Positions 1-38,282 of a stretch of DNA of 38,282 nt are shown piece after piece. Position numbers and translations under genes: made by a program. The notes under the pieces are model-generated. The model saw only the letters and a list, made by a program, of their open reading frames with translations. It had not been told where the DNA came from and ran no database searches. Numbering within the stretch: position 1 is the stretch's first letter; the number at the start of each line of letters is the position of its first letter. This stretch comes from Chitinophaga pinensis. Its GTDB lineage: Bacteria; Bacteroidota; Bacteroidia; CAMBQF01. The stretch spans positions 1-38,282 of the forward strand of contig CAMBQF010000011.1 in NCBI GenBank assembly GCA_945869825.1, given 5' to 3'.

Positions 1-309
1 GAACAAGGCAAAGATGATTATGAAGATATGGGCATGGCCGAAGGCAGTGGAAAACGGGCTAAACTAAAAGCAAAACAGAATAAAAATAAGTTTGTTTGCA
101 CGGCCAATTTTACAAAACTTGCAGCGGCGTATACTGAAACAGATACAGAAAAACTAAGCACGGCCATGCTAAACAGTTTTCTGCAAATAAACATTAGCCC
201 CGCACAGCAAAAGGTACTAATGGAGTTTACAGATAAAGGCAATAAACAAAAACAGGTACAAAGCCAGGCCATACACATAATGGCAATGCCCGAATATCAA
301 TTGATTTAA
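1..309 (+). CDS. DUF1800 family protein, C-terminal fragment
   Basis: The frame is open from the first base of the window and stops at 307-309, giving about 102 residues of the end of a longer protein. It is lysine and alanine rich, with a helical region and a final segment IHIMAMPEYQLI. The ending resembles the last helix of DUF1800 proteins, where a short xSPEFQL-like motif precedes the stop. The strongest support is context: the next gene is a DUF1501 protein 73 bp downstream on the same strand, and DUF1800/DUF1501 pairs are a standard arrangement in Bacteroidota and Planctomycetota. The biochemical role of DUF1800 proteins is not established. The call is inference from the tail motif and the neighbour, because the conserved core lies outside the window. 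Confidence 0.6.
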   Translation, partial: EQGKDDYEDMGMAEGSGKRAKLKAKQNKNKFVCTANFTKLAAAYTETDTEKLSTAMLNSFLQINISPAQQKVLMEFTDKGNKQKQVQSQAIHIMAMPEYQLI

Positions 310-349
310 TGCGTATGAATGATGATAAAAGAAAATCAGCTTTTCTCAC

Positions 350-375
350 AATTCATAATTACTAATTCATAATTA
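350..375. repeat. 12-bp tandem direct repeat before DUF1501 start
   Basis: AATTCATAATTA occurs at 350-361 and again at 364-375, separated by CT, ending 7 bp before the ATG at 383. A related CATAATTCATAA lies at 37-48 of the 28001 block (28037-28048), just upstream of the DUF3089 gene. It may be AT-rich leader sequence or a protein-binding site; nothing here decides between them. Confidence 0.5.
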
Positions 376-382
376 AAGTACT

Positions 383-1585
383 ATGACTAACCGCAGAGAA
401 TTCATAAAGATAAGTTCCCTTGCTTCGGCATCGTTAATGATACCGCAGTTTTTAAAAGGCTCGGCAAATTTCTTAGCCGCCGGGCAGGGTAAAATATTGG
501 TTGTTATTCAACTATCAGGTGGTAACGATGGGTTAAACACCATCATCCCCTACCGCAATGATGAATACTACCGCCTGCGCCCTACCCTGTCGTATGCCAA
601 AGATGAGGTTATTGAGCTGAACAGCGAGATGGGCCTGCACCCCAATATGGCAGGCATGGCCGACCTTTGGGATAATGGCGACTTGTGTATCATAAATAAC
701 GTAGGTTACCCAAACCCTAACCGGTCGCACTTCCGCTCGATGGATATTTGGCAAAGTGCCAGCGACGAAAACCAATACCTGCAAACCGGTTGGGCTGGCC
801 GTTGGTTAGACTCGCAATGCAACAACACTGCCTGCCATGCTTACGATGCTGTTGAAATTGATGAAGCCCTGAGCCTTGCCCTTAAAGGCGACAAGGTAAA
901 AGGCCTAGCGTTTAACGATTATAACCGCTTTTACAACATAGCAACAACCCCATACATTAAAAAACTGGCTACCGCTAACGCAGGTATTGACCATGATGAC
1001 ACCCCTGTTGAATACCTGCAAAAAACCTTTGTTGACGCGGTTCAATCGGCAGATATCATCCACGATAAAACCAAAAAATATACCCCGCTGGCAGTATATC
1101 CACAGAGCACATTGGGTAAAAAACTAAAAGTAGTGGCCGACCTAATTAAAGCCGAAACCCCTACAATGGTTTATTATGTGTCTATGTCAGGCTATGATAC
1201 CCATGCAGGGCAGAAATTCTTCCAGGGCAACCTGCTAAAGCAATATGCTGAAGGGGTAAAAGCTTTTACTGAAGATCTGAAAAAAGCAGGACGATTTGAC
1301 GATGTAATGGTTATGACATTTTCTGAATTTGGACGCCGCGCTAAAGAGAATGGTAGCAAGGGTACCGACCATGGTACAGCAAGCAACATTTATATTATGG
1401 GCGGTAAGCTTCGCAAAAAGGGCTTTTTAAATGGGGCACCCGACCTTACAGACTTAGATGCCGAAGGTGATATTAAGTACAAAGTTGACTTCAGGCAGGT
1501 ATACTCAACCCTGTTAAACGACTGGATGCACGCCGATGCCAATACCATACTGGGCAAGCAATACAGCAGTTTAGGTTTTGTATAG
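383..1585 (+). CDS. DUF1501 family protein, Tat-exported
   Basis: A 400-residue protein with a twin-arginine signal at the N-terminus (NRREFIK at residues 3-9, then a hydrophobic stretch to about residue 32), so it should be exported folded. The mature start VVIQLSGGNDGLNT (residues 40-53) is the typical DUF1501 opening, and the later SEFGRR (about 313-318) and DHGTAS (about 329-334) segments match the conserved metal-site-like region of this family, which belongs to the alkaline phosphatase-like fold. Length is normal. It follows the DUF1800 gene, its usual partner, on the same strand. The ATG at 383 places the RR motif correctly. The substrate and reaction of the family are unknown; a periplasmic hydrolase-like role is inference from the fold. 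Confidence 0.9.
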   Translation: MTNRREFIKISSLASASLMIPQFLKGSANFLAAGQGKILVVIQLSGGNDGLNTIIPYRNDEYYRLRPTLSYAKDEVIELNSEMGLHPNMAGMADLWDNGDLCIINNVGYPNPNRSHFRSMDIWQSASDENQYLQTGWAGRWLDSQCNNTACHAYDAVEIDEALSLALKGDKVKGLAFNDYNRFYNIATTPYIKKLATANAGIDHDDTPVEYLQKTFVDAVQSADIIHDKTKKYTPLAVYPQSTLGKKLKVVADLIKAETPTMVYYVSMSGYDTHAGQKFFQGNLLKQYAEGVKAFTEDLKKAGRFDDVMVMTFSEFGRRAKENGSKGTDHGTASNIYIMGGKLRKKGFLNGAPDLTDLDAEGDIKYKVDFRQVYSTLLNDWMHADANTILGKQYSSLGFV

Positions 1586-1617
1586 AAATTTATTTTCACT
1601 TATATTTATGGAATGTA

Positions 1618-1659
1618 AAAAGCTTAAGCATCGTTTAATTAAACGATGCTTAAGCTTTT
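1618..1659. terminator. perfect 42-bp palindrome, bidirectional terminator or leader hairpin
   Basis: Bases 1618-1659 form a perfect inverted repeat centred between 1638 and 1639: each arm runs AAAAGCTTAAGCATCGTTTAA or its complement, and the RNA would fold as a roughly 19-bp stem with an AAUU loop followed by UUUU. It lies 32 bp after the DUF1501 stop and ends 4 bp before the ATG at 1664. It can serve as an intrinsic terminator for the upstream operon on the + strand. Because it sits so close to the next start, any promoter for the next gene would place the hairpin in its leader. Confidence 0.75.
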
Positions 1660-1663
1660 CACT

Positions 1664-2173
1664 ATGAAACATTTTTTACCATTTCTTATCGCATTTTTAG
1701 GCAGCTACACTGCCTTTGCCCAAACGCCAGTTACTCAATCAGAATTACCCGGCATATACCAAACGGCAAAAATGCTGTTGGGAGATACGTTATTCTATGA
1801 TGTAAATGATCCGGCCAAATCAGACAGGAACATATTAATAGAAATAGGCAAGTACAACCCTCCAATAGCAGTAATGGAAGATAGCACTCTGGCTATATAT
1901 CTTTTTTACAAAGACATTAAGAAATCGCTCCAATCAACAATAGTGCTGCAGGATGATGGTACAGTAGAATCGCATCTTGAAACTAACCATTGGAAAAAGT
2001 ATCATCACAGTGGCGACCATTGGGTGTTTGACCAAAAAAAGCAATTGCTAATTATTAAAAGCAAAGGCAAGGTTAAAGAATCATATCCTGTAGAAAGGGT
2101 TAACGGTAAAATTGTAATAACTATTGAAGATAAAGCAGAACACACCAAAGTTGAACTTGTAAAACTATACTAA
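1664..2173 (+). CDS. small secreted protein, first of a tandem paralog pair
   Basis: A 169-residue protein with a clear Sec signal peptide (MKHFLPFLIAFLGSYTAFA, then QTPV). I do not recognise a named family. The mature part reads as a compact beta-rich domain with ELPGIYQTAKMLLGDTLFYD near the start and IVITIEDKAEHTKVEL at the end, reminiscent of small lipocalin-like Bacteroidota proteins but not assignable. An in-frame ATG at 1646 lies inside the palindrome arm and would spoil the signal peptide with MLKLFT, so the start at 1664 is preferred. The stop overlaps the next start by one base (TAATG), implying translational coupling with the paralog downstream. Confidence 0.75.
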   Translation: MKHFLPFLIAFLGSYTAFAQTPVTQSELPGIYQTAKMLLGDTLFYDVNDPAKSDRNILIEIGKYNPPIAVMEDSTLAIYLFYKDIKKSLQSTIVLQDDGTVESHLETNHWKKYHHSGDHWVFDQKKQLLIIKSKGKVKESYPVERVNGKIVITIEDKAEHTKVELVKLY

Positions 2174-2742
2174 TGAAAAAAGCAATTACCATCCTATTAC
2201 TGGCAATAACATCTGCTGCCTTTGCTCAACCAGTTAACAGTGGTGAAATACCAGGCCAATACCAGATTTCAAAAATGTACATAAGCGATACCTTGTTTTA
2301 TGATATTGCTAACCCAGCAAAATCAAATAAGAATATCCTGATAGAAATAAGTAAACAGGTCCCTTCTAATTTTTACAACCAGCATTATAATTTCGAGCCT
2401 TTTACTTACGATACCGACAGCACAATTGCTATTAGCCTTTTCTACAAAGACATAAAAAAAGCCCTTTCAACAACCATTACGTTTGAACCAGGTGGCAGTT
2501 TAGTTTCAACAGCCTATATTTCTAAAACCGGCAAGCATTTGGCTTATCCCTTTTCACCAGCACTAGAAGGTATAGAATCAACAGAGCATTGGGATTTTAG
2601 CGAGACGAAGCAAATAATTACCATATCGCATAAAGGTTCGCCTAAAGAAAAATACCCGGTTGCACACATTAATAACTTAGTGGTTATAACTATAGAAGAT
2701 AAAGTTGAACACACTAAAATTGAACTACAGAAAATATATTAG
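2173..2742 (+). CDS. small secreted protein, second of a tandem paralog pair
   Basis: A 189-residue secreted protein with signal peptide MKKAITILLLAITSAAFA followed by QPVN. It is clearly paralogous to the gene just upstream: GEIPGQYQISKM, SDTLFYDIANPAKSNKNILIEI and VVITIEDKVEHTKIELQKIY align with the same segments there. It carries extra residues in two places, a FYNQHYNFEPFTYDTD-containing loop and a longer stretch before the final strands. It is coupled to the upstream copy by the TAATG overlap, so both are likely made from one mRNA. Its 3' end overlaps the convergent gene by 4 bp (2739-2742). Function unknown; envelope location is inferred from the signal peptide. Confidence 0.75.
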   Translation: MKKAITILLLAITSAAFAQPVNSGEIPGQYQISKMYISDTLFYDIANPAKSNKNILIEISKQVPSNFYNQHYNFEPFTYDTDSTIAISLFYKDIKKALSTTITFEPGGSLVSTAYISKTGKHLAYPFSPALEGIESTEHWDFSETKQIITISHKGSPKEKYPVAHINNLVVITIEDKVEHTKIELQKIY

Positions 2743-3653
2743 GCTTTCTTTAGCTTATAGTTTTTATCGTTGCCAATAATGTTGAATGAGAATGATAATA
2801 CAAAATAGTTGAAGTATTTATATTTATTGTAATAAGTAGGCCTCATTCCAAATTCTAGTTTGGTTGATGAGCCCTGCTGTTCTGATTGTATACCAAAACG
2901 CCATCCCCATGGGCTTTTGGGTGTTTGTTCTGGGTCGTATACCGCGTTGTTAAGGGTTATTACATCAGTAGCAGATTTTCCATACATAAAATCAGCATAG
3001 TATTTTATTGATGAGTAGCGTAGCCAATAGTAACGGTAAGCAGTAACCTTTGCTTTAATAACAGTGCGCCACGCAAGCCCTGCATACACCCCTAAATTGG
3101 TAGCATTAGTATGGTAAACGTCTCCTGTAGCCGGCTTTAAGGTATCAGCATTTGAAATTAAATAGCGTTCGTTTTTATCGCGTACATAATAGTTGTTATT
3201 ATAATAATATACGCCGCCACGTATTGAAAAAAGACTCCTTTCATCTGCATTGGCCATAAAATAGCGGGTAGATATTACATCATCATACTGTTCTTGACTT
3301 GTAACAATCTTTAGGCTGGTGCCATCATAACTAACCCTACGCTTTAAAAACAACTCCAAACCTCCTTCAAAATAATTGGTTTTTACCTCGGGGTTAGTAG
3401 TACGCAAATCTCCCTCTTTAATCCAATAGTTGCGGGTTATATCGCGGCGGTATATAGCATTGTAATAAATGCGGTTAGCTATGACCCCCTCCAGCACACC
3501 ACCAAACTGGGGAATCAAATTATCACCTGCAATGTTAGCTGATAGTTTAAATGGCGATAGTTTTTCTGTTCGGTTTTCAGTTCGGTAAGATACCATTTGG
3601 GCGTTAGTCAAAATGCTGCACACTAATAATACCAGGGTGTAAAGTTTCCTCAT
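2739..3653 (-). CDS. secreted hypothetical protein, outer-membrane barrel-like
   Basis: A 304-residue protein with a Sec signal peptide (MRKLYTLVLLVCSILTNA, then QMVS). The mature sequence is rich in tyrosine, asparagine and alternating polar/hydrophobic stretches such as NRIYYNAIYRRDI, TVIKAKVTAYRYYWLRYSSIKYYADFMYG and YFNYFVLSFSFNII, which suggests membrane-spanning beta strands facing the outer membrane. I do not recognise a specific family. A TATATTTG box lies 18 bp upstream of the ATG, so it probably has its own promoter although the hydrolase gene stops only 32 bp upstream. Its 3' end overlaps the convergent gene by 4 bp. The barrel call is inference from composition. Confidence 0.7.
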   Translation of the reverse strand: MRKLYTLVLLVCSILTNAQMVSYRTENRTEKLSPFKLSANIAGDNLIPQFGGVLEGVIANRIYYNAIYRRDITRNYWIKEGDLRTTNPEVKTNYFEGGLELFLKRRVSYDGTSLKIVTSQEQYDDVISTRYFMANADERSLFSIRGGVYYYNNNYYVRDKNERYLISNADTLKPATGDVYHTNATNLGVYAGLAWRTVIKAKVTAYRYYWLRYSSIKYYADFMYGKSATDVITLNNAVYDPEQTPKSPWGWRFGIQSEQQGSSTKLEFGMRPTYYNKYKYFNYFVLSFSFNIIGNDKNYKLKKA

Positions 3654-3670
3654 TCGCTTAGCTTGATGAG

Positions 3671-3678
3671 CAAATATA
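3671..3678 (-). promoter_or_regulatory. Bacteroidota -7 box (TATATTTG) for the 3653 gene
   Basis: The minus strand reads TATATTTGC here, a full match to the Bacteroidota TAnnTTTG -7 element. The predicted transcript would start near 3666 and have a leader of about 12 bases before the ATG at 3653. I see no clear TTG -33 element at the usual spacing. Confidence 0.5.
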
Positions 3679-3685
3679 ACCTAAG

Positions 3686-4333
3686 CTAAATAACAGTAAG
3701 TATTTTGGCTAAAATAGCATTAACCTCTTTGTGGTTAAGCATTACCATCATATGCCCTCCATCTTTTACCCAGTAGCTAGCCTTAATAGAGAATGGATAT
3801 AATATTTTATCGGCGGTGCCATGTATATGCACAATAGCAGGGTTATAGTTATTGCGTTTCCATGTAGCTACCATTTTACTTGCCCTAAGCAAAAATGTAT
3901 TGTCTGTTTCCCTGATTACAGCTTTTAACAGTTCTTTATCATATTGATGTTTTATACCAAACAACAGATAAAACATAATATACATATGCTTTACTAATGT
4001 AATAGGTATAAGGTAAAGCAAGCCTAATAAACCAGCTACACGGTAAAGCCAGGGCACCTCTTTAGTACATTTAGAGCTGGATATAAGTATAACCTTTTTT
4101 GTAGGTATAAGGTCGGCAATTTCTGTTGCCAGCATGCCACCTAACGATACTCCCATAATTATGGGGTTGACCTCTGTTATTTGAGGTAACAACTTTAGGG
4201 CATAGCTTTTCATGGTATCGCCTTTGTCGGGCATAATCCATTTAATATACTTCAGGGTATAACCCGGTATTTCTGTCCGTTGAAAAAGCCTCTCATCAAT
4301 ACCTAAACCGGGTATACAGTATATAGTTGGCAT
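3686..4333 (-). CDS. alpha/beta hydrolase
   Basis: A 215-residue cytosolic-looking protein with the alpha/beta-hydrolase fold signature: the opening IYCIPGLGIDERLF (an oxyanion-loop HG-like element), nucleophile elbow GVSLGG with Ser63, acid Asp175 in HGTADKILYP and His194 in DGGHMMV. The triad order Ser-Asp-His and spacing fit the superfamily. A hydrophobic segment near residues 100-125 (VAGLLGLLYLIPITLVKHMYIMFYLLF) is probably the lid region. It begins 5 bp after the stop of the upstream TonB-dependent receptor, so both are very likely co-transcribed. Substrate unknown; the pairing might mean that it acts on the ligand taken up by the receptor, but that is inference only. Confidence 0.85.
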   Translation of the reverse strand: MPTIYCIPGLGIDERLFQRTEIPGYTLKYIKWIMPDKGDTMKSYALKLLPQITEVNPIIMGVSLGGMLATEIADLIPTKKVILISSSKCTKEVPWLYRVAGLLGLLYLIPITLVKHMYIMFYLLFGIKHQYDKELLKAVIRETDNTFLLRASKMVATWKRNNYNPAIVHIHGTADKILYPFSIKASYWVKDGGHMMVMLNHKEVNAILAKILTVI

Positions 4334-4338
4334 GTGGC

Positions 4339-6882
4339 TTAAAACTGTGCGTACAACCTAAGGTTTATCAACCTGTTGGTAAGGTAGTTGGGGATAGCGT
4401 ACTGGCGGCCGCTAAAATCTTTAATCCACAGGTACGACACAGTGTTGTTTACGCCCAAAAGGTTAAACACCTCCAGGCTAATAAACATATTTTTAAAGTA
4501 GCGGAACATGCTTTTATCGCGGAACTTGGTTTTTTCCGAAATCAATTGTTTTTGGAAACCAATATCTACACGGCGGTAAAAAGGCATACGCAAGGTGTCT
4601 TTATACCTATTAAAATCGGGTGGGCCAAACGGAAAGCCAGTGCCAAACGTCAGGGTAATATTCATTTTAAAGGTTGGCCATTTGGGCAAATGGTCTTGAA
4701 AGAACATACTGAATGTTACCCTTTGGTCCATAGGGCGTGGAATAAGCCCTGGGTTATATTTTACTGTATCAACCGCTACCTGGTTGGCTGAAAAGCCTGG
4801 TATAATTTTATTACCATTCGCATCATACAGGTCGTAGTATACATCATTCTTTAGATTTTCGCCAGTTTTCATTATAGATAAACTCATCCACGACTCTACC
4901 CCTTTTACAAACTGGCCATTAACCCGCGCATCAATACCTGTGGTATAGCCGCTGCTTAGGTTTTGGGCATAGTAACGTATACGTACGTTATCTATTTCGT
5001 AGGGTATAAGGTCGTTTAAGAATTTGTAGTATGCTTCAACCGATAGTTTAAAGTCGCGCTTCCAGGCTTTAAAATAATGGTCGGCACCTCCAATTATGTG
5101 TATAGAACGCTGGGCCCTGATATCAGTATTAAGCGTACCCTGCAAACTGCGCAACTCACGGTAAAAGGGCGGCTGGTAATAATAACCTCCTGCAATCCTG
5201 AATTGCCATGTCCGCGGACGTATGATAGTATCTAAAATACCTTTTCTGTTTGTCTTAATAACAGTATCTACTTTCCATTTTGGGGTTAAAGATATCTGCA
5301 CACGCGGACTTATAACCAATTGCTGATTTACCGACCAATAGTTAGCCCTAACACCAACATTAGCAGACCATTTATGCCCTTTAGCTGTAGTGTCGCTATA
5401 GCTGTCTTGCACATAACCCATAAAGCGGTTAGACGATAAACTTAAGGTGGTTTTTAAAACATCCTGTAGCTTAATAATATCATCGTTGCCTGATGGTACT
5501 GAATAATCGGCACTGTCAACGTAACGCCACTCATTCAGCTTATCTTTAAACTCCTCGTGCTGCCATTTTATGCCATATACAAGGTGGTGCTTATTTATTG
5601 TAAGGTATGATTTATGCTCTACATTATATATGTATGATTGCAGCTTGTTGCGGTTGTGGGTAAGAAAAGAGCCTACCCCCAATAGCGCAGAAGACTGGCC
5701 AAAATCGTCAGAGCCAAAATCGGTTTCCACATCATTAAGAAAGTATTGGCCTAATACATCAGAGTTCTCCACTTCTGTTGACCTAAAGCCCGATGTTATA
5801 AACTTCATCAGCCAGTTTTTATTCGCCCTGTATACAAGGCTAAAAGCCGACATGTAGGTATCAAAGCTATTCGTTTCCTGTCCTTCAAAATAAATTTGCA
5901 GGCGAAGTGCTTCGTTTAATGTTCCAAAGGTTGTTTCCCTGTTGGTAGGCACTACACGGTATTTGTTTTGAGAGTAGCTGCCAAGGTACTGCAATTGCAA
6001 ATTATCGGTAAAATCATAGGTAAACTGTGCCTGCACATCGGCTGATGATGGACGGTAATTACCCTTAGTATCCAGGCTATTAAGCAAGTATTGGGTAGTA
6101 CGCTGGCGGGCGCCTACTAAAAACGTAAACCTGTTGTCTTTTGAAATACCTTCCAGCTGGCCTGTAAAACCTAATATACTGGCCGATGCTGAACCACCAA
6201 ACCTGGTTGGCCTGCGGTATTGTATATCAAGCACCGACGACATTTTATCGCCATAACGAGCTTCAAAGCCTCCGGCTGAAAAATTAATGCCCGATACCAT
6301 GTCAGGATTAATAAAACTTAAGCCCTCTTGCTGGCCTGAGCGGACAAGGAAAGGACGGTATACCTCAATATCATTTATATACACCAGGTTTTCATCGTAA
6401 CTGCCGCCGCGCACTGAGTATTGCGATGATAATTCATTATTAGATACTACCCCTGGCAGGGTTTTAATTATAGTCTCTACCCCTCCGGCTGGCGATGTTA
6501 CCACAACGGTTGTAATGGGGTCTATAGACACCCCGGGTTTATCTGCTACAATTACCACCCCATTTATATCCGCCCCTTTAACATCCAATTTAATGTTCAA
6601 TTGTGCAGCTTCATCTACAGCAAATGTGCGTTTTATAAGCTTTTGCTCGGTATTATTTAGCCTAAAGGTTATGGTAACTTCTTTTCCTGCAGGAGATGAT
6701 AACGTAAAGGCACCGTCAAGGTCTGTAACAGCTAGGCTAATACCATTTACTGTAATAATAACATTGGGTAAAGCTTCATTCTTATCATTAACAACCCTTC
6801 CTTTAACGGTAGCGGTTTGCCCAAATGCCATAGCACTTAGCAGTAATAAAACAATTATGTATAGCGAGCGTAGACCTTTCAT
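4339..6882 (-). CDS. TonB-dependent receptor with carboxypeptidase-regulatory-like N-domain
   Basis: An 847-residue outer-membrane transporter. Order: signal peptide ending SAMAFG before QTAT; a carboxypeptidase-regulatory-like beta domain at about residues 23-105 (VKGRVVNDKNEALPNVIITV, DLDGAFTL); a plug at about 125-230 with IIKTLPGV, YSVRGGSYDENLVYINDIEVY and GGFEARYGDKMSSVLDI; then a long barrel ending in LRLYAQF, an aromatic terminus as usual for outer-membrane barrels. The codon at 6885 is TTG directly before the ATG, so 6882 is chosen as the start. A TATATTTG box sits 8 bp upstream, giving a near-leaderless transcript. The alpha/beta hydrolase follows after 5 bp. Ligand unknown. Confidence 0.92.
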   Translation of the reverse strand: MKGLRSLYIIVLLLLSAMAFGQTATVKGRVVNDKNEALPNVIITVNGISLAVTDLDGAFTLSSPAGKEVTITFRLNNTEQKLIKRTFAVDEAAQLNIKLDVKGADINGVVIVADKPGVSIDPITTVVVTSPAGGVETIIKTLPGVVSNNELSSQYSVRGGSYDENLVYINDIEVYRPFLVRSGQQEGLSFINPDMVSGINFSAGGFEARYGDKMSSVLDIQYRRPTRFGGSASASILGFTGQLEGISKDNRFTFLVGARQRTTQYLLNSLDTKGNYRPSSADVQAQFTYDFTDNLQLQYLGSYSQNKYRVVPTNRETTFGTLNEALRLQIYFEGQETNSFDTYMSAFSLVYRANKNWLMKFITSGFRSTEVENSDVLGQYFLNDVETDFGSDDFGQSSALLGVGSFLTHNRNKLQSYIYNVEHKSYLTINKHHLVYGIKWQHEEFKDKLNEWRYVDSADYSVPSGNDDIIKLQDVLKTTLSLSSNRFMGYVQDSYSDTTAKGHKWSANVGVRANYWSVNQQLVISPRVQISLTPKWKVDTVIKTNRKGILDTIIRPRTWQFRIAGGYYYQPPFYRELRSLQGTLNTDIRAQRSIHIIGGADHYFKAWKRDFKLSVEAYYKFLNDLIPYEIDNVRIRYYAQNLSSGYTTGIDARVNGQFVKGVESWMSLSIMKTGENLKNDVYYDLYDANGNKIIPGFSANQVAVDTVKYNPGLIPRPMDQRVTFSMFFQDHLPKWPTFKMNITLTFGTGFPFGPPDFNRYKDTLRMPFYRRVDIGFQKQLISEKTKFRDKSMFRYFKNMFISLEVFNLLGVNNTVSYLWIKDFSGRQYAIPNYLTNRLINLRLYAQF

Positions 6883-6889
6883 CAAACCA

Positions 6890-6897
6890 CAAATATA
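6890..6897 (-). promoter_or_regulatory. Bacteroidota -7 box (TATATTTG) for the TonB-dependent receptor
   Basis: The minus strand has a full TAnnTTTG match here. The box ends 7 bases before the ATG at 6882, so transcription would begin about 3 bases upstream of the start codon. No strong -33 TTG is visible at 19-20 bp spacing. Confidence 0.5.
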
Positions 6898-7005
6898 AGT
6901 TCTTAACGCTTGGTATTAGCTTTTATTGCCACAGGATATTTACATTTTGTTGACAATTGCCATTTAGCTACACTATAGTTTTATTTTTAACCTGATTTAA
7001 ACCCT

Positions 7006-7013
7006 TACCTTTG
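7006..7013 (+). promoter_or_regulatory. Bacteroidota -7 box (TACCTTTG) for uvrB
   Basis: A full TAnnTTTG match 20 bp upstream of the uvrB start; predicted transcription start near 7018. The same TACCTTTG octamer precedes valS at 34715. A TTGACA further upstream at 6950 is too far away to be its -33 partner. Confidence 0.55.
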
Positions 7014-7033
7014 TTGTTTGTTATAATATTACT

Positions 7034-9091
7034 TTGAATTTCCAACTTACATCAGACTATAAACCCACGGGAGACCAGCCAGAGGCTATACGCCAACTTG
7101 TTGCTGGCCTTAAACGTGGAGACCGTGCACAAACCCTTTTAGGTGTTACTGGTAGCGGCAAAACATTTACCGTAGCCAATGTGGTGCATTTGGTAAACCG
7201 CCCAACACTTGTACTAAGCCACAACAAAACGCTGGCCGCCCAGTTGTATGGCGAGTTTAAGCAGTTTTTTCCGGACAATGCGGTAGAGTTTTTTGTATCG
7301 TATTACGATTATTACCAACCCGAAGCCTTTATACCATCTAGCAATACGTATATCGAGAAGGACTTATCTATCAACGAAGAGATTGAAAAGCTCCGTCTTT
7401 CTGCAACGTCGGCCCTATTATCGGGGCGAGAGGATGTTATTGTAATATCATCGGTATCATGCATCTACGGTATGGGCAACCCTACCGAGTTTAAAGACAA
7501 TATGGTAAAAGCCCGCAAGGGCGAGGTTATAAGCCGCAATAAATTTTTGCACTCATTGGTGTCGGCATTGTATGCCCGCACCGAGGCTGACTTTAAAAAC
7601 GGCAACTTCCGTGTGCGCGGCGATGCTGTCGATATTTTCCCGGCCTATGCTGACTATTGCTACCGTGTATACTTTTTTGGTGATGAGATTGAAGAAATAG
7701 AAAGCTTTGACCCGCATACCAACCAGGTAATAGAAAACCATGACAAGATAAATATTTACCCTGCCAACCTGTTTGTAACAGCTAAACAAACCATGATGGA
7801 TGCTATATACCGTATTCAGGATGATATGGTTAGGCAGGTTGATTACTTTAAAGAAATAGGTAGGCCTCTGGAGGCTAAACGCCTGGAAGACCGTGTTACA
7901 TATGACTTGGAAATGATGCGCGAACTGGGTTATTGCTCGGGTATAGAAAACTACTCGCGCTACTTTGATGGGCGATTACCTGGCACACGCCCTTTTTGTT
8001 TGCTTGATTATTTTCCTGATGATTTTTTAATGGTGGTAGATGAGAGCCACGTTACTGTACCCCAAATACGGGCTATGTACGGCGGCGACCGCTCGCGCAA
8101 AACAAACCTTGTAGAGTATGGTTTCCGCCTGCCTGCAGCTATGGATAACCGTCCGCTTAAGTTTGAAGAGTTTGAAACACTGGTAAATCAGATTATTTAT
8201 GTAAGCGCTACGCCGGCTGAATATGAGTTGCAAGAGTCTGGCGGTGTGGTGGTAGAACAGGTTATACGTCCAACGGGCTTATTAGACCCTACTATAGAAA
8301 TTCGCCCATGCCAAAACCAGATTGACGACCTGCTGGACGAGATTGAAAAACGGGTGCAGGCCGATGAGCGCGTATTAGTTACCACCCTTACCAAACGCAT
8401 GGCCGAGGAACTGGCTAAATACCTTACCCGCGTAGAAATACGTTGCCGCTATATCCACTCTGATGTGCCTACGCTGGAACGTGTAGAAATACTCCGCGAA
8501 CTACGCATGGGTATGTTTGATGTATTAATTGGCATTAACCTGTTACGCGAGGGATTAGACTTACCCGAAGTATCACTTGTGGCTATATTAGATGCTGATA
8601 AAGAAGGGTTCCTTCGTTCGCAAACATCGCTGGTGCAAACCGTAGGCCGTGCTGCCCGTAACATAAATGGCTTGGTTATTATGTACGCTGATAAGATTAC
8701 CGACAGTATGCAGCATACCATTGACGAAACTAACCGCCGCCGCGAAAAACAGGTAGCCTACAATGTAATGCACAGCATCACACCTACCCAAATTACCAAG
8801 AGTAAGGATAAGCTTAACCAAAAGTCGGTTTTTGCAGCCGATAGGGAAAATATTAGCAAGGCCTATGTAGAACGGGAGGAAATGAATGCCGCTGCCGACC
8901 CTGTTGTAGCATACATGAGCAAAGACCAGCTTCAAAAGTCGATACAAAAGACCAAAAAGAGCATGGAGAAAGCCGCCAAAGAAATGGACTTTATGGAGGC
9001 AGCCCGCCTTCGCGATGAGCTATTCTCTTTAGAAAAACTACTGGAAGAAAAGTTCCCCCGTATCAGTATGAATGAACGCGGAGGTAAATAA
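7034..9091 (+). CDS. uvrB: UvrABC system protein B (excision repair helicase-like subunit)
   Basis: UvrB verifies DNA damage delivered by UvrA and recruits UvrC for dual incision in nucleotide excision repair. The 685 residues hold all hallmarks: Walker A GVTGSGKT at 37-44, the damage-probing beta-hairpin SYYDYYQPEAFIP (89-101), Walker B DESH at about 336-339, ATPVxxEY-like motif VSATPAEYEL, helicase motif VI QTVGRAARN, and a C-terminal UVR domain (KEMDFMEAARLRDELFSLEKLL) that contacts UvrC. The start is a TTG codon at 7034: the frame has a stop at 6998-7000 and no ATG between, and MNFQLTSDYKPTGDQPEAI is the expected N-terminus. It is transcribed from its own promoter divergently from the receptor gene. 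Confidence 0.98.
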   Translation: MNFQLTSDYKPTGDQPEAIRQLVAGLKRGDRAQTLLGVTGSGKTFTVANVVHLVNRPTLVLSHNKTLAAQLYGEFKQFFPDNAVEFFVSYYDYYQPEAFIPSSNTYIEKDLSINEEIEKLRLSATSALLSGREDVIVISSVSCIYGMGNPTEFKDNMVKARKGEVISRNKFLHSLVSALYARTEADFKNGNFRVRGDAVDIFPAYADYCYRVYFFGDEIEEIESFDPHTNQVIENHDKINIYPANLFVTAKQTMMDAIYRIQDDMVRQVDYFKEIGRPLEAKRLEDRVTYDLEMMRELGYCSGIENYSRYFDGRLPGTRPFCLLDYFPDDFLMVVDESHVTVPQIRAMYGGDRSRKTNLVEYGFRLPAAMDNRPLKFEEFETLVNQIIYVSATPAEYELQESGGVVVEQVIRPTGLLDPTIEIRPCQNQIDDLLDEIEKRVQADERVLVTTLTKRMAEELAKYLTRVEIRCRYIHSDVPTLERVEILRELRMGMFDVLIGINLLREGLDLPEVSLVAILDADKEGFLRSQTSLVQTVGRAARNINGLVIMYADKITDSMQHTIDETNRRREKQVAYNVMHSITPTQITKSKDKLNQKSVFAADRENISKAYVEREEMNAAADPVVAYMSKDQLQKSIQKTKKSMEKAAKEMDFMEAARLRDELFSLEKLLEEKFPRISMNERGGK

Positions 9092-9094
9092 CAC

Positions 9095-9124
9095 TTGACA
9101 AATCAAAAAATCTTCGTACATTTG
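9095..9124 (+). promoter_or_regulatory. promoter of the rimP-nusA-infB operon
   Basis: TTG (9095-9097, within TTGACA) is followed after exactly 19 bp by TACATTTG (9117-9124) and then CA, an ideal Bacteroidota housekeeping promoter. The start of transcription is expected near 9128-9131, about 100 bases before rimP. It begins 4 bp after the uvrB stop. Confidence 0.75.
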
Positions 9125-9150
9125 CAGTAATCTTATGGTATAATACTAAA

Positions 9151-9177
9151 AAGAGGGCTCTAATTAGGCCCTTTTTT
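9151..9177 (+). terminator. intrinsic terminator inside the rimP leader (candidate attenuator)
   Basis: AAGAGGGCT pairs with GGCCCTTTT around a 7-base loop (CTAATTA), with GGGC/GCCC at the core, and the right arm runs into TTTTTT (9172-9177). It lies between the promoter at 9095-9124 and the rimP ATG at 9233, so it is in the leader of the operon and would release an RNA of about 45-50 bases. It could also stop uvrB readthrough. NusA is encoded in this operon and affects intrinsic termination, so autoregulation by attenuation is a reasonable inference. Confidence 0.7.
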
Positions 9178-9232
9178 GTTACACAAAATTCACCTTTTGC
9201 CCTGTTATCAAGGCTTTAGGCAGTAAAGTAAA

Positions 9233-9691
9233 ATGATTAGTACAGAACAAGTAGAAAAACTTGCAAACGAGCATTTAGAAGGAACACCAAACTATTTGGT
9301 GAATGTAAATGTATCGCGCAACAACAAGATAATCGTTATTATTGATAACGACCACGGTGGCATTAATGTAAAAGATTGTGTTAGCCTAAGTAAGTTTATT
9401 GAAGAAGGCCTGGACCGCGAAAAAGAAGACTTTGAATTGGAAGTATCATCGCACGGTATAGGGCAGCCCCTTAAAATGATGCGCCAGTATAAAAAGAATA
9501 CAGGCCGCACCGTAGCCCTGACCCTTGCCGATGGTAAAAAGGTTGAAGGCGTTTTATTAGGAGCAAATGACAAAGCCATTAGTATTGAAACAGAAGTTAA
9601 ATACCCTGATACTAAAAAGAAAGAAGTAGTAACAGTAAACTACCCTTTTGAGGAAGTAAAACAAACAATAGTAACATTTAAATTTAAATAA
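9233..9691 (+). CDS. rimP: ribosome maturation factor RimP
   Basis: RimP assists maturation of the 30S ribosomal subunit in the cytoplasm. The 152-residue length is typical. The N-terminal domain contains VNVNVSRNNKIIVIIDNDHGGINVKDCVSLSKFIEEGLD, and the central FELEVSSHGIGQPLKMMRQYKKNTGR segment (about 71-93) matches the family signature FELEVSSPGLxRPLK, with His replacing the usual proline. The C-terminal part forms an Sm-like small beta domain (GKKVEGVLL and following). It is the first gene of the rimP-nusA-infB order that is conserved across bacteria; nusA follows after 27 bp. Expression is probably controlled by the upstream promoter and leader terminator. Confidence 0.95.
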   Translation: MISTEQVEKLANEHLEGTPNYLVNVNVSRNNKIIVIIDNDHGGINVKDCVSLSKFIEEGLDREKEDFELEVSSHGIGQPLKMMRQYKKNTGRTVALTLADGKKVEGVLLGANDKAISIETEVKYPDTKKKEVVTVNYPFEEVKQTIVTFKFK

Positions 9692-9718
9692 TAAGTAACC
9701 CCATTAATTTTTTAAACC

Positions 9719-10975
9719 ATGGATAGCAAAACACTTATAGAGTCGTTTGCAGAGTTTAAAGAGGTTAAGAACATTGACCGCGTAACTATGATGAGTATTT
9801 TGGAGGATGTTATTCGTAACACCATCCAAAAGAAATATGGTTCTGACGAAAACTTTAACATCATTATTAATACAGACAAGGGTGACCTTGAGATTTGGCA
9901 TAACCGCGAAATTGTTGATGATGAGTGGGCAGAAGACAGCTTTGACTTTGATGAGGCTAAACATATAAGCCTTACACAGGCGCAAAAAATTGAGCCCGAC
10001 TTTGAAATTGGCGAAGAGGTATCTGAGCAATTATACATTGAAAACTTTGGCCGCCGTTCGGTTTTGGCACTACGTCAAAACCTGCAAAGCCGCCTGTTAG
10101 ACCTTGAGAAAGACGGTATATTTAAAAAATACACAGAGCGTGTTGGCGAAATCATCACCTCTGAGGTTTACCAGATTTGGAAAAAAGAAATCCTTTTGTT
10201 GGATGATGAAGGCAACGAACTTATTTTGCCTAAAGACCAACAAATACCTACCGACTTTTTTAAGAAAGGTGATGCTGTACGTGCAGTAGCCTTAAAGGTA
10301 GAAATGAAAAATAACAGCCCTGTTATTACCCTTTCACGCACATCGCCTACTTTCTTAGAGCGTATGTTTGAAATGGAAGTACCTGAGGTTTTTGATGGTT
10401 TGATTACTATTAAAAACATTGTGCGCGTTCCGGGCGAGCGTGCTAAAGTTGCAGTAGAGTCTTACGACGACCGTATTGACCCTGTTGGCGCCTGTGTAGG
10501 TATGAAAGGTTCTCGTATCCACGGTATTGTTCGCGAATTGCACAATGAAAATATTGATGTTATCAATTACACCAATAACATTCCGTTATACATATCACGT
10601 GCTTTAAACCCGGCCAAAATCTCTTCTATTAAAATAGACGAGGTTACTAAACGTGCTGAGGTTTACTTAAAGCCTGACCAGGTATCGTTAGCTATTGGCA
10701 AAGGCGGTTTAAACATTAAACTTGCCAGCAAACTTACAGGTTATGAGATTGATGTTTTCCGTGATAGCGAAGGTGAGATTGATGATGATGATGTTGCATT
10801 AGAAGAATTCTCGGACGAAATAGAAGCATGGGTAATTGCCCAGTTTAAAGCAATTGGTTGCGATACAGCTCGTAGCGTACTCCGACATAATGCTGAATAT
10901 CTTGCCAATGCTACTGACCTTGAAATGGAAACTATTGAAGAAGTGTTGAGTATTTTGAAATCTGAGTTTGAATAA
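9719..10975 (+). CDS. nusA: transcription termination/antitermination protein NusA
   Basis: NusA binds RNA polymerase and nascent RNA, modulating pausing, termination and antitermination. The 418 residues show the N-terminal polymerase-binding domain (ESFAEFKEVKNIDRVTMMSILEDVIR at 8-33), an S1 RNA-binding domain at about 130-205 (GEIITSEVYQIWKKEILL and onward), the family linker SRTSPTFLERMFEMEVPE, then KH1 around 250-275 (DPVGACVGMKGSRI) and KH2 around 320-345 (AIGKGGLNIKLA). An acidic stretch near 350-365 and a short helical tail ending LKSEFE follow; the long acidic repeats seen in proteobacterial NusA are absent, as usual in Bacteroidota. It lies between rimP and infB in the conserved operon. 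Confidence 0.97.
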   Translation: MDSKTLIESFAEFKEVKNIDRVTMMSILEDVIRNTIQKKYGSDENFNIIINTDKGDLEIWHNREIVDDEWAEDSFDFDEAKHISLTQAQKIEPDFEIGEEVSEQLYIENFGRRSVLALRQNLQSRLLDLEKDGIFKKYTERVGEIITSEVYQIWKKEILLLDDEGNELILPKDQQIPTDFFKKGDAVRAVALKVEMKNNSPVITLSRTSPTFLERMFEMEVPEVFDGLITIKNIVRVPGERAKVAVESYDDRIDPVGACVGMKGSRIHGIVRELHNENIDVINYTNNIPLYISRALNPAKISSIKIDEVTKRAEVYLKPDQVSLAIGKGGLNIKLASKLTGYEIDVFRDSEGEIDDDDVALEEFSDEIEAWVIAQFKAIGCDTARSVLRHNAEYLANATDLEMETIEEVLSILKSEFE

Positions 10976-11018
10976 AAAGCCGTTTATTTGCAGGTATTAT
11001 TTATCTGCAATAGCTTTT
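10975..11018 (+). terminator. intercistronic hairpin between nusA and infB
   Basis: AAAAGC (10975-10980) pairs with GCTTTT (11013-11018), and inside it TTGCAG (10988-10993) pairs with CTGCAA (11005-11010) around an AT-rich loop. It starts on the last base of the nusA stop codon and ends with four Ts. The stem is interrupted and the T-run short, so it may be a weak terminator, an RNA-processing site or an mRNA-stability element that tunes infB relative to rimP-nusA. Confidence 0.4.
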
Positions 11019-11060
11019 AGTAAAATCAGGTATATAATTTAGAACAAAAAGTAGAAAAGA

Positions 11061-14060
11061 ATGGCCGAAGGATCAGCGCCTAAACGATTAAGTAAAGTAG
11101 CCGCAGAATTCAGTGTGAGTGTATCTCGCATAACTGAATTTCTGTCGGGTAAAGGGCATTCGTATAGTAACCCTAACGATAAGCTCCCCGAAGAGGTATA
11201 TTCATTGGTGCTGAAAGAATTTGGCGGCGATAAAGCCGTAAAGGAGCAAGCCATTAAGTTTCAGGAAACAACTTTGCGTACCCAACGACAGGCAGTAGTG
11301 CTTGACGAAGAGAACGTTATTACACAAAAAGACAAACGCCGAGACACAGAAGATGACGAGGTGTTAATTAAAAACAATACTGTAACTAGCCCTAAAACTG
11401 TAGCCAAAGAAAAACCTGAGGAAAAAGTTGAAGCACCGGTTGCTAAAGTAGAAGCAGAAGTCCCTAGAGTTGAGGAGGCTCCCGTGGTTGAAGAAAAACC
11501 TGCTGTAAAAGAAGAGCCAAAAGTTGAAGCGGAAGCTGAAACATCAGGCCCTAAAGTATTAGGCAAAATAGACCTTGACGGTATCAACTCTAAAACACGC
11601 CCTGACAAGAAAAAGGCGGAGAAAGAAGATAAGCCTGCTGCTAAAGGCAAAGGAGCTAAAAAGATTGAAAAAGCAGAAGAGGTAGTTGAAGAGGTAAAAC
11701 CTGCTGCTAAAGCAAAGGCTGAAGAAGTAATTGCCCCTCCTGTTGTTGAAGCAGCTTCAAAACCTGAAGAGATTGCTGCTGTTGAAGAACCAAAAAGGGA
11801 AGAGCCTGAACACCATGAGACCAAGTTCTCTGTACTGTCAGGCCCTACCATTTTAGGTAAAATTGAACTGCCAAAACCGATTGAGAAGAAAAAACAACCA
11901 GTAGCTTCGTCTCGCGACGGGCAGGCAGGCGAAAAGAAAAAACGTAAACGTTTACCAACACCGGGAGCCCAAACTAATACAGGCGGCGGTGGCAACACTA
12001 ATACCGGTGGTGGTGGTGGCGGCAATAACCAAAATCGCGGACCTGGCGGTAATAACCAAAACCGTGGACCAGGCGGTAATAACCAAAACCGTGGGCCGGG
12101 TGGACAAAACCGTGGGCCTGGACAAAACCGCGGACCTGTTGTGCCTAAAGCACCACTTACCGAGGAAGAAGTTCAAAAACAGATTAAAGAAACACTGGCC
12201 CGCTTAGCCGACCGTGGAAACAAATCTAAAGGTGCGAAATACCGCCGCGAGAAGCGTGACCTAGTTAGTGAACGTAAGCAGGTTCAGATGGAGCAGGATG
12301 AACTGGAAAAACAAACGCTTAAGGTTACTGAGTTTGTAACAGCCAACGAACTATCAAAAATGATGGGTGTTGGGGTTACTGATGTAATCTCTACCTGTAT
12401 GAGTTTGGGTATGTTTGTTTCTATTAACCAGCGTTTAGATGCTGAAGCCCTTGCTATTGTTGCTGAGGAATTTGGTTTTAAAGTAGAATTTATCAGCGCT
12501 GAAGTATCGGAAGCTATAAAAGAAGTACCTGACCGTGAAGAAGATTTAGTACCACGTTCGCCTATTGTTACGGTAATGGGCCACGTAGACCATGGTAAAA
12601 CATCATTACTTGACTACGTGCGTAAAGCAAACGTAATTGCGGGTGAGGCCGGTGGCATTACCCAGCATATTGGTGCTTACAGTGTAGAAATAGAAGATGG
12701 AAGGCACATTACTTTCTTAGATACACCCGGCCACGAAGCGTTTACCGCTATGCGTGCCCGTGGTGCTAAAGTAACCGACATTGCCATTATTGTAATTGCT
12801 GCTGATGATAGCGTAATGCCCCAAACCATTGAGGCTATTAACCATGCGCAAGCCGCTAACGTACCAATGGTATTTGCTATAAACAAAGTTGATAAGCCCG
12901 GTGCTAACCCTGAAAAAATTAAGGAGCAGCTTGCTGGTATGAATATTTTAGTTGAAGATTGGGGTGGCAAATTCCAGTGCCAGGAGATATCTGCTAAACA
13001 AGGCTTAAACATTAACCTGTTACTTGAGAAAGTGTTGCTTGAAGCCGAATTACTTGAGCTTAAAGCTAACCCAACACGTAATGCATCGGGTACAATTATC
13101 GAGTCTACACTTGATAAAGGCCGTGGTTATGTTTCAACCATGTTGGTTCATAACGGCACGCTACGAGTTGGCGATGTTTTGTTGGCTGGTTCGCACACAG
13201 GCCGTGTTAAAGCTATGTTTAACGAACGCGGTGGTGCTTTAAAAGAAGCAGGCCCGGCTACTCCGGTTGTAATTTTAGGTTTAAGCGGTGCTCCACAAGC
13301 AGGCGACCTGTTTAACGTAATGGATGATGAGCGTGAAGCACGTGATATTGCAACCAAACGTACACAGTTACAACGCGAACAAGGTTTGCGCACGCACAAA
13401 CATATTACGCTTGATGAGATTGGCCGCCGTATTGCCATTGGTGACTTTAAAGAACTTAATGTTATTGTTAAAGGGGACGTGGATGGTTCTATTGAGGCGC
13501 TTTCTGACTCGTTATTGAAACTTTCTACACCTCAGATTCAGGTAAATATCATCCACAAATCAGTTGGTGCGGTTACAGAGAGCGACGTATTGCTTGCCTC
13601 TGCATCTAATGCCATTGTGGTAGCATTCCAGGTTCGTCCTTCGCCGGCAGCGCGCCGCTTAGCCGAGCAGGAAGAGATTGAGATACGCCAGTACTCAATT
13701 ATATATAACGCTATAGAGGAAGTGAAAGCCGCTATGGAGGGTATGCTATCGCCTGATATTGAAGAGAAAGTTATTTGTAACATTGAGATACGTGATGTAT
13801 TTAAGATTACTAAAGTGGGCACAGTTGCCGGCTGTATGGTGCTAGATGGTAAAGTACACCGTAACACTCGCATCCGCCTGATACGCGATGGTATTGTTAT
13901 CTACAACGGTTTACTAGGTTCACTAAAACGCTTTAAAGACGATGTGAAAGAAGTAGCTGCTGGCTTTGAATGTGGTTTAAATATTGAGAACTTTAATGAT
14001 ATCAAAGTAGGCGATATAATTGAAGGTTACGAAGAAGTAGAAGTTAAAAAGAAACTATAA
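11061..14060 (+). CDS. infB: translation initiation factor IF-2
   Basis: IF-2 is the GTPase that brings initiator tRNA to the 30S subunit and promotes subunit joining. The 999 residues begin with an IF2_N-like segment ([20 protein letters not shown]), followed by a long charged, alanine/glutamate/lysine-rich linker (about 80-310) and a glycine/arginine repeat block (about 305-360). A second IF2_N domain ([22 protein letters not shown]) precedes the GTPase: G1 GHVDHGKT at 507-514, G3 DTPGHEAF, G4 NKVD, then the beta-barrel and C-terminal fMet-tRNA-binding domains ([27 protein letters not shown]). It is the last gene of the operon and is followed by a strong terminator. The large N-terminal extension is normal for Bacteroidota. 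Confidence 0.98.
12024..12140 (+). repeat. 27-bp and 18-bp tandem repeats encoding NNQNRGPGG units in infB
   Basis: Three 27-bp units at 12024-12050, 12051-12077 and 12078-12104 each encode NNQNRGPGG, and two 18-bp partial units at 12105-12140 encode QNRGPG-like motifs. The preceding codons encode a TNTGGGG-rich run. The repeats lie in the disordered linker before the second IF2_N domain and look prone to copy-number change by slippage; arginine/glycine repeats often contact RNA. Confidence 0.8.
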
Positions 14061-14079
14061 ATCAGTTTATTATAAAAAG

Positions 14080-14114
14080 AAAAGGCGTCTAATTTATAAC
14101 CAGACGCCTTTTTT
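14080..14114. terminator. terminator after infB, bidirectional
   Basis: GGCGTCT (14084-14090) pairs perfectly with AGACGCC (14102-14108) around an 11-base loop, extended by AAAA on the left and TTTT on the right; six Ts follow on the + strand. It ends 22 bp before the stop of the convergent nfeD-like gene, and its AAAA-flanked reverse strand can terminate that transcript too. Confidence 0.85.
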
Positions 14115-14136
14115 ATTATTACCATTTTCTTTTAAA

Positions 14137-15483
14137 CTAAACCTTTTCTTTTACTGTAAGCTGGGCTAATGTTTGTGAAACAACCACTACTTGTTTACCA
14201 GCCGTTATGTAGCCAGTAATTGCAGTAGCATCGTAAACCACTTCGCCAATTTCTATTTTACCTGCAGGGCGAAGGTCGGTATGTGCAAGTCCCTCTGTTC
14301 CAATTAATGAGTGGTGCTGCTCTGAGCTTACAAACCCTTTGTTGCTATTTTGTACAGATTGTAGGGCTACCCTCTTGAACATATGGGTATCAAATAACTT
14401 ATAAGCTACCCAAATGCTTCCTGCCAACCCTACTAATGTAGAAACGCTAACCAAGGCCAGCGATTTTACAACAGTATCACCATTTACACTTGAAAAATCT
14501 AACCCGACATTGCTAAGCAGGCTCAGTGTTAACCCGGCTACCATTAGTACTATGCCAGCAATGCCTATAACCCCAAAACCCGGTATGGCAAACAGTTCTA
14601 TCATCAAAAGTATAACCCCGACAAAGAATACCACTATCTCCCAGTTTGCAGCAAGGCCTTCAAGATAAAGCGGTGCAAAGTACAATATAGCTCCAATTAG
14701 GGCTATAAGCAAAGGCAACCCTATACCCGGTTGCTGCAATTCAAAGTAAATCCCGCCAATAATCATTAAAATAAGGATGCCACTAACCGCGGGGCTTATA
14801 AGGAAGTTAATAAGCTTATCTAGTGTGCTGGGTTTATACTCTACTATTTCATAATTAGCAATTCCGGCATGCTTTAACACCTCCTCCACATTCTCGGCAA
14901 TACCCTGGCAATACTTATTTTTAATAGCTTCTGATGCGGTAAACGTTAATACCTTACCCGAGTCATTAACTCCGGGGATATAGGTGCGTGGGTCTACCAT
15001 AGCTTCGGCAATTAATGGGTCGCGGCCATTCTTCTCAGCCGTAGAGCGCATAATAGACCTCATATACGACTGGTATTTATCGGGCATAATTTCTCCATCG
15101 CCATTAACCACGCTGGCAGCTCCCATGCTACCACCCTGTCGCATATATATACTATCGCACGATATGGCAATTAGCGCCCCTGCTGATGCTGCATTGTTAT
15201 TAATGAATACATAAACAGGTATAGGAGAATTTAGGATTTTGGTACGGATAGAATCGGCTGCATCTAGCATACCACCGTAGGTATTTAGTTGCAATAGTAT
15301 GATGTCAGCCTTAGCCTCTTTAGCAGCATTAAAAGCCTGCTTGGTTAATCGCCAGGTTGGCGGGGCTATTTCATCAGCAATAGTAAAAGTAAAAACCCGC
15401 TTCTTCCCTACCTCACTTTGTGCAAAGCCGATAGTAAATACAAATAATAAAAGGGTAAACAGCAGTATTGATTTAGCTTTCAT
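14137..15483 (-). CDS. NfeD-family membrane serine protease (long form with ClpP-like domain)
   Basis: A 448-residue member of the long NfeD proteins. A signal peptide ends GFA before QSEV. A ClpP-class serine protease domain follows (about 28-210), with Ser100 in NNNAASAGALIA as the likely nucleophile and Lys136 in MPDKYQSYMRS as the likely base, the Ser-Lys dyad known from the archaeal homolog. Four or five membrane segments lie at about 228-360 (SGILILMIIGGIYFEL, LPLLIALIGAILYFAPLYL, IVVFFVGVILLMIELFAI, VIGIAGIVLMVAGLTLSLL), and a C-terminal OB-fold NfeD domain (LIGTEGLAHTDLRPAGKIEIG) ends the protein. Long NfeD proteins usually pair with a stomatin-like gene; none is present here. It lies 17 bp after the copper-monooxygenase gene, suggesting co-transcription. 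Confidence 0.92.
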   Translation of the reverse strand: MKAKSILLFTLLLFVFTIGFAQSEVGKKRVFTFTIADEIAPPTWRLTKQAFNAAKEAKADIILLQLNTYGGMLDAADSIRTKILNSPIPVYVFINNNAASAGALIAISCDSIYMRQGGSMGAASVVNGDGEIMPDKYQSYMRSIMRSTAEKNGRDPLIAEAMVDPRTYIPGVNDSGKVLTFTASEAIKNKYCQGIAENVEEVLKHAGIANYEIVEYKPSTLDKLINFLISPAVSGILILMIIGGIYFELQQPGIGLPLLIALIGAILYFAPLYLEGLAANWEIVVFFVGVILLMIELFAIPGFGVIGIAGIVLMVAGLTLSLLSNVGLDFSSVNGDTVVKSLALVSVSTLVGLAGSIWVAYKLFDTHMFKRVALQSVQNSNKGFVSSEQHHSLIGTEGLAHTDLRPAGKIEIGEVVYDATAITGYITAGKQVVVVSQTLAQLTVKEKV

Positions 15484-15500
15484 AATTAGTTTTAATATTA

Positions 15501-16871
15501 TTATTCCAATGGAATATTTTCATCGCCGGGCTTGTAATTTACATACACGCATATCAATTGAAACATTTCATCAGTAGTGCGCATACTACCATCGCGTTCC
15601 CTTATTTCCCGTGGTGGAGAATAGGGGTTGTTAGGGTTTTGCGCTGTATTATCATACACACCTTCGGCTACAATACGAGAGCCTGCGGGTATCTTTACCA
15701 TTTTTTTAAAGGTATAAAAATATTGCCACCTAAAATCCCATTTGTTAATACGCACAAGATTAATGGTATCTCCTTGGGGAGTTAGCACATAAGCCTTAAA
15801 GGTTTTGCCAATAAGGTGCATGTGGGGTATAACAGTAAGCAATGATATATTTTTATCAATAATCTTCTCTGCCTTAAACGACTTTACCGTATTAGGAGGA
15901 ACAATCAGCGCTGGGGTTACTTCTGCACGTTTGCCTGTGCTTAAGGTACCTAAAATGAACTCCCCCGTTGGCCTTTCAGGCGCCTTAGGACTGAAGTATA
16001 TATTAAAGTAAGAACTATCTGAGACATCTATAGGTGTTGGCCCGTAGTGCATATCATTAAGATACAAAGCCCCGTTAGCTTTAAAGCGGTAGCCTCCAAT
16101 ACCTTGCGGATACATATAAGGTATATTGCCTGGCAGGTAGTTACTTACCGATGGTGTCATTAGTGGATACGTACCGTCATCGTTCAACAAGCCTATAGTT
16201 TTATGTATTTCTCCCGCTAAAGTATCTTGTTGGTTTGCCCAAACTGTTTTGTCCAAACCATTAATCTTTTTACCCGGTTCATAGCTTATCAGGTGGGCAT
16301 TAACATGGTGCACTACCTTACGGTTACCTGGTATATACTCTATAAAACGGACAAAGGTATCTTTGGCCATTTTATAAGGCAGCTTCATTACCAAAAAATT
16401 ATCGGTGTTGTTACCTTTAATAATGTACCGTTTGTCCATGGCTATTACCAAATCGGCTTTGCGGTTGGTAAACGGTTGGTCCCAAGTGGAAGGCGGTTGC
16501 AGCTTAGCCGTATCGCCGGGCTGCATCCCCTGGTCAACCCAAAGTCCGATGGTTGCAATTTCCGCATCAGTTAACACCTTTTCGCCTATAAAATGAGAAT
16601 AGGAAGGATCGGCAGGCCAGGGTGGCATAAAACGGGTGGCTGTAACCACTTTAATAAGCGATGCCCTATTCCTAACCTCAGTATAGTTAGTCAGCTTAAA
16701 CGGAGCTATATTATCGTCCCTATGGCAGGGGGTACAGTTTTTATAAATTATGGGAGCTACATGCTCTGCAAAGGTTGGATTAGCTGGCGTGTCTTGTTTA
16801 TTACTGTTAAATGTACATGCAGCAAAAATTGCTGGTATTAAGGCTAATGTATAGTGTATACGCAGCTGCAT
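15501..16871 (-). CDS. lipoprotein with cytochrome c motif and PHM-type copper monooxygenase domains
   Basis: A 456-residue exported protein with a lipobox (FAAC, Cys19), so it is probably membrane-anchored in the envelope. Residues 33-120 form a cytochrome c-like domain: heme motif CTPCH at 46-50 and candidate axial Met82 in RFMPPWP. Residues about 140-450 resemble the two-domain copper type II, ascorbate-dependent monooxygenases (peptidylglycine hydroxylating and dopamine beta-monooxygenase type). All six expected copper ligands can be proposed: His188, His189 (VVHHV) and His275 (DMHYGP) for the first copper, His350, His352 (PHMH) and Met436 (TTDEMFQL) for the second. The gene starts one base after the HMG-CoA lyase stop. 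Substrate unknown; heme c could deliver the electrons that ascorbate supplies in animals, which is inference. Confidence 0.85.
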   Translation of the reverse strand: MQLRIHYTLALIPAIFAACTFNSNKQDTPANPTFAEHVAPIIYKNCTPCHRDDNIAPFKLTNYTEVRNRASLIKVVTATRFMPPWPADPSYSHFIGEKVLTDAEIATIGLWVDQGMQPGDTAKLQPPSTWDQPFTNRKADLVIAMDKRYIIKGNNTDNFLVMKLPYKMAKDTFVRFIEYIPGNRKVVHHVNAHLISYEPGKKINGLDKTVWANQQDTLAGEIHKTIGLLNDDGTYPLMTPSVSNYLPGNIPYMYPQGIGGYRFKANGALYLNDMHYGPTPIDVSDSSYFNIYFSPKAPERPTGEFILGTLSTGKRAEVTPALIVPPNTVKSFKAEKIIDKNISLLTVIPHMHLIGKTFKAYVLTPQGDTINLVRINKWDFRWQYFYTFKKMVKIPAGSRIVAEGVYDNTAQNPNNPYSPPREIRERDGSMRTTDEMFQLICVYVNYKPGDENIPLE

Positions 16872-16872
16872 A

Positions 16873-17730
16873 TTAATTATGGCCTACAAATACAGACTGT
16901 GCCTCAATCATAGCCGCATCAAATGCCGGGATATCCAATCCCGTTTCAATATTGTTCTGCTGGCAATAGGCTAAGAGATTTTCGGTGGCAAAATTGCCTG
17001 TTAGTTTATCATCGGCCATAGGGCAGCCGCCAAAACCTTTCATGGCACTGTCGAATCTTAGGCAACCTGCTGTGTAGGCTGCATCAACTTTAGTTTGCCA
17101 ATCATTTGGCTTGGTATGCAAATGCGCACCAAACTCTACGTTTGGCAAAGCCGGTATTAAATAGCTAAATACATTTTTAATATCTTCAGGGTTTGCAGTA
17201 CCCACCGTATCGGCAAGGGCAATATTCTTAATACCCATTTCGGCTATTTTATTGGCCCAGTTGGTAACAATTTCAGGGCTCCAGGCATCGCCATAAGGGT
17301 TACCAAAACCCATAGAAAGGTATACCAACAGGGTTTTACCTCTTTGGTCGCAAAGGTTTTTCATTTGCTCTACCGTTTTTAGCGATTGTTCGATACTACT
17401 GTTGGTGTTTCGTTGCTGAAATGTTTCAGATACAGAAAATGGAAACCCTAATATGCTTACTTCATCAAAAAAACAGGCATCCAAAGCGCCGCGCATATTG
17501 GCTACTATTGATAGCAATTTGGTTTGGGTAGTACTTAAATCAAGTTTAGAGATAACCAAAGGGGTATCCTTCATTTGTGGGATAGCATATGGCGAAACAA
17601 AGCTGCCAAAATCCAACACATCAAAACCAACTTTAAGCAGCTTGTTTATATACCCGGCTTTAATATCAGTAGGTATAAACTCTTTAATACCTTGCATTGC
17701 ATCGCGTGGGCACTCTGTAATATGTATCAT
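16873..17730 (-). CDS. hydroxymethylglutaryl-CoA lyase family protein
   Basis: HMG-CoA lyases split HMG-CoA into acetoacetate and acetyl-CoA, the last step of leucine and some isoprenoid degradation. The 285-residue TIM-barrel protein has ECPRDAMQG at 6-14 (Arg9, Asp10 correspond to the catalytic Arg-Asp of EVGPRDGLQ), FGSFVSPYAIPQM at 41-53, metal-site GAHLHT (His203, His205) and the G-loop GFGGCPMA with the catalytic Cys236, then TGNFATE. The first motif is one residue shorter than in canonical enzymes and the G-loop has Met for Tyr, so a related acyl-CoA lyase activity is possible. It is the first gene of a three-gene minus-strand run and diverges from the AtuA-family gene 107 bp away. Confidence 0.88.
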   Translation of the reverse strand: MIHITECPRDAMQGIKEFIPTDIKAGYINKLLKVGFDVLDFGSFVSPYAIPQMKDTPLVISKLDLSTTQTKLLSIVANMRGALDACFFDEVSILGFPFSVSETFQQRNTNSSIEQSLKTVEQMKNLCDQRGKTLLVYLSMGFGNPYGDAWSPEIVTNWANKIAEMGIKNIALADTVGTANPEDIKNVFSYLIPALPNVEFGAHLHTKPNDWQTKVDAAYTAGCLRFDSAMKGFGGCPMADDKLTGNFATENLLAYCQQNNIETGLDIPAFDAAMIEAQSVFVGHN

Positions 17731-17837
17731 GCGGTAAATTTACAATTTAACGGATAAGCAAAACAATGGTATTTGTTTATAGTTTTAGTTTACTATATTG
17801 TAAAAAATAGTTTATTTAGCATTATCAAATTTAACTA

Positions 17838-19244
17838 GTGAGCAATACACAACAACCCATCAGGATAGCAGGTGCACAAGGCTTTTATGGCGATAGCCCT
17901 ATGGCTGCTATGAATATTGTAATGGAAAAAGGAGCCGACTATCTGGTACACGACGCTTTGGCCGAGCTAACCTTATCAATTTTACAAAAAGACCGCATGG
18001 CCGACCCTCGCCATGGGTATGCCCGCGATATAGAGTTTTTAGCTACTATGCTAATACCGGCTGCTTTTAGCCAGGGGATTAAAATAGTAACCAACTCAGG
18101 TGGGTTAAACCCTGAAGGCGCTGCCACACGTGTAAAAGCAATATTAGAAAAGCAGGGTGTAAAAGGTTTAAAGATTGCTATTATTAGCGGTGATAATTTA
18201 TATGACCAACTGGGAAACCTGAAAGAGCAAGGCCACGAGTTGCGCAATATGGATACTAACCAGCCGTATGCCGAAAGCAAATACCAGCCTACCCATGCCA
18301 ATGTATATATGGGTGCTAAAAGTGTTGCCGAGGCGCTAGACCAAGGTGCTGACTTAATACTGGCTGGCCGTGTTGCCGACCCGTGTTTAACGTTAGGGAT
18401 ACTGGTACACCACTATGGATGGAAACTGGATGGCGATTTATCGCAAGCTGATTTAGACTTATTAGCCTCAGGTATTGCAATTGGGCACTTAATTGAATGT
18501 GGCGGGCAGGCTTCGGGTGGAAACTCCTATGCAGAGTGGCCTATGGAGTACCCTATATATAACCTGGGCTACCCTATTGCCCATGTGTATGCCGATGGTT
18601 CAGCTGTTATGACCAAGCTGGAAAGCCAGGGCGGTAAAGTATCGCGCAATACCATACGCGAGCAACTGGTGTATGAAATACACGACCCGGCTAACTACCT
18701 TACGCCTGATGTTACCGTAGATTTAACAGAGGTTAAGATAGAAGATATTGAGCCTAACAAGGTTAGTTTTAAAGGGGTGAAAGGCAAAATCCGCCCGGAG
18801 AAGCTAAAACTTACTATAGGTCAAATGGAAGGATATATTTCTGACCAATTTTTCTATTTCTCGGCCCCATTTGCTTACGACAAGGCTGTAATGTTTATTG
18901 ATGCCGTAAAAAAGATATGGGCCAACCTACCTATCAAAATAGACCGTCAGGAGTTTTCTATTATAGGGCTTGATGGCATGCACCCAGGTGCAGCACCTGC
19001 CTTAGCCCCTGAGGTTTTAAACAGCCTAAACGAGATTGGGGTTCGCCTTTGCATTATGCATCAGGATGAACGTGCGGGCAAACTGGCATTACAATCTATA
19101 GTATGCTTAGGGTTAAATGGCCCTCCGGGAACTATCAGTATTCCTGGATGGGGTAAACCAGGCAAGGCGATGCTAAGCTTATGGCCAACCCTTATACCAC
19201 GAGATTGGGTTCAGGAAAAATTGGAGATTTTAGAAACGGTATAG
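17838..19244 (+). CDS. AtuA family protein (acyclic terpene utilization, DUF1446)
   Basis: A 468-residue cytosolic protein of the AtuA/DUF1446 family. Recognisable segments are IRIAGAQGFYGDS (8-20), VTNSGGLNPEGAA, DLILAGRVADPCLTLGILVHHYGW, the glycine-rich ECGGQASGGN, and QSIVCLGLNGPPGTISIPGWGKPGKA near the C-terminus. The start is GTG at 17838: an in-frame TAA stands two codons upstream and no ATG intervenes. Family members are named after the geranyl/citronellyl-CoA degradation cluster of Pseudomonas, though their exact reaction is not settled. Divergence from an HMG-CoA lyase gene fits a branched-chain or isoprenoid acid pathway, but the carboxylase subunits and acyl-CoA dehydrogenase of that pathway are not in the window. 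Confidence 0.85.
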   Translation: MSNTQQPIRIAGAQGFYGDSPMAAMNIVMEKGADYLVHDALAELTLSILQKDRMADPRHGYARDIEFLATMLIPAAFSQGIKIVTNSGGLNPEGAATRVKAILEKQGVKGLKIAIISGDNLYDQLGNLKEQGHELRNMDTNQPYAESKYQPTHANVYMGAKSVAEALDQGADLILAGRVADPCLTLGILVHHYGWKLDGDLSQADLDLLASGIAIGHLIECGGQASGGNSYAEWPMEYPIYNLGYPIAHVYADGSAVMTKLESQGGKVSRNTIREQLVYEIHDPANYLTPDVTVDLTEVKIEDIEPNKVSFKGVKGKIRPEKLKLTIGQMEGYISDQFFYFSAPFAYDKAVMFIDAVKKIWANLPIKIDRQEFSIIGLDGMHPGAAPALAPEVLNSLNEIGVRLCIMHQDERAGKLALQSIVCLGLNGPPGTISIPGWGKPGKAMLSLWPTLIPRDWVQEKLEILETV

Positions 19245-19255
19245 GTTATTGAAAA

Positions 19256-19278
19256 CCCAATTACTGCAGAGTAACGGG
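19256..19278. terminator. weak hairpin between convergent atuA-like and fbp genes
   Basis: TTACT (19261-19265) pairs with AGTAA (19270-19274) around GCAG, and CCC (19256-19258) can pair with GGG (19276-19278) past a small bulge. On the minus strand GGG is followed by TTTT. It sits between two convergent stops, where a terminator is expected, but the stem is imperfect. Confidence 0.35.
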
Positions 19279-19306
19279 GCTTTGATATTTCTGAATGTAT
19301 TTCAAC

Positions 19307-20374
19307 CTATGGAATAACTATCCCGGCTTCCATTTCTTTATACACTTGCAAAAACTCTTCAGCCTTAGCAACCATATCATACGAGCCAATAAATAATGGT
19401 TCGCGTTGGTGAAGGCTTTCAGGCTTTAGTTCCATAATTCGTTTATAGCCATCAGATGCTTTTCCTCCGGCCTGCTCTGCAATAAAAGCCAGCGGGTTGC
19501 ACTCGTATAACAAACGTAGTTTGCCTTTAGGCGAATCTGATGTTGTAGGGTAAATATAGATACCTCCTTTAATCATATTACGGTGGAAGTCGGCTACCAG
19601 CGAACCTATATAGCGTAGGGCATATGGGCGACGGGTAGGCTTATCATGCATTTGGCAATAATTTACGTACGACTTAACACCATCAACAAAATCGTGGAAA
19701 TAACCTTGATTTATTGAGTATATAGGGCCCGTGCGCGGTATCTTCATATCAGGGTGAGACAGGCAAAACTCACCTATTGATGAGTCTAAAGTAAAACCGT
19801 TTACCCCATTGCCGGTGGTAATTACCATCATGGTAGATGTGCCGTATACAACATAACCCGCAGCCACCTGCTCTGTACCCGGCTGTAAAAGGTCGTCGAG
19901 GGTTGGTATACAATCTACCGACTTGCGGCGGTATATAGAGAATATAGTTCCTATAGAAACGTTTACATCAATATTAGATGACCCATCGAGCGGGTCCATA
20001 CAAATTACATATTGTGCCTTTTTAGCCAGGGCCTCGTCAAAAATAATAAGGTCATCGTTTTCTTCTGATGCAATCGCACAACACTCTCCCCTAAAACGGA
20101 TAGCATCAATAAACTGTTCGTTAGCAAAAACATCCAGTTTCTTTTGAGTCTCGCCCTGTACGTTGGTAGTACCATACTCGCCTAAAATATCAACAAGCCC
20201 GGCCTTATTAACCTCTCGGTTGACAATTTTGGCAGCCAGTCCAATTGAGTTTAATAAGCGTGACAGCTCGCCTTTAGCATAAGGAAAATCTCCCTGACGT
20301 TTTATTATAAATTCAGAAAGGGTTAAAACTGTTTTTTGCCCTCCGTTACCATTATCGTAAATGTTTTCTGCCAT
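19307..20374 (-). CDS. fbp: fructose-1,6-bisphosphatase class I
   Basis: Hydrolyses fructose 1,6-bisphosphate to fructose 6-phosphate in gluconeogenesis. The 355 residues carry the metal site ASEEND (Glu104, Glu105) and the signature [20 protein letters not shown], where Asp127 and Asp130 bind metal. The phosphate/sugar-binding region with [23 protein letters not shown] and the C-terminal [22 protein letters not shown] motif are complete. Length is normal for class I. It stands alone, convergent with the AtuA-family gene. An 8-bp perfect inverted repeat overlaps its predicted promoter and could be an operator, giving a possible route for metabolic control. Confidence 0.97.
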
Positions 20375-20379
20375 TTCCT

Positions 20380-20401
20380 TTTTGTGTGTAACACAAAATT
20401 A
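20380..20401 (-). promoter_or_regulatory. fbp promoter -7 box overlapped by an inverted repeat
   Basis: The minus strand has TAATTTTG at 20401-20394, a full TAnnTTTG match 20 bp upstream of the fbp ATG. TTTTGTGT (20380-20387) and ACACAAAA (20391-20398) form a perfect 8-bp inverted repeat with a 3-base spacer that covers the -7 box and the predicted transcription start. No good -33 TTG is visible, which is compatible with activator- or repressor-controlled use. Confidence 0.5.
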
Positions 20402-20436
20402 ATCATTAATACCAACTAAAATATCCTCATTAAAAG

Positions 20437-20475
20437 CAGAAAGTTCAACAACTTTATCAGCTATTGAACTTTCTG
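20437..20475 (-). terminator. terminator of the cysS-QC-small protein operon
   Basis: CAGAAAGTTCAA (20437-20448) pairs perfectly with TTGAACTTTCTG (20464-20475), a 12-bp stem with a 15-base loop, directly after the stop at 20481. On the minus strand the stem is followed by CTTTTAA. On the plus strand it is followed by a U-rich run as well. Confidence 0.7.
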
Positions 20476-20480
20476 TTCTT

Positions 20481-21104
20481 TTATTTCTTTTTGTTCTTGT
20501 TTCCTTCTTTTAATGCCCATGCATTGTAGTCTTTTATTACTTTTTCCAGGTCTTCAAAAACAAGATCTTTGTTGTTAACTTCATCCAGCATATCCTCGTT
20601 GTCTTTAACCAAGGCGCCAACGTCTTTTTTAAAGTTATTCTCTTTAATACGAATAGCAGCCTTTTCAGTTGTTTTTTTAACGTAATACTGGGTTTCGTAA
20701 ACTTCTATCTCCCCTTTCTTGTAGCGTTCCAAATCTAATTGGTAAAGCGTTAACTCACCCTTATCTACTACCTGCATAAAGGCAAACTCTTCTGATTTAT
20801 ATTGAACGGATTCGAAAACGTTTTCTCCATTAAAGTACATTTTAATTTTACCAGGAGAATATGATTTCTTTTCCGTAGGGCTAATAATTAGTTTAATTTT
20901 ATCACCTTCAAAACGTAGCCCAGTTTTTTTATCGCGCTCTATAATCTCCCCTTTAAGTGTATCGCCTTTGTTGGTAATAACATAGCCGGGATTACTAGCT
21001 TTTGGCTCGTCATCATCATCTTGAGCCATTACATTTACAGATGCCAAAAGGCTTAAGCCTAACGTTAATTTGGCAATTCTATTAAACCAAGTTAATTTAC
21101 TCAT
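20481..21104 (-). CDS. secreted hypothetical protein, charged
   Basis: A 207-residue protein with signal peptide ending ASVNVMA before QDDDDEP. I do not recognise a named family. The mature chain has a short beta-rich segment (GYVITNKGDTLKGEIIERDKKTGLRF), then strands around IKMYFNGENVFESVQYKSEEFAFMQVV, and a lysine/glutamate-rich helical tail ending KKK. The opening resembles Bacteroidota periplasmic proteins whose text reads as G-x-I-x-x-x-G-D-T-L-x-G-x-I. The codon at 21110 is TTG; the ATG at 21104 gives a clean signal peptide and is chosen. It starts 10 bp after the glutaminyl cyclase stop and is followed by the operon terminator. Function unknown. Confidence 0.7.
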   Translation of the reverse strand: MSKLTWFNRIAKLTLGLSLLASVNVMAQDDDDEPKASNPGYVITNKGDTLKGEIIERDKKTGLRFEGDKIKLIISPTEKKSYSPGKIKMYFNGENVFESVQYKSEEFAFMQVVDKGELTLYQLDLERYKKGEIEVYETQYYVKKTTEKAAIRIKENNFKKDVGALVKDNEDMLDEVNNKDLVFEDLEKVIKDYNAWALKEGNKNKKK

Positions 21105-21114
21105 GTTCAATTAT

Positions 21115-22095
21115 TTATTGTTTGGGATTTTCGTTGTATATAACACCTAAAAGGGTTTGGCCTACGGCCTTTAATGTAGCTTTATCAACCGCATCCATAT
21201 TATCATCATGGGTATGCCAGTAAAACGGAAACTTACCGTCGTTGCCATCCTGGTATTGTATAATATCAATAGCAGGTATTTCAGTCATTCCATTTACATA
21301 GTAATGGTCGTCAATAATAGCAGTGCGTGTATTGTTTACAAATATACTTGCATAACCCAGTTCGGCTGCTTTGTTCCATACTTTGTCAACAGCAAAACCT
21401 GCATTAACCACAGAGCCTTCTTCCTTCCAGAATTTAGCATCTTTACCTCCAACCATATCTAACAATATAGCATAGCGTGGGCGGTAAAACGGTATAGGCG
21501 GGTGGGTTATCCAATATTGGGTACCAAGGCAGTAACTATCGTTTTCTTCAGGTAACCCCTGGTCCTCAGCATCGGTAAAGAATATATCAATGCCAATATT
21601 GGCATCCTTGGTATTAAGTACGCGGGCTATTTCCATTAAAACACCAACCCCACTGGCACCATCGTTTGCTCCTAAGATAGGTTCGCTTTTACGTTCATTG
21701 TCCTGATCGGCTATATGGCGCGAATCCCAATGTGCAAAAAGCAGGATACGCTCCGAATTTTTGGGGTTTATCCGGCCAATAATATTATAAATAGGCAGGT
21801 TACGGCTACCTGGGGCAGTTACCGTTCCGCGCTGAACAATAACCGTATCGGTTAATGCTTTTAACGTATTGATAAGGTATTGGGCACAATCAGCATGAGC
21901 TTTAGAACCCGGTACACGTGGGCCAAATGCTACCTGCCTGGCAGTATATGCAAAGGCGCTATCCGCATTAAACTCAGGGGCAACCACTACAGAGCCTTTA
22001 TTTTCAACAACCACAGGCGGTTTTTCGCCTGGCCCACAACTAATTATAGCAACGGGTGCTAACAGTATTAATAATGCTTTGAAAGCGCTTTTCAT
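21115..22095 (-). CDS. glutaminyl-peptide cyclotransferase-like M28 family lipoprotein
   Basis: A 326-residue zinc enzyme of the peptidase M28 fold. A lipobox (AIISC, Cys20) makes it a lipoprotein. AHWDSR, GANDGASGVGVLMEIAR (Asp145), FFTDAEDQG (Glu177, Asp178), ILLDMVGGKDA, DDHYYVNG and YWHTHDDNMD (His294) give the single-zinc glutaminyl cyclase pattern of Bacteroidota type I enzymes rather than a two-zinc aminopeptidase; this distinction is from memory of the family. Such enzymes convert N-terminal glutamine of exported proteins to pyroglutamate. ATG at 22095 is used, since the preceding codon at 22098 is TTG. It follows cysS after 4 bp, so translation is likely coupled. An aminopeptidase activity is the alternative. 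Confidence 0.85.
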   Translation of the reverse strand: MKSAFKALLILLAPVAIISCGPGEKPPVVVENKGSVVVAPEFNADSAFAYTARQVAFGPRVPGSKAHADCAQYLINTLKALTDTVIVQRGTVTAPGSRNLPIYNIIGRINPKNSERILLFAHWDSRHIADQDNERKSEPILGANDGASGVGVLMEIARVLNTKDANIGIDIFFTDAEDQGLPEENDSYCLGTQYWITHPPIPFYRPRYAILLDMVGGKDAKFWKEEGSVVNAGFAVDKVWNKAAELGYASIFVNNTRTAIIDDHYYVNGMTEIPAIDIIQYQDGNDGKFPFYWHTHDDNMDAVDKATLKAVGQTLLGVIYNENPKQ

Positions 22096-22099
22096 CAAA

Positions 22100-23578
22100 T
22101 TAATTATTTGTAAAAGTCCAGTCAGTTTTATCCTTTCCGTCTTTAATTTCTATGCTAAGCTTAGCCAACTGGTCGCGGATAAAGTCTGACGAGGCATAAT
22201 CTTTATTGGCACGCGCCGTTTTGCGTTGCTCAATAATAATCTGCATAAGGCCATCCATTACTTCGCTTCCTTCTTCGGCACCTATATTTTCTTCCTGTAA
22301 ACCTAAAATATTGAAAATAATTGTTTCGTATAGATTTTTAAGCGCAGCTATATCATCAGCAGTAAGCGTTTCTGTACCTGCTTTGGCACTATTTATTGCC
22401 CTAACAGCATCAAACCATTCAGCAATAACAATTGGGCTGTTCATGTCGTCATTCAATGCCTCAAAGCTGGCAGTTTCCAACTTCTTTACATCGTAGCTTG
22501 ATACAGCAGAAGGATTAATCTCACCAATGGTTTTGTAGGCAGCCATAAGGCGTTGCAAGCCTTTGCCTGCAGCCTCTAAGGCAGCATTAGAAAAATCTAA
22601 GGTGCTGCGGTAGTGTGCCTGTAAGATAAAGAAGCGGATTGCCATTGGCGAATATGCCGCTGTTAATACAGGGTGGTTGCCGCTAAAAAACTGGTCTAAA
22701 GTTATAAAGTTACCCAACGATTTGCCCATTTTCTGGCCGTTTATGGTAACCATGTTATTGTGCATCCAATACTTGGCTGGCTCTGTATGGTAGCAGGCGT
22801 TGTTTTGGGCAATCTCGGCTTCGTGGTGAGGGAATAGTAAATCCATGCCGCCACCGTGAATGTCAAAATGCTCGCCAAGGTATTTCGTACTCATAACGGT
22901 ACATTCAATATGCCAACCTGGGAAACCCTGGCCCCAGGGCGAATTCCAACGCATGATATGTTCAGGGTTAGCCTTTTTCCAAAGTGCAAAATCGGCGCTA
23001 TTGCGCTTCTCATCCTGCCCGTCAAGGTCGCGGGTTCCTTCTACTAACTCATCAAGCACACGGCCCGATAGTTTGCCGTATTTGAAATTTTCGTTGTATT
23101 TTAATACATCAAAGTAAACAGAGCCGTTTACTTCGTAAGCATAACCAGCATCAATAATCTTAGTTACCGCTTCTATCTGCTCTAATATATGACCTGCAGC
23201 TCGAGGCTCAATGCTTGGCGGCTCGTTGTTAAGCTGGGCCATGTTCTTGTGAAAGCGCACAGTATAATGCTGCACCACTTCCATAGGCTCTAACTGCTCT
23301 ATACGTGCCTGTTTTGCAATTTTATCTTCTCCTTCATCGGCATCGTTTACCAAGTGGCCAACATCCGTAATATTACGCACATAGCGCACCTTGTAGCCAA
23401 GGTATTTTAAATAGCGTTGCAATAAATCAAACGTAATGTAAGGGCGGGCGTGACCTAAGTGGGCATCGCCATATAGTGTAGGTCCGCAAACATACATACC
23501 AACAAATGGTGCGTTTAACGGTACAAATTGCTCCTTTTTTCGGGTAATAGTATTATGGACGTATAGCGGATGATTCAT
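22100..23578 (-). CDS. cysS: cysteinyl-tRNA synthetase
   Basis: Charges tRNA-Cys with cysteine in the cytosol. The 492 residues contain the class I signatures HLGH at 40-43 (in [15 protein letters not shown]) and KMGKS at 283-287, the zinc ligands expected for selectivity against serine (Cys31, Cys226 in WHIECTVM, His251 and Glu255 in HHEAEIAQ), and the C-terminal DALR-type helical region followed by a tRNA-binding tail ([22 protein letters not shown]). Length is normal. It heads a run with the glutaminyl cyclase and a small secreted protein. Its own promoter may be a weak TACATTTT box at 23595-23588, 10 bp before the ATG. Confidence 0.98.
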
Positions 23579-23626
23579 ATCCCGCAGAAAATGTATAAGG
23601 GTTAATATTATTTAAAAAATGAGAAA

Positions 23627-24064
23627 TTATCTGGCTTTTATGGGGATATCCATAATAATCTCTGAACGGTAGTCAATACCATTTTGCTGCGCAGGAACGA
23701 AATCTTTAATACCAGCTACAATTCGTTTAACAGCTAAGTCAACACCATTGTCCATTCCTTCAATAATGGCAGAGTTAATTACTTTGGTATCGTAATTTAC
23801 TTCAAACGATATAAGTACATGGCCATCTTGGGTATTTGCCAAAAACTCAGGCGAAGCGTACAATTCATTATAAATATATTTGTACAAAGAGTCTTCGCCA
23901 AACTTGTAGAACGCCTCGTTGTTTTTAACAATATAATTTTGATTGTAGCTACGGTTAGGGTCTTTAACCTTGCTTTTGGTATCAGTAGATTTGCCCTGAA
24001 AACCAGTTTGCGCAGCCAAGCCAAACGTGCATAAAAAAGCGATAAGTAGAAATATATTTTTCAT
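23627..24064 (-). CDS. secreted small protein with TonB C-terminal-like domain
   Basis: A 145-residue protein with signal peptide MKNIFLLIAFLCTFGLAA before QTGF. The C-terminal 70 residues (GHVLISFEVNYDTKVINSAIIEGMDNGVDLAVKRIVAGI, then FVPAQQNGI) follow the TonB C-terminal pattern, where a G-x-V-x-V-x-F-x-V strand is followed by a helix and an FxPA-like turn. It lacks the transmembrane anchor and the proline-rich spacer of a true TonB, so it is a stand-alone periplasmic relative rather than an energiser. A TATCTTTG box lies upstream. It precedes cysS by 48 bp. Function unknown; the domain call is moderate. Confidence 0.7.
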   Translation of the reverse strand: MKNIFLLIAFLCTFGLAAQTGFQGKSTDTKSKVKDPNRSYNQNYIVKNNEAFYKFGEDSLYKYIYNELYASPEFLANTQDGHVLISFEVNYDTKVINSAIIEGMDNGVDLAVKRIVAGIKDFVPAQQNGIDYRSEIIMDIPIKAR

Positions 24065-24091
24065 TGTTTAAGTATCTGGAGTGATCTTAAG

Positions 24092-24099
24092 CAAAGATA
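24092..24099 (-). promoter_or_regulatory. Bacteroidota -7 box (TATCTTTG) for the TonB_C-like gene
   Basis: A full TAnnTTTG match on the minus strand, overlapping the space just after the threonine dehydrogenase stop, with a predicted leader of about 22 bases before the ATG at 24064. A -33 TTG is not evident. Confidence 0.5.
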
Positions 24100-24109
24100 A
24101 TGCAAAACG

Positions 24110-25054
24110 TTAAGGATTAGCTATATTTTTAATCATATCTGTAGTCATTTTTTCAATATCATAGTCGGGTTTCCATCCCCAGTCGGCACGTGCCTCGCTA
24201 TCATCAATGCTTGCAGGCCACGAGTCGGCAATTTGCTGCCGGCTATCAGGAGTGTAAGTAATATTAAAACCAGGTACATGTTTTTTAATCTCTTCGGTTA
24301 ACACTTTGGGGGTAAAACTCATACCAGCCAAGTTATATGCCGACCTAATTTTAACCTGCTCAGCCGGGGCTTCCATAATACCTATAGTAGCTTTAATGCC
24401 ATCAGGCATATACATCATTGGCAGTTCTGTATCTTCTTTCAGAAAACATTCGTAGCTACTTTTCTTAAGGGCCTCGTGGAAAATATGTACTGCATAATCT
24501 GTAGTTCCACCACCGGGTTCGCTTTTATAACCAATAAGACCAGGGTAACGCAAGCTGCGCACATCTACCCCATATTTAGCATTATAATATTCGCACCAAC
24601 GTTCTCCCGCCTGTTTGCTTATACCATAAACGGTATTAGGCTCCATTATAGTGCGTTGCGGGGTGTTTTGTTTAGGCGTTGTGGGGCCAAAAACGGCAAT
24701 AGAACTTGGCCAGTATACTTTAGCAATATGCTCTTCTTTAGCCAAATCCAGCACATTAAATAACCCGTTCATATTTAAGCCCCAGGCACCTTTTACTTTT
24801 TGCTCGGCTGTAGCAGAAAGCAGTGCCGCTAAAAGGTATATCTGGGTAACGTTGTATTTTTTTACAATATTGAAAAGGGCGTCTCTGTCCAGCACATCCA
24901 ACAGCTCAAAAGGGCCGCCCATCTTTACTTCTTCTGACGATTTTTTGATATCAGAGGCGATAACATTATCAACCCCATACATTTCGCGTAGCTTCATAAC
25001 CAACTCCGTGCCAATTTGGCCGGATGAGCCTACTACAAAAACAACATCTTTCAT
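24110..25054 (-). CDS. L-threonine 3-dehydrogenase, SDR type
   Basis: Oxidises L-threonine to 2-amino-3-ketobutyrate with NAD. The 314-residue protein is an extended short-chain dehydrogenase/epimerase, unlike the zinc-type Tdh of E. coli. It has the NAD-binding GSSGQIG at 9-15, the catalytic Ser (Ser117/Ser118 in WPSSIAVFG), and Tyr143/Lys147 in YGISK. The segments LRYPGLIGYKSEPGGGTTDYAVHIFHEAL and LPMMYMPDGIKATIGIMEAP are diagnostic for the SDR threonine dehydrogenases known from Flavobacterium, trypanosomes and animals. The partner ligase gene (kbl) that splits the product into glycine and acetyl-CoA is not in the window. It has its own promoter box. Confidence 0.92.
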   Translation of the reverse strand: MKDVVFVVGSSGQIGTELVMKLREMYGVDNVIASDIKKSSEEVKMGGPFELLDVLDRDALFNIVKKYNVTQIYLLAALLSATAEQKVKGAWGLNMNGLFNVLDLAKEEHIAKVYWPSSIAVFGPTTPKQNTPQRTIMEPNTVYGISKQAGERWCEYYNAKYGVDVRSLRYPGLIGYKSEPGGGTTDYAVHIFHEALKKSSYECFLKEDTELPMMYMPDGIKATIGIMEAPAEQVKIRSAYNLAGMSFTPKVLTEEIKKHVPGFNITYTPDSRQQIADSWPASIDDSEARADWGWKPDYDIEKMTTDMIKNIANP

Positions 25055-25080
25055 GAGTTACAAATCCAATATATCCGCAG

Positions 25081-25108
25081 CAAATATATAGTTTTTAGCT
25101 TACAGCAA
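25081..25108 (-). promoter_or_regulatory. promoter of threonine dehydrogenase
   Basis: On the minus strand TTG (25108-25106) is followed after 17 bp by TATATTTG (25088-25081) and then C, a full -7 match. The predicted transcript starts about 23 bases before the ATG at 25054. It lies just after the terminator of the upstream receptor gene. Confidence 0.6.
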
Positions 25109-25125
25109 CCTGCTATTGTAACTAT

Positions 25126-25152
25126 AAAAAAACACCGCAGTTTCCTACGGTG
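25126..25152 (-). terminator. terminator of the second TonB-dependent receptor
   Basis: On the minus strand CACCGTAG (25152-25145) pairs with CTGCGGTG (25140-25133), one mismatch, around a GAAA tetraloop, followed by seven Ts (25132-25126). It lies 28 bp after the receptor stop at 25181. The GNRA-type loop and T-run make it a convincing intrinsic terminator. Confidence 0.85.
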
Positions 25153-25180
25153 CTTTACCTATATTATTAAACCAATAGAA

Positions 25181-27958
25181 CTAAGAACGCTTAGTAGCCA
25201 TTTCGTAAACCAACGAGAAATAGATTAGGCGGCCAATAGCAGGGCCTCCAAATACTTGCGATCTTTTATTATTCAACAGGTTTTGCGCACCAAGTTTAAA
25301 CACTGTATTTATTTTGGTTACTTTGTGGTTTATTTGTGCATCTAACATATCGTATGTTGGGATAGCACCTGTAAACTGTGGAGCTCCTTCAAATGTAAAG
25401 CCCTGTATCCATTTATAATTGATGTTAAAGCCATTGTGCTCTAACCTGCCTAATTTTATATCCCTACCGCTAATACCAATGTTAAACTTATGCTCAGGTG
25501 TATTGAAAGCAGGTATTATAGGATCTGAAGAGCCGCGACGGTCTAGCTTATTCCAAGAGTAGTTTCCATTAACAGAATACTTTTCTAAGAAATAATAGGT
25601 TAACCCAATATTTACACCCTGGGTGTTTACAAGGTCTTTTGTGTTGGCAGACACACGGTATACCTGTAAAAAATCGGGAAAGCCGGTTGGGCCAACCTTA
25701 ATATCTGCCCCAAGCTTAAAGCCAATAAAATCCTGGTAGATAGTATAGTAATAACCTGCATCAACATACAAATGGTTAAACAATGTGCCACGGTAACCAA
25801 CTTCTAACGTGCGGGCCTTTTCAGGACGTATAGGGTCTATTTTTTGGTAAACAAGCAGCGATGCATCGGGTAAACCACTTCCGCTACCTGTTAAGTAGCT
25901 TCGTACCGACTCTATAGTAACAAGTGAATCATACCCTGAAATATTACCTATAAGTATAGCGCGGCCTACATTGTAGTAAAGATATTGATCGGCAAGGGTT
26001 GGGTTGCGAATAGCCGAAGAAAATGATAACCTGAATGTATTATTATCATCGGGTGAGTAAACCAATGAAGCGGCAGGCGATACAAGGAAATTAAAGTTTT
26101 GATTTTTATCTAACCTGGCTGTAAGGTTTATCTTTAGCTTGTCTTTAATTACTTTCTTTTCAAAACCTGCATATACGCCAAACTCATAGTTAGTTATCCT
26201 TCTGCCTGCAGTATCACTAAAAATTGTACCTCCAGAGTTTGGAGTATACAGGCGTCCATTGCCGCCTACTGTAATATCCATAAACTTAGGAGTAAACTTA
26301 TATTGCCCATGTAAATGGTATAATGCAGACTTGTCTACCAGCCTTGAACCGCCCTGGTTTACAGGTGTAGAAGTAATTACGGCAAAAGCAGAATCAAAAC
26401 GGGCAGTACCTGGCTCATAGAATGGTTTTTCATTTGACAAGTTAGCCGGTTGCGATGCAAAATTAGCAGCTAAACCATGCCATTTAACTAACGAGTCAGG
26501 ATATGCGGCTACAACTGAGTCTATTTGGTTTACATAGTTTGGTGGCACAGGAAAGGTAAAGGCCGGATAGCCAGGCAATGCTTCGGCCTTAGGCTTAATA
26601 ACATTAAACCAATACTGGCTATAGCTATTGAAGTAGCTGGCATCAGACTTAGAAAGATTTTGCAGGCGGAAGGCAGTTAACACAGCATCGTAAGAGTTGC
26701 CGGCATCCTCATTTGTTGCGTAGGCACGCACAAACCATTTATCTTCTTTTTTAAACTCCAGCTTATTTTGAAAATAAAGAATATCCTTTAAGCTGTAGCG
26801 GTTTTCGCCCTGATATACCGTTGTGCCGGCCCCAAAACTAGAGGTGTATGACAGTTCGACATCCTGCTTTAATTTATAATGAAGCGATACGTTGGCCTTA
26901 ATGTTACGTGTGTTGTAGTCTACAACATCAGACTCGTTATACCCCTTACGATAGAAGGTACCTAAACCGGGGAAGTTTACACTTTGACCGGGTGAAGTTT
27001 CAGAAGCAATTTCATCGCCATAACGGTTGACGGCATCGTACCCACCTGGGTTGTTTCTGTTAACCACCGACTGCGGAGTTGCATCGTAATTAGTTGCACG
27101 CCAATCATCTGCACGCAGGTAATAGAAGTTTAACTTATATGCAAATTTATCATCGCCTGCTTTGTTTTTAAACACCTGGGCATAACGTGCAGAACCTTCA
27201 AACAATAACCTTTCAGCACCACGCACCATAACAGATAAACCAGGAAATGAAAACGGGCTTTTGGTAGTCATAGATATTACCCCATTAAAAGCGTTAGGGC
27301 CATAATAGGCACCGGCAGCACCCTGTACAAGGTCTACTTTTAACACATCAAGCTCTGATGCACCAAGAAAATTACCCAATGAGAAGTTAAGTCCGGGAGC
27401 TTGATTATCTACCCCATCAATGATTTGTAAAGACCTCACGGGCGAAGTGCTATTAAAACCACGTGTATTAATAACCTTAAAACCTATACTGGCCGAGTTA
27501 ACGTCTACGCCCTTAAGCTGGCCTAACCCATCGTAAAAATTGGCCGAAGGGGTTTCTTTAATAGCAACAAGGTCTAATGCCTCTACTGTTAAAGGGTTTT
27601 CGCGGGCTTTTTCGCCAATGCGGTTGTCTACCACTTCGGCGCCTTTAATTTCAATGCCTACGGTTTCCAGCTTTACATTTAGCTTTACAGTAACATCATT
27701 AACAGTAAGCTCTTGTGTTTGGTAACCTAAAAAGCTAACGGTTACCACAAATGGTGGCGAGGCTTTGGCATCAAACTTAAAGTTACCATCAAGGTCGGCA
27801 GCAGCTCCAATGCCTGTACCTTTAACAACAACAGTAGCGCCAATAAGAGGTTCGCCACTATTTTTATCTTTCACTGCCCCGCTTATAACCTGCGAAAACG
27901 CTGCCGAGCCAAAAAACACAAAAAATATTGTAAGTAGTTGTATAATCGTTCTTTTCAT
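25181..27958 (-). CDS. TonB-dependent receptor with carboxypeptidase-regulatory-like N-domain
   Basis: A 925-residue outer-membrane receptor. Order: signal peptide ending GSAAFS before QVIS; a carboxypeptidase-regulatory-like domain at about 23-98 (ISGAVKDKNSGEPLIGATVVV, DLDGNFKF); a plug at about 110-230 with DGLGQLKGVDVNSASIGFKVINTRGF, LQIIDGVDNQAP and VQGAAGAYYGPNAFNGVISMTTKSP; then a long barrel with many aromatic strands, ending IYFSLVYEMATKRS. The codon at 27985 is TTG; the ATG at 27958 begins a normal signal peptide and is preferred. No SusD-like partner is adjacent, so a glycan-uptake (PUL) role is not supported. It is followed by its own terminator. The ligand is unknown, with siderophore, cofactor or peptide uptake all possible. 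Confidence 0.92.
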   Translation of the reverse strand: MKRTIIQLLTIFFVFFGSAAFSQVISGAVKDKNSGEPLIGATVVVKGTGIGAAADLDGNFKFDAKASPPFVVTVSFLGYQTQELTVNDVTVKLNVKLETVGIEIKGAEVVDNRIGEKARENPLTVEALDLVAIKETPSANFYDGLGQLKGVDVNSASIGFKVINTRGFNSTSPVRSLQIIDGVDNQAPGLNFSLGNFLGASELDVLKVDLVQGAAGAYYGPNAFNGVISMTTKSPFSFPGLSVMVRGAERLLFEGSARYAQVFKNKAGDDKFAYKLNFYYLRADDWRATNYDATPQSVVNRNNPGGYDAVNRYGDEIASETSPGQSVNFPGLGTFYRKGYNESDVVDYNTRNIKANVSLHYKLKQDVELSYTSSFGAGTTVYQGENRYSLKDILYFQNKLEFKKEDKWFVRAYATNEDAGNSYDAVLTAFRLQNLSKSDASYFNSYSQYWFNVIKPKAEALPGYPAFTFPVPPNYVNQIDSVVAAYPDSLVKWHGLAANFASQPANLSNEKPFYEPGTARFDSAFAVITSTPVNQGGSRLVDKSALYHLHGQYKFTPKFMDITVGGNGRLYTPNSGGTIFSDTAGRRITNYEFGVYAGFEKKVIKDKLKINLTARLDKNQNFNFLVSPAASLVYSPDDNNTFRLSFSSAIRNPTLADQYLYYNVGRAILIGNISGYDSLVTIESVRSYLTGSGSGLPDASLLVYQKIDPIRPEKARTLEVGYRGTLFNHLYVDAGYYYTIYQDFIGFKLGADIKVGPTGFPDFLQVYRVSANTKDLVNTQGVNIGLTYYFLEKYSVNGNYSWNKLDRRGSSDPIIPAFNTPEHKFNIGISGRDIKLGRLEHNGFNINYKWIQGFTFEGAPQFTGAIPTYDMLDAQINHKVTKINTVFKLGAQNLLNNKRSQVFGGPAIGRLIYFSLVYEMATKRS

Positions 27959-28051
27959 ACCTGTAATCCTTTTATAACTTCGCAAAATAGAAAAATAGTT
28001 TGCATATTAGCCTTGATGCAAGATTTTTTTGCAATCCATAATTCATAAACA

Positions 28052-29098
28052 ATGAGAAAGATAGTACTTTTTTTAATATTGGTTGTTTTAATATCCAGCA
28101 TGCCAGCCTGCCGTAGCCGAATGTATACTGTGCGGGCACCTTATAAAGAAGTGCCAACTCCGCCGCGGCCTGATTACGCTAAATCAGATAACTGGTTTGC
28201 TTTACCAGAAAGGAATGACATGGCAGACAGGATTATGGGGCAAAAGGAAGAAGAATATACTAAAGAGGATACACTTAAAGCCGATGTGTTTTTTATATAT
28301 CCTACCATATTTACCGGTAAGGCTAATGATGAATACCTTTGGAATGCCAATACTGCAGACGAACTGCTTAATAAACGCATTACAAACACCACAATGAAAT
28401 ACCAGGCTACCGCTTTTAATGCGGCAGGCCGAATGTATATACCCAAATACAGACAAGCGCAACTTACTGCTTACTACACTAAGAGTGCCGCAGATGGTAT
28501 TGCTGCTTTTGACACAGCTTACAGTGATGTAAAAAGGGCTTTTATTTATTACCTTGAAAACTATAATAATGGCAGGCCTATTATAATCGCGTCGCATAGT
28601 CAGGGCACAAGCCATGCTGAACGGCTTTTGGCTGATTTTTTTGATGGTAAGCCACTACAAAAACAGTTAGTAGCGGCTTACCTTGTTGGTATGCCTATAA
28701 ATAAAAACAGGTATGCCAATATTAAACCGTGCGCAAACCCAACAGAAACAGGGTGCTTTTGCAGCTGGACTACCTTTAAGCGCAACTACTATCCTAAAAC
28801 GTATTATTGCCGTGGCTACGCCGATGCTGCATGTATAAACCCAATATCGTGGACATTTGATACTATGCCCATACCCCGACAGCAAAATAGCGGCGGCCTT
28901 TTTTACGATTATAAACATATTGCTAAGAACTGCTCTGGTGCCCAATTGGGTAAAGGGATATTGTGGATAAAGCACCCGCATTTTCCAGGTAGCTTTTTAG
29001 TATACATGAAGAACTACCATGTAGGCGATATTAACCTATTTTACAATGATGTTAGAAATAACGCCAAGCTAAGGGTCACTGAGTTTTTGAAGAAGTGA
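28052..29098 (+). CDS. DUF3089 family lipoprotein, alpha/beta hydrolase-like
   Basis: A 348-residue exported lipoprotein (lipobox SMPAC, Cys20). The segments KADVFFIYPT (76-85), YRQAQLTAYYTKSAADGIAAFDTAYSDVKRAFIYYLENYNNGRPIIIASHSQG (133-185) and ADAACINPISWTFD match the DUF3089 family, an alpha/beta-hydrolase-like group. Ser183 in the SHSQG elbow is the likely nucleophile. Several cysteines near residues 228-272 may form disulfides, as expected in the periplasm. Substrate unknown. It diverges from the receptor gene, and its last 23 bp overlap the convergent glycosyltransferase gene. Its promoter is not clear: only a T-run before GC at 28026-28033 resembles part of the -7 element. Confidence 0.85.
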   Translation: MRKIVLFLILVVLISSMPACRSRMYTVRAPYKEVPTPPRPDYAKSDNWFALPERNDMADRIMGQKEEEYTKEDTLKADVFFIYPTIFTGKANDEYLWNANTADELLNKRITNTTMKYQATAFNAAGRMYIPKYRQAQLTAYYTKSAADGIAAFDTAYSDVKRAFIYYLENYNNGRPIIIASHSQGTSHAERLLADFFDGKPLQKQLVAAYLVGMPINKNRYANIKPCANPTETGCFCSWTTFKRNYYPKTYYCRGYADAACINPISWTFDTMPIPRQQNSGGLFYDYKHIAKNCSGAQLGKGILWIKHPHFPGSFLVYMKNYHVGDINLFYNDVRNNAKLRVTEFLKK

Positions 29099-30212
29099 GG
29101 TTAACGAATAAATTGTTGAACATTGCGCCTACCCCTTCTTTTGAATACTTTTTACGATACAGGATACTTGCAGTCTCCATATTATACTGATGAGCCATTG
29201 CTATTTCAATAGAGGCTGTCCAAGCATCAATTGTATTTTCAGACAATATACCGGTTTCAGCAATTACCAAATCATCTAATGGTGGAATATTAGAAGCTAC
29301 TACAGGGGTTCCGCAGCAAATAGCTTCTGCAACAACCAATGAAAACGTTTCTAAAAAGGAGGCATGTAAAAAGTAATCTGAGGCATGGAAAACTCCGGCA
29401 ACCTGGTCTTTGGGCAAATAACCTAATAAGTTTAGTTCAAAGCTAAGCGTTGGTTTTAGCGCTTCAATCCTTGCTCTGTATTCACCATCGCCAACAATAT
29501 TAAGTACAATAGGTTTTGCTGTTTTCTTTGCTATTATATCCAAAGCAGCAATAACTAAGAAAGGGTCTTTAGGAAATTTAAGGTTGGTTACACAGCAAAA
29601 AACTAGTTTATCTGATTGGATTTTGGGTTTATAAAAGAACCTATCGGAATCAATAACATTAGGGATAATATGAGCCTTAGCAGGCAACGAACCGTATTTT
29701 ATTGTTATTTGTTTTAAGTAGTTAGAAACACTAACTACAGCATCTGCATTTGCATAAGCCTTGCGGGCAGCAGAAGCAAACAGGTTTTTACCCATAAATT
29801 TGGCTATACGGGTCCAATGTTCAATAATAATGTGCTGTGCATTTATGTTTTTTGCCAGCCAATGGCCAGTAATACCTGCAGGGTTTATAACATTAGATAC
29901 AACAATCCTGGGAGTAAATTTTGGCGCTACATATTTAGCGTAATGCCACTTGGTATAAATATACAATAGCGGTATGTTTATATATACCCATTTCCAAAAA
30001 ACCGATTGTATTACTAAATAATGAGTCGGAATGTCATTGATCTCCTCATATTCTGCCGAAACAGATAACAGCCCATTCCCCTTCAACACCTTGATGGCCT
30101 GTACGGCAACATTATTTCCAGCTACCCGGCAACTTTCGGCATGTTCTTTAACAAACACCCCATCAATGCTGCCTTTGTAAGGATACCAATAAGTATGAAA
30201 CAATATATTCAT
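29076..30212 (-). CDS. GT4 family glycosyltransferase
   Basis: A 378-residue GT-B fold retaining glycosyltransferase. The N-terminal half opens with MNILFHTYWYPYKGSIDGVFVKEHA and includes NPAGITGHWLA and the linker SVSNYLKQ; the C-terminal half has HIIPNVIDSDRF, CCVTNLKFPKDP, IVGDGEYRARIE and the E-x7-E nucleotide-sugar motif (Glu288, Glu296 in ETFSLVVAEAICCGTPVVAS). The frame extends upstream to a TTG at 30254, but the predicted promoter lies within that extension, so the ATG at 30212 is chosen. It shares a divergent promoter region with the FkbM/flippase genes and fits a surface-polysaccharide role. Its 3' end overlaps the DUF3089 gene by 23 bp. Donor and acceptor are unknown. Confidence 0.9.
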   Translation of the reverse strand: MNILFHTYWYPYKGSIDGVFVKEHAESCRVAGNNVAVQAIKVLKGNGLLSVSAEYEEINDIPTHYLVIQSVFWKWVYINIPLLYIYTKWHYAKYVAPKFTPRIVVSNVINPAGITGHWLAKNINAQHIIIEHWTRIAKFMGKNLFASAARKAYANADAVVSVSNYLKQITIKYGSLPAKAHIIPNVIDSDRFFYKPKIQSDKLVFCCVTNLKFPKDPFLVIAALDIIAKKTAKPIVLNIVGDGEYRARIEALKPTLSFELNLLGYLPKDQVAGVFHASDYFLHASFLETFSLVVAEAICCGTPVVASNIPPLDDLVIAETGILSENTIDAWTASIEIAMAHQYNMETASILYRKKYSKEGVGAMFNNLFVNLTSSKTQ

Positions 30213-30226
30213 AATAATACAAGGTG

Positions 30227-30234
30227 CAAAGATG
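30227..30234 (-). promoter_or_regulatory. -7-like box (CATCTTTG) for the glycosyltransferase
   Basis: One mismatch to TAnnTTTG on the minus strand, followed by CA, with a TTG 17 bp upstream (30254-30252). It supports the ATG at 30212 as the real start. It overlaps the divergent + strand promoter region. Confidence 0.4.
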
Positions 30235-30242
30235 CCAAAAAA

Positions 30243-30272
30243 TTGCCGTGCCAATGCTTTTTAATACTTTTG
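30243..30272 (+). promoter_or_regulatory. promoter of the FkbM-methyltransferase-flippase run
   Basis: TTG (30243-30245), exactly 19 bp, then TACTTTTG (30265-30272), an ideal Bacteroidota promoter. The ATG at 30277 is only 4 bases beyond the box, so transcription would start at or next to the start codon. Confidence 0.7.
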
Positions 30273-30276
30273 CGCC

Positions 30277-31182
30277 ATGTCATTTTTACGCAATGTATTT
30301 TATTCAAAGCCGGTTAACACTTTTTTGTCGCGCATACTAAGGCCCTTTTCGGGGGTTTTACCTGCGGGTGCTAAGTTTGGGATTTATGGCCCTTTTACAT
30401 TAAAATTCCCCGGAAATGTTACCGTGCAATATTATACTAACCCTACCAGCTACCACTCTAAATTGTTGTTTTGGGATGGTTTTGAAGGTTTTGAACATGA
30501 AAGTAGCCGCTACTTTGCCCAACTCGCTAAAAATGCAAACTGTTTTTTTGATGTTGGTGCCAATATTGGTTACTATTCGCTATTAGCAGGAGCTGTAAAT
30601 CCGGGTATTGCTATTTTTAGTTTTGAACCCATGCCTGCGCCTAACGAATACCTTAAGCGTAACCTGGAGCTTAACAACATACCCAATTTTAAAACCAGTA
30701 CCCTTGCGCTAAGCAATACTAAAACCGAGGCTGAGTTTTTTGCCACAGCCAACGCAAAGCTTAGTTTTATAGATGGCCAGCTGTCGGGCGATGGTGGCAT
30801 GAGCGAGTCGCACTCGGGTGTACGGTCTATACAAAAAGTAAAGGTTAATACAATAACCCTGGATGAATTTGCCGCCGAGAACCTACCTGCCGGTATGCTT
30901 ATAGACCTGATGAAACTAGATACTGAAGCTACCGAGCATTATGTATTGGAAGGCGCAACTACTATTTTAGCTAAACACCGCCCCATTATTATGTGTGAGG
31001 TTATTAGTGGTCAGATAGAAAAAGAACTAGAGCAGATACTATCTGCAAATAACTATTTATATTTCCGCACCGGTAAAGGAAAACCACAAAAAGTAAATTC
31101 ATTAACAGACAATACCGCAAGTAAATTTGAGTACTTTTTGGTACCTGCCGAAAAAGAAAACATGCTGCTTAACTTAGTATAA
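30277..31182 (+). CDS. FkbM family methyltransferase
   Basis: A 301-residue class I SAM-dependent methyltransferase of the FkbM family, members of which O-methylate sugars or small molecules. Motif I FFDVGANIGYYSLLAG is at 90-105 (DVGANIG 92-98), motif II-like FSFEPMPAPNEYLKRNLELN at 114-133, and the family-specific LMKLDTEATEHYVLEGA at 211-227. The last motif departs from the usual K-I-D-V-E-G-x-E by having Ala-Thr in place of Gly. It is the first gene after the divergent promoter and is followed after 3 bp by another methyltransferase and then a flippase, so methylation of a surface glycan or its lipid-linked precursor is inferred. Confidence 0.9.
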   Translation: MSFLRNVFYSKPVNTFLSRILRPFSGVLPAGAKFGIYGPFTLKFPGNVTVQYYTNPTSYHSKLLFWDGFEGFEHESSRYFAQLAKNANCFFDVGANIGYYSLLAGAVNPGIAIFSFEPMPAPNEYLKRNLELNNIPNFKTSTLALSNTKTEAEFFATANAKLSFIDGQLSGDGGMSESHSGVRSIQKVKVNTITLDEFAAENLPAGMLIDLMKLDTEATEHYVLEGATTILAKHRPIIMCEVISGQIEKELEQILSANNYLYFRTGKGKPQKVNSLTDNTASKFEYFLVPAEKENMLLNLV

Positions 31183-31185
31183 CCA

Positions 31186-31989
31186 ATGGACAATAATTTT
31201 AACCCATACGATTACTGGCAAACCCGCCTATCTAAAAAAAATAATTTAGAGGGTGTTGGCTATTCGGCTCTGGGCATGAAGTTTAATGTATGGGCATATA
31301 AAACACGTAAGTTTAGTTTTAAACTGAATTTAGAGCGCCTGAGCATAAACCTAAAAGGTAAAAAGGTGGCAGACATTGGCGCGGGCTCGGGGTTTTGGAT
31401 TGATACCTACCGCGAACTGGGTGCAGAGTCTATTACCGGGGCCGACTTAACTGATGCCGCAGTAGAGAACTTGCGCAATAGTTTCCCCAATGCAACGTTT
31501 GTTAAAGCTGATATTGGCGAAAATGAAATTCCGGCCGGATTAGAAAAACAGGGATATGATGCAGTAAGCTGCATGGATGTACTTTTTCACATTGTTGATG
31601 ATAACCGTTTTGCAAAGGCTGTAGCCAACATTGCAAGCCTTGTTAAACCCGGAGGTTACTTTATTTACTCTGATATGTTTTTAAAGAATAACCGCACGGT
31701 ACGTGTTACGCACCAGGTAATGCACAGCGAAGAGTTTTTGCTTGATTTATTTGCTAAAAACGGATTAGAAGTTGTTGCCCGCAAGCCGTTTTTATATTTA
31801 TCAAACACACCGTTAAACAGTAACAATGCACTAATAAAAGGCTACTGGTTTATTATATACAACACGCTGCGCTACCTTAAGTTTATGGGCTATATATTGG
31901 GGCCATTAACTTACGCTATAGAAAAATACTACATTAAAAATTCATCATTTAGCCCTTCTACAGAAATTACGATATTGCGAAAAAAATAA
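31186..31989 (+). CDS. class I SAM-dependent methyltransferase
   Basis: A 267-residue methyltransferase with motif I VADIGAGSGFW (61-71, GAGSG at 65-69), an acidic residue after beta 2 in ITGADLTDAAVENLR, and the DAVSCMDVLFHIVDDNRF and LVKPGGYFIYSDMF segments of the fold. The N-terminus NPYDYWQTRLSKKNNLEGVGYSALG is typical of sugar-modifying methyltransferases found in O-antigen clusters. The C-terminal third has hydrophobic stretches (IKGYWFIIYNTLRYLKFMGYILG) that could touch the membrane. It starts 3 bp after the FkbM gene and ends 2 bp before the flippase, so the three are one transcription unit. The acceptor is unknown. Confidence 0.88.
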   Translation: MDNNFNPYDYWQTRLSKKNNLEGVGYSALGMKFNVWAYKTRKFSFKLNLERLSINLKGKKVADIGAGSGFWIDTYRELGAESITGADLTDAAVENLRNSFPNATFVKADIGENEIPAGLEKQGYDAVSCMDVLFHIVDDNRFAKAVANIASLVKPGGYFIYSDMFLKNNRTVRVTHQVMHSEEFLLDLFAKNGLEVVARKPFLYLSNTPLNSNNALIKGYWFIIYNTLRYLKFMGYILGPLTYAIEKYYIKNSSFSPSTEITILRKK

Positions 31990-31991
31990 AC

Positions 31992-33473
31992 ATGGGAATT
32001 GTACAAAGGCAAGGCATATTAAATACCATAGTTGTATATACGGGTATTTTAATAGGCTTTATAAACCTGTTGTACGTTCAACCAATGTTTTTAAAAGAAG
32101 AAGAGATTGGCCTTACTCGGGTGCTTTATTCTTTTTCTGGAATATTATCGGTATTGATGCCTTTAGGGGCGGCAAATATTTTAGTACGTTACTTTCCGCA
32201 ATACAAAAAAGATGAAGAAGGCCACAATGGCTTTTTAGGTTTTGTTCTGTTGTATGCCCTAGTTGGATTTATTTTTTTTAGTGTAATACTATACCTTACG
32301 CGCGATTATATAACTGCGGTGTATGTAAAGCAATCACCACTGTTTGCTAAAAATTTCTGGTTTGTTTTTCCATTAGGCTTATACCTTACATTTATCCAGA
32401 TTTTAAATATTTATTGTTTTTCACTATTCAAATCAGTAGCGCCCTCCATTTTTTCAGAGATAGTGGTTAGGGCCCTAAATATTCTAATAGTAATATTATA
32501 CCACTACAACTATTTAACGTTTGACCAATTTATCCAATCATTTACCTATTTATATGCCGTAAACCTTTTACTACTTGTTATTTACATCTATACAATCAGT
32601 AAGCCCAAATTATTTTTTAACCCCGTATTTTTTGGCAAAGAAAACCGTGTTGTAATGTACCGTTACGGCATGGTAATGACTATTGCCGCTATTGCATCGC
32701 TGGGATTAAAGAGCATTGACAGTATTATTTTAGCTATATATGTTTTGCTAAAAGATGTTGGGATTTACAGCATAGCATTATTTATAGGCTTGTTTATTGA
32801 AACGCCATTAAACTCGCTAGACCGAATAGCCAGTGCCCGAATGGCAGCTGCTATATCGCATAATAACCAAAAAGAAATAAAAGACATATATCACAAATCA
32901 AGCAATAATTTATTTTTAATTGGTGGATTATTATTTATAGGTGTAAATACCTGCATAACACCACTATTCAGTTTTTTAAAAGAAAGTTACCGAGGAAACG
33001 AATTGATTGTTTTAGTAGTAAGCTTAGGGGCTTTATTTAATATGGCTTCGGGCTCTAATACCTCTATTATATTTAATTCAGACCATCATAAAAAAGGTAT
33101 TTATATTTTAGGTGGGGTATTTATTTTTTTAGTCGGGCTGCTGTTTTTATTAGTACCCCAATACGGAACTTTAGGAGCAGCAATCGCTGTATCGACCGGA
33201 ACATTTGCATACAATTTTGGCAAGTTTGTATTTATCAAAAAGCATTATAAAATGCAACCATTTTCAATCGCCTCTTTAAAACTAGTCATGCTAATTGGCG
33301 GTGTTGCTGCTATGGGGATTTACCTGCCTCATTTAGAAAATGCTTTTGTAGATATACTATACAGAGGTAGCATTGTTTCCATTGCGTATTTAAGCATTGC
33401 CTATTTTTGGAAATTGATACCGGAAGAATTATTAAAACCGGCCCGTAAATACATGCCATTTATAAATTGGTAA
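31992..33473 (+). CDS. polysaccharide flippase-like membrane protein (MOP superfamily, Wzx-like)
   Basis: A 493-residue integral membrane protein with about 12-14 hydrophobic segments spread along its length, starting MGIVQRQGILNTIVVYTGILIGFINLLYV as Bacteroidota Wzx/RfbX-like proteins do. Flippases of this superfamily move lipid-linked oligosaccharides across the inner membrane. Segments MPLGAANILVRYFPQY, NIYCFSLFKSVAPSIFSEIVVRALNIL and YGTLGAAIAVSTGTFAYNFGKFVFIKK fit the fold. It is co-transcribed with two methyltransferases and sits near a divergent GT4 gene, consistent with a small surface-glycan cluster; no polymerase, initiating transferase or nucleotide-sugar genes are in the window. 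Substrate unknown. Confidence 0.88.
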   Translation: MGIVQRQGILNTIVVYTGILIGFINLLYVQPMFLKEEEIGLTRVLYSFSGILSVLMPLGAANILVRYFPQYKKDEEGHNGFLGFVLLYALVGFIFFSVILYLTRDYITAVYVKQSPLFAKNFWFVFPLGLYLTFIQILNIYCFSLFKSVAPSIFSEIVVRALNILIVILYHYNYLTFDQFIQSFTYLYAVNLLLLVIYIYTISKPKLFFNPVFFGKENRVVMYRYGMVMTIAAIASLGLKSIDSIILAIYVLLKDVGIYSIALFIGLFIETPLNSLDRIASARMAAAISHNNQKEIKDIYHKSSNNLFLIGGLLFIGVNTCITPLFSFLKESYRGNELIVLVVSLGALFNMASGSNTSIIFNSDHHKKGIYILGGVFIFLVGLLFLLVPQYGTLGAAIAVSTGTFAYNFGKFVFIKKHYKMQPFSIASLKLVMLIGGVAAMGIYLPHLENAFVDILYRGSIVSIAYLSIAYFWKLIPEELLKPARKYMPFINW

Positions 33474-33489
33474 TCATAATTATTGAATC

Positions 33490-34038
33490 ATGTCACCACA
33501 AGAAACCATCAACCAACTCTTTACTGTTTTACTAACCCAAGGGCAAGCTGATTATATTGGAGAGCCTGTTTCTCAACTGGAACACGCTGTGCAAGCAGCC
33601 CAACTGGCAGAGCGTGCCGGAGAGCGTGATGAAGTGATTATAGCTGCCCTGTTCCACGATATTGGGCATATGGTTGACAGCGCTGAAACAATGGGTGGTT
33701 ATGGTAATGCCAACCACGAAGGTTTAGGTGCTGAATACTTAAAAGGGCTTGGGTTTAGCGATACTGTTTGCAGCTTGGTAAAAGGCCATGTACAGGCGAA
33801 ACGTTACCTTACTTATAAGCACCCTGCTTATTACGAAAAATTATCAGAAGCCAGTAAGCAAACATTGGAATATCAGGGCGGACGAATGACTGCTGATGAA
33901 GCCGCCGCTTTTGAAGCTGACCCATTATTTGCCTTGCACCTAAAAATGCGCGCATGGGATGAGCAGGCAAAGTTGGAGAATGAACCGTTGCCGGATATGG
34001 ATAAATATAAGCAAATTTGTATGAAATTATTAGCTTGA
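33490..34038 (+). CDS. PhnZ-like HD-domain mixed-valent diiron oxygenase
   Basis: A 182-residue HD-domain protein of the PhnZ/TmpB type, oxygenases that cleave hydroxylated aminophosphonates, related to myo-inositol oxygenase. Six proposed iron ligands are present: His32 (SQLEH), His56 and Asp57 (LFHDIGH), His76 (NHEG), His100 (GHVQAKRYL) and Asp157 (RAWDEQAK). Tyr22 and Glu25 in YIGEP correspond to the substrate-gating pair described for PhnZ, and the QGGRM segment (129-133) is also shared. The hydroxylase partner PhnY and phosphonate transport genes are not nearby; its neighbours are a flippase 16 bp upstream and a P460-type cytochrome downstream. The reaction may therefore be on a phosphonate made elsewhere, or on another substrate. 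Confidence 0.85.
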   Translation: MSPQETINQLFTVLLTQGQADYIGEPVSQLEHAVQAAQLAERAGERDEVIIAALFHDIGHMVDSAETMGGYGNANHEGLGAEYLKGLGFSDTVCSLVKGHVQAKRYLTYKHPAYYEKLSEASKQTLEYQGGRMTADEAAAFEADPLFALHLKMRAWDEQAKLENEPLPDMDKYKQICMKLLA

Positions 34039-34091
34039 TTTTACGTTATGAAGTTTTTACATTATATTGTATACTAATAACACGTAACGCC

Positions 34092-34571
34092 ATGAAAAAA
34101 GTATCCTACCTATTTGTATTGTCTTGTATAGTAATAGTTGCTTATGCCTGCAAAAAAGAAACCGACACCGACCGTGCCTTGTATGACGAAACCAAACAAT
34201 CGGGTTATGTGTTTTACCAAAGCGGGGCGTTATTGCCGGGTTTAGGTAACAGTCCACATGGAGAGTTTAAGTTGCTTTTTAATACTATTGCGGCATCTGT
34301 ACTAGACAGTACCGGTGAGTTACCTGTAGGTAGCACTTTTCCCGATGGCTCTGTTATTATTAAAGAAGTTTATAACGGCAATAATATTGACTTGCTGGCA
34401 GTAATGAAAAAAGCACCTGCTAATTCTGATGCGGGAGAAGGCTGGTTATGGGCAGAGTATGAACCCGATGGAAAGGTTATAATTAGTACCAGCAAAAAAG
34501 GCAATAGTTGCATTGGCTGCCACAGCGGCAACACCAACCGCGACCTTACCAATACTTTTGATTTGCATTAA
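34092..34571 (+). CDS. cytochrome P460-family lipoprotein
   Basis: A 159-residue lipoprotein (signal MKKVSYLFVLSCIVIVAYAC, lipid Cys20) with a single c-heme motif CIGCH at 140-144 near the C-terminus. The pattern PDGSVIIKEVYN (84-95), GWLWAEYEPDGKVI (117-130) and a late C-x-x-C-H followed by NTFDLH matches the cytochrome P460/c'-beta fold, whose members bind or oxidise hydroxylamine or NO. I cannot tell whether the lysine cross-link of true P460 is possible. The frame runs upstream to a TTG at 34017 inside the HD gene, but the ATG at 34092 gives a proper lipoprotein signal. It follows the PhnZ-like gene after 53 bp. Function is inferred only from the family. Confidence 0.75.
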   Translation: MKKVSYLFVLSCIVIVAYACKKETDTDRALYDETKQSGYVFYQSGALLPGLGNSPHGEFKLLFNTIAASVLDSTGELPVGSTFPDGSVIIKEVYNGNNIDLLAVMKKAPANSDAGEGWLWAEYEPDGKVIISTSKKGNSCIGCHSGNTNRDLTNTFDLH

Positions 34572-34687
34572 ACTCTTAAGTTGATAATCAAACATCATAT
34601 TCTCTTGCAAAGCTGGTTATTTTCGTTATAAATATTAAATTCTACATTTTTTGAATTTAACAAAGCATTGTGCATTTTTCTAAACCC

Positions 34688-34722
34688 TCACCCCTAACGC
34701 TCACCCCTATTTATTACCTTTG
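34688..34722 (+). promoter_or_regulatory. valS promoter with upstream 9-bp direct repeat
   Basis: TACCTTTG at 34715-34722, followed by CA, is a full -7 box 20 bp before the valS ATG. TCACCCCTA is repeated at 34688-34696 and 34701-34709 (13-bp period) in the -33 region, where no TTG is found, so the repeats could be an activator site. The rest of the 171-bp gap (34572-34742) holds AT-rich sequence and nothing else that I can name. Confidence 0.55.
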
Positions 34723-34742
34723 CACTTCGTTGAAAAACAACC

Positions 34743-37382
34743 ATGGAGATAGCAAAGACATTTGACCACGCATCGCGCGAGAAAGAACTGTATAAACAGT
34801 GGATTGAAAAGGGTTTCTTTAAATCGACCCCCGACGGGCGCGAGCCGTACACTATTGTAATACCCCCGCCAAACGTAACGGGTGTGTTGCACATGGGCCA
34901 TATGTTAAACAATACCATACAGGATGTGCTGGTGCGCAAAGCCCGTATGGAAGGCAAAAACGCGTGCTGGGTTCCGGGTACCGACCATGCCTCTATTGCT
35001 ACCGAGGCCAAGGTGGTTGCTATGCTTAAAGAGATGGGCATTGATAAGCGCGAAATTGGCCGTGAAGAGTTTTTGCGATATGCCATGGAGTGGAAAGATA
35101 AATACGGTGGAATTATATTAGAACAGCTTAAAACATTAGGCGCATCGTGCGATTGGGACAGGACTTCGTTCACAATGGACGAAGGATACTACCAAGCCGT
35201 TATTGATGTGTTTATTGATTTATACAACAAAGGCCAGATATACCGAGGCACCCGCATGGTCAACTGGGACCCTAAAGGCCTTACTGCCGTATCTGACGAA
35301 GAGGTAATACACAAAGAGGTTAACTCTAAATTATACTTTGTAAAATACCCTATTGCTGAGTTGCCTGGTGAGTTTATAACCGTTGCAACAACCCGCCCTG
35401 AGACAATCCTAGGCGATACTGCCGTTTGTGTTCACCCTGACGATGAACGATACAAACACCTTGCAGGTAAACACGCTGTTATACCTATGGTTAACCGCCA
35501 GGTGCCTATTATTTTTGACACCTATATTGATTTAGAGTTTGGTACCGGTGCGTTGAAGGTTACCCCTGCGCACGATATAAACGACTATAACCTGGGCATA
35601 AAACACAACCTGGAAGTTATAGATACTTTAGAACCTAACGGTACCATGGCCCCTGCTGCCGGTTTTTACATCGGGCAGGACCGTTTTGCCGTACGTAAGC
35701 AAATAGCCATAGACCTTGAAGAGCAAGGCCTGTTAGTTAAGGTAGAAGACATTAAAAACAAGGTTGGCTACTCTGAACGTACCGATGCAGTTATTGAACC
35801 AAAGCTATCTATGCAATGGTTCTTGAAAATGGATACCGTTTCTAAACCTGCGTTGGAAAATGTTGTAAACGGAAACGTAAAACTGATTCCGGAGAAGTTT
35901 ATCAACACCTACAAACACTGGATGGAGAATGTACACGATTGGTGTATATCGCGCCAGTTGTGGTGGGGCCACCGCATACCGGCATGGTACGGCCCGGGCA
36001 ATAAGCATGTGGTTTGTAAAACCGCTGCCGAAGCTGTTGCTTTATTTGCTGATCAAGGCGTTACTGTTTCCGAGGCTGATTTACGCCAGGATGAAGACGT
36101 ACTGGATACCTGGTTCAGTTCTTGGTTATGGCCTATAGCGGTATTTGACCCTACCATTTTTGGCAAAAAAGATAAAACCGGCAATGCCGATTTACAATAC
36201 TACTACCCTACCAACGATTTGGTAACCGCACCTGAGATTTTATTCTTCTGGGTGGCACGTATGCTTATTGCTGGTTACGAATACCAGGGAGATAAAGCCT
36301 TTAGTAATGTTTACCTAACAGGTATCGTTCGCGATAAGCAGGGCCGTAAAATGAGCAAGTCGCTAGGCAACTCACCTGACCCATTAGACCTGATTGCCCA
36401 ATACGGTGCTGATGGTGTGCGTGTAGGTATGCTGTTATCATCGCCTGCCGGTAATGATCTTTTGTTTGACGAAGGTTCTTGTAAACAGGGCAGCCAGTTT
36501 GCACATAAAATATGGAATGCTTTCCGCTTAGTAAAAGGCTGGGAAATAGACACCGATAAACCCCAAAGCGAAGCCGATAAAACAGCTTGCAATTGGTTTG
36601 AAAACCGCTTTAATGAGGAGGTTGCTAACCTTAGCGATTTATACTCTAAGTACCGTATATCTGAAGCCTTAATGTCGGTTTACAAACTAGCGTGGGACGA
36701 TTTCTGCTCATGGTATTTAGAAATGGTTAAACCACCATTTGGCGAGAAGATTGACCTGGCTACCTACGATAAAACCATTGAGTTGTTTGAGGGTTTGTTA
36801 AAAGTACTTCACCCCTTTATGCCATTTATTACCGAGGAAATTTGGCATACTATAAAAGACCGTGCTGAAAACGATTATATCATTGTTGGTGAGTATCCAA
36901 AAATCAATAAAGCAGATGCTTCAATAGCTTCTGATTTTGCTGATTTTGAAAGCATTGTTACCAACGTTCGTAATATCCGTAAAGAGAAAAATATCTCTCC
37001 GAAAGAAACATTAGAACTGGCTATAAAAGGCAACAAAGATATATTAAACCAATCGTGGTTTGATTTGATTACCAAGCTTTGTAACCTATCGGCAATAAAT
37101 AGTATTACTGAGAATTTACAAGGTATGCCATCGTTTATAGCAGGTAACTTAGAATGCTTTGTACCTATAACTATAGCTGTTAATCCTGAAGAAGAGCTAA
37201 AGAAACTTACGGCTGATTTAGATTACACCAAAGGCTTTTTAAAGAGCGTACAGGCCAAGTTGGCTAACGAGCGCTTTGTGGCTAATGCCAAGCCGGAGGC
37301 TGTAGAAGGGGAACGCAAAAAAGAAGCTGACGCTAATGCTAAAATTAAGCTTTTAGAAGAGCAGATTGGTGCGTTGAAATAA
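34743..37382 (+). CDS. valS: valyl-tRNA synthetase
   Basis: Charges tRNA-Val in the cytosol. The 879 residues have the class I signatures HMGH at 50-53 (PPPNVTGVLHMGHML) and KMSKS at 536-540 (GRKMSKSLGNSPDPLDLI). The editing (CP1) domain lies between, with TVATTRPETILGDTAVCVHPDD and GTGALKVTPAHDINDY, the hydrolytic-pocket signatures of ValRS. The anticodon-binding helical domain (LMSVYKLAWDDFCSWYLEM and HPFMPFITEEIW) and a C-terminal coiled-coil arm (about 815-879) complete it. Length is normal. It has its own promoter and is closed by the terminator shared with the convergent hemW. Confidence 0.98.
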   Translation: MEIAKTFDHASREKELYKQWIEKGFFKSTPDGREPYTIVIPPPNVTGVLHMGHMLNNTIQDVLVRKARMEGKNACWVPGTDHASIATEAKVVAMLKEMGIDKREIGREEFLRYAMEWKDKYGGIILEQLKTLGASCDWDRTSFTMDEGYYQAVIDVFIDLYNKGQIYRGTRMVNWDPKGLTAVSDEEVIHKEVNSKLYFVKYPIAELPGEFITVATTRPETILGDTAVCVHPDDERYKHLAGKHAVIPMVNRQVPIIFDTYIDLEFGTGALKVTPAHDINDYNLGIKHNLEVIDTLEPNGTMAPAAGFYIGQDRFAVRKQIAIDLEEQGLLVKVEDIKNKVGYSERTDAVIEPKLSMQWFLKMDTVSKPALENVVNGNVKLIPEKFINTYKHWMENVHDWCISRQLWWGHRIPAWYGPGNKHVVCKTAAEAVALFADQGVTVSEADLRQDEDVLDTWFSSWLWPIAVFDPTIFGKKDKTGNADLQYYYPTNDLVTAPEILFFWVARMLIAGYEYQGDKAFSNVYLTGIVRDKQGRKMSKSLGNSPDPLDLIAQYGADGVRVGMLLSSPAGNDLLFDEGSCKQGSQFAHKIWNAFRLVKGWEIDTDKPQSEADKTACNWFENRFNEEVANLSDLYSKYRISEALMSVYKLAWDDFCSWYLEMVKPPFGEKIDLATYDKTIELFEGLLKVLHPFMPFITEEIWHTIKDRAENDYIIVGEYPKINKADASIASDFADFESIVTNVRNIRKEKNISPKETLELAIKGNKDILNQSWFDLITKLCNLSAINSITENLQGMPSFIAGNLECFVPITIAVNPEEELKKLTADLDYTKGFLKSVQAKLANERFVANAKPEAVEGERKKEADANAKIKLLEEQIGALK

Positions 37383-37407
37383 AGATTATTAAACTTTATA
37401 AAGTTGA

Positions 37408-37433
37408 AAAGGAGTGAATATTCACTCCTTTTG
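37408..37433. terminator. perfect 26-bp palindrome, bidirectional terminator
   Basis: AAAAGGAGTGAAT (37408-37420) pairs perfectly with ATTCACTCCTTTT (37421-37433), giving a stem with Ts at the 3' end in both orientations. It lies 25 bp after the valS stop and abuts the hemW stop at 37434, serving both. A second 14-bp palindrome (AACTTTATAAAGTT, 37393-37406) lies just before it. Confidence 0.85.
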
Positions 37434-38282
37434 TTATTCGTCTATTTTAAATAGTGCAGAAGCTATCCCATCGGCAAAGAATTTACCGTCGCGGGTAAGG
37501 GTTAAATTATTGCCTAAAAAGGTTAACCGGCCCTCTTTTACAAAAGGCAATGCCTCTTGCATGCAATAGGCCTGTAGCTGTAAACCAAATAGTTGCCCAA
37601 GCTTATCTACATCAATACCTTCTATAGTTCGTAGGGTGGTCATTACATACTCATTATATCGGTCGGCCAGCGACAATCCCTCCTCCTCCAACGGTAATAT
37701 TCTATTTGTTATCTCTTTAATATACAGCGCATTATTATGAATAGCTGAATGTCTTTGTTTACCATTAAACGAATGGGCTGCAGGGCCTAATCCTAAATAT
37801 TGAACCCCTCGCCAATAGGAGCTGTTATGCTGAGAACGATATCCCGGCAGGGCAAAATTTGAAATTTCGTAATGCTCAAAACCTGCTGCATTAAGCATAG
37901 TAACCAGCTTATGGAAATGCACGGCGGCCTTCTCTTCGTTTGCCGGGGCAACCTTGCCTGCAGCTATCATTTTGCTAAGCGCTGTGCGTGGTTCTACAGT
38001 TAACGCATAGGCCGATATATGTTGAACACCCAATGTAATGGCCTTTTCTACATTCTCTATCCAGTCCAAATCGTCTAACGTTTGGGTACCGTAAATAAGA
38101 TCGATGCTGATATTATTAAACCCGGCCTGTTGCGCCAGTTTAACACACTCTGCAGCCTGTTCTGCATTGTGAGCGCGGTTCATAAAGCGCAAATCTTGTT
38201 CTATAAATGACTGTATACCAATACTTAACCTGTTAATGCCTAATGCTTTTAATTCTGTAAGTTTTTCAAGCGTAAGGTCGTC
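37434..38282 (-). CDS. hemW: HemW-like radical SAM protein, 3' part (5' end outside window)
   Basis: The frame is open to the window edge, and 282 residues are visible. GINRLSIGIQSF, LRFMNRAHNAEQA, ISIDLIYGTQTLDD and HISAYALTVEPRTAL are the hallmarks of the HemN/HemW radical SAM group downstream of the CxxxCxxC cluster, which lies outside. SSYWRGVQYLGLGPAAHSF and the C-terminal winged-helix-like HemN_C domain (YNEYVMTTLRTIEGID) follow. The short form, with this domain right after, fits HemW, a heme chaperone, rather than the oxygen-independent coproporphyrinogen oxidase HemN, but genome annotations often call it the latter. The family is about 375 residues, so roughly a quarter is missing. 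It is convergent with valS. Confidence 0.88.
   Translation of the reverse strand, partial: DDLTLEKLTELKALGINRLSIGIQSFIEQDLRFMNRAHNAEQAAECVKLAQQAGFNNISIDLIYGTQTLDDLDWIENVEKAITLGVQHISAYALTVEPRTALSKMIAAGKVAPANEEKAAVHFHKLVTMLNAAGFEHYEISNFALPGYRSQHNSSYWRGVQYLGLGPAAHSFNGKQRHSAIHNNALYIKEITNRILPLEEEGLSLADRYNEYVMTTLRTIEGIDVDKLGQLFGLQLQAYCMQEALPFVKEGRLTFLGNNLTLTRDGKFFADGIASALFKIDE

Follow-up and report, generated by a model that had tools for sequence, protein, structure and literature searches.

A predicted heme c-fused relative of the PHM/DBM copper monooxygenases in Bacteroidota, its recurrent thioredoxin-fold partner and its tandem copies on phage contigs

Animals use the two-copper PHM/DBH fold for peptide hormones and noradrenaline. 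Peptide:N-glycosidase F is a deglycosylating enzyme and not a copper enzyme. It has the double jelly-roll and the Pfam clan (CL0612) in common with the protein described here (PMC8812541), and a 2022 paper presents it as the bacterial cousin of PHM, an enzyme that the paper regards as widespread in eukaryotes (PMC8812541). Table 3 of a 2020 review places PHM and DBM among eukaryotic copper families only (PMC7435645). In contrast to this eukaryote-only listing, full-length proteins that combine a heme c motif with PHM-type copper ligands (heme c-PHM) are frequent among Bacteroidota and turn up again in T4-like phages, their ligands fully preserved. A search among open-licence papers found none that deals with heme c-PHM in bacteria or with PHM carried by phages, and the family is apparently undescribed in the literature searched. 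The thioredoxin-fold (redoxin) partner and the phage-borne tandem copies reported below are new facts.

Ligands and fold of the heme c-PHM protein

The window, that is the whole stretch of 38,282 nucleotides that was analysed, is contig 11 of a Bacteroidota genome of 2.98 Mb in 189 contigs. On its minus strand, positions 15501..16871 encode a lipoprotein of 456 residues that resembles heme c and PHM/DBM-type copper monooxygenases, as judged from the open reading frame, a PF03712 match and an AlphaFold2 model compared by Foldseek. The protein begins with a signal peptide (16815..16871, minus strand) whose lipobox-like end, ...IFAAC, terminates at Cys19, the predicted lipidation site; in the alignment of close relatives this position is Cys in 74 of 76. 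The initial annotation had placed a lipobox ahead of the heme and copper regions, which is borne out, and all of the motif positions it named were found in the ORF. These are the heme c attachment motif CTPCH at residues 46-50 (16722..16736), Met82, the likely axial heme ligand, within a conserved MPPW (16626..16628), the predicted CuH (CuA) ligands His188-His189 (16305..16310) and His275 (16047..16049), the predicted CuM (CuB) ligands His350-x-His352 (15816..15824), which lie within the PF03712 match at residues 337-412, and Met436 (15564..15566), the predicted CuM thioether ligand, all on the minus strand.

His, Met and Cys occur 11, 13 and 4 times in the protein. When 26 divergent homologues, among them paralogues at 32-39% identity, are aligned, the invariant residues of these three kinds are exactly H50, H188, H189, H275, H350, H352, M82, M436, C46 and C49, and none beyond these ten. 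All ten are likewise unchanged throughout 76 closer homologues (76/76). Residues picked out by chance would not show such conservation, and the ligand set is more than chance. In no aligned homologue does the heme motif occur apart from the copper ligands. The Pfam match of the window protein to c-type cytochromes is sub-threshold, and its cytochrome features are the CXXCH motif and the distal Met, with C46, C49, H50 and M82 invariant.

The C-terminal copper domain PF03712 (Cu2_monoox_C) is matched by the window protein with 29.9 bits (cut-off 23) and by 72 of the 76 relatives at E up to 0.01. The N-terminal domain PF01082 (Cu2_monooxygen) gave no Pfam match in the window protein; paralogues in the same genome match PF01082 and PF03712, one of them exceeding the PF01082 cut-off (32.1 vs 30). 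The AlphaFold2 model, computed from 76 sequences, has a pLDDT of 90.7 and a pTM of 0.86 and displays a two-domain jelly-roll fold. The comparison of a predicted structure with PHM that the initial annotation had proposed turned out in its favour: in a Foldseek search of the PDB, ranks 1-31 of the model are all DBH or PHM, the best being DBH with an E of 1.2e-12, and the next fold match follows at 6.5e-5. Human DBH and rat PHM are the only good PDB matches of the model, with a modest TM-score to DBH of 0.48 by query at 14% identity. When the PDB was searched directly by sequence, using the protein and two profiles, no PHM match appeared, only weak heme-domain matches and chance ones. The PHM relationship is thus detectable only through Pfam and fold. 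Invariant ligands, PF03712 and a confident model with DBH/PHM as its best matches strongly support the assignment to a heme c/PHM type, which the initial annotation had made from the motifs and which is upheld at the level of sequence and model.

The predicted double jelly-roll, the HH + H and HxH + M ligand patterns and the PF03712 match above cut-off are features shared with DBH and PHM, the copper type II ascorbate-dependent monooxygenases (PF01082/PF03712). Unlike these enzymes, the window protein is a bacterial lipoprotein with an N-terminal heme c domain and belongs to a family with a thioredoxin-fold partner; identity is only about 14%, and the residues of the PHM peptide pocket are not kept. 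We take the peptide-carboxylate pocket of PHM to consist of R240, N316 and Y318. At the equivalent positions, located by their offset from the ligands, the close relatives have N at 348 (70/76), Q at 438 (76/76) and I at 440 (73/76). The loss of the pocket residues makes peptidylglycine hydroxylase activity improbable, and the protein is probably not a peptidylglycine hydroxylase, so that peptide amidation is an unlikely function.

The thioredoxin-fold partner and the supply of electrons

The recurrent neighbour of heme c-PHM genes encodes a thioredoxin-fold lipoprotein of about 190 residues. Of 18 relatives from outside the genus, 12 have it as their upstream neighbour; among 78 further loci it stands at -1 in 29-30 (about 40%) and within five genes in 39, always on the strand of the PHM gene and frequently overlapping with its neighbour by 4-20 nt. 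In a quick tree of 87 sequences, linked loci are scattered over many clades, and the sister clade of the window protein shows the linkage in all five of its members. In two loci redoxin and heme c-PHM are fused into a single chain (L176:5256-7055, 599 residues; L179:1104-2993, 629 residues). The search model for redoxin was derived mainly from copies linked to PHM; the 19 genomes that it matched strongly all fell among the 34 of 60 relative genomes that carry full-length heme c-PHM (Fisher p 9e-7, relatedness ignored); a strong orthologue is missing in 15 of these 34. In the window genome the redoxin gene is not linked to the heme c-PHM gene but lies on another contig (C15), and the partner was therefore invisible to the initial annotation. 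The real recurrent partner of heme c-PHM is thus this thioredoxin-fold lipoprotein.

The redoxin model (pLDDT 93) matches the thioredoxin-like proteins 3u5r, 2cvb and 2ywi, followed by ResA-type proteins. With the former it shares the full-length sequence and fold match and the C-terminal GC cysteine. It differs from them in its linkage to PHM, in its envelope location, many copies having a lipobox-like cysteine, and in that the second cysteine of CPxC is often gone. The family's invariants are one active-site CP cysteine and the C-terminal GC cysteine; an invariant GC cysteine in proteins that have often lost the second cysteine of CPxC is an unusual thiol arrangement.

We consider it probable, with some reserve, that the protein is an envelope PHM/DBM-like monooxygenase that is wired by heme c and assisted by redoxin. 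It would be a lipid-anchored protein of the envelope, with an N-terminal c-type heme domain and two separate mononuclear copper sites. Electrons from the respiratory chain or from periplasmic cytochromes would enter through the heme, which would pass them to the two copper sites in place of ascorbate, and the copper sites would drive the O2-dependent hydroxylation of a periplasmic substrate. Genes for cytochrome c assembly and for heme-copper oxidases are present in the window genome. The replacement of ascorbate by heme c as electron donor is plausible because the heme motif is never parted from the copper ligands in the aligned homologues. One heme carries one electron and one turnover takes two, so that the heme would need re-reduction or a second donor. 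If the heme feeds the coppers, the family shows how two-copper chemistry can run without ascorbate. It offers a one-chain system in which the entry of electrons could be followed by spectroscopy, and identification of the substrate would reveal a so far unrecognised envelope hydroxylation.

The redoxin lipoprotein, often translationally coupled and sometimes fused, would work with heme c-PHM, most likely by thiol redox work either in assembly (reduction of the heme motif or delivery of Cu(I)) or in turnover. Within the same reading, redoxin might be an assembly factor only, a reductase of the apocytochrome CXXCH or a Cu(I) chaperone, and the mature enzyme would then act independently of it. 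This version is a tentative but serious possibility: after the uncharacterised 2cvb type the next structural relatives of redoxin are ResA-type thiol-disulfide oxidoreductases, and the overlapping gene order fits co-translation, but the permanent fusions in L176 and L179 suggest a standing role and many PHM-bearing genomes are without a strong redoxin orthologue.

Alternatively, a PHM-like copper centre could receive its electrons from the redoxin thiols, and the heme would pass electrons out, in an oxidase or thiol-peroxide cycle. That redoxin is the only partner recurring across lineages, sometimes within the same chain, and that it retains two invariant cysteines, one in CP and one in GC, would fit such a cycle. 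Against it stand the unlinked redoxin of the window genome, the PHM-bearing genomes in which a strong orthologue is missing and the presence of the heme motif in every aligned homologue, and we regard this route as unlikely. Equally improbable in our estimate is a heme lipoprotein that uses the PHM fold not for oxygenation but for copper or oxygen sensing, copper storage or the handling of peroxide. Such a role would agree with the changed substrate-pocket residues, and neither a substrate gene nor a pathway partner came to light; however, both three-ligand copper sites are strictly kept, including the Met of the M site, which is hard to explain without O2 chemistry. Heme-fed monooxygenation assisted by redoxin is the reading that we prefer.

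Adjacent genes in the window

The spacings given in the initial annotation were confirmed. An HMGL-like lyase gene (16873..17730, minus strand; PF00682) ends 1 bp upstream of the heme c-PHM ORF, and 17 bp downstream of it follows a gene for an NfeD1b-type membrane serine protease (14137..15483, minus strand; PF25145, PF24961, PF01957). The product of the former had been called HMG-CoA lyase. It is HMGL-like (PF00682, E 1.5e-20), but it scores 188 bits with the NCBIfam hydroxymethylglutaryl-CoA lyase model, below the cut-off of 246. Beyond the NfeD gene, a pattern match alone indicates a terminator-like hairpin with a 15-pair stem and a T tail (14080..14112, minus strand), possibly the end of the run. 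The hairpin is compatible with a shared transcript and proves nothing on function. A gene of the AtuA family at 17838-19244 of the window is divergent from the HMGL-like gene, a pairing that is kept in a genome of the same genus (G001).

The linkage of the three genes, which the initial annotation had put forward as a unit, was not upheld by the survey of relatives: they are fully adjacent only in the window genome, the very outcome that the annotation had held to speak against its claim. In G001 the NfeD gene still adjoins PHM, and the HMGL-like gene is displaced by two ORFs; the stretch between PHM and HMGL (L034:9362-12655) encodes two lipoproteins of 529 and 546 residues without a Pfam match. 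In a second genome, G002, a 98%-identical PHM fragment adjoins NfeD, and HMGL was not found in this genome, which is 88% complete. NfeD is thus a neighbour in the genus only. HMGL, NfeD or AtuA was near PHM in none of the 18 class relatives outside the genus whose neighbourhoods were compared and in none of the 78 further, distant loci on named genome contigs, all of Bacteroidota; the two surveys overlap, some contigs being in both. That HMG-CoA lyase, envelope oxidase and NfeD protease form a pathway of their own, for which the tight same-strand spacing and the hairpin 3' of NfeD could be cited, is highly improbable, and these surveys rejected the trio as a conserved unit: full adjacency occurs in the window genome alone, HMGL lies farther off in G001 and did not turn up in G002, and none of the 78 distant loci keeps HMGL, NfeD or AtuA. 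HMGL and NfeD are incidental neighbours and the run is a local arrangement; the mixture of CoA lyase, oxidase and protease, which had seemed to call for an explanation, is no conserved unit. Other recurrent neighbours of heme c-PHM, namely DUF420, BrkB-type, 370-residue and LepA-linked genes, were not counted as evidence on function, as each appears confined to the synteny of one lineage.

Relatives in Bacteroidota and on viral contigs

A looser sample of the phylum contains strong matches that extend into the copper domain in 17 of 198 genomes. The raw tally of 85 of 198 was discarded because it overstates the family, most of its matches spanning the heme domain only. A plasmid search for heme c-PHM gave no match. 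The window genome contains two further paralogues, a tandem pair about 30 bp apart (G000:C47; L053:3204-6331), that share the CXXCH motif, MPPW and all copper ligands with the window protein at 33-36% identity. In place of a lipobox they bear a T9SS sorting tail (Por_Secre_tail) at the C-terminus and hence are probably secreted. In four loci (L085:9491-12961 and three similar ones) the PHM gene is followed by a gene for a T9SS-secreted PNGase F-like protein. At the level of predicted fold and ligands the enzyme reading is well supported, with the family as a heme-fused variant of the PHM/DBM enzymes.

A scan of IMG/VR revealed 225 stretches that encode heme c-PHM relatives, the best 80 of which were analysed. 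Phage genes lie alongside heme c-PHM in at least 51 of these 80 contigs, and 24 of these phage-gene loci have T4-like genes; four IMG/VR contigs have a bacterial-looking context, so that not every match is viral. At 53 loci of the best 80, two different heme c-PHM copies form a tandem, in many cases with an overlap of 29 or 1 nt. In L222 the pair (2656-5164) lies beside the major capsid gene in the order head scaffold, major head protein (PHROG E 1.4e-160), copy 1, copy 2, tail tube, UvsY, helicase, and similar arrangements occur in other loci from L179 to L258. Among 50,697 deposited phages and the PHROGs there is no match to either L222 copy. The capsid gene of L222 is 70% identical to that of Methylophilales phage Melnitz and 69% identical to that of Pelagibacter phage HTVC008M, and the heme c-PHM gene is absent from the corresponding stretch of both. 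From their gene content, some IMG/VR carriers can be identified as T4-like marine phages in which heme c-PHM occurs as a tandem pair. It is quite possible, though we advance it with caution, that a broad family of ascorbate-independent PHM-type oxygenases, fed by a built-in heme c, extends over bacteria and viruses, with redoxin as partner in many bacteria and with an intact tandem pair beside the capsid genes of T4-like marine phages. If this is true, the phage pair would equip the envelope of the infected cell with copper oxygenases. Clustered at 95% identity, the copies on viral contigs fall into at least 32 groups. Of 128 such copies, 127 retain all heme and copper ligands, the single exception being a copy without its end.
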